Part shown: one piece after another, positions 1-51,613 of the stretch
How the letters are laid out: the number at the start of each line of letters is the position of its first letter
How positions within the stretch are numbered: the stretch's first letter is position 1
NCBI GenBank assembly: GCA_018240405.1
Contig: JAFEFW010000006.1
Location: forward strand, 1 to 51,613
DNA: 51,613 nt
Direction: 5' to 3'
DNA from: Pseudomonadota bacterium
GTDB taxonomy: Bacteria; Pseudomonadota; Alphaproteobacteria; Acetobacterales; Acetobacteraceae
The notes under the pieces: model-generated
What the model was told of the DNA's origin: nothing
The model's input: only the letters and a program-made list of their open reading frames with translations
Databases searched by the model: none
Translations under genes and position numbers: made by a program

Positions 1-458
1 TCGCGCACGCTCGTTTCGACGCCGCGATTGGTGGCACCGCCGCCGATGATGATCGAGTCCCGTCGCAGCATGTGCAACAACTCCGCCACCCCTGTTCCAT
101 AGAACGCACTTGGACGACGCTTCAGAAAGACATAGTCCTGTGGCAGAGGCGCGATCTCGTCGGGAAAGCCGGCATCGTCACTGCCTTCCACCGTGTTGGT
201 CAGCGGCGGCACACCCGTCTCGGCTGACAGGTCCGTCGGCAGCATGACCACGTCGGCGCCATCTTCCCGGCTCACCGGTGTGGTGTAGATAACCGGCACA
301 CCGGCCGATCGTGCCGCATCGATCAACGTGATCCATGCATCGAGCACGGGCCGGATTGCTGCCCGCCGCGCCGGGTCGGAGGGCGCCAATGCCCGCCGGC
401 ACACGTCGTAGGCAATAAGCGCAGTGCGCTTAGCATCGAAACGGTCTGGCTCTGCCAT
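1..458 (-). CDS. isochorismatase-like cysteine hydrolase family protein, 3' end cut by window edge
   Basis: The N-terminal 152 residues are present and the rest lies left of base 1. The fold markers of the isochorismatase/nicotinamidase family are visible: an early strand with an Asp (ALIAYDVC, Asp18), a Lys after the central strand (VFLKRRPSAFYGT) and the motif GGATNRGVETSVR. In classical members the nucleophilic Cys sits where this motif has Gly (usual form ATNxCVExT), so ordinary amidohydrolase chemistry is unlikely unless another residue serves. The start at 458 is set by AAGGAG about 8 nt upstream. It lies on the same strand as the MFS gene ending at 612, after a 153-bp gap. The substrate is unknown. 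Family assignment is fairly secure, function is not. Confidence 0.75.
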   Translation of the reverse strand, partial: MAEPDRFDAKRTALIAYDVCRRALAPSDPARRAAIRPVLDAWITLIDAARSAGVPVIYTTPVSREDGADVVMLPTDLSAETGVPPLTNTVEGSDDAGFPDEIAPLPQDYVFLKRRPSAFYGTGVAELLHMLRRDSIIIGGGATNRGVETSVR

Positions 459-611
459 CGCATGCTCCTTGAATCGGATCGGACGCGGTCACACCACCTC
501 CATAGGGCGCTGCGACGGCAGGACACGAGCCGAAGGGCAAAGCTTAGACCGGCTGCCAGGGGAATCAATTGCAGGACCATCAGGCGTCAGCCGCAGCGGC
601 AGGCTGTTACG

Positions 612-1850
612 CTACCCGACGCGAGCCGCGCTGCCATCAATACGCTGCGGAACCGTCGCCAGCGCAGGCCGCGTCTCCGGCATCGCCATCCAGATGACGA
701 GTGTGCCCGCGGCGCCGATCGTTCCAAGACTGACGAACGCGGCCTGTATGCCGGCAGCATCGGCGATGCCACCGCCCAGGCTGGTACTGATCGCCGCGCC
801 GACATACACGGCCAGCCCGAGAAACCCCAGGCACAGATTGAAGTGGCGCGTCCCGGCCGTCAGGTCCGCCGCAAGCAACGGCAGCATTACCCCGAACACG
901 GCGGCACTGAGGCCACTCACCGCCTGGCCAAGCACCAGTGGCCATGCTCCGGGCAGCACAGCCAGCAGCAGTGCCCGAACCGGCAAGGCGGCCCAACCCA
1001 GCAGCAGAATCCAGCGCCGCCCGTGATCAGCGGCAGCACGACCCACCCATGGGGACAGCGACGCAACCACCACCTGCGGCACAACGATACAGGCGCCAAT
1101 GATGACGTTGGCAAAGCTGCCGGCGCGCATTGTAACCTCCGCAGCGGCCAGCGGCAGCATTGCCGCGTTGGACAGGTGGAACAGCATCACGCACAGCGCA
1201 AAGACCAACAGCCGGCGATCTGCCGCCAGCCGGCGCAGTGCGGCCCAATTTGCCCCCTTGGTCGCTGGCGGCGCCACCGCGTGACTGCCGGCTGGCACGA
1301 GCCATACGGCGGCCAACGCCGGAACGCATAGTCCCGCTGTCAGGAAGAAGACTGCCTTGCTGGACAGCCAGGCACCGGTCGCCCCCATCACCGCGGCCGC
1401 CAGACCATTACCCAACGCCCCGAAGCGCGCATTGCGGCCAAGCCGCTCTCCCAGTGCCGCGTGCCCGGCGAGCCCGAGACTGAGCGCGGCGATCGACGGC
1501 GTGATAACGCAGCTCGCGACCCCGTGCAGCATCTGCGCAAGCAGCACAGGCAGCCGCGCCGGCCAGATCGCCAGCAGCAGCGCCGCGGCGATCAAGCCGC
1601 AGAGTGCGGCCGACGCAACGGCGCGCTTGTTGCGCACAGCATCGACGAGGGCACCGGCAGGTATCTGGCTGACCAACGCCACGATCGTGCCCAGGGTCAA
1701 CGCAAAGCCGATCTCCACCTGGGTCCATTTTTGTGTCGTCAGATAAACCGCGACGAAAGGACCAAACCCCGTCTGCGCATCGGCGATGAAAAAATTTACC
1801 CAATCAAGGGCCCGGTTCCCGCTGGGCCTGCGGAACATCAATGAAAGCAT
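612..1850 (-). CDS. MFS transporter, about 12 TM
   Basis: This 412-residue polytopic inner-membrane protein is made almost entirely of hydrophobic segments with a short central hydrophilic stretch (about 195-215), the layout of a 12-TM major facilitator permease. The loop after the second helix (residues about 60-75, GALVDAVRNKRAV) matches the MFS inter-helix 2/3 signature region, and a Pro/Gly-rich helix follows (VITPSIAALSLGLAG). Family knowledge supports export or uptake of a small molecule by proton coupling; the substrate cannot be read from the sequence. It starts 11 nt after the stop of the PRC-barrel gene, so the two are probably co-transcribed. No strong Shine-Dalgarno is visible before the ATG. 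Confidence 0.85.
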   Translation of the reverse strand: MLSLMFRRPSGNRALDWVNFFIADAQTGFGPFVAVYLTTQKWTQVEIGFALTLGTIVALVSQIPAGALVDAVRNKRAVASAALCGLIAAALLLAIWPARLPVLLAQMLHGVASCVITPSIAALSLGLAGHAALGERLGRNARFGALGNGLAAAVMGATGAWLSSKAVFFLTAGLCVPALAAVWLVPAGSHAVAPPATKGANWAALRRLAADRRLLVFALCVMLFHLSNAAMLPLAAAEVTMRAGSFANVIIGACIVVPQVVVASLSPWVGRAAADHGRRWILLLGWAALPVRALLLAVLPGAWPLVLGQAVSGLSAAVFGVMLPLLAADLTAGTRHFNLCLGFLGLAVYVGAAISTSLGGGIADAAGIQAAFVSLGTIGAAGTLVIWMAMPETRPALATVPQRIDGSAARVG

Positions 1851-1861
1851 GGACCGTAACG

Positions 1862-2305
1862 TCAGCGCGGCGTCGACGCTGCGTCGGCCGGCGTAACCGC
1901 CGGCGTAACCACGGATGCAGGCTTGTCAGGACTATCATAGGACGGCGCCGCCTTGATCTCGTCCGGCGTCATGTCCAGCATGATCCGGTGCTTCTTCAAC
2001 GCCGGATTGAAGCGTAACGCACTCCAGTGCACGGCGATCTTCCGGGCGCCAACGCCCAGGAAACCGCCGTAGTCGATCACTGCTGCACGTGGGCGGCCCC
2101 CGTCATCCACAAGAACATCCACCAACTGGCCTATATCCTTGCCATTCGGGTCCACGATGGGCCGGCCAAGGATGGCTTCGGTCGTTTCAGGCGGAACGGA
2201 CTCGATCGATGGCGGTGGCTTGGACGCGGGCGGCTCCTGTGCGCGCAGACTACCGGGGCACAACGCGGCGACAGCAGCAACGGCAAGCAGGATCGCGCGC
2301 GGCAT
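1862..2305 (-). CDS. periplasmic PRC-barrel domain protein
   Basis: This 147-residue protein begins with a clear Sec signal peptide (MPRAILLAVAAVAALCPGSL then RAQ), with cleavage expected near residue 24. A Pro-rich linker follows, then a PRC-barrel domain (about residues 45-120): TEAILGRPIVDPNGKDIGQ, VLVDDGGRPRAAVIDYGGFLGVG and KIAVHWSAL are the typical strands. The domain also occurs in the ribosome-maturation factor RimM and the photosynthetic reaction centre H subunit; stand-alone secreted copies are common in alphaproteobacteria and have no agreed function. The ATG at 2305 is preferred over an upstream TTG because GGAGGG lies 6 nt before it. It sits between the EamA gene and the MFS gene on the same strand. 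Confidence 0.82.
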   Translation of the reverse strand: MPRAILLAVAAVAALCPGSLRAQEPPASKPPPSIESVPPETTEAILGRPIVDPNGKDIGQLVDVLVDDGGRPRAAVIDYGGFLGVGARKIAVHWSALRFNPALKKHRIMLDMTPDEIKAAPSYDSPDKPASVVTPAVTPADAASTPR

Positions 2306-2350
2306 CAATGCCCTCCGAACCTCGCTGAAGTCGGACGCGCTGACGCGTGA

Positions 2351-3283
2351 TCAAGTCGAGGATGCCGGGCGGCCGATCACATTCCGTTGCGCCGGGCGGC
2401 GTGTCGTTACCGAAGCAAGCAAAATACCGCCGGCGATGAGCACAATGCCGACGACATGGTACAGGTGGAATTCCTCGTGCAGGAACAGGACCGCCAGGAT
2501 CGAGCCGAACAGCGGCATCAGGTGCATGGACTGTCCCGCCAGGCCGCCGCCGATCAACTCGATGCCGCGGTTGAAGAACAGATACGAAACGAAGGACGGC
2601 ATTACCGCCATGTAGGCAACAGCCAACCAGGATCCGGCGCTGGCATGAATGCGGGCGCCGGCGGCAAGTTCGCCCAGCATGAACGGCAGGACCATCAGCG
2701 AGCCGATGCCCATGCTGGCCACCAGGAAGCTGAGCGGATGCACCGAAGGACGGTTGCGCAGGATCACGCAGTAGACCGCATAGATCGCCAGCGCCGCGAG
2801 CACCCAGACATCGCCCGGGTTCAGCGTCAGGCTGGCCAGCACGGCCAGCGACCCATGCGCGGCGATGGCCGCCACGCCGCCAAGGGACAATAGTACGCCG
2901 CCAACCTGGCGCAGCGTCGGCACTTCCCGGAACAGGATGAAGGCCCAGATAACGATGATCAGCGGCGTTGCGGACTGCAGCAACAGGACGTTCAGCGCTG
3001 TGGTTTGTGTCAGGCCGATATAGGCCATGGTGTTGTAGGAGGCGATGCCAGTGGCGGCCAGCAACAGCATCATCTTCCAGTGCCGCAGCATCAACGGCGC
3101 GTCGCGCTTCAGCAGCGGCCAGGCGAAGCCGATGGCGACCAGGAACGCGCCGGTCCAACGCAGCCAGGCCAGCGTGATCGGCGGCACCTCGCCGGAAATG
3201 CCGCGACCAAGCACGATGTTGCCGGCCCAGAAAAGGTTGGCGGCCGCGAGCAACGGCCAGGCCATATCCCACAATTTGCGCAT
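2351..3283 (-). CDS. EamA (DMT) family transporter, 10 TM
   Basis: This 310-residue protein consists of two repeated five-helix EamA units, about residues 8-140 and 150-295. Landmarks are LFWAGNIVLGRGISGEVPPITLAW in the first helix pair region and SFVSYLFFNRGIELIGGG in the second unit, both typical of RhaT/YdcZ-like drug/metabolite transporters. It is inferred to be an inner-membrane exporter of metabolites or amino acids; the substrate is not readable. The start is supported by GAGGATGC just upstream. The PRC-barrel gene follows 45 bp downstream on the same strand. The divergent UdgX gene begins 75 bp away, so promoters for both must lie in 3284-3357. Confidence 0.88.
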   Translation of the reverse strand: MRKLWDMAWPLLAAANLFWAGNIVLGRGISGEVPPITLAWLRWTGAFLVAIGFAWPLLKRDAPLMLRHWKMMLLLAATGIASYNTMAYIGLTQTTALNVLLLQSATPLIIVIWAFILFREVPTLRQVGGVLLSLGGVAAIAAHGSLAVLASLTLNPGDVWVLAALAIYAVYCVILRNRPSVHPLSFLVASMGIGSLMVLPFMLGELAAGARIHASAGSWLAVAYMAVMPSFVSYLFFNRGIELIGGGLAGQSMHLMPLFGSILAVLFLHEEFHLYHVVGIVLIAGGILLASVTTRRPAQRNVIGRPASST

Positions 3284-3357
3284 GCATCCTCATAGCATGC
3301 AGGCACAGTCACGGCGCCCCCCTTGGAAACGCAGACCTGATCGCCTTTTCTGACAAC

Positions 3358-4671
3358 ATGCAACGCGTCGTATTGAAAGATGAACTGGACTGGCAGGGCT
3401 GGCGACAGGCGGCTCGGCAGCTCGTGCTCGCTGGCATCGAGCCGGATGGAGTGAGATGGGTCGTTGGTGGTAACCCGCACCCGCTCCCCGAGGCCAGCGG
3501 CAGCTTCAACCTGTCGCGCTCACTGGTCGAATTGGCCGGCGTGGCGTTTCAGGCCCGCGAGCCGGAACGCTTCGGCCTACTCTACAGCCTGGTCTGGCGC
3601 GCTCATGGCGGCGAGACGATCGCGCCGGACGATCCCGACCTGGCGTTGGCGCGGCGGCTGGCGCTGTCGGTGCGATCGGATGCGCACCGCATGCGGACCA
3701 ACGCCCGCTTCATGCCAGTCCAGGAGGATGGCACGGTGCGGCACGTTGGCTGGTTCGCGCCGCAGCATTTCGTGCTGCCGGCCAACGCGCAGTTGATCGC
3801 CCGCCGCTTCCCGGAGCTGACCTGGTCGATTATCACGCCCGACGGCAGCGCGCACTGGGACGGCACGCGGCTGACCTTCGGCGCAGGACTGCGTGACGCG
3901 CAGGACGATGACACGCTGCTGGCATGGTGGGAGGCACATCGCGGCGGCATCCTGGATGGAGCGGCCGAAGGGACGTCCGTGCCGGAAGCCGAGGCGGTGG
4001 ATGAGGCGCCCCGTCCGCCAGACCGCCTGCCGCTCGGTCCGGTCGTCACGGTTTCAGAGCTGGAGCCGGCGCTCGCCCGCGCAGCGAAGGAGTCCTGGGC
4101 GTGCCGCCGCTGCCATCTGTATGAGCCGGCAACCCAGCCGGTGTTCGGCGAGGGCCCATTGGGCGCGTCTGTCATGTTCGTTGGCGAGCAGCCTGGGGAT
4201 CAGGAGGACGTCATCGGCCGGCCGTTTGTCGGTCCGGCGGGACAGATGATGGACCGGGCGATGGAGGAAGCGGGGATCGACCGGCGGCAGGTCTACGTCA
4301 CGAATGCGGTGAAGCACTTCAAGTTCACACCGCGCGGCAAGCGCCGCATCCACCAGACACCGGAAGCACCCGAAATCCGGGCGTGCAGCTTCTGGCTGGA
4401 TGTGGAGAAGACTCAGGTCCGGCCACGGCTGCTGGTGGCGATGGGCGGCACCGCCGCGCGCGCCGTACTGGGACGAGCGGTCTCGATAACCCGCGAGCGC
4501 GGCCATGCCATGACCATGGAGGACGGTCAGCGCGTCTTCGTAACGGTGCACCCGTCCTATCTGTTACGCATCCCGGACCCGGCGGGCAAGGCGGCCGCCT
4601 ACCGCGATTTCGTCAAGGATCTCTCGGCAATCCGCGTGTTGATGCAGGCTGAGGCGGACGGCGGGCCGTAG
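3358..4671 (+). CDS. udgX: DUF4130-UdgX fusion: uracil-DNA covalent-crosslinking glycosylase family protein
   Basis: This 437-residue fusion has an N-terminal DUF4130 domain (about 1-195; family of putative DNA-metabolism proteins) and a C-terminal uracil-DNA glycosylase-superfamily domain (about 230-430). The second domain has the glycosylase motif A GEQPGDQED (276-284), motif B HPSYLLR (from 398) and the UdgX-specific loop KRRIH (328-332). In mycobacterial UdgX the His of that loop bonds covalently to the sugar after uracil is removed, leaving the protein tied to DNA. Iron-sulfur ligand candidates are Cys249, Cys252 and Cys343; the position that is Cys in family 4 enzymes reads VKHFKF, so His320 may be the fourth. 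It is transcribed divergently from the EamA gene and no radical-SAM partner is nearby. No clear ribosome-binding site precedes the ATG. Confidence 0.93.
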   Translation: MQRVVLKDELDWQGWRQAARQLVLAGIEPDGVRWVVGGNPHPLPEASGSFNLSRSLVELAGVAFQAREPERFGLLYSLVWRAHGGETIAPDDPDLALARRLALSVRSDAHRMRTNARFMPVQEDGTVRHVGWFAPQHFVLPANAQLIARRFPELTWSIITPDGSAHWDGTRLTFGAGLRDAQDDDTLLAWWEAHRGGILDGAAEGTSVPEAEAVDEAPRPPDRLPLGPVVTVSELEPALARAAKESWACRRCHLYEPATQPVFGEGPLGASVMFVGEQPGDQEDVIGRPFVGPAGQMMDRAMEEAGIDRRQVYVTNAVKHFKFTPRGKRRIHQTPEAPEIRACSFWLDVEKTQVRPRLLVAMGGTAARAVLGRAVSITRERGHAMTMEDGQRVFVTVHPSYLLRIPDPAGKAAAYRDFVKDLSAIRVLMQAEADGGP

Positions 4672-4684
4672 CCGACCTGCTTCC

Positions 4685-5068
4685 CTACCCCCGCTGGATC
4701 AATTCGATCGACACATTCTCCGGCGCCGTCAGAAAGGCGATGGTCACGCCCGGACGGATCGTTGTCGGGTCCATGGTGAAGGGCACGCCCTTCGCCTTCA
4801 GTTCCTTCACCGCTGCCTGGATGTCGTCGACGGTCATGCCGAAATGGTCCAGACCCATATACGGCGAACTTGGCGCGTCCGCCGCCTTGCCCGCTTCGGC
4901 CTTGGCGATGAACACCTTCTGCCCGCTCAGGTTCAGGTCGATGCGCGTCGAGCCGTCCTTCTGCGGCGTGCGCACCACTTCGGCGCCGAGCTTATCCTGG
5001 TACCAAATGGCGGTCGCCTCGGGATCGGGCGAGCGCAGATGGATGTGTTCCCACGTGAACCTGGCCAT
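4685..5068 (-). CDS. VOC (glyoxalase/dioxygenase) family protein
   Basis: This 127-residue single-domain protein has the two beta-alpha-beta-beta-beta halves of the vicinal oxygen chelate fold: FTWEHIHLRSPDPEATAIWYQ opens the first and MGLDHFGMTVDDIQAAVKEL the second. His in HIHL, His in LDHFG and Glu near the C-terminus (VSIELIQRG) are candidate metal ligands, suggesting a metal-dependent lyase, isomerase or antibiotic-resistance-like protein. An in-frame ATG at 5098 exists, but ATG 5068 is preferred because GGGGA lies about 7 nt before it and the protein then starts directly at the first strand. It converges on udgX with 13 bp between stops. The substrate is unknown. Confidence 0.83.
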   Translation of the reverse strand: MARFTWEHIHLRSPDPEATAIWYQDKLGAEVVRTPQKDGSTRIDLNLSGQKVFIAKAEAGKAADAPSSPYMGLDHFGMTVDDIQAAVKELKAKGVPFTMDPTTIRPGVTIAFLTAPENVSIELIQRG

Positions 5069-5183
5069 GGTTTCCCCGCATGTTTGGCTTCGCCCCATTC
5101 AAGCGCCGGCAGAGCCGGTCCGGCAAGAGGCAGCTCAGCGGCGCCCACGACGATAACCTGCCAACGTTCGTTGGCTTACTGCC

Positions 5184-6707
5184 TCAGTCGTCGCCGCCGC
5201 GCGCCTCGGGCTGCACATGCCGGCGCATCAACAGCAGCAGCAGCAGCGGCGGGATTATTGACAACATCATAAAACGAAAATCGTTATTGTAGGCGATGAT
5301 CGCGGCCTGGTGATTGATCATGCCGTTCAGCGTCTCAGCGCCGCGCTGGGTAAACGGATCGAGCAGGTGCGACGCATAATCGCCCATCTGCAGGGCCCGG
5401 TTGAAGGGCGTGATCCCCGCCGCGATGTCGGCGTGCGTCGTCTGCTGATTGCGCGTCAGCATGAAGGACGTGACCGAAATTCCCACGGCGGAGCCGAAAT
5501 TGCGCGCCAGAGACTGCAGCGCCGTACCCTCGCCGCGCAGATGCGACGCCAGCGTGGTATAGGCCATCACCGACATCGGGTTGAAAACGAGGCCAACCGA
5601 GAAGCCCTGGATTACCAACGTAACCATCATCTGCGACTGCGGCACGTCCGGGGTCCAGGTGCTCATTTCGTACAGCGCGGCCGCAAGCACCAGCAGTCCC
5701 GCGGCCATGATCTTGCGCTGGTCAACGCGCATGCCAAGGCGGCTGGCAACATACATCGACAGGATCGTACCAAAGCCGCGCGGCGCCATCGCCCAGCCTG
5801 CGGTCAGCACGGGATAACCGGCCAGGTTCTGCAAATAGGGCGCCAGCAGCGCCGAGGTCGACAGCAGCACCGAGGAAACGCAGAACACCATGATCATGGC
5901 GGAGCTGAAATTCCGGTCGCGGAACAGGCCCAGCGACAGGAACGGCTTGTCGGCGGTGAACATGTGGACCACGAACAGGTACAGAGCCAGGCCGGCGATC
6001 ACCGCCTCAATGATGACCTCGCGCGAGGTGAACCAGTCCTGCACCTGGCCGCGGTCCAGCATAAGCTGGAAGGCGCCGCAGGCGAGTGCCAGCATGCTGA
6101 AGCCATACCAACTGAACCGCAGCGAGTCCTGTGCCGGCGTCTCTTTCATGAACAGCATCAGGCCGGTGATCGAGATGATGCCGAACGGCAGGTTCACATA
6201 GAAGACATAGCGCCAGCTATAGGCGTCGGTCAGCCAGCCGCCCAGCGTCGGGCCCATGATCGGGCCCATGGTGACACCCATGGAGAACAGCGCCATCGCT
6301 TGCGCGCGACGGGCGAACGGATAGATGTCCAGCATCGTCGCCTGTGACAGCGGCGCGATGGCGGCCCCGCACATGCCCTGCAGCAGGCGGAAGACAACAA
6401 GTTGCTCCAGCGATTGCGCGGCGCCGCATAGCATGGAGGTGATCGTGAAGCCGGCCAGGCAGGTAATGAACAGCTTCTTCCGCCCGAATCGTCGCGCCAT
6501 CCAGCCAACCGGCGCCGTCATGATAGCGGCGGCGATCACATACGATGTCAGGACCCAGTTTATCTCCTCGTAGGAGGCCGACATGCTGCCCTGCATGTAG
6601 GGCAGCGCGACGTTGGCGATGGTCGAGTCCAGGGTCTGCATCAGCATGGCCAACATAGCCGATGCCGTGATCAGGCCGCGATTGGGCACCTGGCTCGGTT
6701 CGGCCAT
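5184..6707 (-). CDS. DHA2-family multidrug efflux MFS permease (EmrB/QacA type), 14 TM
   Basis: This 507-residue polytopic protein has the DHA2 signature in helix 1 (LMQTLDSTIANVALPYM), the MFS loop 2/3 motif (GWMARRFGRKKLF) and the antiporter motif C region (MGVTMGPIMGPTLGGWL), with about 14 predicted helices. EmrB-type proteins expel hydrophobic toxins by proton antiport and normally work with an EmrA membrane-fusion protein and TolC. No emrA-like gene lies on either side here, so the adaptor must be encoded elsewhere or the protein acts alone. The start is followed immediately by the expected short cytoplasmic tail. A GAGGGAG stretch about 14 nt upstream is a distant ribosome-binding site. 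Confidence 0.9.
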   Translation of the reverse strand: MAEPSQVPNRGLITASAMLAMLMQTLDSTIANVALPYMQGSMSASYEEINWVLTSYVIAAAIMTAPVGWMARRFGRKKLFITCLAGFTITSMLCGAAQSLEQLVVFRLLQGMCGAAIAPLSQATMLDIYPFARRAQAMALFSMGVTMGPIMGPTLGGWLTDAYSWRYVFYVNLPFGIISITGLMLFMKETPAQDSLRFSWYGFSMLALACGAFQLMLDRGQVQDWFTSREVIIEAVIAGLALYLFVVHMFTADKPFLSLGLFRDRNFSSAMIMVFCVSSVLLSTSALLAPYLQNLAGYPVLTAGWAMAPRGFGTILSMYVASRLGMRVDQRKIMAAGLLVLAAALYEMSTWTPDVPQSQMMVTLVIQGFSVGLVFNPMSVMAYTTLASHLRGEGTALQSLARNFGSAVGISVTSFMLTRNQQTTHADIAAGITPFNRALQMGDYASHLLDPFTQRGAETLNGMINHQAAIIAYNNDFRFMMLSIIPPLLLLLLMRRHVQPEARGGDD

Positions 6708-7178
6708 CGGCTACGGCCGCTCCCTCGGGCGCATTAGCCGCTGCAATTTGATCTGCATGATCCTGGACGTCAGTTGTCGTTGCCGGGAGTGTGCCCTCTC
6801 TTCGCGATTTGCGCCAACTTCGGCCGCTGCCGGAAAAGATCGCCGCCAACGCAAGCCCTGGCTTGCGCAGCGCCGGCAGCCACGATCACCCGGGACTACG
6901 GAAGCAGCGGCAGTACGCGGTCACCGCTGTAACATCCGACGCATAAAGGGCAGCAGAGCCCTGACGGTGTGCGACGGCTTGGCGCGTAGCAGATACGGCA
7001 AGGCGGGTTCGAAACTCGTCGGATCCCTTGGCACCACCGCTCAATTTGGACAGATCAGCATAGGCCGCACGCCAGATGCTTACGCACCCCCACGACATGG
7101 TCCTGGACCAGGATAGAGGCAGTGCACACTTGCTGCCGCCACCGCTCCCGGGTCCCTCTGCCGGTACAAGGAATATCC
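6708..7178. other. intergenic stretch with no supported gene
   Basis: These 470 bp separate the efflux permease from the small hypothetical gene ending at 7179. The short open frames on both strands lack ribosome-binding sites and recognisable domains. One minus-strand frame (6886-7098) contains a short piece, DLSKLSGGAKG, that recalls the start of the UbiK/BMFP accessory-factor family, but the rest does not continue the match. It may be a decayed gene. The promoter of the efflux gene should lie close to 6710-6800. Confidence 0.4.
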
Positions 7179-7445
7179 TCAGTCGGCGTGTGAACGCGCT
7201 TTCAGCGGCGCCACACGCTTTCCAGCCAGCCTTTTCAGCTCTGCGTCGATTTCAGCGGCCAGGGCCGGATTGGCGCGACGAATCTGTCCGGCACGCAGCG
7301 TTACTCCGAGATCTGCTGTCGGAGCACGCTCCCACGCTTCCAGAAAGAGGATATCCTCCGCCTGCCGTGGGTCCTTAACGCCCTGCAACGCCCTACGCAC
7401 GGCCTCAGTGTAGGGCGGGCCTGTTAGTTGTGCTGCGGGAGCCAT
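7179..7445 (-). CDS. small hypothetical protein, 88 aa
   Basis: The 88 residues form a mostly helical, charged, soluble-looking protein without a signal peptide or membrane segment. Repeated Ala/Arg-rich helices run through residues 12-85 (YTEAVRRALQGVKDPRQAED, AEIDAELKRLAGKRV). I do not recognise a family. AGGAAG lies about 10 nt before the ATG. It is downstream of ahcY on the same strand with a 146-bp gap, so it could be read from the ahcY transcript. The reading frame could also be chance, so confidence is moderate. Confidence 0.45.
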   Translation of the reverse strand: MAPAAQLTGPPYTEAVRRALQGVKDPRQAEDILFLEAWERAPTADLGVTLRAGQIRRANPALAAEIDAELKRLAGKRVAPLKARSHAD

Positions 7446-7591
7446 CTTAAACGCTTCCTAAGTAATGACCGGCACGGTTGTGCCCGCCCCTTTCCCTCCG
7501 GGGCGAGCCAACCGAGACGGCGATTACATAGGATTCATGGCTAAAACATGCCAGCGAATCACGGTGACAACCGGGTGAAATCAGCTTTGCG

Positions 7592-8896
7592 TTAATAACG
7601 GTACAGATCGTGCTTGAACGGCCCCTGCTCGCCGACCCCGATGTATTCCGCCTGCTTCGGCGAAAGCTTCGTCAGGGTTGCCCCCACTTTGGCCAGGTGC
7701 AGCGCCGCGACCTTCTCATCCAGCTGCTTCGGCAGGGTGTAGACCGTCTTTTCGTACCTGCCGGCCGGCGCGTTGAACAACTCGATCTGCGCCAGCACCT
7801 GGTTGCTGAAGCTTGCGCTCATCACAAAGCTGGGATGCCCTGTGGCGTTGCCAAGATTTACCAGGCGACCTTCTGACAAAACAATGAGACGCTTGCCATC
7901 CGGGAAGACGACTTCGTCAACCTGCGGCTTTACGTTCTCCCATTTGTAATTTCGCAGTGCATCAATTTGAATTTCTGAGTCGAAGTGCCCGATGTTGCAG
8001 ACAATCGCCCGGTGCTTCATGGCGCGCATGTGATCAATGGTGATCACATCGACGTTGCCCGTGGCGGTCACGAAGATGTCACCCAGCGGCGCGGCGTCGT
8101 CCATGGTGACGACCTGATAGCCCTCCATCGCCGCCTGCAGCGCGCAGATCGGATCGACCTCGGTCACCATGACGCGGCACCCGGCATTGCGCAGGCTGGC
8201 GGCGGATCCTTTACCGACATCGCCAAATCCGTTCACCACCGCGACCTTGCCGGCCATCATCACATCGGTACCGCGACGGATACCGTCGACCAGCGATTCG
8301 CGGCAGCCGTACAGATTGTCGAACTTCGACTTGGTCACGCTGTCGTTGACGTTGATCGCGGGCGTCAACAGCTTGCCGGCCTTGGCCATGTCCCACAGCC
8401 GGTGCACGCCGGTCGTGGTCTCCTCGGATATGCCTTTCACGTCGTTCAGCATCTCGGGGTACTTGTCGTGCATCAGCAGCGTCAGGTCGCCGCCGTCATC
8501 AAGGATCATGTTGGGGGTCCACCCGTCAGGCCCCCGGACGGTGGCTTCGATGCACCACCAGAACTCCTCCTCGCTCAGGCCCTTCCAGGCGAAGACCGGG
8601 ATACCAGCGGCAGCGATCGCTGAGGCGGCATGGTCTTGCGTCGAAAAGATGTTGCACGATGACCAGCGCACGGTGGCGCCCAGCGCGGTCAGCGTTTCGA
8701 TCAGCACGGCCGTCTGGATGGTCATGTGCAGGCAGCCAGCGATGCGGGCGCCCTTCAGAGGCTGAGCCTTGCCGAACTCCTCGCGGATCGCCATCAGGCC
8801 GGGCATCTCGTCCTCGGCCATGCTGATCTCTTTGCGGCCCCAGTCGGCGAGGGACATGTCCTTGACCTTATAGTCGGTAAAGGTGGCGCTGCTCAT
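7592..8896 (-). CDS. ahcY: adenosylhomocysteinase (S-adenosyl-L-homocysteine hydrolase)
   Basis: This 434-residue cytosolic enzyme reversibly hydrolyses S-adenosylhomocysteine to adenosine and homocysteine, relieving product inhibition of methyltransferases and feeding the methionine cycle. Diagnostic stretches are the substrate-domain motifs [16 protein letters not shown] and [12 protein letters not shown], the Asn/Lys region [13 protein letters not shown], the NAD-binding Rossmann motif [15 protein letters not shown] and the C-terminal KHDLYRY, the Lys/Tyr tail that completes the cofactor site of the neighbouring subunit. Length is normal for the bacterial enzyme. The gene stands alone, with an operator-like inverted repeat 34-53 nt before its start codon. 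Confidence 0.98.
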
Positions 8897-8929
8897 TCTG
8901 TTCCGGTCCTTATGCGGGGTTGCGGCGCT

Positions 8930-8949
8930 ATATAAAGATATCTCTATAT
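8930..8949 (-). promoter_or_regulatory. SahR-like operator upstream of ahcY
   Basis: A 20-bp inverted repeat centred on GATATC (minus strand ATATAGAGATATCTTTATAT) has a single mismatched pair and is very AT-rich against its surroundings. It lies 34-53 nt upstream of the ahcY start, where a repressor would cover the promoter or early transcript. It resembles the site I know for SahR/ArsR-type regulators of ahcY and met genes in alphaproteobacteria; that link is from memory, not from a search. The remaining gap up to the sulfotransferase start at 9250 shows no gene. Confidence 0.55.
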
Positions 8950-9249
8950 GCGCAAGTGACTTGTCGATCTCGGGTATGGATCATGCGAGCAGGTGGATGC
9001 GCCGGCTCGTCATACGGGTGGGCCGCGACGGCGATGAGCGCCGACCGCAAATCAACCGGCTCTGACGCTGACCCGTCAGCCGCTTCCCAGGCGCCAGGGC
9101 CGATCGCACTTGCTCGCGCCGCCGATCTGGCAGGGCGCAGCCTGGCGCCAGTCCGCCATTGCCGCGGTACCTGATGGTGCGCATGCCTGCTTCGCGCCAT
9201 GATTCTCTCGCAGCCCAGCTGCGATAGCGCGTGGTGTCAGGAACGGATC

Positions 9250-10092
9250 ATGGGTGAACGCCGGGTAGCGGCCGTTGTACTGGGAATGCACCGCAGCGGC
9301 ACATCCGCTGTCGCAGGTACCTTGGCGCATCTCGGATTACAGCAGCCCCGGACGTTGTTTCCGCCGTCTGCGGACAATCCAGCCGGATACTTCGAGTCAC
9401 CCCGGATCGTAGCGGCGAACCACCACATCCTGTCAGTCGATGGATGTGCCTGGGCCACCTGTCTGAAGTTCAATGCCACCCGCACGCGGCGGTCTCTGGC
9501 CGCTCACATGGACACCGTGCTGCGCGACATACTGCTGCAGGAGTACGGGAACTCTGGGCCGTTCGTGGTGAAGGACCCGAGGCTCTGCGTCACATTACCG
9601 CTGTGGCAACCCGCGCTCGAATTGCTGGGCGTGGATCAACGCCACCTGGTCGTCGTCCGGCATCCGCTGGAGGTCTGCCGCTCACTGGCCGCACGCGACT
9701 CACTGCCACAGGACCGCGCGGCGCTACTCTGGCTGCATCATCTGCTGGAAGCTGAGCAAACCACGCGCACCGGTAAGCGGGCGGTTGTGCTGTACGATGA
9801 TGTCATGTCCGACTGGCGCTCGGCGATCCGGCAAGCGGGCGAAGTCGCCGGCATTGATTGGCCGATCGGCATCGACAAGGCAGCCAACGACGTCGACCGT
9901 TTTCTTGCTGCACCGCTTCGCCATCACAAGGCACATCGATACTCCGCGATGCTGGGACCTGCGCCGGTCGATCGGTTGGTAAGCGACACGTGGTCGGCAT
10001 TGCGGCATCTGGCGCGTGCGCCGGACGACGCGGCGGCACTGCACAGCCTAGACCGAGTATACGCCGCATTCTCGCACTGGCGCGCAGTATAG
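9250..10092 (+). CDS. sulfotransferase family protein
   Basis: This 280-residue protein has the 5'-phosphosulfate loop near its N-terminus (VVLGMHRSGTSAVAG, residues about 8-22) and a 3'-phosphate-binding region (VVVRHPLEVCRSLAARDS, about 136-153), the two PAPS-binding elements of sulfotransferases. Such proteins transfer sulfate from PAPS to carbohydrate, lipid or peptide hydroxyls; bacterial versions often modify surface glycans. The acceptor is unknown. The ATG at 9250 is chosen over an upstream frame extension because AGGAACG sits 8 nt before it and the protein then begins two strands before the P-loop. It stands alone, converging on rnd. Confidence 0.82.
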   Translation: MGERRVAAVVLGMHRSGTSAVAGTLAHLGLQQPRTLFPPSADNPAGYFESPRIVAANHHILSVDGCAWATCLKFNATRTRRSLAAHMDTVLRDILLQEYGNSGPFVVKDPRLCVTLPLWQPALELLGVDQRHLVVVRHPLEVCRSLAARDSLPQDRAALLWLHHLLEAEQTTRTGKRAVVLYDDVMSDWRSAIRQAGEVAGIDWPIGIDKAANDVDRFLAAPLRHHKAHRYSAMLGPAPVDRLVSDTWSALRHLARAPDDAAALHSLDRVYAAFSHWRAV

Positions 10093-10225
10093 GAAGCGAT
10101 TGACGAGAGGCAGGCGCACTGAGGCACTGACCTGCCGGCGCCAGGGAACACACGGACGTTCCGCCACGAAGAAGCAGGCGCGGCAGCACGCTTCCGCTGC
10201 CAATAACGACCGAACTGGCGGCGCT

Positions 10226-11413
10226 TTACCCCTCGATCGGGATAAACTTTACCTTCCGCCCGTCGACACCCAGCGCCACCTTGCCCTGCTTCAGCAGCAA
10301 TGCGTCGTTGCCGAAAACGTCGCGCCGCCAGCCATGCATGACCGGAATGTCGGGTTCATCCTCCAACGCAAGCCGGTCGATGTCGTCGGAGCTGGCAACG
10401 AGCCGCGGCGCCACGTGGTGCTGTTCGCTCTTGGCCGCCAGCATGACCTTCAGCAGCGAAACCAGCGCCGCCGACGGGCGGCCCGCATCACGCACCGCCG
10501 AAACCGCGGGAAGCTCCGCATCCGGCACAGCCTTCGCGGCCGCCAGTGCATCCAGCAGCGCGGTGCCGGACTTGCCTTCGGCGAAACCCTTCGTCACACC
10601 GCGTACACGAGCCAAAGCATCGGATGTAGCCGGCGCGGTGGCGGCGATCTCCAGCAAGGCCTCGTCCTTGATCAGCCGCTGGCGGGGAATGTTGATCCGC
10701 TGTGCCTCCCGCTCCCGCCATGCCGCGGTGGTCTTCAGCAGATGCAGAAAACGCCGGTTGTTCGAACGCGGTCGGAGCCGCTCCCACGCCGTCTCCGGGT
10801 CCGGGCGATAGGTCGCTGGATCGCCCAAAATCCCCATCTCCTCCGCCACCCAGCCGAGCCGGCCCTCACGCTCCAGCCGCTGGCTGAGCCTTGTGTAGAC
10901 CTCGCGCAGATGCGTCACATCCGCTGCGGCGTAGCTGATCTGCGCTGGCGACAGCGGCCGCACGGACCAGTCGCTGAACCGGTGCGCCTTGTCGATCGCG
11001 CCGCCGGTCAGCGCCGAGACCAGAGCGTCGTAGCCCACCTGCTCCCCGAAGCCGGCCACCATCGCCGCCACCTGGGTATCGAACAGCGGCTTCGGCACGT
11101 CGCCATAGCGCAGTACGAAGATCTCTATGTCCTGGCGGGCGGCGTGGAAGACTTTGGTTACGGCACCATCGGCGAACAGCGTGCCAAGGGGCGTCAGATC
11201 AATGCCAACAGAAAGCGCATCGATCACGGCGACCTCATGCTCGCCAGCGACCTGAACAACACAGAGTTCAGGCCAATACGTGCGTTCGCGCATGAACTCG
11301 GTGTCCACGGTCACGAACGTCTCGGCATGCATCCGCTGGCAGAAGGCGGCAAGTTCGTCTGTCGTTGTGATGAGCTGCGGTAGCGGAAAAATAGGGCGGG
11401 GGGAGCGAGCCAT
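10226..11413 (-). CDS. rnd: ribonuclease D
   Basis: This 395-residue 3'-5' exoribonuclease matures tRNA 3' ends and other stable RNAs. The DEDD nuclease core is intact: Asp37 and Glu39 (VTVDTEFMRERTYWP), Asp95 (FHAARQDIEIF), then Tyr161 and Asp165 (YAAADVTHLREVY), making it the DEDDy type. A helical HRDC domain follows (about 210-290, NNRRFLHLLKTTAAWREREAQ), where the family binds RNA. Length fits alphaproteobacterial RNase D. It is divergent from the broken nitroreductase gene across 122 bp, with no strong ribosome-binding site before its ATG. Confidence 0.95.
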   Translation of the reverse strand: MARSPRPIFPLPQLITTTDELAAFCQRMHAETFVTVDTEFMRERTYWPELCVVQVAGEHEVAVIDALSVGIDLTPLGTLFADGAVTKVFHAARQDIEIFVLRYGDVPKPLFDTQVAAMVAGFGEQVGYDALVSALTGGAIDKAHRFSDWSVRPLSPAQISYAAADVTHLREVYTRLSQRLEREGRLGWVAEEMGILGDPATYRPDPETAWERLRPRSNNRRFLHLLKTTAAWREREAQRINIPRQRLIKDEALLEIAATAPATSDALARVRGVTKGFAEGKSGTALLDALAAAKAVPDAELPAVSAVRDAGRPSAALVSLLKVMLAAKSEQHHVAPRLVASSDDIDRLALEDEPDIPVMHGWRRDVFGNDALLLKQGKVALGVDGRKVKFIPIEG

Positions 11414-11535
11414 TGCCGTGTTCTACACGCCCATGTGTGAAAGACAAAAAGAACGTGTCACGTGCCCGCTGGACTGCCGCCGGGGTCCGGCAGTGTATAT
11501 CGTTGCGCAACACACACCAGCGTAGGAGCCGCTCA

Positions 11536-12231
11536 ATGTCGGATATTCCGCTGTTTGAGGCGATTCACACCGCGCGTGCGATCCGCCGCCTGACCGAGGA
11601 GCCAGTACCTGAACCGCTCATCACGAGGGTGTTGGACGCTGCGATCCGGGCACCAAATGGCGGCAACGCGCAGAACTGATACTTCCTCGTCGTGCGGGAC
11701 GCCGAAAAGCGTCGGCAGCTTGGAACAATCTATCGGAAAGCCGCCGACGAGGTTTCCGAAATCTACGCCGCCCGCGGATGCCCGCCGCACATGACGGAGG
11801 ATAAATTCCAGCGCCTGATGGCCGCCGGTGCGCATCTGTGGGCTCATATGGGCGATGCGCCGGTTATCCTGATCCCCTGTCTCGCGCGGCGTGTCATGCC
11901 ACCGCGCGAGGCGCTGCCAAAAGCCGTGGCGGACCGGTATGATGCGCATCTGGCTTACCAGGAGCAAATTCGCGGCGCCAGCATCTACCCAGCGGTGCAG
12001 AACATCGTCCTCGCCTGCCGCGGCCTCGGTCTGGGAACAGTTATCACCACCAACCACATCCTCTATGAAGACGAGGTGCGTGCGGTCCTGCGTATCCCCG
12101 CCGACATCGCCACCTTTGCCCTGATGCCGCTTGGGTTTCCGCGCGGCAAGTATGGGCCTGTGGTGCGCAAGCCGCTGGCAGAGGCGGTATTCGCCGACAC
12201 CTGGGGGAACGCCTGGACCGACACGGTGTAG
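11536..12231 (+). pseudogene. nitroreductase-family gene interrupted by one in-frame TGA
   Basis: One continuous frame of 231 codons starts at ATG 11536 (AGGAG 8 nt before) and is broken only at codon 48 (11677-11679) by TGA. The context reads APNGGNAQN-stop-YFLVVRD; nitroreductases have Trp here (typical GGNxQxW), and TGG to TGA is one base change. Beyond the stop the frame stays coherent: a flavin-fold core, the late motif GLGLGTVITTNHI and a normal C-terminus (MPLGFPRGKYGPV). Intact, it would be an FMN-dependent NAD(P)H oxidoreductase of nitro compounds or quinones. It is either a fresh pseudogene, a sequencing error, or read through at low level. It converges on lon with 8 bp between the stops. 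Confidence 0.85.
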
Positions 12232-12239
12232 GCGAGGTC

Positions 12240-14591
12240 TCAGACAGGGACCGGCAACGCTATTTTCAATGCCGTCGCCATCGCATCGTCCACCGTCTCC
12301 AGCCAGACGAAGGTCAGCCGCTCCCGCGTGCTCTGCGGGATGTCGTCATAGTCGCGACGGTTGCGCGCCGGCAGTAACACCGTGCGTATACCGGCACGTT
12401 CTGCGGCGACGACCTTCTCACGGATGCCGCCGACCGGAAGCACGATGCCGCGCAGGCTGATCTCACCGGTCATCGCGATGGTCGGATCGACCGCCTGTCC
12501 AACCATCAGCGACGCCAGCGACAGGAACATGGCCACGCCTGCGGACGGTCCATCCTTCGGAATGGCGCCCGCCGGGACATGGACGTGAATATCGCTGCGT
12601 TCGAACAGGCCGGGCTCGATGCCCAGGCCGCTGGCGCGCGACTTCAGCAGGCTGAGCGCCGCCTGGGCGCTTTCCTTCATCACCTCGCCAAGTTGCCCGG
12701 TCAGGATCAGCCTGCCGTTGCCAGCCATGCGGGTGCTTTCAATGAACAGAATATCGCCGCCGACCGGCGTCCAGGCCAGGCCGGTGACGATACCGGCCAT
12801 AGCGGCACGGTCCGCCGCCTCAGGCTCGAACCGCCCGGCGCCCAGAATCGGCTGCAGGTCGTCGGGTGCGATGCGGATCAGGCCGCTGTGCCCCTCGGCC
12901 ACGCGGGCCGCCGCATTGCGCAGCACGGCGCCAATCTCACGCTCCAGGTTGCGAACGCCGGCTTCGCGCGTATAGCCGCGGACGATGGCCGACAGGGTCG
13001 CATCGTCAATCTCGGCCTGGTGCGGCGTCAGCCCGTTACGCTGCAACTGCCGCGGCACGAGGTATCGGCGGGCGATGACCAGCTTCTCCTCCTCGGTGTA
13101 GCCGGAGAGCTGCACGACTTCCATCCGGTCGCGCAACGGCGCCGGGATCGTGTCCATCTGGTTGGCTGTCGCAATGAAAAGCACACGGCTGAGATCATAA
13201 GGGACGCCAAGGTAAGCGTCGCGGAACGTGGCATTCTGTTCCGGGTCCAGCACTTCCAGCAGTGCCGAGGCCGGGTCGCCTTGAAAACCGCCAGCACCGA
13301 GCTTGTCGATTTCGTCGAGCATCATGACGCAGGAGCGCGATCCCGCTCGGCGGACGCCCTGAATGATATTACCCGGTAACGAGCCGACATAGGTGCGGCG
13401 ATGGCCGCGGATCTCGCTTTCGTCGTGCACGCCACCCAGGCTGACGCGCACGAACGGTCGCCCGATGGCGCGGGCAATCGACTGGCCGAGCGAGGTCTTG
13501 CCAACGCCGGGCGGGCCGACAAAGCACAGGATCGGACCACGGCCGTCCGGGTTCAGCTTCCGCACGGCGAGGAATTCGATAATCCGGCGCTTGATCTTTT
13601 CCAGGTCGTGATGGTCCTCGTCGAGCACCCGCCGCGCCTCGGCGATGTCGATAAGCTTTTCGTCGGCGACCTTCCATGGCAGTTCAGACAGCCACTCCAG
13701 GTAGGTGCGCACCATACCGGATTCCGGGCCACCCTCCGGCATCCGCTCCAGCCGACGCAGTTCGCGCTGCGCCTGATTGTTGACCTCCTCCGGCAGCGCG
13801 GCCTCCTCCAGCGCGCGCCGCAGGTCGGCGAGTCCGGGGGAGCCCGCTTCGTCCTCGCCCAGTTCCTTCTGGATCGCCTTCAACTGCTCGCGCAGCATGA
13901 ACTCGCGCTGGCGGCCTTCCATCGTGGCGCGGGTGCGCTGGCCGATATCGGCTGACAGACGCAGCACTTCCAGCCGATAGGCGAGCCGCCATAGCACGCG
14001 GTCGAGCCGAGGCAGCAACGGCACAGTTTCCAGGATCTCCTGCTTGTCGGCCGGCGGCAGGTCCATCAGGCTGGCGACCATGTCCGCCAGTTGGCCGGGC
14101 TGCTCAATCGACTGTACCGCGGTCGCCAGCTCGGGTGGCGACTGCTCCATCAGCCGTAGCGCTTCCAGAGCACGTTCACGCAGCTGCAGGAAACGGGCAT
14201 CAATCTCGGCGCCGGCACCACCGGGTTCAAGAATGCGCTCGACGCGCACGGTTCGCGGGTCGGAGCCGTCAACCGTGTCCAGGATGCGGATCCGGCCAGT
14301 GCCCTGGATAATGGCGTGATGCGTCCCGTCACGGCCCGAGACGTAGCGCAGCAGGCGTCCTTCGGTGCCGATTGGGTGCAGGTCGGCGAGGCCCGGGCTT
14401 TCGGCCCCCGGATCGCGCTGCAATACAACGGCAACGGAGCGGCTGGAACGCGCGGCCTCCTGCAGGGCGGCCTCGACGATCGGGCGGTTGGCCAGGAATG
14501 GCAGCACGACGCCGGGAAACAGCACGATCTCGCGCACTGGCAGGAGCAGCAATTCGTCCTGGTCCTGGGGGGCTTGGGGCGAGGCATCCAT
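12240..14591 (-). CDS. lon: ATP-dependent Lon protease
   Basis: This 783-residue homohexameric cytosolic protease degrades misfolded and regulatory proteins. Domains in order are the N-terminal substrate-binding LAN domain (about 12-205, LLLLPVREIVLFPGVVLPF), a coiled helical linker, the AAA+ module (Walker A GPPGVGKTS, Walker B MMLDEIDKLG), and the peptidase domain with the Ser-Lys dyad: Ser in PKDGPSAGVAM (near 675) and Lys in GGIREKVVAAERAG (near 718). Length matches the LonA class. Its ATG overlaps the stop of hsp20 (TGATG), so the chaperone and protease are translationally coupled. This is probably a second, Hsp20-linked Lon, since the main lon often lies in clpX-lon clusters; that cannot be checked here. 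Confidence 0.97.
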   Translation of the reverse strand: MDASPQAPQDQDELLLLPVREIVLFPGVVLPFLANRPIVEAALQEAARSSRSVAVVLQRDPGAESPGLADLHPIGTEGRLLRYVSGRDGTHHAIIQGTGRIRILDTVDGSDPRTVRVERILEPGGAGAEIDARFLQLRERALEALRLMEQSPPELATAVQSIEQPGQLADMVASLMDLPPADKQEILETVPLLPRLDRVLWRLAYRLEVLRLSADIGQRTRATMEGRQREFMLREQLKAIQKELGEDEAGSPGLADLRRALEEAALPEEVNNQAQRELRRLERMPEGGPESGMVRTYLEWLSELPWKVADEKLIDIAEARRVLDEDHHDLEKIKRRIIEFLAVRKLNPDGRGPILCFVGPPGVGKTSLGQSIARAIGRPFVRVSLGGVHDESEIRGHRRTYVGSLPGNIIQGVRRAGSRSCVMMLDEIDKLGAGGFQGDPASALLEVLDPEQNATFRDAYLGVPYDLSRVLFIATANQMDTIPAPLRDRMEVVQLSGYTEEEKLVIARRYLVPRQLQRNGLTPHQAEIDDATLSAIVRGYTREAGVRNLEREIGAVLRNAAARVAEGHSGLIRIAPDDLQPILGAGRFEPEAADRAAMAGIVTGLAWTPVGGDILFIESTRMAGNGRLILTGQLGEVMKESAQAALSLLKSRASGLGIEPGLFERSDIHVHVPAGAIPKDGPSAGVAMFLSLASLMVGQAVDPTIAMTGEISLRGIVLPVGGIREKVVAAERAGIRTVLLPARNRRDYDDIPQSTRERLTFVWLETVDDAMATALKIALPVPV

Positions 14592-14980
14592 CAGGGCAGT
14601 CTCCGCAGCGCCAGCACCAGCAAGCCGTCGGCCAGCTCACGTCGGGTGATTTCGTAGCGGCCCGGCGGGATGGAGACACGGCGTTCGAACCGCCCATGCG
14701 GCAGTTCCATACGCAGTACGCGCGCCTGTTGCAGGAAAGACGGCAGCCGGCGGCTACCCACAATGGCGAGGTTGGAATCGTGAATCACGATCTCAACCTC
14801 ATCCGCCCGCACGCCGGGCAGCGCGGCCATGATCACCAGTTCGTCCGGCGTCTGCAGCACGTCGACCGGCGGCTCCCAGCCGTGCCTGTCGGGCCGGAAG
14901 AAGTCGTGATGCAGCCGTTCCGCGCGCGCCAGCGCGGCAACGGCCTCCGCCCACATCAGGTCTGCGGCGGAACGTGGCAT
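14591..14980 (-). CDS. small heat-shock protein (Hsp20/alpha-crystallin)
   Basis: This 129-residue protein has one alpha-crystallin domain (about 40-129): EPPVDVLQTPDELVIMAALPGV and VEIVIHDSNLAIVGSRR are its early strands, and FERRVSIPPGRYEITRRELADGLLVLALRR its C-terminal strands including the conserved G-x-L core. It is an ATP-independent holdase that keeps unfolding proteins soluble. The frame extends further upstream, but ATG 14980 gives a normal family length and has GAGGG about 9 nt before it. The stop overlaps the lon start by one base, so holdase and protease are made together. Heat-shock control is likely but no promoter could be read confidently. Confidence 0.9.
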   Translation of the reverse strand: MPRSAADLMWAEAVAALARAERLHHDFFRPDRHGWEPPVDVLQTPDELVIMAALPGVRADEVEIVIHDSNLAIVGSRRLPSFLQQARVLRMELPHGRFERRVSIPPGRYEITRRELADGLLVLALRRLP

Positions 14981-15065
14981 GACGGGGACCCTCGCGACGA
15001 TTGCGACGGGAACGTCATGCCAGCGGGGTGGTTGCGCGGCGGGCCGGACACATCCCGCCGCTGTG

Positions 15066-15953
15066 TCAACGATTTGGCGCTGCGCTGACCGAAACGTCCA
15101 CGTACAGCCCGATGGCATCATCGGCCCGGCCGAAGAACCCGCCCGATACGGGACTGGCCTGTGCGGCTTCCCGCGCGACGCCGACGCGCACCAAGTTGGC
15201 GCCGGCGATCAGGCCGTTGGTCGGATCATACTCCACCCATCCGGCGCCCGGCAGATAGACGCTGCACCAGGCATGCGTGCTGCCGCCGCCGCGTGTCGTG
15301 CCCCACTCATTGTCGTAGAGGTAGCCGGTGACGAACCGCGCAGCGACGCCGAAGCTGCGCAGGGCTTCGATCATCAGGACGGCGAAGTCGCGGCAGGTGC
15401 CGGAACCCAGCGCCAGGGTCTGCGCAGCCGTCTGCGTGCCGACCTCATAGCGGGCGTTATAGCGGAACTCGGCCTTGATGGCGTGCGTCATCGCCTCCAG
15501 CACCGCCAGCGTGTCGGTGGTGCCGGCAGCGGCGGCGGTGCGGCGCGCCCAAGCCACGACCGCGCCGTCCGTATCAGGCGACGAGGGCTGGGCCAGGTGC
15601 GCCAGGTCCGCTGCCTCGTGTGGGCCGTAGGTGAAGGGGAATTGTGCCGCCTCGGGGTCCAGGCTGTAGCGCGGCACGGGCGGACCTTCAGGATGGTGCG
15701 TCAGGTCCAGCGTGGAGACGATGCGCAGGCGGTCCGTCCGCAGCGCCTCCGGCCAGTTCAGGTAGCAGATGGCGTTGTCGAACACGTCGTGCTTCCAGTG
15801 CACGGCGGACGGCGGCGGATCAACCTCAAGTTCCGCCTTGTGCAGGTGCAGATCGTGGCTTTCATCCGGCCGGAGCAACAGCCGGTGCCGCGTCAGGCCA
15901 ACCGCATTGCGGTAGGTGTATTCGGTTGTGTGCGCGATCCTGATGCGTGCCAT
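15066..15953 (-). CDS. transglutaminase-like cysteine protease with N-terminal beta domain
   Basis: This 295-residue protein has the N-terminal domain of bacterial transglutaminase-like proteins (residues 1-100, RIAHTTEYTYRNAVGLTRHRL) followed by the papain-like core. The catalytic triad is visible: Cys187 (GSGTCRDFA), His227 (STHAWCSVY) and Asp243 (EYDPTNG). Members are thought to be peptidases or amidases; many are encoded with an alpha-E protein and a circularly permuted ATP-grasp protein, which are absent here. ATG 15953 is preferred over an in-frame ATG 24 nt earlier because GGAGG lies 9 nt before it. It lies 85 bp upstream of hsp20 on the same strand and is divergent from the SLC13 gene. 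Confidence 0.9.
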   Translation of the reverse strand: MARIRIAHTTEYTYRNAVGLTRHRLLLRPDESHDLHLHKAELEVDPPPSAVHWKHDVFDNAICYLNWPEALRTDRLRIVSTLDLTHHPEGPPVPRYSLDPEAAQFPFTYGPHEAADLAHLAQPSSPDTDGAVVAWARRTAAAAGTTDTLAVLEAMTHAIKAEFRYNARYEVGTQTAAQTLALGSGTCRDFAVLMIEALRSFGVAARFVTGYLYDNEWGTTRGGGSTHAWCSVYLPGAGWVEYDPTNGLIAGANLVRVGVAREAAQASPVSGGFFGRADDAIGLYVDVSVSAAPNR

Positions 15954-16080
15954 GCGCGCAGCCTCCAGCCACTCCATGAACAAGATTGTCACGCCGTCGT
16001 CCGCGGACCAAACCGATCGCAGTAGACGCGCGCGATAATTTGGCGGCAACACGTCCGTCTGCGCACAGACGGGACTTCGC

Positions 16081-17910
16081 ATGAACCTCCAGCTTGCCGT
16101 CATCCTGCTGATGCTCGCCGCATCCGTCGCCATGTTCGTCGCCAACCGGCCACGGATGGACGCCGTTGCGCTGCTGGTCATCGTGGCCATGCCGTTCACC
16201 GGCGTCATGACGATGAACGAGGCGCTGGCTGGATTTGCCGATTCGTCGATCATCCTGATCGGTGCGCTGTTCGTCATCGGCGAGGGCCTGGTGCGTACCG
16301 GCGTCGCCCGCCGCCTGGGCGATTGGCTGGATGCGCAGGGCGGCGGCAGCGAGGCAAAGCTGCTGGTGCTGCTGATGGCCGCCGTCGCCGGCCTAGGATC
16401 CGTGATGAGTTCGACCGCCGTGGTCGCGATGTTCATCCCGGTGGTGCTGCGCATTTCACAGAACCGCGGCCTATCGCCCGGCCAGTTGATGATGCCGTTG
16501 AGCATGGCGGCGCTGATCAGCGGCATGCTGACGCTGGTGGCGACCGCGCCCAACCTGGTGGTCAACGCCGAGCTGATCCGCGAGGGCGGCGCGGGGTTCA
16601 GCTTTTTCAGCTTCACCCCGTTTGGCCTGCCGATCCTGGCACTTGGGATTCTCTATATGCTGGTGGGACGCCGTCTGCTGCGCTCCGGACAGGCAACACT
16701 ATCCACCTCCGGCCGCCCGACATTACGCGACTGGACAGCGTTGTACCAGCTTGGCCAACGTGAGCAGCGCGTCGTCGTACGGGACCACTCGCCGCTGATC
16801 GGGCAGACGGTGGACGCACTCCGGCTTGGTCCACAGGGGGTGAAGCTGCTGGCGATTGAGCGCGGCAGCGGCCTGGCGGCACAGATCCTGCGGCCGACCG
16901 ACAGCACGCGCATCGCTGCCGCCGACACGCTGCTGATCGACACAGACCCGCCATTGGCCGAGATCGACGCGATCTGCGCGGCCTACGGGGTCGACCGCAT
17001 TCCGTTCACCGACGCCCCAGGTTATTTTGGCGACTTTGCCCAGGACATCGGCATGGTGGAGGTCATCCTCCCGGCCGACTCTGTACTGATCGGCCAGACC
17101 GTGCAGGAGGCCCGCATCCGGTCGGAATACGGGCTGACGGTGGTTGGGCTGCGCCATGGCCGCAAAGTGGTTACCGGCGGGCTACCGGTGGAGCCGCTGA
17201 AAGTGGGCGACACACTGTTGCTGGTCGGTTTCTGGTCGGATATCCGCGCTTTGCGGGACGATCGCGCCGACATGGTGATCCTGAATATGCCGGCAGAGTT
17301 CGATGAGGTGCTGCCGGCCGCGCGCAAGGCGCCGCACGCGTTGGGCGTGCTGGGCCTGGTGGTAGCGCTGATGGTCAGCGGCGCGATCCCAAACGTGCAG
17401 GCGGCGCTGATCGGTTGCCTGCTGATGGGGTTGTTGGGCTGCGTCGACTTCCGCAGCGCCTATGGATCGATCAGTTGGAAGACACTGATCCTGATCATCG
17501 GGATGCTGCCGTTCTCGCTGGCGTTACAGCGCACCGGTGGGGTCGAACTGGCAGCCGAAGCAGTGATCCAGCTTGTCGGCAGCGCCTCGCCGCGCTTCGC
17601 GCTGGCCGTGCTGTTCGTCATCACCGCCGGGCTGGGACTGTTCATTTCCAATACGGCAACGGCGGTGCTGATGGCACCGGTGGGGCTGGCGGTCGCCAAG
17701 GACCTGGCGCTATCACCCTATCCGTTCGCGATGACCATCGCACTGGCGGCGTCCACGGCCTTCATGACGCCGATTTCCTCGCCGGTAAACACGCTGGTGG
17801 TTGGGCCGGGGCGCTATGTGTTCGGCGATTTTGTGAAGGTTGGTGTGCCGTTTTCCATTCTGGTCGCAGTCGTCAGCGTGCTGCTGGTGCCGCTGTGGCT
17901 ACCATTCTGA
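16081..17910 (+). CDS. SLC13/DASS family permease with two internal RCK_C (TrkA-C) domains
   Basis: This 609-residue inner-membrane protein is a sodium- or proton-coupled anion permease of the divalent anion:Na+ symporter class. The transmembrane halves (about 1-205 and 420-609) flank two soluble RCK_C domains (about 210-300 and 310-400; VVRDHSPLIGQTVDALRLG and VILPADSVLIGQTVQEARI mark each). Substrate-site signatures of the family are present: SSTAVVAMFIPVVL and TAPNLVVNAEL in the first half, ISNTATAVLMAPVGLAVAK and TPISSPVNTLVVGPGRY in the second. It may carry sulfate, citrate or dicarboxylates. It is a single-gene unit, divergent from the transglutaminase gene across 127 bp. Confidence 0.92.
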   Translation: MNLQLAVILLMLAASVAMFVANRPRMDAVALLVIVAMPFTGVMTMNEALAGFADSSIILIGALFVIGEGLVRTGVARRLGDWLDAQGGGSEAKLLVLLMAAVAGLGSVMSSTAVVAMFIPVVLRISQNRGLSPGQLMMPLSMAALISGMLTLVATAPNLVVNAELIREGGAGFSFFSFTPFGLPILALGILYMLVGRRLLRSGQATLSTSGRPTLRDWTALYQLGQREQRVVVRDHSPLIGQTVDALRLGPQGVKLLAIERGSGLAAQILRPTDSTRIAAADTLLIDTDPPLAEIDAICAAYGVDRIPFTDAPGYFGDFAQDIGMVEVILPADSVLIGQTVQEARIRSEYGLTVVGLRHGRKVVTGGLPVEPLKVGDTLLLVGFWSDIRALRDDRADMVILNMPAEFDEVLPAARKAPHALGVLGLVVALMVSGAIPNVQAALIGCLLMGLLGCVDFRSAYGSISWKTLILIIGMLPFSLALQRTGGVELAAEAVIQLVGSASPRFALAVLFVITAGLGLFISNTATAVLMAPVGLAVAKDLALSPYPFAMTIALAASTAFMTPISSPVNTLVVGPGRYVFGDFVKVGVPFSILVAVVSVLLVPLWLPF

Positions 17911-18246
17911 AGGTGATCCAGCCGGGCCCGCAATCCGGCGTGGTCGCTGGGCTCGACCCTGCTGGTTCCGGCAGACGGGTCTCTCCAGCACCGCCGTCGA
18001 CGAAGTTGATTGCGCTGGTTTCACGCGGAGCGCGGCGGCAACGTGAAGGTCCGCGGAGAATGGTCCTGACGGCGCCATGGCATCGGGCCTTCCGCAATCG
18101 CACCGAGATGAGCCGCGCCGCCTGCCCTCCGCGTCTCCGGCCTTCGCCACGTGAAACCAAACCGGCAGGCACCGGCACAGGCCGCGCCAGGGAAGCATCG
18201 GCCGTCACGTCGGGCGCATGGCTGACTATGCCGTGATCGACGAGTG
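17911..18246. other. convergent intergenic region, no supported gene
   Basis: These 336 bp lie between two genes that run toward each other (SLC13 and xerD). No frame has a ribosome-binding site with a recognisable product, and no classic hairpin plus T-run is visible. Minus-strand frame translation near 17930-18010 gives a phrase (TRLPEPAGSSPATTPD) that I associate with spurious ORFs over dispersed intergenic repeats in alphaproteobacteria, so this could be a copy of a noncoding repeat. That is a recollection and needs a genome-wide search. Confidence 0.35.
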
Positions 18247-19149
18247 CTACTCTTCCTCCGCCATTTTCCCGCCCCGCGCCAGCGGATGGTGCGTCTCGAC
18301 AATCCGCCGTAGCCGCTCTGTCTGCACATGCGTGTAGATTTGCACCGTCGAGATATCGGCATGGCCCAGCAGCATCTGCAGGCTGCGCAGATCGGCGCCG
18401 CGCGCCAGCATATGTGAAGCGAAGGCATGCCGCAGCACGTGCGGTGACACCCGCTCGGGATCGATTCCGGCATCCAGCGCGACCTGCTTCAGCAGAAGGA
18501 AGAACGCCTGCCGGGTGAGTGGCCGGCGTGGATCGCGGCCGGGGAACAAATAGCGGCTGCGGACGTCCGTGGCCGCCTGCAACGCGATGGCAGCCTCGCG
18601 CGCCCGCGTCGACAGCGGCACCAGACGCTCCTTGTTGCCCTTGCCCTTGATGATCATTGCCTGCCGGTCACGGCTGAACGCCTCGCGCGGTAGCGCGAGC
18701 AGTTCCGACACGCGCATGCCGGTCGCGTAGAGAATCTCCAGCGCCGCCTGTGCCAGCGCACCGGACCGGCCGTCGCGCCGGCGGGCAGCGTCCAGCAGCG
18801 CATCCACCTCCTGCTCCGACAGCAGCTTCGGCAGGGTCTGCGGCAGTTTCGGCGCATCGAGCTGGCTGGTCGGGTCGTCGGGGCGAGCCCCCTCGCGCAG
18901 CAGGAACAGGTGGAACTGGCGCAGCGCCGACAGCCGTCGCGCCGCCGTACGCGCGGACAGGCCACGCGCGTGCAGCGAGGCCATGAACGCCTGGCAGGTG
19001 TCGGCATCCGCGGCACTTACCGCTTGCCCACGCGCGGCGGCGAACGCGCCGAACTCGGTCAGGTCCTGGCTGTAGGAGAGGATGGTGTTGCGGGCGGCGC
19101 CACGTTCCACCACCAGCATCTCAAGAAAAGCATCCATTCGCGCGTCCAT
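18247..19149 (-). CDS. xerD: site-specific tyrosine recombinase XerD
   Basis: This 300-residue recombinase acts with XerC at dif to resolve chromosome dimers during cell division. The N-terminal SAM-like core-binding domain (about 1-95) has the usual MLVVERGAARNTILSYSQDL start, and the catalytic domain carries Arg in ATGMRVSELL, Lys in KGKGNKERLVPL, the HxxR box HVLRHAFASHML, and the terminal LGHADISTVQIYTHV with the nucleophilic Tyr. Length is exactly that of XerD. It lies 12 nt downstream of the 48-residue membrane-protein gene and divergent from aroKB, a neighbourhood seen in other alphaproteobacteria. A second Met at residue 5 is an alternative start. Confidence 0.95.
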   Translation of the reverse strand: MDARMDAFLEMLVVERGAARNTILSYSQDLTEFGAFAAARGQAVSAADADTCQAFMASLHARGLSARTAARRLSALRQFHLFLLREGARPDDPTSQLDAPKLPQTLPKLLSEQEVDALLDAARRRDGRSGALAQAALEILYATGMRVSELLALPREAFSRDRQAMIIKGKGNKERLVPLSTRAREAAIALQAATDVRSRYLFPGRDPRRPLTRQAFFLLLKQVALDAGIDPERVSPHVLRHAFASHMLARGADLRSLQMLLGHADISTVQIYTHVQTERLRRIVETHHPLARGGKMAEEE

Positions 19150-19161
19150 GCCGCGCGTCCC

Positions 19162-19308
19162 TCAGCGTGGCGGCGCGAACTTATCGTTGGGCAGGACCTT
19201 CTCGACCGGCTTCGGCTGCGGATTCGGCGGAAAAGCGCCGAGGATCAGCGCGCCGCCGACCAGGATAATCAGGCCGGCGCCGATCACTGCCAGGAAAATT
19301 CGAAACAT
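19162..19308 (-). CDS. 48-aa single-pass membrane protein upstream of xerD
   Basis: A short open frame starts at ATG 19308 with AGGAG 7 nt before it. The product has one N-terminal membrane helix (residues 3-25, IFLAVIGAGLIILVGGALIL) followed by a Pro/Lys-rich tail (NPQPKPVEKVLPNDKFAPPR), the pattern of a small inner-membrane protein with its tail outside or of an uncleaved signal anchor. It ends 12 nt before xerD, so the two are in one transcript. The good ribosome-binding site, the clean hydrophobic profile and the tight linkage argue that it is real. The function is unknown. Confidence 0.75.
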   Translation of the reverse strand: MFRIFLAVIGAGLIILVGGALILGAFPPNPQPKPVEKVLPNDKFAPPR

Positions 19309-19374
19309 CCACACTCCTGAGCCAGTTTCCCGGCCGCCGGTGACTCGGGGGCAATCGCCTGCTCCAGGACCTGT

Positions 19375-21072
19375 GTGCTAACAATCCGGATTATGACACG
19401 CAACAGCGCTCTGCGGGAGACGATCCCCCTCCCCGACACCATCGCCGGCCGCTCGATCGTCCTGGTCGGGCTGATGGGGGCCGGCAAGACGTCGATCGGC
19501 CGCCGACTTGCCGCGCGCCTTGGCCTGCCGTTCCGCGATGCCGACCAGGAGATCGAACTCGCGGCCGGCTGCACCATCCCGGAATTGTTTGCCCGCTACG
19601 GCGAACCGGCGTTTCGTGATGGGGAGCGCCGGGTGATCCGCCGCCTGTTGGCTGGCGACCCGATGGTGCTGGCGTATGGCGGCGGCGCCTTCATGGATGC
19701 GCAGACCCGTCAGGCGACCCGGGATGAGGCGGTGTCGGTCTGGCTCCGCTGCACGCTGCCGACGCTGGTGCGGCGCGTCGCCAGCCGCGACAATCGTCCG
19801 CTGCTGGCGGGGAAGGATCACGAGGAGACGCTGCGCCAACTGATGGAGCGGCGTTACCCGGTCTACGCCGAGGCTGACGTCATAGTGGACTGTGGCGACG
19901 AACCACCAGATCACACGACAAACGGCGTACTGAATGCGCTGATGGAGTGGCGGCCAGCCCGGCGACTACATGTCGTGCTGCCGAGCACGAGCTACGATGT
20001 GGTGATCGGCGACAACCTGCTGGCGCGCGCTGGCGCCCTGCTGGCGCCGCGCCTGCCGCAGAAGCGCGCCGTCGTGATCAGCGACAGGACGGTGGCAGAT
20101 CTTCATCTGCCGACACTGATGGCTGGTCTTGAGGAGACCGCGGTACAGGCTTCCTCAATCATCGTGCCACCGGGCGAGGCGACGAAGAACCTCGATACCT
20201 ATCTGAACGTCGTCGATCAGTTGCTGGAGATGCGGGTTGAACGGCGCACAGCGGTGATCGCTCTGGGCGGCGGCGTGGTCGGCGATCTCGCCGGCTTCTC
20301 CGCGGCAACGACTTTGCGCGGGCTGCCATTCGTGCAAATTCCGACCACGCTGCTGTCGCAGGTGGATTCCTCGGTCGGCGGCAAGACCGGCGTGAACACG
20401 CGGCGGGGCAAGAACCTGGTCGGCGCGTTCTACCAGCCGAAGATGGTGCTGGCTGATACCGGCACGCTGGCCACGCTGCCGCCACGCGAATTGCGCGCCG
20501 GCTATGCCGAGATCGTCAAGGCCGGCCTGATCGGCGATGCGGCGTTCTTCGCCTGGTGCGAGCGGCACGGGCCGGGGGTCGTCGACGGCGACCGGGAGGC
20601 GCAGGCCGAAGCGATCAAGCGCGCCTGCGCCTTCAAGGCGGCGGTCGTCGGCGACGATGAGCGCGAGGAAAAGCCGAATGATGGCCGCGCGCTGCTGAAC
20701 CTCGGCCACACGTTTGGTCACGCGCTGGAGGCGGAGTATGGCTATGATGGCGGCCTGCTGCACGGCGAAGGCGTCGCCGTCGGACTCGGCCTTGCCTATA
20801 AGCTGTCGGCACGGTTGGGCCACTGCCCGCAGGCGGATGCGGAACGGGTGATTGCGCATGTCTCCGCGGTGGGCCTGCCGGCGGAATTGTCGATGCTGAA
20901 CCGGCGCTTCTCGGCGGCAACGCTGATTGGCCACATGCGGCGGGACAAGAAGGTGCGCGATGGAGCATTGCACTTCGTGCTGGCGCGCGGCATTGGGCAG
21001 GCGTTCACCAGTGCTGACGTGCCGCCGGATGCAGTGATGGACCTGCTGCGGGACGAGGGGTGCGAGGCGTAG
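19375..21072 (+). CDS. aroKB: bifunctional shikimate kinase / 3-dehydroquinate synthase
   Basis: One 565-residue chain joins two enzymes of aromatic amino acid synthesis. Residues about 22-190 are shikimate kinase: P-loop GLMGAGKTSIGRRLA, the shikimate-binding DADQEIE and GGGAFMD, and the lid around RDNRPLL. Residues about 195-560 are NAD-dependent dehydroquinate synthase: VVIGDNLLARAG, ALGGGVVGDLAGFSAAT, TTLLSQVDSSVGGKTGVN and the zinc-binding region NLGHTFGHALE. The two steps are not consecutive in the pathway, so fusion probably serves joint expression. The GTG at 19375 has AGGA 6 nt upstream; ATG 19393 is an alternative without one. Such fusions are familiar from Acetobacteraceae and relatives. 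Confidence 0.95.
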   Translation: MLTIRIMTRNSALRETIPLPDTIAGRSIVLVGLMGAGKTSIGRRLAARLGLPFRDADQEIELAAGCTIPELFARYGEPAFRDGERRVIRRLLAGDPMVLAYGGGAFMDAQTRQATRDEAVSVWLRCTLPTLVRRVASRDNRPLLAGKDHEETLRQLMERRYPVYAEADVIVDCGDEPPDHTTNGVLNALMEWRPARRLHVVLPSTSYDVVIGDNLLARAGALLAPRLPQKRAVVISDRTVADLHLPTLMAGLEETAVQASSIIVPPGEATKNLDTYLNVVDQLLEMRVERRTAVIALGGGVVGDLAGFSAATTLRGLPFVQIPTTLLSQVDSSVGGKTGVNTRRGKNLVGAFYQPKMVLADTGTLATLPPRELRAGYAEIVKAGLIGDAAFFAWCERHGPGVVDGDREAQAEAIKRACAFKAAVVGDDEREEKPNDGRALLNLGHTFGHALEAEYGYDGGLLHGEGVAVGLGLAYKLSARLGHCPQADAERVIAHVSAVGLPAELSMLNRRFSAATLIGHMRRDKKVRDGALHFVLARGIGQAFTSADVPPDAVMDLLRDEGCEA

Positions 21073-21126
21073 GCGACCGCTGACGGTTACCGTTCTCCCA
21101 ATCGAGTCCGCGGATTATCTTCCCTC

Positions 21127-21339
21127 ATGTACACCGTGGACCGTGAAACCGGCCCAGGTTCTGGGGCTGAGACCGATGCGGACCAGCGGACGCGGCTTGC
21201 CCAGGAGACCCAGGGTCTCGCGGCGGCGGAAGCTGAGCTCGACGCCGGTCTCTACGTCGACGTCGGCAAGGTACGAGCCCGGATCGACAGCCGGCCCACG
21301 GTTACACCGCTGCCGCCACCGCCGACCCGCCGCCGCTGA
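21127..21339 (+). CDS. ParD-like antitoxin, probable orphan
   Basis: This 70-residue acidic protein contains the segment AAAEAELDAGLYVDVGKVRARIDSR (residues about 31-55), which matches the C-terminal pattern of short antitoxins that precede RelE/ParE toxins (EAELxxGxxV...WIDSL), and a Pro-rich tail (PLPPPPTRRR) also seen in them. Antitoxins of this kind bind DNA to repress their own operon and wrap the toxin. Its stop TGA overlaps the remnant of a toxin frame by 3 nt. No clear ribosome-binding site is visible and the N-terminus could be eroded. Family assignment is by motif memory only. Confidence 0.6.
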   Translation: MYTVDRETGPGSGAETDADQRTRLAQETQGLAAAEAELDAGLYVDVGKVRARIDSRPTVTPLPPPPTRRR

Positions 21340-21641
21340 GCGCAAGGCGTGCGCCGCGGCAGCTGATCCTCGCCCCGCGGGCGAGCGACGACCTTGAAGC
21401 CGCCCAAGAATGGCCGATGCAGCCCGGATACGGGCCGACGGCCTGGAGCAGGCTGGACGCGATCGTGGCGGCGACTGAGGGTCTGCGCGATCACCTGAAC
21501 CGGCTTCCGGTCGGCCAGCATCGCGGGGTGCACAAAGTGCCTTGCGCCGGCGGATCGCGCGCCTTGTAACAGGTCAGTCCAGACACCGGCCGCAATGAGA
21601 CTGCCGGCTTTGTGCGGGTGCCGCGGACTTACGGCCCCTGA
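21336..21641 (+). pseudogene. RelE/ParE-family toxin remnant (lost start, internal TAA)
   Basis: A 101-codon frame overlaps the antitoxin stop in the way normal for parDE pairs, but its first codon is CTG where the usual overlap would give ATGA. The translation opens LILAPRASDDLEAAQEW, a typical ParE first strand and helix, continues with LRDHLNRLPVGQHRGVHK, then hits TAA at 21567-21569 (codon 78). In the same frame beyond it comes QVSPDTGRNETAGFVRVPRTYGP, the usual toxin C-terminus, and the stop replaces a residue that is normally Tyr (RxLYQVSPDTG). So two separate single-base changes disable the toxin. It was not listed as a gene because the pieces are short. Confidence 0.7.
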
Positions 21642-21659
21642 CATGACCGCCGCCTCTGA

Positions 21660-22637
21660 TCATTTGTGGCAGCCGGTGCCCAACACCGCCTCGGCCCGCC
21701 GCACTCGCTCCCGGTGGAGATTATACAGCCCCGCCGCCGCGACGATCGCCGCACCCAGCAGAGTGCTCCAGGACGGCACCTCACTGAACACCACGAACCC
21801 GGCGGCGCCGCCCCAGATCAGCATCGTGTATTCGTATGGCGCAAGCGCCGACACTGGTGCCAGCCCGTAGGCATAGGTGAAGATGCAGTGCGCCAGCCCG
21901 CTCGATACGCCCAAAAAGGCCAGCGCCAGCCACGCGCCCACCGATGCAATCCCGGTGGGAGGATACAGCCCGAACAGCAGCAGACCGACCAGCGCGTGTG
22001 AGATCATCAGCCAGAACGCCTGGCACTCCGGCGTCTCGGTCAGCGACAACTGCCGCGCCATAATGCGGGTGACGGCCATGGCGACGATTCCGGCCATCAG
22101 CAGCGGCAAGGCCGGTGTCCACAGGTCGCCGCCCGGCCGCAGCATCACCAGCACGCCAACGAATCCCAGCAGCGTCGACAGCATGCGCCGCCAGCGCAGC
22201 CGCTCACCCAACAGCGGGATCGCCAGCAGCGTCATGATCAGCGGCGCGGTGAACCCAAGCGCGTAGGTGTCAGCAAGCTGCATGTGTAGCCAGGCCAGGT
22301 ACCAGGACAGCGAGGTGAACGACGACAGCCCCGCCCGGGCCGACAGCAGTCCCCAGCGCACCGGCCGCAGGCGCGAAAGCCCGCCTGCCTCCGACCGGAA
22401 CGCCGTGACCACGGCAATGGCGGCGGCGCCGAAAATGCCGCGCCACAGCAGCACCCAGGCCACGCCGGTCGCCAGCATCGCCCATTTTGCCGCGGCATCG
22501 CCAATCGACAGAATGCAATACGCCAGCGCCACGAGGCCGATGCCGCGGATCGTGTCGGCGGCGTTGTCGGTCAAGGTCCGGCCGGCACCGACAGCGGTAC
22601 CTGCCGGCCCTAGCCTTGCAGGCTTCCCTTGCGACAC
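21660..22637 (-). CDS. EamA (DMT) family transporter, GTG start
   Basis: This 325-residue protein has ten hydrophobic helices in two EamA repeats (about 30-165 and 175-310); typical stretches are LADTYALGFTAPLIMTLLAIPLLGE at the end of repeat one and APYEYTMLIWGGAAGFVVFSEVPS in repeat two. It is inferred to be a metabolite exporter of unknown substrate. The open frame runs further upstream, but GTG 22637 has AGGAGG 7 nt before it and leaves a short N-terminal tail before the first helix, so it is chosen. It is divergent from the methyltransferase gene with 63 bp between starts. Confidence 0.87.
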   Translation of the reverse strand: MSQGKPARLGPAGTAVGAGRTLTDNAADTIRGIGLVALAYCILSIGDAAAKWAMLATGVAWVLLWRGIFGAAAIAVVTAFRSEAGGLSRLRPVRWGLLSARAGLSSFTSLSWYLAWLHMQLADTYALGFTAPLIMTLLAIPLLGERLRWRRMLSTLLGFVGVLVMLRPGGDLWTPALPLLMAGIVAMAVTRIMARQLSLTETPECQAFWLMISHALVGLLLFGLYPPTGIASVGAWLALAFLGVSSGLAHCIFTYAYGLAPVSALAPYEYTMLIWGGAAGFVVFSEVPSWSTLLGAAIVAAAGLYNLHRERVRRAEAVLGTGCHK

Positions 22638-22700
22638 GACGTTCCTCCTGGAGTTGGGTTTCACTTGCGGCGAAAACCGGCGCAAGGCAACCACGCGGCC

Positions 22701-23414
22701 ATGGAGCCCGCTGAATATGAGCTGATGGATCAGGCAGAGCAGCGCATGTGGTGGTATCGCGCACTGCATGCTCGCCTGGTCAACGCGCTGGGTGATCGCC
22801 GCGGCTGCGTGCTGGACGCCGGCTGCGGCACCGGCGGGCTTCTGTCGGTCCTGTGCCAGCACCGCCCGGACATGACTGCGATCGGGATAGAGTATGACGC
22901 CGGCGCTGCCAGACGCGCTTACGACAAGTCAGGTGCCCTGGTCACCCGCGGCAGTGTCAACGCGCTGCCGTTCGCCGACGGCGTGTTCGACGTGGCGGTC
23001 AGCGCCGACGTGCTGTGCCACGCGGCGGTCGATCCGGCCCTGGCTCTTGCGGAACTACGCCGCGTGCTGCGGCCGGGCGGCCGTCTCGTGGTCAACATGC
23101 CGGCCTATGCCTGGCTCGCCTCGGCCCACGACCGGCAGGTGCACAATGTGCGGCGGCTCACGGCGCCGGGCACTGCCGCCCTGCTTGTGCGGGCCGGCTT
23201 CACCAGCGTACGCGCCCGCTACTGGAACGGCCTGCTGCTGCCGCTGATGGTTATCCAGCGTAAATTGCTGGCTCGTGGCGATTCCGCGTCAGATGTCGCC
23301 GTGTTTCCGCCATGGCTTGATGCGATTTTGCATGGCATGACGCAGCTTGAACGGCGCCTCCCCTTCCCGCTGCCCGCCGGCGGATCGGTCCTGGCCGTCG
23401 CGGAGAACCCATGA
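22701..23414 (+). CDS. class I SAM-dependent methyltransferase
   Basis: This 237-residue protein has a Rossmann-like methyltransferase fold. Motif I is VLDAGCGTGGLLSVL (about 38-52), an acidic residue ends strand 2 (IGIEYD), motif post-I is GSVNALPFADGVFDVAVSADVL and motif III is LRRVLRPGGRLVVNMP. The opening MEPAEYELMDQAEQRMWWYRA is typical of a subfamily found beside DPM1-like glycosyltransferases. ATG 22701 fits this start, though its ribosome-binding site is weak. The stop overlaps the next ATG (ATGA), so it is coupled to the glycosyltransferase. The substrate is probably a polyprenyl-linked or lipid-linked glycan; this is inference from neighbours. Confidence 0.85.
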   Translation: MEPAEYELMDQAEQRMWWYRALHARLVNALGDRRGCVLDAGCGTGGLLSVLCQHRPDMTAIGIEYDAGAARRAYDKSGALVTRGSVNALPFADGVFDVAVSADVLCHAAVDPALALAELRRVLRPGGRLVVNMPAYAWLASAHDRQVHNVRRLTAPGTAALLVRAGFTSVRARYWNGLLLPLMVIQRKLLARGDSASDVAVFPPWLDAILHGMTQLERRLPFPLPAGGSVLAVAENP

Positions 23415-24406
23415 ACGACACGGTCACCATCATTGAGGATCAAGCATCCGCCCGACTGCCTGCCACGGTCGGGCTGTCGATCGTCGTCCCCGTCTATCGC
23501 GGCGCTGCCACCGTGGGCCGCTTGGTGGAGGCGCTGTCCGACCTGCACCCTGCCGGCGGGCTCGAAATCGTGCTGGTCAACGATGGCAGCCCCGACAACT
23601 CAGCCGAGGTAATCAAGGCGCTGCTGCCGACGGTGCGCGTGCCGGTGACGTATATCGAGCACGCCCGCAACTACGGCGAGCATAACGCCGTCATGACCGG
23701 CCTGCGGCACGTCCGTGGCGACTACATCATCACGATGGACGACGACCTGCAGAACCCACCGGAAGAGGTGGTCCGCCTGTACGATCACGCCAGGCAGGGC
23801 GGCTGGGACGTGGTCTACACCCGATACGCCGAAAAGCGGCACGACGCCTGGCGCAACCTGGGCAGCCGTTTCGCCAATGCCGTTGCCGACCGGCTGCTGG
23901 ACAAGCCGAAAGGGCTCTACCTGTCCTCCTTCCGCTGTATGTCGGCCTTCGTCGTGCGGGCGGTGACCCGCTACAGTGGTCCCTACCCGTATGTCGATGG
24001 CCTGGTGATGCAGGTGACGCAACACATCGACAGCATTCCGGTGCTGCACTTGCCGCGCATGGAGGGGCGGTCGAACTACACGCTGCAGCGGCTGGTGCGG
24101 CTATGGCTGAATCTGGCCACCAGCTTCTCGCTGGCGCCACTCCGATTTGCCATTTATGCCGGCCTGGCGATGTCGATTGCCGGTGCGATCGGCGCCGTCG
24201 CAACGATTGCCGAGGCTCTGTTCATGCACAATACGCCGTCCGGCTGGGCCTCAACGATGACCGTGCTGCTGCTGGTCTCCGGTGCGCAGTCGATGATCCT
24301 GGGTGTGCTGGGCGAGTATGTCGGCCGCACCTTCCTTTCAGCTAACGGCAAGCCGCAGGGGACTGTCCGGATGGTGCGGCACGGCGGCCCGGTGGACAGC
24401 GCATGA
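23411..24406 (+). CDS. family 2 glycosyltransferase, polyprenyl-phosphate sugar transferase type (ArnC/DPM1-like)
   Basis: This 331-residue protein has a GT-A domain (about 17-230) with LSIVVPVYRGAATVGRLVEAL, the acidic VLVNDGSPDNS and the DXD-like TMDDDLQNPPEEV, then two C-terminal membrane helices (about 240-262 and 272-298) and a cytosolic tail. This layout fits enzymes that load a sugar from a nucleotide donor onto undecaprenyl phosphate at the inner membrane (ArnC, GtrB, DPM1). It overlaps the methyltransferase by 4 nt and is followed 13 nt later by a small transporter of ArnE-like size, suggesting a lipid-linked sugar pathway for LPS or capsule modification. Confidence 0.9.
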   Translation: MNDTVTIIEDQASARLPATVGLSIVVPVYRGAATVGRLVEALSDLHPAGGLEIVLVNDGSPDNSAEVIKALLPTVRVPVTYIEHARNYGEHNAVMTGLRHVRGDYIITMDDDLQNPPEEVVRLYDHARQGGWDVVYTRYAEKRHDAWRNLGSRFANAVADRLLDKPKGLYLSSFRCMSAFVVRAVTRYSGPYPYVDGLVMQVTQHIDSIPVLHLPRMEGRSNYTLQRLVRLWLNLATSFSLAPLRFAIYAGLAMSIAGAIGAVATIAEALFMHNTPSGWASTMTVLLLVSGAQSMILGVLGEYVGRTFLSANGKPQGTVRMVRHGGPVDSA

Positions 24407-24419
24407 ACATCACCTGGGC

Positions 24420-24752
24420 ATGAGCATCTACTGGGGCGCGCTGGCTGCCGCCATTGTCACCAGCATGGCGGGCCAGACGCTGCTGAAGGCCGGCGCCGGC
24501 GCCGGCACGTTCCTGCAGCAGTTGTTCGATTTGCGGACGATAGTCGGGCTGGTGCTGTATGGCGGGGCGGCGCTGCTGTACATCATTGCACTACGCCGCA
24601 TTCCGATGTCGGTGGCGCTCCCGTTCACCGCCGTGTCCTACATCGCCGCGCTGCTGATCGGATATTTCGGCTTCGGCGAAGCAATCGGCCCAATGCGGAT
24701 CACCGCGGTGGGCCTGATCTGCGCCGGTGTGATGGTGCTGGCGATGTCGTGA
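24420..24752 (+). CDS. small four-TM transporter (SMR/ArnE-like EamA)
   Basis: This 110-residue protein is made of four hydrophobic helices: residues 3-24, 38-58, 65-85 and 90-109. The segments AGQTLLKAGAG in helix 1 and RIPMSVALPFTAVSYIAALLIGYFGFGE in helices 3-4 are those of half-size EamA/SMR proteins such as ArnE/ArnF, which flip undecaprenyl-phosphate aminoarabinose, usually as pairs. Only one half-size gene is visible here, so a homodimer or a distant partner is needed. Its linkage to the polyprenyl glycosyltransferase supports a role in moving a lipid-linked sugar across the inner membrane. The substrate is inferred. Confidence 0.82.
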   Translation: MSIYWGALAAAIVTSMAGQTLLKAGAGAGTFLQQLFDLRTIVGLVLYGGAALLYIIALRRIPMSVALPFTAVSYIAALLIGYFGFGEAIGPMRITAVGLICAGVMVLAMS

Positions 24753-24822
24753 ACGGTTGGCGGCTAGTACGGCGACGCGCGAAGCCGGCCAGACAGCTGC
24801 TGCCGACCTCACATCTGCGCCG

Positions 24823-25629
24823 TTACCGGTACCCGGTCCCAGTGGTGAACGATCCGTAAACCCGCTTCGTCTGGGCGAACGCACCGTACACGTCCACAAA
24901 GGACACGAAATCGCGATACTGGACCTGTGGCGGCGTCTGGTTGCGCAGCGTCGGATTGGTCCAACGTGCCGCCACCATTTGCCGATAGGGCTCGGCCCGC
25001 TCAGGCGTCTCCGAATGATAGGCGCCGGCTGCCAGCATCCAATCCTTTTTCGTCACATACAGCGCGTTCAGGAACTGCCCCGCGTACAGTGCATTCTTGC
25101 GTGGATCGAAGGCGTCCTCCAGCGAGGCGAAAGCACGCGGGTGATACATCAAGTTCACCTGCATGCATCCGACGTCAATCGACTGCACGCCGCGCCCCTG
25201 AAGGTCCCGTACCGTCGCAATAGCCTCCTGCGCGGAGCCAAAGAACATACCCTGGCCCTCGGCATTGATGCTGTACGGCCACGGCCGGAACGTGCCGGTC
25301 TTGGGGTCCTTCCGTCCGGTCTCGGTCAGAGCGATGGCACCGAGCAAGCGAGCTGGCAGGCGATGGACGAACTCGGCGGTGGTGACAGCGGTTTCGCATT
25401 GACCGGCAGGATCCACCGAACTGGGTTTGGCCGCGCCAGGCTTCACGGCTGGCGGTCGCGCGGCGACAGGTTGCGGTGCGATCTTCGATACAACCAAGGC
25501 GCGTGGGGCAGGGCTTACCGGCACCATCTGGAATGCAACCTGCTCGTGAATACGCGGGTCCACGGGCGCATCTTGCGCGGCGTGGGCAAGCCCAGGTAGC
25601 AGCAGGCAGAGGGATAGCAGCAGGCGCAT
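24823..25629 (-). CDS. periplasmic lytic transglycosylase-like protein (SLT domain)
   Basis: This 268-residue protein has a Sec signal peptide (MRLLLSLCLLLPGLAHAAQ, cleavage near 18), a Pro/Ala-rich linker (about 30-85) and a C-terminal SLT domain (about 95-255). The catalytic Glu is expected in LLGAIALTETGR, and the fold markers SIDVGCMQVNLMYHPRAF and DPRKNALYAGQFLNAL follow; the Cys in VGCMQVN replaces the commoner Leu/Ile. The enzyme would cleave the glycan strands of peptidoglycan to make room for envelope machines. It converges with the small transporter gene. A secretion or EPS machine that would use it is not directly adjacent. Confidence 0.88.
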   Translation of the reverse strand: MRLLLSLCLLLPGLAHAAQDAPVDPRIHEQVAFQMVPVSPAPRALVVSKIAPQPVAARPPAVKPGAAKPSSVDPAGQCETAVTTAEFVHRLPARLLGAIALTETGRKDPKTGTFRPWPYSINAEGQGMFFGSAQEAIATVRDLQGRGVQSIDVGCMQVNLMYHPRAFASLEDAFDPRKNALYAGQFLNALYVTKKDWMLAAGAYHSETPERAEPYRQMVAARWTNPTLRNQTPPQVQYRDFVSFVDVYGAFAQTKRVYGSFTTGTGYR

Positions 25630-25915
25630 CGATTGGTCTTACCGCACCCGGATGACAGACGGCGACAACAAACAGCTTTACCGCCCGCATTGCAATGGTC
25701 GCGTCAGAGAAACGGTTGCATGTGCACCTTTTCCGCCGGTTTGGACGCGCTTGCGCTGTGGCCCGAATACGTCACTCCACTTGTTGGACGAGATAGTCAC
25801 GCTCCGCATCTGATGATGCAGTGGCACGCGCTCGTGATCCCGCCACGTGAAGGTTTACGATAACACCAGAGCATGGCGATACACGCTGGGCACTGGGGAG
25901 TTGGGAAGGTCCGAT

Positions 25916-27121
25916 ATGCCTGAAGGTCGGCTGCTTGCATCCGATACCTGTCTGGTTGACGGCGCTTCCTCGGAGACCGTTCGGGACGCGCGGGCGATGC
26001 ATGTCAGTGCGGATAGCCTGGCGCGCCTGCCGGTCCAGCGCCTCGCGCGCCTGTTGCTGGAGCGCGCTGCCGAGGACCCGGCCCTGCTCGGCCGCCTGCA
26101 TGACTCCCTCGGCCAGGAGCCCGTGCTGACGCCCCGATCCGATCGCTCGAGGATCATCGGTGCCAGCGCGCCGATGCGGCAGATCGCCGCACTGATCGAG
26201 CGCTTTGGCCAAACCGACGACCCCGTGCTGATCACCGGCGAGAGTGGCACGGGCAAGGAATTGATTGCCCACGCGATCCACCAGCACTCGCGCCGGTGCC
26301 GGGGCCCGTTCGTCGTCGTCAACTGCGCCGCGATCCCACCTGGCTTGGTGACATCGGAACTATTCGGATTTGAAAAAGGTGCGTTCACCGGTGCCGTTGC
26401 CCGTGGCATCGGCCAGATCGAGCACGCCCATGGCGGCACCCTGTTCCTGGATGAGATTGGCGATATGCCCGTGGACCTGCAGGCGCACCTGCTGCGCTTC
26501 CTGCAGGACGGGCAAATCCGCCGTGTCGGCGGCCGGGAAACATTGGGGGTCAATGTCCGTATCGTCTCGGCGACGAATGTCCGCCTGCGCGCGGCCATAG
26601 CGGCGGGCCGGTTTCGGGAGGACCTGTTCTACCGCCTGAACGTGCTGACTGTACCAGTCCCGCCGCTGCGCGACCGGCCCGACGACATCGTGCCGCTCGC
26701 GCGGCACTTCCAGGCCGTAGCCGCGGCGGATTTCGGGCGCCCGCACGACGGCTTCACGCTAGGAGCGGAACGCCTGCTGGTGCGTCATGGCTGGCCCGGC
26801 AACGTGCGTGAACTGATGGCCGTTGTGCGGCGCGCAGTCGTAGTCAGCGACAACGCGCGGCTGGATGTCCCGGACCTCGCGGGCCTGGACGACGCGGTTG
26901 GAGCGCGGGACGACGCTGCGCCTGCCGCGCCGAAGCCGGGCTCGGAGGAGGAGCGGGCCGCGCTGGTCACCGCCCTGGAACGATCCGGGGAGAACATCAC
27001 CTCCACCGCGCAAGCGCTACGGGTTTCGCGCGTCACGCTGTACCGGATGTTGCGGCGGCACCGGATCGAGCTGAAGCGCGGCCTGGCCGAGGCGCCGCTC
27101 ACGCGGCACGGCCCGCGCTGA
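25916..27121 (+). CDS. sigma-54-dependent transcriptional activator without receiver domain
   Basis: This 401-residue enhancer-binding protein has a short N-terminal region (1-75, no REC, PAS or GAF motif visible), an AAA+ domain with Walker A GESGTGKE (108-115), the sigma-54 contact loop GAFTGA (155-160), Walker B TLFLDE (175-180) and the arginine-finger region GRFREDLFYRLN (231-242), then a Fis-type helix-turn-helix (357-383, ENITSTAQALRVSRVTLYRML). All residues for opening sigma-54 promoters are intact. A GTG at 25847 would extend it, but ATG 25916 has GGAAGG 7 nt upstream. Three consensus -24/-12 promoters lie in the following 2 kb, so it probably controls genes next to it. How it senses a signal is unclear. 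Confidence 0.93.
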   Translation: MPEGRLLASDTCLVDGASSETVRDARAMHVSADSLARLPVQRLARLLLERAAEDPALLGRLHDSLGQEPVLTPRSDRSRIIGASAPMRQIAALIERFGQTDDPVLITGESGTGKELIAHAIHQHSRRCRGPFVVVNCAAIPPGLVTSELFGFEKGAFTGAVARGIGQIEHAHGGTLFLDEIGDMPVDLQAHLLRFLQDGQIRRVGGRETLGVNVRIVSATNVRLRAAIAAGRFREDLFYRLNVLTVPVPPLRDRPDDIVPLARHFQAVAAADFGRPHDGFTLGAERLLVRHGWPGNVRELMAVVRRAVVVSDNARLDVPDLAGLDDAVGARDDAAPAAPKPGSEEERAALVTALERSGENITSTAQALRVSRVTLYRMLRRHRIELKRGLAEAPLTRHGPR

Positions 27122-27158
27122 TTCACGCCGCGGCCCTGCCTGCAGTGGCGGGCTGGTG

Positions 27159-27458
27159 TCACAGCCTCAGCGGGATAAGGGCAAGCGCCTCTGCCAGGCT
27201 ACCGCGAACGGCCGAGATGGTTTCGTCGTCAACCGTGGCCAGGACCCATTGCGATTGGTACCGCACAAGCAGCCAGGATGCCAGCAGGCGGCCGGTCTCA
27301 AACACGCCGATGACGACCTCAAGGTCGGGACTGCCCCATGGCCGAGCAGCAAAATCGATCACGGCGTCAATGCCGGCATGGCGGACACGGTCGAGCCACT
27401 CAGCGAGTCGCTGCCGATCGGCGGAATCCAGCCCGGTCATGCTCATCTGCTGTGGCAT
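27159..27458 (-). CDS. uncharacterised 99-aa protein behind a sigma-54 promoter
   Basis: The protein is soluble, without signal peptide or membrane helix, and mixes helices and strands: a first helix (DSADRQRLAEWLDRVRHAG, residues 11-29), a strand pair (DLEVVIGVFETGRLLASWLLVRY, about 45-67) and a final helix (ETISAVRGSLAEALAL, 78-93). I do not recognise a family. The start could also be Met5 or Met7, since no strong ribosome-binding site is visible. It is convergent with the sigma-54 activator (37 bp between stops). A consensus -24/-12 promoter on this strand at 27645-27659 points at it with a leader of about 175 nt, which supports its being a real, regulated gene. Confidence 0.6.
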   Translation of the reverse strand: MPQQMSMTGLDSADRQRLAEWLDRVRHAGIDAVIDFAARPWGSPDLEVVIGVFETGRLLASWLLVRYQSQWVLATVDDETISAVRGSLAEALALIPLRL

Positions 27459-27644
27459 CGGTCCGTGTGCGGTGCGGCCTGGCGCACCGGCATCAGGTTC
27501 ACATTGACGTACCGTCGGCCGACGTCATGGCAACGCTGGAGCATCACTGCCGATGCCGGGGGGGCAATAACTGGCGAGTCATTATCGGATCCACTTTGGG
27601 AGTCCTCAACTGACGGCTCCACAGCTGCACGCCTGGTATCACCC

Positions 27645-27659
27645 GCAATCACCGTGCCA
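27645..27659 (-). promoter_or_regulatory. sigma-54 (-24/-12) promoter for the 99-aa gene
   Basis: The minus strand reads TGGCACGGTGATTGC, an exact match to the RpoN consensus TGGCACG-N4-TTGC with GG and GC separated by ten bases. Transcription should begin about 12 nt further, near 27634. It is back to back with the plus-strand promoter at 27674, with 14 bp between their -24 ends. Confidence 0.8.
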
Positions 27660-27673
27660 TCATTATGCGGGCT

Positions 27674-27688
27674 TGGCACGGCCGTTGC
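27674..27688 (+). promoter_or_regulatory. sigma-54 (-24/-12) promoter for the Cys-rich secreted protein
   Basis: The plus strand reads TGGCACGGCCGTTGC, an exact RpoN consensus with the GG-N10-GC spacing. The predicted start near 27700 leaves a 30-nt leader before ATG 27731. A perfect 12-bp palindrome (CGTCGGCCGACG, 27513-27524) lies about 150 bp upstream, a distance usual for activator sites; its link to the activator is inference. Confidence 0.8.
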
Positions 27689-27730
27689 GTTTACCACCAC
27701 GTCACGCCTCCAACACCGACAGGACACGTC

Positions 27731-28105
27731 ATGAAAACCATCATTCGGACCGCCTGCCTGCTCACTCTCGTCGTAGGGATCACGCCGACACCTGCGCCGG
27801 CCGCCCCGTTCTGTATTCAGAACCAAGTACTGCCGCCGCAGTGCATATACGTGGACGCCCAGGAGTGCGCGCGCGAGGCACAGCGGCAGAACGCGCAGTG
27901 CACGCCGAACATCTCGCAGTATCGCCTGTCTCAACGCCACGGCGAATACTGTGTGGTAACGTCGTCCGGCGCCGCCGTCTGCGCCTATGCCGACTATCAG
28001 ACCTGCTCCACCGAAGCGCAACGGCAGCGCGGTGCCTGCATGCAGGCACAGCCGAACCGCGCTGCTCGCGAGCCAAACCCGTATTCTCCGCTGAATGGCT
28101 TCTAA
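27731..28105 (+). CDS. secreted protein with two identical-spacing four-Cys repeats (DUF3551-like)
   Basis: This 124-residue protein has a signal peptide (MKTIIRTACLLTLVVGITPT, cleavage near 24-26) and two tandem repeats. Repeat one has Cys28, 38, 46 and 57; repeat two has Cys74, 84, 92 and 103. The gaps are 10-8-11 in both and the period is 46 residues, so this is an internal duplication. Each ends in a similar helix (ECAREAQRQNAQC and TCSTEAQRQRGAC). The Cys pattern recalls the alphaproteobacterial DUF3551 family, which normally has one such unit. Two disulfides per repeat in the periplasm are likely. AGGACA precedes the ATG. Expression should depend on sigma-54. No function is known. Confidence 0.8.
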   Translation: MKTIIRTACLLTLVVGITPTPAPAAPFCIQNQVLPPQCIYVDAQECAREAQRQNAQCTPNISQYRLSQRHGEYCVVTSSGAAVCAYADYQTCSTEAQRQRGACMQAQPNRAAREPNPYSPLNGF

Positions 28106-28113
28106 GGCTTCGA

Positions 28114-28141
28114 GCGTGGCGCTCGCTAACGAGCGCCACGC
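28114..28141. terminator. strong hairpin between convergent genes
   Basis: A perfect 12-bp stem (GCGTGGCGCTCG with its complement) closes a 4-nt CTAA loop, starting 9 nt after the stop of the Cys-rich gene and ending 6 nt before the stop of the export gene on the other strand. There is no long T-run on either side, so it may work as a bidirectional hairpin barrier or with Rho. Confidence 0.65.
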
Positions 28142-28146
28142 CACCA

Positions 28147-28968
28147 TTATCGGGCGGGTGTCGGAGCCGAGTTGGTAATGACTGTCCCAGCGGTAGCCGT
28201 TGGATTCAACAAATAGGAGAACCCGAAGCTCGGATTTGCGAATTGCTGGATATACTGGTTATACCATTTGTAAACTTCCGCGATACCGAGCTTCGGCACG
28301 TAGACGACGTCGTAGGGCGCGAGACGGATATCGGCGATCGGGTCGTTTCCAGTGCGCAGCGCATTCCAGCTTGTTGACAGGAACTCTGGCCGATCGCCCG
28401 GCCCGCGCCGGATCACGAACACCGATCCCTCATCACCGCTGAGCTTGACGCCGCCGGCACGCGCGATCGCCTGCGACAACGTAAGCGTCGGACCGACTGT
28501 AATGAATTCACCTGGCGTGTTCACCTCGCCGCCAACATAAACTCGCGTCGGCGCGAAAGACTTCACGACGACGCTGAGCCGTGGACGCTGCAATTCCTTC
28601 GCATACGCCTGGCGCAGCGTATCGGCCAGATCCGCCGGCGTGCGGCCGTAAGCCACGGCGTCCGGCACAACGGTCGTGGATATGTGACCATCCGGGCGGA
28701 CCGAGACTTCCTCGTTCAATTCCGGGTTCAGCAGCAGCCGAACCTCCAGCACATCGCCGATCTGAATGCGATATGGTGGCAGATTGGCAACATAGGAGGC
28801 CGGCGCCGGCTCAGGCGGTGCCGGCGGCAGCGAGGGCACGACGGAGCAGGCCGTCAACGCCAGTGCGGACGCAATGGATACGGCAGCAGGCCACGTCCTT
28901 CGCGGCAGCGTGGCGCAAGGCATTTCGGTTTTGCTACGGAGCGCCTGTCGGATTGGGAGTTGCCGCAT
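28147..28968 (-). CDS. polysaccharide export lipoprotein, Wza-like (Poly_export/SLBB)
   Basis: This 273-residue outer-membrane lipoprotein has a lipobox LTAC with Cys41 as the lipidation site. The Poly_export domain follows (about 62-150: YRIQIGDVLEVRLLLNPELNEEVSVRPDGHIS), then an SLBB domain (about 150-235: VYVGGEVNTPGEFITVGPTLTLSQAIARAGG). Wza-like proteins form the channel by which exopolysaccharide or capsule leaves the cell. No polymerase, chain-length protein or glycosyltransferase of such a pathway is adjacent, so it is a solitary copy. ATG 28968 has AAGGA close by and leaves an N-terminus of usual length; in-frame codons further upstream are ignored. A consensus sigma-54 promoter lies about 107 nt upstream. 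Confidence 0.9.
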   Translation of the reverse strand: MRQLPIRQALRSKTEMPCATLPRRTWPAAVSIASALALTACSVVPSLPPAPPEPAPASYVANLPPYRIQIGDVLEVRLLLNPELNEEVSVRPDGHISTTVVPDAVAYGRTPADLADTLRQAYAKELQRPRLSVVVKSFAPTRVYVGGEVNTPGEFITVGPTLTLSQAIARAGGVKLSGDEGSVFVIRRGPGDRPEFLSTSWNALRTGNDPIADIRLAPYDVVYVPKLGIAEVYKWYNQYIQQFANPSFGFSYLLNPTATAGTVITNSAPTPAR

Positions 28969-29074
28969 GTCCTTCGGTCCTCTTGGAGGTTTCTGGTGCG
29001 GCTGGTCATCGGGCATCGCTGCTGGCAGCAGGACGCGCGCTCCGCACCGGTGATGCACGACCACAGCGGCTGGC

Positions 29075-29090
29075 AGCAAGTCCTGTGCCA
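29075..29090 (-). promoter_or_regulatory. sigma-54 (-24/-12) promoter for the polysaccharide export gene
   Basis: The minus strand reads TGGCACAGGACTTGCT: TGGCAC and TTGCT with GG-N10-GC spacing, one base off the full consensus. The predicted start is near 29064, about 95 nt before the ATG. It faces the Wza-like gene and lies in a 232-bp gap without other features. Confidence 0.78.
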
Positions 29091-29137
29091 AGCGGCAGGT
29101 GCGCAATTATCTAGAAACTATCAGGGGAATTTTCTGG

Positions 29138-29149
29138 CGTTACGTAACG
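29138..29149. promoter_or_regulatory. candidate activator site: 12-bp palindrome upstream of the export promoter
   Basis: CGTTACGTAACG is a perfect inverted repeat, 48 bp upstream of the -24 element. A second TTACGT half-site lies next to it (29152-29158 on the minus strand). The position fits an upstream activating sequence for an enhancer-binding protein; identity of the binder is inference. Confidence 0.45.
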
Positions 29150-29200
29150 GCCACGTAAGCCGTTGCATCGCAGCTGACGCGGTAGACCGCGAAGCCACGA

Positions 29201-30004
29201 TCATCTTGACCCGGATGCGGAAAGATCGGCCAGGGCGCGATCAATCAGACGCTGTGCCGACAGCGTATCGTTGTTCCCGGCGGCAGCGAGGGCACGCCCG
29301 ACCACCGAGGCGGCGGGGCCAGCGATCCCCGGATCCGTCGCATCAGGTGCAACCGGCCGAAACACGAGCCGCAATTGAACTTCCTGCAATGCACGGATGC
29401 CTTCTTCCATGCGACCGCTTTGCAAGGCGCTTCGTGCCGAAAGCAAGCTCTGCCGCAGGGGTGATGTGTCATAGGGCTGCTGCTGGGGCGGCGGCGGAGC
29501 CGTGGGGGCGGTCTGCGGCGCCGGTGGCTGTTGTTTCAGGCGTGCGATGACGGTGTTGACATCATCCGGGTCGGGCCGAGAGGCCGGCGCCGCAGGACGC
29601 GGCCGTTGCGGCACCACGGGCGGCAGCGCCTTCGCTGCCTCCCGCCGTTCCGGCACTATGGATGGCGACGGATGCGCAGGGGCTTCGTCGAGTTGTACCG
29701 GCAGTTGTTGTGCTGGCAGTTGAGGTGGCGGTGGCAGCGCCTCTTCCGGCGTCCGATTGCCCGCAAGTCGCTGCTGTAGCTGGATCACCTGACGTTGAAG
29801 CTGGGCAACCTGAGACGCCAGTTGCGAGGCGTCAGGCGATGATGAGACCGCTGCAATGTTCGCGGCGGGTTCATCTGGAGTTATCCGCAGGTTTTCAACA
29901 AGCTGTCTGGCCTCGCGCAGGTATTGATCGGGACGCCCGAACAGCGCGAGGCAGAGCAAGACAGCGCCGGACATAGCGGCAGCGGCGGAATAGGCAACTC
30001 TCAC
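29201..30004 (-). CDS. membrane-anchored Pro/Gln-rich coiled-coil protein
   Basis: This protein of about 267 residues has one N-terminal membrane helix (about 4-24), a glutamine-rich coiled coil (about 60-82, QLASQVAQLQRQVIQLQQRL), a long Pro/Gln/Ala-rich linker (about 85-185) and a C-terminal helical part (RQSLLSARSALQSGRMEEGIRALQEVQLRLVF) resembling a TPR-like or helical-bundle fold. It would sit in the inner membrane and reach into the periplasm. The frame opens at ATG 30025, but GTG 30004 has GGGGGAGGA 7 nt upstream and begins directly before the helix, so it is preferred. It lies upstream of the polysaccharide export gene on the same strand, 232 bp away. Family unknown. Confidence 0.68.
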   Translation of the reverse strand: MRVAYSAAAAMSGAVLLCLALFGRPDQYLREARQLVENLRITPDEPAANIAAVSSSPDASQLASQVAQLQRQVIQLQQRLAGNRTPEEALPPPPQLPAQQLPVQLDEAPAHPSPSIVPERREAAKALPPVVPQRPRPAAPASRPDPDDVNTVIARLKQQPPAPQTAPTAPPPPQQQPYDTSPLRQSLLSARSALQSGRMEEGIRALQEVQLRLVFRPVAPDATDPGIAGPAASVVGRALAAAGNNDTLSAQRLIDRALADLSASGSR

Positions 30005-30329
30005 TGCAGTTCCTCCCCCGGTCATATAGGCATGCCGCAGCCGAAGTCACTTAGTCTGGAGCGGCTAAAACGAAAGGCGTGGCCGCGAATGACACCCGTC
30101 CGTGACGGGATCAGCTCCTTTTTCACATGCTTGCGTAACAATATTCGATCTTGTCACGGGTTTGTGCAGGGCTTGCGAAGCTTTCTGGCGCACACGTGCC
30201 GAACGCGATCACTGATACGTAAAGCGTTATGCAGTGCGTGATCACCGTGCCGTCAGTGCGCTTGCCAGACCCTGATCCACACCACAGGTGAACGGAACCG
30301 CCCATGATTGGATGGTCAGGAGGTAGTCC
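30005..30329. other. divergent promoter region, no gene
   Basis: About 325 bp separate the coiled-coil protein from the divergent ECF sigma-factor gene. The stretch 30120-30250 is richer in A/T and holds several TACGTAA/TGCGTAA-like words. I could not find a clean EcfG-type GGAAC...CGTT pair or a sigma-54 site with correct spacing. No open frame with a ribosome-binding site is present. Confidence 0.45.
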
Positions 30330-30869
30330 GTGGCAGAAGAATTTCACGATCAGCTCATTTCTTTTATGCCGAAGATGCGAGTTTGGGCCTTGGCTTTAAC
30401 AAGAAACCGCGCAGCAGCCGATGACCTGACTCAGGACGTCGCGACCAAGGCTCTGGTAGCCAAAGACTGCTTTATCCCCGGCACGAACTTCTCAGCCTGG
30501 GTTCACCGCATCATGATTAACCATTTCATCAGCAGCGTGCGCAGCAAGCGCGAATTCACCGATATCGAGAACATGCCTGAAGTTCAGGTTGCCGCGCCGC
30601 ATGAGGACCGTACAGCGCTGCGTGAGCTCGGGTGGGCGCTGAACCGGCTGCCCCACGATCAGCGAGAGGCGCTTTACATGATCGTGTTGCAGGAGAAGTC
30701 GTATGAGGACGCCGCCGAACAGACCGGTTGTGCGATTGGCACACTGAAAAGCCGGGTGCATCGTGCCCGTCTGCAACTTCGCAGCTACCTGATGGGCGAC
30801 GAGGGCAAGGCGGCCGGGGATTTTGCCCGTTCGGTTGCCGCCTCGCGGCCGGAACGTCTAGCCGCCTGA
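30330..30869 (+). CDS. ECF sigma factor, EcfG-like
   Basis: This 179-residue sigma-70 family protein has only regions 2 and 4. Region 2 (about 10-75) contains LTRNRAAADDLTQDVATKAL and FSAWVHRIMINHFISSVRS; region 4 (about 105-160) contains LPHDQREALYMIVLQEKSYEDAAEQTGCAIGTLKSRVHRARLQL. This last stretch closely follows the pattern of alphaproteobacterial EcfG general-stress sigma factors, but no phyR or nepR is adjacent, so it may be a secondary paralogue. The start is GTG 30330, preceded by AGGAGG at ideal spacing. A strong hairpin follows the gene. Confidence 0.88.
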   Translation: MAEEFHDQLISFMPKMRVWALALTRNRAAADDLTQDVATKALVAKDCFIPGTNFSAWVHRIMINHFISSVRSKREFTDIENMPEVQVAAPHEDRTALRELGWALNRLPHDQREALYMIVLQEKSYEDAAEQTGCAIGTLKSRVHRARLQLRSYLMGDEGKAAGDFARSVAASRPERLAA

Positions 30870-30876
30870 TCCTTGG

Positions 30877-30904
30877 ACGGTGCGGCCGGTCGCGGCTGCA
30901 CCGT
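30877..30904. terminator. hairpin between convergent sigma factor and egtD
   Basis: A 12-bp stem with one G-U pair (ACGGTGCGGCCG against CGGCTGCACCGT) closes a GTCG tetraloop, 7 nt after the sigma-factor stop and 11 nt before the egtD stop. Only a short T-poor tail follows on each side, so termination strength is uncertain. Confidence 0.55.
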
Positions 30905-30915
30905 TCATCTCGCTT

Positions 30916-31881
30916 TCACATGCGTTGGAACAGGAAAATTCCGAACCAGCCTTGCGGGTCCGTCCAGATCCGTTCCTGGCGCCAGCCTCCGGCCGACGCC
31001 AGTTCCCGGAGTGTCTCAGGACGATACTTGTAGCTGCTCTCGGTATGAATCGTTTCACCGCGCCGGAACGGGATTGCCCGTCCGGCGACCCGAACCGTTT
31101 GCTCTACCATTGATATCAGGTGCATCTCGATGCGGCTGTCAGCATCATTCCAGATAGCTTCATGACGAAACGTTTCGAGATCAAACGAGCTCGCCGCGTC
31201 GCGGTTCAGGCGCGTCAGCAGGTTCAGATTGAACGCCGCCGTGACGCCGGCTTTATCATTATAGGCCGGTAGCACGATCGCCGGGTCCTTCCGCAGGTCG
31301 GCCCCCAGTAGCAGCCAGGCATCGCGACCTAGTGTCTCCGCGGCGCGGGACAGGAAGCCGATTGCAGCATCCGGGTCAAGGTTGCCAATGGTAGAGCCTG
31401 GGAAGAAGCCGAATCGTGCCCCGTCGATCGGCGGCAGGCGCAGTGGCTGCATGAAGTCGGCAACCACGGGCATGACCCGCAGGTATGGATGCGACTGCCG
31501 CAGGCGCGACTGCATGGCAAGCATTTCCGCCTGTGCCACGTCTACTGGGAGGTAGAACCGGAACAGCGGTCCACCCGCTGCGTCCGTTAGTCCCAGCAGG
31601 TAGCCAGCCTTGTGTTCCGAACTCGCGCCGAATTCGACCAGCGCCGCATCGCGAACCGACGCCGGCACCATCTGGGCAGCCTGCGACGTCAAGATCGCAG
31701 CCTCGGTCCTCGTCAGGTAGTACTCAGGTAGTTCAGTGATTTCATAGAACAAGCGGCAGCCTTCCTGGTCGTAGAACAACCACGGCGGCAGCGTCTTCCG
31801 CGTCGCGGTCAATCCAGCGACGGCAGCGTGAACCACATCGTCGCGCAGGCTGCGCGACGGGAATCCGGTGTCATTTGGCAC
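30916..31881 (-). CDS. egtD: L-histidine N-alpha-methyltransferase (ergothioneine synthesis)
   Basis: This 321-residue SAM-dependent enzyme trimethylates histidine to hercynine, the first step of ergothioneine synthesis. Features of the EgtD/DUF2260 family are the opening TLPPWLFYDQEGCRLFYEITELPEYYLTR (its first half), the SAM-site region VEFGASSEHKAGYLL, the FFPGSTIGNLDP motif and the C-terminal ESSYKYRPETL near the histidine pocket. Length matches the mycobacterial enzyme. The start is GTG 31881, with GGGAGAG just upstream. It follows egtB by 12 nt and is certainly co-transcribed. Confidence 0.94.
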   Translation of the reverse strand: MPNDTGFPSRSLRDDVVHAAVAGLTATRKTLPPWLFYDQEGCRLFYEITELPEYYLTRTEAAILTSQAAQMVPASVRDAALVEFGASSEHKAGYLLGLTDAAGGPLFRFYLPVDVAQAEMLAMQSRLRQSHPYLRVMPVVADFMQPLRLPPIDGARFGFFPGSTIGNLDPDAAIGFLSRAAETLGRDAWLLLGADLRKDPAIVLPAYNDKAGVTAAFNLNLLTRLNRDAASSFDLETFRHEAIWNDADSRIEMHLISMVEQTVRVAGRAIPFRRGETIHTESSYKYRPETLRELASAGGWRQERIWTDPQGWFGIFLFQRM

Positions 31882-31893
31882 ATTTCTCTCCCG

Positions 31894-33105
31894 TTACAGG
31901 TCCCGCACGAGGCGCAGCCCGCTGAACTGCCAGCGCTTATCGGGATGGAAGAAGTTTCGGTAGGTCGGGCGCGTGTGCCCCTCAGGCGTAGCCAGGGAGC
32001 CGCCGCGCAGCACCATCTGGTTGACCATAAACTTTCCGTTGTATTCGCCGATCGCGCCCGGCGCCGCCTTGAAGCCCGGATAGGGGCGGTAGGCACTTTC
32101 AGTCCACTGCCAGACATGGCCAGTGATTTCTCGCAAGGCAGGGTGTGCTGCGGCTGTCTCCCACTCCGCCTCGGTCGGCAGGCGGGCCCCGGCCCAGCGG
32201 GCGAAGGCGTCGGCTTCATACCAACTGATGTGACGAACCGGCGCATCCTGATCCAGCACCCGCAGCCCACCAGGACCAAACTGCCACCATGCCCCGTCGT
32301 GCTCACGCCAGTACAGCGGGGACTGCCAGCTCCCGGCTTGCGCCGTCGCCCAGCCGTCCGACATCCACAACGACACGGTGCGGTAGCCGCCATCGCGGAT
32401 GAACGCCAGCCAGTCGCGGTTGCGCACCAGGCGTGACCCGATGGCGAACGGTTCCAGGTACACCCTGTGGCGCGGGGTCTCGTTATCGAAGCAGAAATCG
32501 CCGCCGGCATAGCCGACAGGGGCCAAGCCGCCGCCGATTTCGACATATGTAGTCGGAGCATCAGTCCCTTGCGGCTCCTGCCAGTCCGGCAAGGCTGCCG
32601 GATACAGCGGGCTGAGCGAAAACAGGTGCAGAATGTCCGTCATCAGCAGCTCCTGGTGCTGCTGCTCATGCTGCAGTCCGAGTTCCAGGACCGGCGCCGC
32701 CTCACCCGGCAGTTCGGCCTCCAGCAGCGCGGCGTCAACGTGCCAGCGATACGCGGTGACCTGCTGGGCGGACGGGCGCGTCAACATGCCGCGCGCCGGA
32801 CGCGGGTGACGCGCGCCCACCGCCTCATAGTACGAGTTGAACAGGAACGAAAAGCTCTGATCGAACGGCCGGTAATCGGGAAGGAACGGCACCAGCACGA
32901 ACTGCTCGAAGAACCACGTCGTGTGCGCGCGATGCCATTTCGCCGGGCTCGCATCGGGCATGGACTGGACGCATTGATCCTCATCCGTCAGCGCGCTGGC
33001 CAGCAATTCGGTATAGGCGCGCACGGTACGAAACCGATCCAAAAGCCGCGCGCTCACAAGCCCCTCCGCGGCGGCTGGTTGCAGATCTGACCCAAGCTCG
33101 TCCAT
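31894..33105 (-). CDS. egtB: hercynine sulfoxide synthase EgtB-type non-haem iron enzyme
   Basis: This 403-residue enzyme joins hercynine to a thiol with O2, using mononuclear iron. The N-terminal DinB-like domain carries the iron histidines: WHRAH (57-61) and HEQQH (146-150). The C-terminal formylglycine-generating-enzyme-like domain (about 190-403) has PRHRVYLEPFAIGSRLVRN, ARWAGARLPTEAEWE and the closing LRLVRDL. Together with EgtD downstream this gives the core oxygen-dependent route to ergothioneine; egtA, egtC and egtE are not in this window, so the pathway may use cysteine directly or distant genes. GGAGGT stands 5 nt before the ATG. Confidence 0.94.
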   Translation of the reverse strand: MDELGSDLQPAAAEGLVSARLLDRFRTVRAYTELLASALTDEDQCVQSMPDASPAKWHRAHTTWFFEQFVLVPFLPDYRPFDQSFSFLFNSYYEAVGARHPRPARGMLTRPSAQQVTAYRWHVDAALLEAELPGEAAPVLELGLQHEQQHQELLMTDILHLFSLSPLYPAALPDWQEPQGTDAPTTYVEIGGGLAPVGYAGGDFCFDNETPRHRVYLEPFAIGSRLVRNRDWLAFIRDGGYRTVSLWMSDGWATAQAGSWQSPLYWREHDGAWWQFGPGGLRVLDQDAPVRHISWYEADAFARWAGARLPTEAEWETAAAHPALREITGHVWQWTESAYRPYPGFKAAPGAIGEYNGKFMVNQMVLRGGSLATPEGHTRPTYRNFFHPDKRWQFSGLRLVRDL

Positions 33106-33456
33106 CGTTACCTCCGGCTTCTCGTGAGACCCGGCATCGGCCTTCTGGTTACAGCACAGCCGGCATTTTCTTGGCGCTCATCAATGCGCCGGGCAGTAAA
33201 GAACACTTCCATTCCCGCCACAAACCCCTGAGGTCTTCGGGCGTTCCCCTGACACCACCCGCCCCGTGTGAGTCCTCCAGCCAGGGATAGCTGGGAACCA
33301 AGGGTTTGCGCGGCGTTCCACCGGAAATGGCGACGCTGCGCGACCGATCAATCCTTGGACAGGTTGGGCTAGGCGGCGGCATCGCTCGGGAGAGGCCACT
33401 GCCGGCAACACGGTGCGGCAGACTGCGTTACAGCCTGGAGCCACAGGAGACTATTC
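33106..33456. other. intergenic region with an unexplained open stretch
   Basis: These 351 bp separate egtB from the PfpI-family gene, transcribed in opposite directions. A minus-strand frame (33149-33382) ends in EWKCSLLPGALMSAKKMPAVL and lacks a ribosome-binding site and any family I know. The wording looks familiar from small annotated proteins in related genomes, which would suggest a dispersed repeat, but I cannot confirm it. The egtB promoter should lie near 33110-33180. Confidence 0.35.
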
Positions 33457-33993
33457 ATGTCAGATATTGCAGGACGTAACATTGCCGTGCTGGCGACAGA
33501 TGGTGTCGAACAGGTAGAGCTGACGGAGCCGGTAAAGGCGCTGAAGGCGGCATCCGCGCATGTCACTGTCGTCTCACCGCAGCGCGAGGCCATCCAGGGC
33601 ATGAACCACGATGAGAAGGCCGACCGGTTGAAGGTGGACCAGGCGCTCGACAGCGTATCAGCGGAAACGTTTGACGCCCTGGTGCTCCCCGGTGGCGTTG
33701 CCAATCCCGACTATCTAAGGGTCAATCCGAGCGCGGTGGCCTTCGTCCGACATTTCGTCGAAGCCGGAAAGCCGATCGCGGCGATATGCCACGGCCCGTG
33801 GACGTTGATCGAAGCAGACGGCGTCCGCAGCCGGCGCATGACGTCCTGGCCCTCGCTACGCACCGACCTGACGAATGCCGGCGCCCAATGGGAGGACAGC
33901 CCGTTCGTTATCGACGGGACACTGCTGACGTCACGGAAGCCCGACGACCTGCCGGACTTCTGCCGCGAGATGGTGCGGCTGTTCGCCAGGTAG
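33457..33993 (+). CDS. DJ-1/PfpI family protein (type 1 glutamine amidotransferase-like)
   Basis: This 178-residue single-domain protein has the nucleophile elbow AAICHGPW with Cys111 and His112, and the conserved early Glu18 (DGVEQVEL), the set found in PfpI, YhbO and YraA stress proteins. The family includes deglycase/chaperone-type proteins that repair or clear glycated or damaged proteins, though the exact activity is disputed. AGGAGA lies 7 nt before the ATG. It stands alone beside the ergothioneine genes, which may reflect a shared oxidative or carbonyl stress theme; that is inference only. Confidence 0.9.
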   Translation: MSDIAGRNIAVLATDGVEQVELTEPVKALKAASAHVTVVSPQREAIQGMNHDEKADRLKVDQALDSVSAETFDALVLPGGVANPDYLRVNPSAVAFVRHFVEAGKPIAAICHGPWTLIEADGVRSRRMTSWPSLRTDLTNAGAQWEDSPFVIDGTLLTSRKPDDLPDFCREMVRLFAR

Positions 33994-34045
33994 GACAAAG
34001 GAAGCCGCCGATGAATCTCGGTCTTCGATGTTGTTACTGTGTCGT

Positions 34046-34059
34046 TGGGTGATCACCCA
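34046..34059. repeat. perfect 14-bp palindrome in a convergent gap
   Basis: TGGGTGATCACCCA reads the same on both strands. It lies 53 bp after the PfpI-family stop and about 97 bp before the stop of the opposite dehydratase gene. As a hairpin it would have no loop to spare, so a protein-binding site or chance palindrome is likelier than a terminator. Confidence 0.4.
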
Positions 34060-34155
34060 GTAGCGTACACATCACCCGAGCCTCAGCGGCGAGGCGCCCT
34101 GTCGCGCGGCGCCGTGACAAAGGCTGAAAGGACATCAGCACGGCGCGCCAGCAGA

Positions 34156-35010
34156 TCAGGCAGCCAGACGGGCCTCGGCTTCCATTGCCAAGTGGCCCCG
34201 GTCGTTCTGGGCCCATAACGCCACGGTACCGGCGCCATCCGGCTTGCCGTGCACTGACAACGGCGCGATGTCGAACAGTGGGCTGACGGCGCGAAACCGG
34301 AATGAGGCCACGGGCCCATCCGTGTTCCGCCGCAGCAGATCCATCAGCAATGTGGCGATCAGCGGACCGTGCACGATCAGGCCCGGATAGCCTTCAGTCT
34401 CGGTCACGTAGCGTCGGTCGTAGTGGATACGGTGACTGTTGAAGGTCAGCGCCGAGTAGCGGAACAGCATAGTGTCGTCAGGACGAATGTCACGACGCCA
34501 GATGCCGTCGGTGCGAGCGGCTTTCGGTGCCGCCGGCGAATCATGCGGCGCTGGCATGTCGCGGTAGACGATGTCGTGCTCCTCGGTCAGCGCCAGCCCT
34601 CGTTCGCCGGTGATTTCATGCCTGACCAAAACAAAGCACAAGGCCCCTGCCCGACCCTGCTTCACCGTAACATCGGCAACAGTCGACGTGCGGGAGATGG
34701 GCTCGTCGACGCGTAAATCCTGATGGAAGTTGAACCGGCCGCCGGCCCACATCCGCCTAGGCAGCGGCACCGGCGGCAGGAAGCCGCCGCGCGCCGGGTG
34801 GCCGTCCGGCCCCAGCATCGACTGCCGGGCGGTCGGCAGGAAATACAGCCAGTGCCATAACGGCGGCAGGCTCATGCCTGCCGCCGGCGGCGGATCGTCG
34901 CGGTCCAGCGTCGCCGACAGTGCCGCAAACGGAAAGCGCGTGACGCGGTCATGCAAGGTTTCGGTCTTGCCAATCCAGGTCTTCAGGTGGTCGACGTCCA
35001 GTTCACTCAT
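34156..35010 (-). CDS. FAS1-like/MaoC-type dehydratase (itaconyl/mesaconyl-CoA hydratase-like)
   Basis: This 284-residue protein has a double hot-dog layout. The N-terminal FAS1-like dehydratase part (about 1-145) includes PLWHWLYFLPTARQSMLGPDGH and RMWAGGRFNFHQDLRV; the C-terminal MaoC-like part (about 160-284) includes LFRYSALTFNSHRIHYDRRY, where Asn/His of NSHRIHYD are the expected hydratase residues, and VHGPLIATLLMDLL. Relatives are mesaconyl-C4-CoA hydratase and hydroxyacyl-thioester dehydratase type 2. It overlaps the upstream lyase by 4 nt (ATGA), so both act in one pathway, probably degradation of a dicarboxylic or branched acid via CoA esters. The exact substrate is unknown. Confidence 0.85.
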   Translation of the reverse strand: MSELDVDHLKTWIGKTETLHDRVTRFPFAALSATLDRDDPPPAAGMSLPPLWHWLYFLPTARQSMLGPDGHPARGGFLPPVPLPRRMWAGGRFNFHQDLRVDEPISRTSTVADVTVKQGRAGALCFVLVRHEITGERGLALTEEHDIVYRDMPAPHDSPAAPKAARTDGIWRRDIRPDDTMLFRYSALTFNSHRIHYDRRYVTETEGYPGLIVHGPLIATLLMDLLRRNTDGPVASFRFRAVSPLFDIAPLSVHGKPDGAGTVALWAQNDRGHLAMEAEARLAA

Positions 35011-36365
35011 ACCGCCAGTTCCTTCGCCAGGACACGTGCCCGCGCGGCCCCCTCCCGCGCCATGTCGGCGCACAGACCGGTATAGGCGGTCGGGTCCAGC
35101 AGCGCGCGGATCTGCTCCGGCCGCATATGCGTCGTGACGCGCGCATCAGCCGCCAACAGGTCGCCGAATGACTTGTTCTGGACGAATGCGTCCTGCGCCG
35201 CGTCATACACTGCGTCGTGCGCGTGCTGCCGGCCGATCGCGGCGCCGAGGTCCAGCATCACCGCCTCCGCCATGATCAACCCGCCGCCGAGATCGAGGTT
35301 CGACCGCATCCGCGCCGGATCGAGGCGCAGGCCACGGATCACCTCCAGCAGGCGCGACAGCATGTCGCCGGTAGCGACGCAGGCGCGCTGTTCGGCGGTA
35401 TCCATCATCAGGCTGGTAGTGCGATCCGCCTCATGCTCCGTCGTCATCGCCTCCAGCGCCAGCGGCACCTGGCTGCGGATTTCGGCCGCGGCGGCGATGA
35501 TATCCTGGCACAGTTTCGGATTGCGCTTCTGCGGCATGGTCGACGATCCGACCGTGCCAGGCGGAACCGGTTCCTCCACTTCGCCGAATTCGGTCTTCAT
35601 CAGCGTGTAGATCTCACGTCCGATCTTGCCGCAGGTGGCAGCCAGCAGGCCGAGAATACAGATGTTCTCGCCCAGGTGGTCGCCCAGCGCGCGGGATGGC
35701 ACGGCCATGGTGCCGAAGCCAAGCTGCTTGCCGATCCCGGCCTGAACCGGCGGGCCGTTCTTGCCGAGCGAGGCAAACGTCCCGGCGCCACCACCCAGCA
35801 TGGCGACGAACAGGCGGGGGGCGGCTTGGCGCAGGCGCTCGACGTGGCGGCCGAGTTCGTCCATCCACACCGCAACCTTGTAGCCGAACGTCGCCGGCAC
35901 CGCGTGCTGGCCGTGCGTGCGACCGGCGATGGGCATGTCGGCGGAGCGTTCCGCCAGGTCCGCCATCGCCGCCAGGACTTCTCCGATCAGGCGCAGGAAA
36001 ACCTGATGCGCCTGGCGCAGCACAAGCAGATCGCCTGTCTGGGTGATGTTCTGCGTCGTCGCGCCCCAGTGCACCCAGCCGCCATGCGGATCGCCGACGA
36101 TACGGCCGAGTTCCCAGACCAGCGGCACCAGCGTATGGCCGGTGCGGGCAAAGCCTTCATCAATGCGGGCGCGGTCCATGTTCTCCAACCGGGCGACCGC
36201 AGCGATTGCTTCAGCGGCCTCGGCCGGGATGATGCCGAGTTCAGCCTGCGCGCGGGCCAGCGCCACTTCGACATCGAGCCATGCCTGCCAGCGGTTTTCC
36301 AGCTTATACAGCGCTCTGATCCCGGGATCACTGATCCGGGTTGCGGTTGGCAGCGTGTCGCTCAT
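35007..36365 (-). CDS. adenylosuccinate lyase/fumarase superfamily protein (CMLE-like)
   Basis: This 452-residue protein belongs to the aspartase/fumarase superfamily: the tetramer-forming helices hold conserved regions WVHWGATTQNITQTGD, AGRTHGQHAVPATFG and the signature GSSTMPQKRNP with the catalytic loop Ser. Length and the Gln in MPQKRNP are closer to 3-carboxymuconate cycloisomerase-like and catabolic lyases than to PurB, and no purine genes are nearby. ATG 36365 is chosen over an in-frame ATG 12 codons earlier because CAGGAGA lies about 9 nt before it. It is coupled to the MaoC-type dehydratase, which suggests a lyase-hydratase pair in acid catabolism. Confidence 0.85.
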   Translation of the reverse strand: MSDTLPTATRISDPGIRALYKLENRWQAWLDVEVALARAQAELGIIPAEAAEAIAAVARLENMDRARIDEGFARTGHTLVPLVWELGRIVGDPHGGWVHWGATTQNITQTGDLLVLRQAHQVFLRLIGEVLAAMADLAERSADMPIAGRTHGQHAVPATFGYKVAVWMDELGRHVERLRQAAPRLFVAMLGGGAGTFASLGKNGPPVQAGIGKQLGFGTMAVPSRALGDHLGENICILGLLAATCGKIGREIYTLMKTEFGEVEEPVPPGTVGSSTMPQKRNPKLCQDIIAAAAEIRSQVPLALEAMTTEHEADRTTSLMMDTAEQRACVATGDMLSRLLEVIRGLRLDPARMRSNLDLGGGLIMAEAVMLDLGAAIGRQHAHDAVYDAAQDAFVQNKSFGDLLAADARVTTHMRPEQIRALLDPTAYTGLCADMAREGAARARVLAKELAV

Positions 36366-36377
36366 GGCATGATTCTC

Positions 36378-36397
36378 CTGGCCGGTTTTCCGGCCGG
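36378..36397 (-). promoter_or_regulatory. hairpin directly before the lyase ribosome-binding site
   Basis: The minus strand can form CCGGCCGG-AAAA-CCGGCCAG, a core of six G-C pairs (36380-36395) extended by two pairs that include one G-U. It ends where the CAGGAGA ribosome-binding site begins. It could mask or space the site, or be the last stem of an upstream terminator. Confidence 0.4.
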
Positions 36398-36533
36398 ACA
36401 ATCGCAGCGGTCACGCGGAGCGGCAAGGCATGGGGTTGATGCGGGGCACTGGGATGTTCACGGCAAGTGTATGCCGGCCATCCACTCGTGTGACGCTGCA
36501 GCCGTCAGTGTCTGAGGTCGTAGCACAAGATTA

Positions 36534-36547
36534 CCGGCGTCGGCCGG
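36534..36547 (-). terminator. weak hairpin after lpxA
   Basis: CCGGC-GTCG-GCCGG is a 5-bp stem about 37 nt past the lpxA stop, followed on the minus strand by TAATCTTGT. The stem is short and the T-run poor, so it may not end transcription. Confidence 0.3.
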
Positions 36548-36583
36548 AACAAGCTCGACCGTGACCCTTTACGGATGCGTCCG

Positions 36584-37408
36584 CTACTCCGCCCGGATCA
36601 GGCCCCGGTGGCTCGGCTGGTCGATGAATGCCAACACCTCCTCGGCCAGTTCGTCGCCAGCGTATTTCTCGCGCGCCGCGGCCAACCTGTGCGCAAACAC
36701 GTCTTCATGCCGGAACAACTCACGGAAGAAGCTGTGCAGCCGGTTGATCTGCTGCTTGCTGAATCCGCGCCGCTTCAGTCCGACTACATTGAGCCCGGCC
36801 AGACGTGCGCGATTGCCGATGACGCTGCCGAACGGAATGACGTCGCCCTCGACGCCTGAGACGCCGCCGATCATGGCAGCCCGCCCAATGCGCACAAACT
36901 GATGCAGCGCCGCGCTACCGCCGATCACGGCATGGTCGGCGATCTGCACATGCCCGCCCATTACCACGTTGTTGGCAATGATCACGTGATTGCCGACCTG
37001 GCAGTCATGGGCAACATGAACCACCGCCATCAGCATACAGTCATCGCCGACACGGGTGATCCCGCGGCCGGTGGCAGTCCCGCGGTGAATTGTCACGTGC
37101 TCCCGGATCACCGTGCGCGCGCCAATCTCGCAGCGCGTCGGTTCGCCCTTATATTTTAGATCCTGCGGCGCCAGCCCGACCGTGCTGAACGGGTAGAGTT
37201 CAGCGCCCTCACCAATCCGTGTGTGTCCATCGACCACGACATGCGAAATCAGCCTTGCCCCAGCTTCGATGACAACGTCCGGACCCACCGTGCAGAACGG
37301 GCCGATCTGCACGCCCGGCCCGATCTCCGCGCCATGGGCAACGACCGCACTTGGGTGAATGGTCGCGCGATCCAGCAAATTCACCCGCACATTGGTCATT
37401 GAATCCAT
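36584..37408 (-). CDS. lpxA: UDP-N-acetylglucosamine acyltransferase
   Basis: This protein of about 274 residues makes the first step of lipid A synthesis, moving 3-hydroxyacyl from ACP to UDP-GlcNAc. The left-handed beta-helix of hexapeptide repeats is clear (IHPSAVVAHGAEIGPGVQIGPF onward), with the catalytic His region VVHVAHDCQVGNHVIIANN and the acyl-ruler and UDP segments in SAALHQFVRIGRAAMIGGVSGV. The C-terminal helices (QQINRLHSFFRELF) form the trimer cap. Several starts are possible (GTG 37429, ATG 37414, 37408, 37399); ATG 37408 has AGGGA at good distance. lpxI and lpxB, its usual followers, are not downstream. Confidence 0.95.
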   Translation of the reverse strand: MDSMTNVRVNLLDRATIHPSAVVAHGAEIGPGVQIGPFCTVGPDVVIEAGARLISHVVVDGHTRIGEGAELYPFSTVGLAPQDLKYKGEPTRCEIGARTVIREHVTIHRGTATGRGITRVGDDCMLMAVVHVAHDCQVGNHVIIANNVVMGGHVQIADHAVIGGSAALHQFVRIGRAAMIGGVSGVEGDVIPFGSVIGNRARLAGLNVVGLKRRGFSKQQINRLHSFFRELFRHEDVFAHRLAAAREKYAGDELAEEVLAFIDQPSHRGLIRAE

Positions 37409-37737
37409 GGTCATCAATCCCTGATCCACGACGCGAATCGCCGCAACCGAACCGTATGGATGGGCCGTGCACCAACCAATACAATCATTGTTGCCCGATG
37501 TTTCGCGTCAGCACTCCTAAGGCGCTGTTTCGTTTAGTAATTTGGCGTGAGTAAGGCAGAAGTTTCGATCATCGGCCGAAAGCAGCCGGTGACGGGCCTT
37601 GTGGAACGCTAAACCGCGCCGCGACGTGCCATAAATTTCGCTTGGGTGGGTGTGTCGGTACCGCCACACACATGTACAAGCCAACGAGCAGCTACCGCAT
37701 CTGCTTCGAGGAGCGCGTGAAAGCGTTAGCCGGTAGG
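37409..37737. other. unusual 330-bp gap between fabZ and lpxA
   Basis: In the common alphaproteobacterial arrangement fabZ and lpxA nearly touch. Here about 330 bp without a convincing gene intervene. The stretch holds the palindrome at 37650-37669 and, nearer lpxA, an AT-richer zone (about 37500-37570) that could carry a separate lpxA promoter. Confidence 0.5.
37650..37669. repeat. 20-bp near-perfect palindrome between fabZ and lpxA
   Basis: GTGTGTCGGTACCGCCACAC is an inverted repeat with one mismatched pair around CGGTACCG. It lies about 70 bp past the fabZ stop in the direction of transcription. It could be an operator for a separate lpxA promoter or a stem ending the upstream transcript; there is no T-run beside it. 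Confidence 0.45.
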
Positions 37738-38229
37738 TCAGATGGGAGCCGCGCGGTCCATGATCATGGCCGCATACGTGGCCTCGGCCACCGAGGTGCC
37801 GTCGACCCGCGCAACTGCATTGAACTTCCAGACCGCGCCGCGATTACGCTCCTTGGTCACATGGATGCGCAACTGGTCGCCGGGAGTCACGGGGCGGCGG
37901 AATTTCGCGCCCTCGATCGACATGAAATACACAACCTTCCCCGCCGCTTCCGGCCCCAGCGTCTCTACCACCAGCACGGCCGCCGTCTGCGCCATACTTT
38001 CAATGATCAGCACACCCGGCATCACCGGGTGGTTGGGAAAATGCCCGGCGAAAAACGGCTCGTTCACGGACACGTTCTTGATGCCCACTGCGGACTGGTT
38101 GGGCACCAGATCGACCACCCGGTCCAGCAGCAGGAATGGGTATCGGTGCGGGATGTCCCGCATGATCTGCTGGATCTCGACGACACTGAGCGTCTTGCCC
38201 TGTGCGTCTCGGGATACCGCCTCATCCAT
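37738..38229 (-). CDS. fabZ: 3-hydroxyacyl-ACP dehydratase FabZ
   Basis: This 163-residue hot-dog enzyme dehydrates 3-hydroxyacyl-ACP in fatty acid elongation and competes with LpxA/LpxD for hydroxyacyl-ACP. The catalytic His and Glu lie in FAGHFPNHPVMPGVLIIESMAQ; the opening helix IQQIMRDIPHRYPFLLLDRV is typical. The start at 38229 has GACGGAG just upstream and lies 5 nt after the lpxD stop. Linkage of fabZ with the lpx genes balances membrane phospholipid against lipid A. Confidence 0.97.
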   Translation of the reverse strand: MDEAVSRDAQGKTLSVVEIQQIMRDIPHRYPFLLLDRVVDLVPNQSAVGIKNVSVNEPFFAGHFPNHPVMPGVLIIESMAQTAAVLVVETLGPEAAGKVVYFMSIEGAKFRRPVTPGDQLRIHVTKERNRGAVWKFNAVARVDGTSVAEATYAAMIMDRAAPI

Positions 38230-38234
38230 CTCCG

Positions 38235-39341
38235 TCAGTCCACGTCCTGATGGTTTTTGTCGCTGCTCTTGTCCCCGTGGCCGCCGCGGGAGCCGGGCGG
38301 CAATCCGGCTTTGACCCATTTGCGGATCATCGCCACCTCGCGGAAGAACGCTTTCGCCGGCTGCACAGGCGCGCCCAGGTAGTCGCCGCGCTGGGTGATG
38401 TCGGTCATCACCCCGCCTTTGGCACCGACGCGCACACCTTTGGCAATCCTGACATGGCCGGCGATTCCGGCCTGGCCGCCCAGCACGACGAAATCCTCCA
38501 GAATCACCGATCCGGCGAGGCCGACCTGTCCAGTGAGAACGCAGGCTCGCCCTATGCGGCAATTGTGCGCGATTTGCACGAGGTTATCGATGCGTGTGCC
38601 GGCGCCAATGACAGTATCCTCCAGCGCACCTCGGTCGACGGTCGTATTCGAGCCGATCTCGACGTCGTCGCCTATCACCACGCGGCCGACCTGCGGAACG
38701 CTCAGAAAGCCGCTAGAGGTAATGGCGAAGCCGAAACCATCCTGGCCGACGCGCGCGCCTGGGTACAGGCAGACCCGGTCGCCCAGCAGCGCATGGGATA
38801 CCGAGACATGCGTGCCGATCCGCACGTCGCTGCCCATCACCACGCCGTCGCCGACGACCGCCTGAATGCCAATCCGGCAGCGCGCGCCGATGACGGCATG
38901 CTCTCCGATCACCGCCATTGCGCCAACCTCGGCCGTATCATGCACCCGCGCCGTCGCTGCGACGATAGCCGAAGGATGCACGCTGGCGGTGACCGGTGGC
39001 GCCGGATGGAACAACGCCGCGACCTTGGCCCACGCGGCCATCGGATCGTCGGCAACGATGGCCACCGCCGTCTCCGGCACCGCGTCGCGCATGTCCGGAT
39101 GCACTATCACCGCCCCGGCGCCGCTCGCCCGCAATGCTGCAGCCAGCTTGCGGTTGTTGACGCAGAACGTCACTTCTTCCGCTGTCGCGACGGCGAGCGG
39201 TGCAATCCGATGCAGCATTAGGCGGCGCGGCGGTGCCTCGGCTTCCGCCGCGTCGGCAACAGCGGCGAGCGTATGCGGCCCGGTCCGCCTGAAGAACCGC
39301 GGATCGCCAGGCATCGAGGCGGTGCCCACGACCGCTTCCAT
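38235..39341 (-). CDS. lpxD: UDP-3-O-(3-hydroxyacyl)glucosamine N-acyltransferase
   Basis: This 368-residue enzyme adds the second hydroxyacyl chain in lipid A synthesis. An N-terminal uridine-binding domain (about 1-115, with VTFCVNNRKLAAAL) precedes a long hexapeptide beta-helix (VHPSAIVAATARVHDTAEVG onward). The catalytic His is in NLVQIAHNCRIG, and the family stretch VGQDGFGFA is present. The C-terminal tail after AFFREVAMIRKW is rich in charged and Gly residues and longer than usual (GGHGDKSSDKNHQDVD). It starts 2 nt after the ompH stop. Confidence 0.96.
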   Translation of the reverse strand: MEAVVGTASMPGDPRFFRRTGPHTLAAVADAAEAEAPPRRLMLHRIAPLAVATAEEVTFCVNNRKLAAALRASGAGAVIVHPDMRDAVPETAVAIVADDPMAAWAKVAALFHPAPPVTASVHPSAIVAATARVHDTAEVGAMAVIGEHAVIGARCRIGIQAVVGDGVVMGSDVRIGTHVSVSHALLGDRVCLYPGARVGQDGFGFAITSSGFLSVPQVGRVVIGDDVEIGSNTTVDRGALEDTVIGAGTRIDNLVQIAHNCRIGRACVLTGQVGLAGSVILEDFVVLGGQAGIAGHVRIAKGVRVGAKGGVMTDITQRGDYLGAPVQPAKAFFREVAMIRKWVKAGLPPGSRGGHGDKSSDKNHQDVD

Positions 39342-39343
39342 CG

Positions 39344-40231
39344 CTACGGCTTCTTCGTCGCCTTTGCAGGCTCCGCCGCCGGCTTGGGTGCGGCATCGGC
39401 CGCCTTGCCATCGCCAGATGGTGGCGCCATCGCCAGCGGCGACACGCCGTCGGGCGGGACAACAACGGATGGCAGCACCTTATTGAGAACCTCGGCCACC
39501 GCCGGCGTCAGGTCGAAATCCGCGGTCGTGCCCAGAATCTGCGCGCGGTTCAGCACCAGGTTCACACCGCGGGACAACGCGACCTGCTGAGCCACCGTCT
39601 CCATGGTACGGTTGATCTGTGCCATCACGTACTGGCCAGCTTCCTGGATGATCCGATTGCGCTCACCGAACTTACGCTGCGCCTCGGTCGCGCGCTCCTG
39701 AATCTCGCGCTCCTTCGCGCGAATCTGCTCCGGGCTCAGTTTCGCTCGGTCGGTCGCGAACGACTGCCCCATGTCGCGCAGCGTCGCCTGCTCCTTCTGC
39801 GCGTCTTCATTCAGCTTTTGCGCACGGCCGTTCAGCTCCTTGTAGGCGGCCTGATAAGCGGTCGAGACGCGGAGGACATCGGGCACCGAGAGAATGCCAA
39901 TGATGGCAGCCGGCGTCGCCGGGCCTTTGGCAATCGGCGGAACGTCAGGTGCCGGCGGCAACTGGACCTGCAGTTGCTGTGGCGTCAGTCCCGGATCGCC
40001 ACCTGCCTCGGCCGGTAGGGGGAGCGCGCTGGGCGGGGCCATCTGGTTCTGCACTTGGCGAGGGCCCGATTGCGGCTGCCGCGGCGGCGCCTGCGTCCGG
40101 TGCGGTTGCTGCTGTGGCTGGTTGGGAACGAACCAGCCATTCCCCTGACCCTGTGCCAGAGCGCCGCCGGAATGCAGGACGAGCGCCAGGGCGGCAATCG
40201 CCCCGACACCATGAAGCCGTTTATGAACCAC
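39344..40231 (-). CDS. OmpH/Skp-family periplasmic chaperone, long Pro/Gln-rich N-region
   Basis: This 295-residue secreted protein has a signal peptide (about 1-26), a Gln/Pro-rich unstructured section (about 27-95) and a Skp-like coiled-coil body (about 105-250: VLRVSTAYQAAYKELNGRAQKLNEDAQKEQ, IRAKEREIQERATEAQRKFGERNRI). Skp holds outer-membrane proteins in the periplasm and delivers them to BamA, encoded directly upstream. At about twice the length of E. coli Skp, it differs by the N-terminal insert and an Ala/Pro/Lys-rich tail. The GTG start shares one base with the bamA stop (TAGTG). Confidence 0.88.
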   Translation of the reverse strand: MVHKRLHGVGAIAALALVLHSGGALAQGQGNGWFVPNQPQQQPHRTQAPPRQPQSGPRQVQNQMAPPSALPLPAEAGGDPGLTPQQLQVQLPPAPDVPPIAKGPATPAAIIGILSVPDVLRVSTAYQAAYKELNGRAQKLNEDAQKEQATLRDMGQSFATDRAKLSPEQIRAKEREIQERATEAQRKFGERNRIIQEAGQYVMAQINRTMETVAQQVALSRGVNLVLNRAQILGTTADFDLTPAVAEVLNKVLPSVVVPPDGVSPLAMAPPSGDGKAADAAPKPAAEPAKATKKP

Positions 40232-42609
40232 TAGAACCTCGTGCCGAAACCAAACCGGAAGACCTGTGTCTGATCACCCGGTTGCTTGTATACAAACGGA
40301 GCCAGATCGACGTTAATCAAGCCAAAGGCGGTGCGCCAGGAGATGCCGACGCCGGCGCCCACGCGTGGCGTTCCTGACTGCAGGATTTCACACGGCTGCC
40401 CATTCGCTTCAACGCAACTGCCAAAATTCTTGAACCCTGCCTGGGTCAGCCCGCCGACATCGACGAAGGCGCGCCCGGTCAGGCCGAGATCCGGCGATAC
40501 GGGCAGCGGGAAGCGCAACTCGGTTGTCTGCGTCCAGATGAACCGGCCACCGACCGGGTCGCCGGACACGGCGTCGTGCGGGCCGGCGCCGCCTGTCTGG
40601 AAGCCACGCAGGTTGTCGCCACCGAGGAAGAACCGGTCGATGATTAGTTCCTTGCCTCCTAGGTTCCACAGGTAACCAACGCTGGCGCCTAGCTTGATGC
40701 CCCAATCCTGGTTTCCGAGATATTTCTCAAGCGGGATGTAATAGGCGCCACTGAGATTACCCCGCAGGAACTCGGTGTCGCCGCCCAGGCCCGCATAATC
40801 GCCGCCGGCCTCTATTACGTAGCCGGAGCGCGGGTAGATGCGGCTGTCGCGATAGTCGAGCGTCAGCACCTGACTGACCTGCGACAGCAGCGTCGTGCCC
40901 GACTCGTTCAGGATGAACGGGCTGGCATACTGCGACACGTTGAAGATCGTTCGATTGACCAGCGAGTAGCTCCAGACCTGCCGCAGATGGTCATTGAACG
41001 CGTAACCCAGACGAGGCGCGAAACCGGCCCGGCGTTCGTCATAGGGCTCCGTGCCAAGATAGTTCGTCTGAATATAGAAGACGTCGATACCGGCCACGAG
41101 GTTGCGGTCAAGGAAGTAGGGATCGGTGATGCCGCCCTGAATCGAGCTGCGGCGCTGGGCCAGCGTGCCGTTGATATTGGCTGAGATGCCGGTGCCGATG
41201 ATGTTGCGCTCTGACAGACCGATATCCAGCAACGCGCCCGCGTCAGTCGAGTAGCCGCCGCCGAAGGTCAGTTCGCCGGTTGCCCTTTCCGTAACCTGCG
41301 TGGTCAGTATCGCCTTGTCCGGCGCCGAACCCGGACTGGTGCGAACATCGACGTTCTGAAAGTAACCCAGGTCGGTTAACCGTGTGCGCGAACGTCGTAC
41401 AGCCTCAGCGCTGAACGCATCGCCTTCCGCCAGCTGGAACTCACGCCGGATGACCTTGTCCTTGGTGCGGGTGTTGCCGACGATGTCGATCCGCTCGACA
41501 TAGACGCGCGGCCCCTCACCCACGTCGAAGGTCAGGTTAATGATGTGCTTATCCTGCTCCCGGTCCACGCGTGGCCGGACTTCGACGAAGGCGTAGCCCT
41601 TGTTGTGCACTTCCTGCTCGATCTGGTCTGCGGTACGGCCGACGGCATCGCCATCATACCAATCGCCAGAAGACATCTTAAGTGCATCGCGAAGCTGGTC
41701 GCCGTTCAGGTTACGGAGCTGCGACTTGATGGTCACATCGCCGACGCGGTAGCGCTCACCTTCCCTGATGGTGAAGGACAGGAAGAAGCCCTTGCGATCC
41801 GGCGACAGCTCTGCAGTCGCCGACGTGATCTCCACATCGGCATAGCCATTCTTCAGATAGAAGCGGCGCAGCAATTCCTTGTCGTAGGCCAGCTTCTCGG
41901 GCTGGTACTCGTCGGCGCTGGACAGGAACCGCCACCAGCGCTGCTCGCGGCTGTTGATCACCTCGCCCAACCGGCTTTCGCTGAACGCCTTGTTGCCGTT
42001 GAAGACGATCTTGGCGATCAGCGTCGCCTGCCCGTCATTGACCTGGTAGACAACATTAACCCGGTTGTCAGGCAGGCGAATGATCTTCGCATCGACCTGG
42101 GCGTCGTAGTACCCGGCCTTCGCATACATATCGAGGATACGCTGCCGGTCTGACTCGGCAAGCGCCGGCGTGAACACGGCGCGTGAGCGCAGTTGCAGTT
42201 CCGGCCGCAACTGATCGTCCGTCATCTTCTTGTTGCCCTCGAACGCCACCTGATTGACGATCGGGTTCTCCACTACCTTGACGAGAAGGTTGTTGCCGCT
42301 CCGCGATAGCTGAACGTCCTGGAACAGGCCGGTCGCGTACAGCGTCTTCAGGCTTCGGTCCAGCCGGTCGCGGTCGAAGGCATCGCCCGGCTGGACCAGC
42401 AGATAAGAGCGGATTGTGCCAGTTTCGATGCGCTGATTGCCTTCGACCTGAATGGCCTGGATTGTGCCAGTGGCGGGCGCTGGACGCGCGGCGCGGGCCG
42501 GCTGGCGTGGCGCGGCGGAACGAGCCTGCGGCGAGGGTTGGGCAGCGGCGGCATCAATAACCAGCATCGGCATCACGCACGCGACAGCCAGCCGCGCGGC
42601 TCGGATCAT
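40231..42609 (-). CDS. bamA: outer membrane protein assembly factor BamA
   Basis: This 792-residue Omp85 protein inserts beta-barrels into the outer membrane. After the signal peptide (MIRAARLAVACVMPMLVIDAAAAQ) and an Ala/Arg/Pro-rich spacer come five POTRA domains (about 40-430, starting IQAIQVEGNQRIETGTIRSYL) and a 16-strand C-terminal barrel. The conserved barrel loop motif (V)RGF appears as DNLRGFQTGGAGP, and the chain ends in the outer-membrane signature VFRFGFGTRF with terminal Phe. The frame could begin at TTG 42615; ATG 42609 gives a normal signal peptide. A terminator separates it from rseP, so bamA probably has its own promoter in 42616-42776. Confidence 0.97.
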   Translation of the reverse strand: MIRAARLAVACVMPMLVIDAAAAQPSPQARSAAPRQPARAARPAPATGTIQAIQVEGNQRIETGTIRSYLLVQPGDAFDRDRLDRSLKTLYATGLFQDVQLSRSGNNLLVKVVENPIVNQVAFEGNKKMTDDQLRPELQLRSRAVFTPALAESDRQRILDMYAKAGYYDAQVDAKIIRLPDNRVNVVYQVNDGQATLIAKIVFNGNKAFSESRLGEVINSREQRWWRFLSSADEYQPEKLAYDKELLRRFYLKNGYADVEITSATAELSPDRKGFFLSFTIREGERYRVGDVTIKSQLRNLNGDQLRDALKMSSGDWYDGDAVGRTADQIEQEVHNKGYAFVEVRPRVDREQDKHIINLTFDVGEGPRVYVERIDIVGNTRTKDKVIRREFQLAEGDAFSAEAVRRSRTRLTDLGYFQNVDVRTSPGSAPDKAILTTQVTERATGELTFGGGYSTDAGALLDIGLSERNIIGTGISANINGTLAQRRSSIQGGITDPYFLDRNLVAGIDVFYIQTNYLGTEPYDERRAGFAPRLGYAFNDHLRQVWSYSLVNRTIFNVSQYASPFILNESGTTLLSQVSQVLTLDYRDSRIYPRSGYVIEAGGDYAGLGGDTEFLRGNLSGAYYIPLEKYLGNQDWGIKLGASVGYLWNLGGKELIIDRFFLGGDNLRGFQTGGAGPHDAVSGDPVGGRFIWTQTTELRFPLPVSPDLGLTGRAFVDVGGLTQAGFKNFGSCVEANGQPCEILQSGTPRVGAGVGISWRTAFGLINVDLAPFVYKQPGDQTQVFRFGFGTRF

Positions 42610-42776
42610 CAACAAGAGGCTGGTCCCCCCAACAGGCAGGTAAGCGCCGAATTTGCAAAGCCAGAACGTGCGGTCAGCACGGCGCGCACCATAATCATCG
42701 CCCGCACCAGAGGCTAGTACCAGCCTTCACGCAATGACGTATAGAGGGGTTGATGTAACGCGCTGAATTCCTATGG

Positions 42777-42817
42777 AAAAGCTTCGGCCGGGACGGCGAC
42801 TCGCTACCCGGCCGAAG
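42777..42817 (-). terminator. intrinsic terminator between rseP and bamA
   Basis: On the minus strand an 11-bp perfect stem (CTTCGGCCGGG with CCCGGCCGAAG) encloses a 14-nt loop and is followed directly by CTTTTCC. It starts 23 nt past the rseP stop. This is the best intrinsic terminator in the window and splits the translation/isoprenoid block from the outer-membrane block. Confidence 0.8.
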
Positions 42818-42839
42818 ACATTAGCGGGCGCGACTCCGG

Positions 42840-43952
42840 TCAACCGATCAGGCCGGCAACCCACCGGAACAGACCAATCTGCGTCAGGTCGTTCCAAGTT
42901 GCGAAAACGAACAGCCCCGCCAGCACAGCGAGCCCTGCCCGGAAACCATACTCCTGCGCCCGTGGCGGCAAGGGCCGGCCCAGCAGCATTTCGGCAAAGT
43001 AGAACAGTAGGTGGCCACCATCCAGGACAGGGATCGGAAACAGGTTAATAAGGCCCAAATTCACCGACAGCACGGCGATGAAGGAGATCAGACTGGCAAT
43101 GCCAAGCTGCGCCACCTGTCCCGACAACTGGGCAATGCGCAGCGGGCCGCCGAGTTCCTCGGTGCCGCGCGTGCCGCTGATCATCTGCGCCAGGCCGGCT
43201 ACCGTTTCCTTGGTGATCGTCCAAGTCTGGGCCACGCCGCCCCAAACCGCCTCGAGCACGCCGACATCCTGGTACTCGACCAGGCCACCGCGAACGCCAA
43301 GCAGGCCAACCGCCTTACCGCCGGCGTCCCGGGAGCCAGTGGTCACGCGCATCATCTGGTCAATGCCGTCGCGCTGAACGGTCATCTCCAGGGTCTGCGC
43401 CGGATGGGCGGAGACAATCTTCTGCAGATCCTCAAAGGTGCGGATCGGCTGACCATCGATGGCCACGATACGGTCATGCGCCAGGAGACCACTGCGGGCC
43501 GCTGCGCTGTCGGGCAATACTTCACCGATCTCCGGCAGCGTCACCGGCTTGCCGACCGCCAGGAACAGGCCGGCGAACACGACCATCGCCAGCAGGAAGT
43601 TCGCGATCGGCCCAGCGGCGACCACAATGGCACGCGACCAGACGGACTTGCCATGGAAGGTCTCGCTCTCAACCCAGCGGGCCCGCACCTCGGCCGGCAC
43701 ATCCTCGGGCCGCTCCTGGCCATGCATCTTCACGTAGCCGCCCAACGGGATCCACGCGATCTTCCACACCGTGCCGTGGCGGTCAGTCCAGGATTTCAGC
43801 GCCTGTCCGAAGCCGATCGAGAACACCTCGACACGGATGCCGCGCCAGCGTGCCGCGAGGTAGTGCCCGAGTTCATGCACGAACACGAGGACGCCCAGCA
43901 CGACGACAAAGGCAAAGGCGCTGCGGACGAAGTCCGGTATGGCGGTCAACAC
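42840..43952 (-). CDS. rseP: site-2 intramembrane zinc metalloprotease RseP/RasP
   Basis: This 370-residue polytopic protease cuts signal peptides and anti-sigma factors inside the inner membrane. The zinc site HELGH is in helix 1 (FVHELGHYLAARW), the PDZ domain (about 120-215) contains ARSGLLAHDRIVAIDGQPI, and the second active-site motif is PVLDGGHLLFYF near residue 310. Only one PDZ domain is evident, as in many alphaproteobacteria. The start is GTG 43952, 30 nt after dxr, with AAGGG somewhat upstream. Confidence 0.95.
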   Translation of the reverse strand: MLTAIPDFVRSAFAFVVVLGVLVFVHELGHYLAARWRGIRVEVFSIGFGQALKSWTDRHGTVWKIAWIPLGGYVKMHGQERPEDVPAEVRARWVESETFHGKSVWSRAIVVAAGPIANFLLAMVVFAGLFLAVGKPVTLPEIGEVLPDSAAARSGLLAHDRIVAIDGQPIRTFEDLQKIVSAHPAQTLEMTVQRDGIDQMMRVTTGSRDAGGKAVGLLGVRGGLVEYQDVGVLEAVWGGVAQTWTITKETVAGLAQMISGTRGTEELGGPLRIAQLSGQVAQLGIASLISFIAVLSVNLGLINLFPIPVLDGGHLLFYFAEMLLGRPLPPRAQEYGFRAGLAVLAGLFVFATWNDLTQIGLFRWVAGLIG

Positions 43953-43982
43953 GGTCTGGCCCTTCTGGTCAGAAGATAGCGG

Positions 43983-45179
43983 TCAAGCGGCGATGGCTCC
44001 GACATGCATCTGCGCTGCCTGCCGCCCGGCCTCATCGAGGCGCACCACGTCATCGAGTGACGACACGGCGGGCGTGCCAAGCTGCTGCAGAACCCGGTCC
44101 ACGGTGGCGACGATATCAAGGAACCCGATGCGCCGCTTGAGGAAGGCATCGACCGCGATCTCGTTGGCCGCGTTCAGAATAGTGGGAGCGCCACCACCCG
44201 CCTGCAATGCCTCCCGCGCCAGGCGCAGCGCCGGAAACCGCTCCATATCCGGTTCGAAGAACTCGAGCCTAGCAATCTCCGCCAGGTTGAGCCGGCGGGA
44301 GGCGGTAGCGATGCGCTGTGGCCAGGCCAGGCAATGCGCAATCGGGATACGCATGTCCGGTGAGCCAAGCTGAGCCAAGACGGACCCATCGGCATAATGC
44401 ACCATGCCATGGATCACCGATTGCGGATGCACCAACACGGCAATCGAGGATTCGGGCAGGCCGAACAGGCGCGCCGCCTCGATCACCTCCAACCCCTTGT
44501 TCATCATCGTGGCCGAATCGATGGTGATCTTTGCTCCCATGGTCCAGGTCGGATGGCGCAGGGCCTTCTCCAGCGTCGCGGCCCGCATCTCCTCGATCGT
44601 GGCTGTCCGGAAGGGGCCGCCGGAGGCGGTCAGCACGATCTGCTCGATGGCGCCGTGATTGCCGTCGGCCATCGACTGGAAGACCGCATTGTGTTCGGAA
44701 TCTACGGGCAACAGCGTCGCGCCGGCCTGCTTCACCGCGCGGAGCATGACATCGCCGGCGCAGACCAGCGCCTCCTTATTAGCGAGGCCGACGCATTTGC
44801 CGCGCTTCACCGCTTCCAGCGTCGGCGCCAGACCGGCGGCGCCGGTAATTGCGGCCATGGTCCAGTCGGCTGACATGGCGGCAGCGGCGATCACCGCATC
44901 GTGGCCGGCGGCGGCCTGGACCCCGCTGCCAGCCAGCGCGTCGCGCAGCACCGGCCAGGCGCTTTCATCCGCCACGACGGCACATTCCGCGCGTAACGTA
45001 ATTGCCTGCTCCGCCAGCAGGGTTGCGTTGCTTCCGGCAACCAGGGCCTTAACGGAGAAGCGACCGGGATCAGCCAGCAGAAGATCGACTGTCTGCGTGC
45101 CGATACTGCCGGTACTGCCCAGCACAGAGATAGAGCGCGGCATGCCGGTTGAGCCTGGGGAGGTTGGTTCCGCTTTCAT
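43983..45179 (-). CDS. dxr: 1-deoxy-D-xylulose 5-phosphate reductoisomerase
   Basis: This 398-residue NADPH enzyme makes MEP in the non-mevalonate isoprenoid pathway. The Rossmann opening is ISVLGSTGSIGTQTVDLL, the metal-ligand motif is LLPVDSEHNAVFQ, and the flexible active-site loop is around ALRHPTWTMGAKITIDSATMMNKGLEVIEA. The ATG at 45179 overlaps the cdsA stop (ATGA), which fixes the start; a second Met (45143) begins at the Rossmann strand itself. Its product line feeds the undecaprenyl synthase two genes upstream. Confidence 0.97.
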   Translation of the reverse strand: MKAEPTSPGSTGMPRSISVLGSTGSIGTQTVDLLLADPGRFSVKALVAGSNATLLAEQAITLRAECAVVADESAWPVLRDALAGSGVQAAAGHDAVIAAAAMSADWTMAAITGAAGLAPTLEAVKRGKCVGLANKEALVCAGDVMLRAVKQAGATLLPVDSEHNAVFQSMADGNHGAIEQIVLTASGGPFRTATIEEMRAATLEKALRHPTWTMGAKITIDSATMMNKGLEVIEAARLFGLPESSIAVLVHPQSVIHGMVHYADGSVLAQLGSPDMRIPIAHCLAWPQRIATASRRLNLAEIARLEFFEPDMERFPALRLAREALQAGGGAPTILNAANEIAVDAFLKRRIGFLDIVATVDRVLQQLGTPAVSSLDDVVRLDEAGRQAAQMHVGAIAA

Positions 45180-45988
45180 TGCCAGATGATTACTCCACGT
45201 CCCACTACCAGCGCCAGTATGGTGGCGGTGGGCGCTGCGGTGAGCACCGCATCGAAGCGGTCCAGCAGGCCGCCATGCCCGGGAATGAGATTGCTGGAGT
45301 CCTTGACGTTGACCCGCCGCTTCAAGCCGCTCTCCAGCAGGTCGCCGGCTTGGCCGATGACGCCAAGGACGCCGGCGAGCAGTGCCGCAGCGAAGGCGTG
45401 CTGCCCGGCACCCAGGGGAACGGCCGCGATCAACCCGACCAGCATCGACGCCAGCAGGCCGCCAATCGCGCCGGACCATGTCTTGCCGGGGGAAATTCGC
45501 GGCGCCAGCCTGGGTCCGCCGACGATCCGGCCGACCAGATACGCGCCGATATCACTGGCCCAGACCACCAGCAGCAGTACGATGACGAGGCTTAGTCCCT
45601 GCACCGGTGCGATACGCAACCAGGTCAGCGCCACCGCGCCGATGCCGATATAGGGCAGGCCCCAGGGAAACAGCCGGGCGTGAACGCCCGCCGCCGGCCG
45701 GAAACTGGCGACGCCAAACACCAGGGCGATCAGGCCCAGCCCAAGGAGCGGGTCATCAATGGCGGCGAGGACCACCGCCACAGGCAGCGCGGCAAAGGTC
45801 AGCACGGGCCTCGGACCCGGCTCAACCTGGCACATACGCAGCCATTCATATGACATGCCGACCGCCAGCAGCATTATCAGCAGAACGAAGGCTGCGCCTC
45901 CCAGCCATATGCATGCAAGCCCAATCGGCCCCATGACCGCCGCAGAGATGATTCGGAGCCGTAGGTCGCCCCATCGCGACGACGCCAC
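45176..45988 (-). CDS. cdsA: phosphatidate cytidylyltransferase
   Basis: This 270-residue integral membrane enzyme converts phosphatidic acid plus CTP to CDP-diacylglycerol for all phospholipids. About eight helices are present, and the family signature lies in the C-terminal part: SDIGAYLVGRIVGGPRLAPRISPGKTWSGAIGG and the later SNLIPGHGGLLDRFDAVL. It starts 11 nt after uppS and ends overlapping dxr by 4 nt. Confidence 0.95.
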   Translation of the reverse strand: MASSRWGDLRLRIISAAVMGPIGLACIWLGGAAFVLLIMLLAVGMSYEWLRMCQVEPGPRPVLTFAALPVAVVLAAIDDPLLGLGLIALVFGVASFRPAAGVHARLFPWGLPYIGIGAVALTWLRIAPVQGLSLVIVLLLVVWASDIGAYLVGRIVGGPRLAPRISPGKTWSGAIGGLLASMLVGLIAAVPLGAGQHAFAAALLAGVLGVIGQAGDLLESGLKRRVNVKDSSNLIPGHGGLLDRFDAVLTAAPTATILALVVGRGVIIWQ

Positions 45989-45999
45989 GGCGAGGAACC

Positions 46000-46770
46000 T
46001 CAGCCGGCTCTGGCGCCGAAACGCCGGTCGCGCCGGGCGAACTCCGCCAGCGCGGCGGCGAAATGGGCCTCATCGAAGTCGGGCCAGAGGACCTCAAGGA
46101 AGACCAGTTCCGCATAGGCGGCCTGCCAGAGCAGGAAGTTCGACAGCCGCTGTTCGCCGGAGGTGCGGATGACGAGGTCCGGGTCCGGCGTGCCGGCCGT
46201 GTGCAGGAAGCCTTCGAATACCTCCTCGCACAGCTTCGCCGGGTCCAGTTCTCCCGCCTTGGCGGCGGCGGCAACGGCTCTGGCCGCGGCTGCGATCTCC
46301 GCCCGGGCGCCATAGGACAGCGCGATGGTCAGATTGAGCCGGGTGTTGCGCTGCGTCTCACGCTCCGCCCTGGCCAGGTCCGCCTGGATTTCCTCATCAA
46401 ACCGGGTGCGGTCGCCGATAATGCGCAGGCGGACCCCGTTCTCGCTGAGCTCCTTGATTTCGCTCTTGAGGTAGCGGCGCAGCAGGCCGGTCAGGTCGAC
46501 GATTTCACTGGCCGGCCGGCGCCAGTTCTCACTGCTGAAGGCATAGATGGTCAGCCAGCCCACCCCGTTACGGATCGCGGCCTCCACGGTGCGGCGCACG
46601 GCCTGCGCGCCCTCGCGATGGCCGGCCACACGCGGCAGGCCGCGGGACGCCGCCCAACGGCCGTTGCCATCCATGATGATGGCAACGTGGGCGGGGATGG
46701 AGGCAGCACCGAGATCGGGAGACTGGACAGGATCGCAGACTTCGACGACCGGCTGGGTGACGACAGGCAT
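46000..46770 (-). CDS. uppS: undecaprenyl diphosphate synthase
   Basis: This 256-residue cis-prenyltransferase elongates farnesyl diphosphate to the C55 carrier lipid for peptidoglycan and LPS. The pyrophosphate-binding HVAIIMDGNGRWA with the catalytic Asp is near residue 30, followed by GHREGAQAVRRTVEAA and the FSSENWRRP stretch; the C-terminal IRTSGEQRLSNFLLWQAAYAE motif is complete. The N-terminus carries about 20 extra residues. It starts 18 nt after the frr stop. Confidence 0.96.
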   Translation of the reverse strand: MPVVTQPVVEVCDPVQSPDLGAASIPAHVAIIMDGNGRWAASRGLPRVAGHREGAQAVRRTVEAAIRNGVGWLTIYAFSSENWRRPASEIVDLTGLLRRYLKSEIKELSENGVRLRIIGDRTRFDEEIQADLARAERETQRNTRLNLTIALSYGARAEIAAAARAVAAAAKAGELDPAKLCEEVFEGFLHTAGTPDPDLVIRTSGEQRLSNFLLWQAAYAELVFLEVLWPDFDEAHFAAALAEFARRDRRFGARAG

Positions 46771-46788
46771 TCTGAATCGGCGCTCGCT

Positions 46789-47361
46789 TTAGACCTGCCT
46801 GATGTCCTTTTCCTTATCCGCCAGGGCCTCGTCCACCTTTTTAATGAACTGATCGGTCAACTTCTGCACCTCCTCGGACCAGTCCTTCGCCATGTCCTCA
46901 CCCAGCTGATGCTTCTTCTCGAAGCCTTTAATGCTTTCCATTCCGTCTCTGCGAACGGCGCGCACCGCAACCTTAGCGCCCTCAGCATACTTGTGCGCCA
47001 TCTTTGCCAGTTCGTTACGGCGTTCCGTGGTGAGCTGCGGAATCGGCACGCGCACCAACATGCCGTCCGCCGCCGGATTAAGACCCAGACCGGAGTCGCG
47101 AATGGCCTTTTCCACGGCCGAGACCATCGACTTGTCCCAGACCTGCACGGTGAGCATGCGCGGCTCCGGCGTGCCGACGGTGCCGACCTGATTGAGCGGC
47201 ATCTCCGTACCATAGGCTGTAACCTTCACCGGTTCCAGCAATGCTGGATGGGCGCGGCCGGTGCGCAGGCCGGCAAATTCCCGCCGCAGCGTCTCCAGGG
47301 CGCCGTCCATGCGCCGACCCAAATCCTCTTTCAGCGTGTTCAGCTCTGGCGCGGCGGCCAT
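46789..47361 (-). CDS. frr: ribosome recycling factor
   Basis: This 190-residue tRNA-shaped factor releases ribosomes after termination together with EF-G. It has the three-helix domain I ([25 protein letters not shown]) and the conserved ends [29 protein letters not shown]-like [19 protein letters not shown] and [13 protein letters not shown]. It is about five residues longer than the E. coli protein. AGGGAGG lies 5 nt before the ATG; pyrH ends 11 nt upstream. Confidence 0.97.
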
Positions 47362-47372
47362 CGTTACCTCCC

Positions 47373-48101
47373 TTACAGCTCTGCTTCGACGATGCGGGTG
47401 AACGCACCCTCGCCACGCATCACCTGGGCAAAGGCGCCGGGTGCATGGATGTTGAAGACGATGATCGGCAGGTGATTTTCGCGCGCCAGGCTGATCGCGG
47501 CAGCATCCATCACCGCGAGATCGTTCGCCAGCACATCAAGGTAGGTCAATTCATCGTATCGCGTGGCGTTGCTGACCTTGCGCGGGTCGGCCGAGTAGAC
47601 GCCGTCCACCTGCGTACCCTTCAGCAAGGCGTCGCAATGCATCTCGGCGGCACGCAGCGCCGCGGCCGTATCGGTGGTGAAGAACGGATTGCCGGTGCCG
47701 GCGGCGAAGATCACAACCCGTCCCTTCTCCATGTGCCGCTCCGCCCGGCGGCGGATATAAGGTTCGCAAACCGAGGCCATCGGGATAGCAGATTGGACGC
47801 GTGTGGGCACATTGCGGCGTTCCAGCGCCGATTGCATGGCAAGCGCGTTCATCACCGTTGCCAGCATACCCATGTAGTCGGCCTGCGCCCGGTCCATGCC
47901 GGAGGCGGCGCCAGAAACACCGCGGAAAATGTTGCCGCCGCCGATCACCACGCACACTTCAACGCCCATCGCGACGACATCGCGGATGTCATTGGCGATG
48001 GCGCCCACCATCTCGGTGTCCAGGCCGTAATCGCGCCGGCCCATCAGCGCTTCCCCGGACAGCTTCAACAGAACACGCTTATAGACCGCTGTCTGTGTCA
48101 T
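47373..48101 (-). CDS. pyrH: UMP kinase
   Basis: This 242-residue hexameric amino-acid-kinase-fold enzyme phosphorylates UMP and is allosterically controlled by GTP and UTP. The phosphate-binding [14 protein letters not shown], the [25 protein letters not shown] loop (shown by its first residues GGGNIFRG) and the acidic [11 protein letters not shown] near the C-terminus are typical. It follows tsf after 71 bp that contain a hairpin, so its expression may differ from that of rpsB-tsf. Confidence 0.97.
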
Positions 48102-48123
48102 GCGACTCCCGTGGAAACAAGTT

Positions 48124-48150
48124 CGGGCGGCACCCTAGTGGCACCGCCCG
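48124..48150 (-). terminator. hairpin between tsf and pyrH
   Basis: CGGGCGG and CCGCCCG pair across a 13-nt loop, and on the minus strand AACTTGTTTCC follows. It lies 22 nt past the tsf stop and ends 22 nt before the pyrH start. The T-run is interrupted, so partial termination or attenuation is likelier than a full stop. Confidence 0.5.
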
Positions 48151-48172
48151 TACCGAACAAGTCGCGCGTGCG

Positions 48173-49081
48173 TCAGACGCCGGCGGTCGCGGCAACCTCG
48201 GCGGCGAAATCTTCCTTCGGCTTCTCAATGCCTTCGCCGAGCTGGAAGCGGGCGAATCCGGTCAGCGTCACACCAGCCTTCTTCGCTACGGCACGCACCC
48301 GGCTTTCGCCGTCATGCACCCAGATCTGCTCCAGCAGCACCACTTCCTCGTAGTACTTCTTGACCCGGCCCTCGACCATCTTCTCGATGATGGTCTCCGA
48401 CTTGCCGGAGGCGCGCGCCTGCTCCGTTAGCACCGCACGCTCCCGCTCCAGCGCCGCCGGGTCGACTGCGTCGACGTCGAGCGCATCAGGACGCGTCGCG
48501 GCAACGTGCATGCCGACCTGGCGGCCCAGCGTCTCCAGCGTGGCGATCTCGCCGGGGCCTTCGACCGCAGCCAGCACGCCGATCTTGCCGACGCCCGGCT
48601 TCAGCGCGGCGTGCATATAGGTGGCGACGACGCCCTGCTTCACCGTCAGCACCTTGGCACGGCGCAGGTTCATGTTCTCGCCGATCGTGGCGATCATCTG
48701 CGTCAGTTCGTCCGCGACGTTGCGGCCGGTGCCGGGGTACGGTGCGGCCTTCAGCGTCTCGATATCGTCGCCGACCTCCAGCGCAATCTTCGCCACGGTC
48801 TCAACGAAGTTCTGGAATGCTTCGTTGCGAGCGACAAAATCGGTCTCGGCATTGATCTCGACCACGGCGGCCTTGCCCGGTGCCGAGGCGACGGCAACGA
48901 GGCCTTCCGCGGCAACGCGGCCGGACTTCTTGGCGGCTGCGGACAGACCCTTCTTGCGCAGCCAGTCGATGGCATCTTCCATGTTGCCGGCGGACTCGGT
49001 CAGTGCCTTCTTGCAGTCCATCATGCCGGCGCCGGTCTTCTCGCGCAGGTCCTTGACCAGGGCGGCGGTAATCTCAGCCAT
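48173..49081 (-). CDS. tsf: elongation factor Ts
   Basis: This 302-residue protein is the nucleotide-exchange factor of EF-Tu. The N-terminal UBA-like domain ([21 protein letters not shown]) and the TDFVARN signature ([17 protein letters not shown]) are intact, and the C-terminal coiled-coil dimerisation and RGV/LEQ-type end ([16 protein letters not shown]) follows. It lies 18 nt after rpsB, the conserved bacterial pair. AGGAGA precedes the ATG. Confidence 0.98.
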
Positions 49082-49099
49082 GTGCGATTCTCCTCTGGT

Positions 49100-49879
49100 T
49101 CAGGCGGTGGCCGTCTCGGCGGTTTCGGCTTCACCGAAGCCTTCCGGCGGCAAATCCTCGGCCGCGCCGATATCCGCGCCGGAGGCCGCAAGTTCGGCGC
49201 TGATGCCGTCCAGCACCGCGCCGGCCACCAGATCGCAGTACAACGCAATCGCGCGGATGGCGTCGTCGTTGCCGGGGATCGGATAGGTGACGCCGGTCGG
49301 GTCGGAGTTGCTGTCGAGCACCGCCACCACCGGGATGTGCAGCTTGTTAGCTTCCTCGACCGCCAGCTTCTCCTTATTGGTGTCGATGATGAACAGGATG
49401 TCCGGCAGGCCGCCCATGTCCTTGATGCCACCCAGCGCGCGGTCGAGCTTGTCCTTGTCGCGGGTGATGTCGAGGACTTCCTTCTTGGTCAGACCCTCGG
49501 TGTTGCCGCCCAGCAGGTCCTCGATCTGGCGCAGGCGCTTGATCGAGCCAGTGATGGTCTTCCAGTTGGTCAGCGTGCCGCCCAGCCAGCGGTGATTGAT
49601 ATAGTACTGGCCGCAGCGCTTGGCGGCCTCGGCAATCTGCTCCGCCGCGGCCCGCTTGGTGCCGACGAACAGCACGCGCCCGCCGGCGGCGGTAACATCG
49701 CGCACGGCACGCAGCGCACGGTCGAGCATGGGCACGGTCTGCTGCAGGTCGATGATATGGACCTGGTTGCGCGTGCCATACAGGAACGGCGCCATGCGCG
49801 GGTTCCAGCGGCGGGTGTGGTGGCCGAAGTGAACGCCGGCTTCGAGCAGCTGGCGCATGGAGAAATCGGGCATCGCCAT
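49100..49879 (-). CDS. rpsB: 30S ribosomal protein S2
   Basis: This 259-residue ribosomal protein binds the 30S head-body junction. Signatures are [22 protein letters not shown] at the N-terminus (with the usual [15 protein letters not shown] pattern), [17 protein letters not shown] and [22 protein letters not shown]. The acidic C-terminal tail ([18 protein letters not shown]) is an alphaproteobacterial feature. ATG 49879 has AAAGGA about 9 nt before it; a second ATG two codons later is possible. Confidence 0.98.
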
Positions 49880-50347
49880 TGGCGTGCATCCTTTCCTTGT
49901 CGTCCGGTTGAGCCTCCGCGGGGGTTGTCCCGTCAGGACACCGGATCCCGGACCGTGAGCGGCCGGAAAGGTTCCCCGCGTGCGAATTGCCGGCAGCGAG
50001 GGGTCCCGATGCAGGCGGCGGGGGATATGGCGGAGACGCGCCGGAATTGCAAGCATCCGCTGTGCATGACCGGCACGCCCGCCTGGCGAAGTGACACCGT
50101 GCGGACGTGTTCGGGGCCTCGGTCTCCCACGTATTATCAGACGCGAAGAAGTGCGGGGTGCCAGGAGCAAGGTGCCACGTCCGGTGGCCCAGACGAGGCA
50201 AACGACAACGGGAGTCGAGGTTCACCGTCGGCGGCGCAGCGCGCGCTACCGGCTGGCGGGTGAACCGGCCGGGATGATGACGCAGACGCATGCGGGCGGA
50301 TCGCCGAGGTGGTCCGGCGTGCGATGCCGAGACAGAGCCCCGTCCCG
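49880..50347. other. rpsB leader and promoter region, no gene
   Basis: About 470 bp lie between the rpsB start and the PEP-CTERM gene on the same strand. No supported frame is present. A minus-strand GATAAT (50133-50138, in TGATAATAC) could be a -10 box, but no good -35 is found 16-18 bp away. The long GC-rich leader after it is compatible with autogenous control of rpsB by S2, as known in other proteobacteria; no fold could be verified here. Confidence 0.35.
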
Positions 50348-50959
50348 TCAGCGAGCGGTTACAGGTACCCGACGCCGGCGCAGAGCAGCGGCTCCTGCCA
50401 GACCGACGCAAAGCAGAGCGGCCGCGGCGGGCTCCGGTACTGGCGTTCCACTCAGGACAAAGTTCAAATCCCCCCGGGCGGGACCATCGAAGTCCGTCGT
50501 GCCATCAGGGGTGGTGTATCGAGCACCGCCACTATAGTGATCGGTGATGGATCCACGTGCCGAAAACGCCGCGTCGGCGAAAAAGAAGTATTGCTTGCCG
50601 CCGTCCAGAAGGACGGCCGGATCGAACACGTATTCATTGCCTGCCGCGCTGACAGATGCGGCGAGGTAGGAGGCGGATGCCAAGTCGTCGGGCGTGCCGG
50701 TATACACTGATGAGAACAGGTAAAGGGTCCCGACCGCCAATGGCTGGTTGGAGGCGTCGAAGAAATGAAATGAAATGCCGGAATACTGGCCGGGATTCGG
50801 TATCGTGACGGACTGCCCCTGGAATTGCACCGTGGACGCCAAATTGCCCAGCAAGAAGCTCGTCAGGACATCCGCGCGGGCGGAACGATGGCCCGTCAGC
50901 ACCACAGCGGCAGTTATCGCGACAACGCAAGCGTCCCTGGACCAACAGATTAACGACAT
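50348..50959 (-). CDS. PEP-CTERM sorting-domain protein
   Basis: This 203-residue exported protein has a signal peptide (about 1-29, ending SARA), a beta-rich middle (residues 30-170) and a C-terminal PEP-CTERM tripartite signal: VPEP (174-177), a hydrophobic helix AAAALLCVGLAGAAAL and an Arg cluster RRRR. Proteins with this tail are cut and processed by exosortase, usually in bacteria that make exopolysaccharide. The middle part contains GISFHFFDASNQPLAVGTLYLFSS and reads like a choice-of-anchor or surface beta domain. No exosortase gene is in the window. GGGGAG lies 7 nt before the ATG. Confidence 0.88.
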   Translation of the reverse strand: MSLICWSRDACVVAITAAVVLTGHRSARADVLTSFLLGNLASTVQFQGQSVTIPNPGQYSGISFHFFDASNQPLAVGTLYLFSSVYTGTPDDLASASYLAASVSAAGNEYVFDPAVLLDGGKQYFFFADAAFSARGSITDHYSGGARYTTPDGTTDFDGPARGDLNFVLSGTPVPEPAAAALLCVGLAGAAALRRRRVPVTAR

Positions 50960-51613
50960 CGTGTAACTCCCCTATTGTTACGAATTGAGTCGCATCGGAC
51001 CAACGCGAGCCGGGCGCTGCATGCAGCCTCTAAGCCGGCAAAAAGACTTTTGTGCACAAACTGCCGCACGTGCTCATCGCTTCTTTCTTGTCTGCGCTCC
51101 TGCAAGAAATGAGCCAGAAATGAAATCCGATCTTTGTCAGCAACTTGTGGTTTGAGCCCGGCTGCATTGCGATGGACGTGTAAAGAATTCCGACGCGCTT
51201 GTTCACGGCGGCCGGCCGGCTCGAATGTGTATCAAAACAAACCGCACGGACTTCCGGTGGAGCGGGCCCAGCCGCTCTCTCGTCATGGTGGTTGCAGGAC
51301 CGCCGTTCACGACTTTCCTTCAGGTGCACCGCCGGGACCGGAAGAAGTATTACGAGGTCTGGACGCTGGGCCTTCACCGACCATGAACCATGCTCGGAGA
51401 GCAGCAACCCGTCCGCAATAGCATGAAGGCTTCGGCATCAACACCACCGCCGCGATCGCCAGCGCAGTGGCTGTCAGACCTGGTTTGTCCCGCGCCGTCG
51501 TTGCGGCCGATCGAGGGCGGTACGGACCACCCTTGCCGCCATCGCCGCACTGCGCATGATGGCGCGCCCGTAATACCAGCGGCAACCTAGAGGAAAGCCG
51601 AGGAAGCGTCCGA
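50960..51613. other. right-end stretch, no supported gene
   Basis: The final 650 bp hold only frames without ribosome-binding sites, signal peptides or known domains (for example minus-strand 51030-51407). The first 100 bp should carry the promoter of the PEP-CTERM gene. A sigma-54-like word on the minus strand near 51022-51036 keeps the GG-N10-GC spacing but matches poorly otherwise. The stretch may be a degraded or noncoding region; a gene entering from the right is not evident. Confidence 0.4.

Follow-up and report, generated by a model that had tools for sequence, protein, structure and literature searches.

The locus examined here raises a specific question. Two sigma-54 promoter sequences stand back to back in the gap between a 99-aa gene (P99) and a gene for a secreted-looking, DUF3551-like protein, beside the gene of a sigma-54 activator (ACT). 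Are they working promoters, which activator would serve them, and are the two genes expressed together or as alternatives?

The divergent promoter pair and its recurrence

In the window (the whole stretch of 51,613 nucleotides that was analysed), the two predicted sigma-54 promoters are that of P99 (27645-27659, minus strand) and that of the DUF3551-like gene (27674-27688, plus strand). Transcription starts at about 27633 and 27700, respectively, are expected from the position of the -12 elements. Both sites match TGGCACG-N4-TTGC exactly (11/11 specified bases), including the GG and GC dinucleotides of the -24/-12 consensus, and 14 bp (27660-27673) separate the two -24 ends. The sequence-only reading was accurate in these respects, as well as in the neighbours it named, i.e., the activator gene (25916-27121, plus strand), the 99-aa gene (27159-27458, minus strand) and the secreted-looking Cys-rich gene (27731-28105, plus strand). 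Elsewhere in the window, a single 565-aa frame (19375-21072) fuses shikimate kinase with 3-dehydroquinate synthase.

The window contains two exact matches to the consensus against 0.05 expected, and 0/100 dinucleotide shuffles reached two. With up to two mismatches allowed, the 31 matches in the window are at chance level (30.2 expected), so that weight can be placed only on exact or near-exact sites. Analysis of the organism's own genome (7.37 Mb) revealed 17 exact matches versus 4 with a reversed control, as well as one rpoN match (Sigma54_DBD, 223.7 bits). Five of the 17 are located on contig C615, which carries nifH, nifD, nifK and nifB according to NCBIfam, and they serve as a positive control for the consensus in this genome. 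The nif cluster of C615 (L122, L123) together with its five sigma-54 sites also indicates that the organism is likely a nitrogen fixer.

The second gene of the pair encodes a 124-aa protein with a signal-like N-terminus and nine Cys residues, eight of which follow the signal-like part. Its match to DUF3551 (PF12071) falls just below the gathering cut-off (24.0 vs. 26.5 bits), and those of its relatives in G015 and G024 reach 22.1 and 21.2 bits. The gene is placed between the exporter gene and P99, pointing away from P99, in the own genome (G000) and in G015, G030 and G002. Strong divergent sites, each scoring at least 8.8, were found at the equivalent place in G015 and G030, the latter being the cultured type strain Rhodopila globiformis DSM 161. 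The chance of such a pair in a given gap was about 1e-6 to 3e-6 in first-order simulated DNA. In G002 the gene order is kept, but only degenerate sites occur between P99 and the DUF3551-like gene, and the intergenic DNA of the window gave no BLAST match at the pair's place in any of 59 relatives.

The arrangement without strong sites in G002 could suggest that the pair represents inactive sites or chance matches. This is highly improbable, given that no shuffle produced two exact sites and that the pair recurs in G015 and G030 although their intergenic DNA has no BLAST match to that of the window. The pair in the window very probably constitutes real sigma-54 promoters, whose occurrence goes with that of the adjacent activator gene, and would be expected to depend on sigma-54 in vivo.

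It had also been proposed that two holoenzymes could hardly occupy such close promoters at once and that the two genes may therefore be alternatives or form a switch. The spacing in the window and the 15 bp found in G015 agree with this proposal, as does the rarity of close back-to-back pairs. When 385 genomes sampled from the class were searched with the relaxed pattern TGGCAYR-N4-TTGC and gaps of 5-35 bp, such pairs were present in four (own genome included), and the reversed control gave none. However, the gap in G030 is 85 bp, 58 bp of which consist of a 14-bp tandem repeat, and the closeness of the two sites is thus not conserved. The other three close-pair genomes (L156, L157, and L158) belong to one other genus and have gaps of 28 to 30 bp. 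The L156 pair adjoins a gene that Pfam identifies as an ammonium transporter and the L157 pair one for a P-II protein, while the frame by the pair in L158, which was not Pfam-scanned, starts like that of L156. Genes of the ammonium-transporter and P-II type are usually induced together, so that two of these three pairs speak against alternative expression. The upstream edge of the sigma-54 closed complex is at about -34; with the starts given above, the two complexes would just meet, so that both might be bound at once, and the steric argument is weak. Furthermore, 10 of 14 relatives have P99 behind the exporter gene with its sigma-54 site, both on one strand, an arrangement that argues for joint expression. 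We therefore regard a switch as very unlikely.

The exporter gene and its promoter

The neighbouring gene (28147-28968, minus strand, start taken at ATG 28968) encodes a wza-like polysaccharide export protein, with matches to Poly_export (55.1 bits), SLBB_2 (38.8 bits) and SLBB (32.9 bits), all above the cut-off. Named matches of the exporter place the window's relatives in Rhodopila and other Acetobacteraceae, and the own genome belongs with Rhodopila (Acetobacteraceae). The predicted sigma-54 promoter of the exporter is located at 29075-29090 on the minus strand (TGGCACAGGACTTGCT). The exporter adjoins ACT and P99 in 13 of the 14 relatives with ACT. A site scoring at least 8.8 was found upstream of the exporter, or of its first copy, in 13/13 of these and in the window. 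The fourteenth (G026) carries ACT and P99, with an exporter about 12 kb away and no site near it.

Alignment of the exporter promoters revealed a conserved dyad-like element further upstream (29140-29159 in the window, minus strand), which is likely the activator site. Its right half, TTACGTWA, is present in all 14 aligned promoters (window's included), while the left half, TTGACG, is found in 12/14, being absent from those of the window and G002. The distance from the start of TTACGTWA to the -24 element is 48, 57-59 or 89 bp; these values differ by approximately whole helical turns, which would fit an activator site. A similar but less exact element was detected in L174, a locus from Acetobacteraceae outside the first set.

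A scan of named genomes yielded 26 loci with an exporter relative, of which 22, overlapping the first set, were examined and the four weakest (30-39% identity) were left out. ACT is present in 14 of the 22 loci and the promoter in 14/14 of those; in 11 it was seen directly at the exporter, and in L169 to L171, where the exporter is present twice, it precedes the first copy. In the eight loci without ACT in the sequence covered, the 800 bp upstream contained no site of at least 7.6, counting only those with GG and GC (0/8), although in two of them (L175 and L178) the exporter lies at the sequence end and the ACT side falls outside the sequence covered. Weaker sites (7.9-8.3) occur at least 1.3 kb upstream of exporters without ACT in L103, L105, L110, and L114. 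The genomes of the named loci are related, so that a plain statistical test would make the association look stronger than it is. In addition, a block around GTTTCAC...CTCACGCC recurs just past the predicted start in the exporter 5' leaders of several genomes (e.g., L083, L087). A GTTTCA block was also noticed in G015, G023, and G030, in the leader of P99.

ACT and its association with P99

ACT, whose gene is about 0.5 kb from the promoter pair, combines an AAA+ domain with the GAFTGA loop (Sigma54_activat, from residue 80), an AAA lid and a Fis-type HTH (HTH_8). No receiver domain was found, there being no Response_reg match at E 0.01 or better. The best NCBIfam match is PrsR (TIGR02915), below its cut-off (334.9 vs. 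502.6 bits), with which ACT has the AAA+ sigma-54 interaction domain and the Fis-type HTH in common. The own genome contains eight matches to ACT, i.e., other activators are present, including a full PrsK-PrsR-PrsT set on contig C575, the PrsR of which has a receiver domain. In a 32-row tree, the ACT orthologues and the C575 PrsR were placed on opposite sides. A branch supported at 86/78 sets the ACT group apart, with a relative from another genus (G074) as its long-branched neighbour. Judging from its domains and closest matches, ACT is a receiver-less relative of PrsR, and its position and co-occurrence with the locus suggest that it would be the activator acting there. As to the C575 set (L154), no sigma-54 site above 8.1 was found in the 20 kb read. 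A sigma-54 site (9.8) at 4894-4909 of L125 lies directly 5' of a gene whose product weakly matches PEP-CTERM models at its C-terminus.

P99 had no match to a family in the libraries searched. The predicted model is a small alpha-beta fold (pLDDT 81.6, pTM 0.73) with no clear match among solved structures, the fold comparison not being decisive. Its gene lies near that of ACT and converges with it in the window and in all 15 other mapped loci. The comparison drew on 99 genomes, the own one and 98 relatives, with 33 in the own genus. ACT orthologues (at least 62% identity) were found in 14 of the 98, all within these 33. These 14 genomes also have P99, always at most 1.2 kb from ACT, and one further, marginal P99 match came from G064 (E 9.8e-4). 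Owing to the relatedness of the genomes and the overlap between the two collections, such counts overstate independence. The pattern extends to L174, where all three genes (exporter, P99 and ACT) occur and sites of 9.3 and 9.2 precede the exporter and P99, respectively. On the other hand, G074 (L090) carries an ACT relative (391-aa ORF, 55-58% identical) with no P99 match, a finding that counts against a strict pairing of ACT and P99.

The placement of P99 relative to the exporter varies. In three of the 10 relatives with P99 behind the exporter, G018, G020, and G021 (L080, L085, and L078, respectively), the exporter is duplicated and P99 lies between the copies. A strong site of its own precedes P99 also in G015, G030, G023, G026, and L174; altogether 6 of the 16 loci examined have a P99 site of at least 8.4, and a seventh (G025) has one of 8.2. 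P99 is not directly behind the exporter in five genomes, four of which have a strong P99 site.

In G024, the order of the exporter, the DUF3551-like gene and the SLT gene is kept, ACT and P99 are absent, and no site of at least 7.9 was found near the exporter or the DUF3551-like gene. ACT and P99 thus appear to have been acquired or lost jointly, in company with the sigma-54 promoters. Since ACT lacks any sensory domain that could be recognised and is accompanied by P99, the latter is probably its partner, a proposal that draws on this co-occurrence and on precedents from other systems. A more far-reaching version can be put forward only tentatively: ACT and P99 would be a cassette gained and lost as a unit, with P99 as the signal-receiving partner, the neighbouring exporter under sigma-54 control and the sigma-54 promoter of P99 closing a feedback loop.

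A proposed local export regulon and its relation to known systems

We consider it reasonably probable (about 0.6) that the pair represents genuine sigma-54 promoters of a small local polysaccharide-export regulon, in which the exporter, P99 and the DUF3551-like gene are jointly activated by ACT and P99 is probably the partner of ACT. ACT would bind the dyad upstream of the exporter gene and activate it, and would also activate the pair, whether bound at the exporter, bound at weak sites or free in solution, so that the three proteins would be made together. P99 might then restrain ACT in a feedback loop, as PspA does with PspF, or support it, as FliX does with FlbD. The sites and their recurrence, the element upstream of the exporter and the co-occurrence of the genes were observed directly, whereas dependence on sigma-54 in vivo, the part played by ACT as activator, co-activation of the pair with the exporter and the role of P99 are what we infer.

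The most serious competitor is that the pair is driven by another activator, for example a nitrogen or PEP-CTERM regulator, with ACT controlling only the exporter. The upstream element of the exporter was not found near the pair, with best scores of 5.2 in G000, -3.6 in G030 and -9.8 in G015, compared with 28.4 at the exporter of the window. The 5.2 match overlaps the plus-strand promoter and is equalled at only three places in the window, but has no counterpart in G015 and G030; any action of ACT on the pair would thus need distance or a weak site. The presence of further activators in the genome, the full PrsR with PrsK and PrsT among them, and of the nif cluster with its sigma-54 sites also fits a different regulator. 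However, such a regulator would not explain G024, in which ACT and P99 are missing and the DUF3551-like gene has no such site. Moreover, among 18 DUF3551-like relatives (window's own aside), four lie in ACT loci and three of those (G015, G030, and G026) have a site before the gene, in contrast to none of the 14 elsewhere at a threshold of 8.3 within 1.5 kb upstream (the highest being 8.2 in G023, at 1.26 kb). Control by another activator is therefore, in our opinion, a minority possibility, though one to be taken seriously, and the jointly activated export regulon is the reading that we prefer.

Parts of this regulon have parallels. PspA, which accompanies the activator PspF, is a small trans-acting protein. 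A sigma-54 activator with a small trans-acting partner is also known in FliX-FlbD (PMC3096577). P99 differs from both FliX and PspA in that its sequence matches no known family and its fold none clearly, and any interaction with ACT is putative. Regarding the activator, work on the PrsK/PrsR control of PEP-CTERM genes (TIGR02915/TIGR02916) predicted PrsR-type promoters that carry a motif upstream (Haft 2006, PMC1569441), and RpoN dependence of a PEP-CTERM gene was demonstrated in Aquincola (PMC9850573). ACT resembles that system in having PrsR as nearest activator and in its link to exopolysaccharide, and the exporter promoter resembles PrsR promoters in carrying a motif a few tens of bp upstream of -24/-12. 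In contrast, ACT lacks a detectable receiver and scores below the PrsR cut-off, its predicted targets are a wza-like exporter and small proteins, and the exporter's element has no terminal TTTACA, unlike the PrsR motif reported in PMC1569441. The canonical PrsK-PrsR-PrsT genes, moreover, are located elsewhere in the own genome, away from the ACT locus.

Divergent operons that share sigma-54 and a single activator have precedents. In Desulfovibrio vulgaris, the type III secretion operons are divergent, controlled by RpoN and one activator, and situated beside the activator's own gene (PMC4641369). The orange protein complex is likewise reported to involve divergent sigma-54 units under one activator (title cited in PMC4641369). 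In E. coli, sgrR and sgrST-setA are divergent and under RpoN and NtrC (PMC8743547). The window is similar in its two divergent sigma-54 units and, with regard to D. vulgaris, in the adjoining activator gene. It differs in the close spacing of the -24 elements and in showing no activator site in the gap. Some sigma-54 promoters of D. vulgaris, some of them exopolysaccharide-linked, likewise have no predicted activator site (PMC4641369). The earlier impression that the arrangement corresponds to no known system holds only in part. It has to be given up for the divergent layout, but a receiver-less activator with P99 and an exporter target seems to be undescribed, no paper on it having been found in a literature collection that lacks most subscription journals.

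The proposed regulon can be approached directly, given that R. globiformis DSM 161 is in culture and carries the divergent pair, and G024 offers a natural knock-out, in which the promoters of the neighbouring genes are absent along with ACT and P99. If our reading is correct, the locus would represent a second, sensor-less branch of sigma-54 control over exopolysaccharide export, and P99 would be named as the likely missing signal input.
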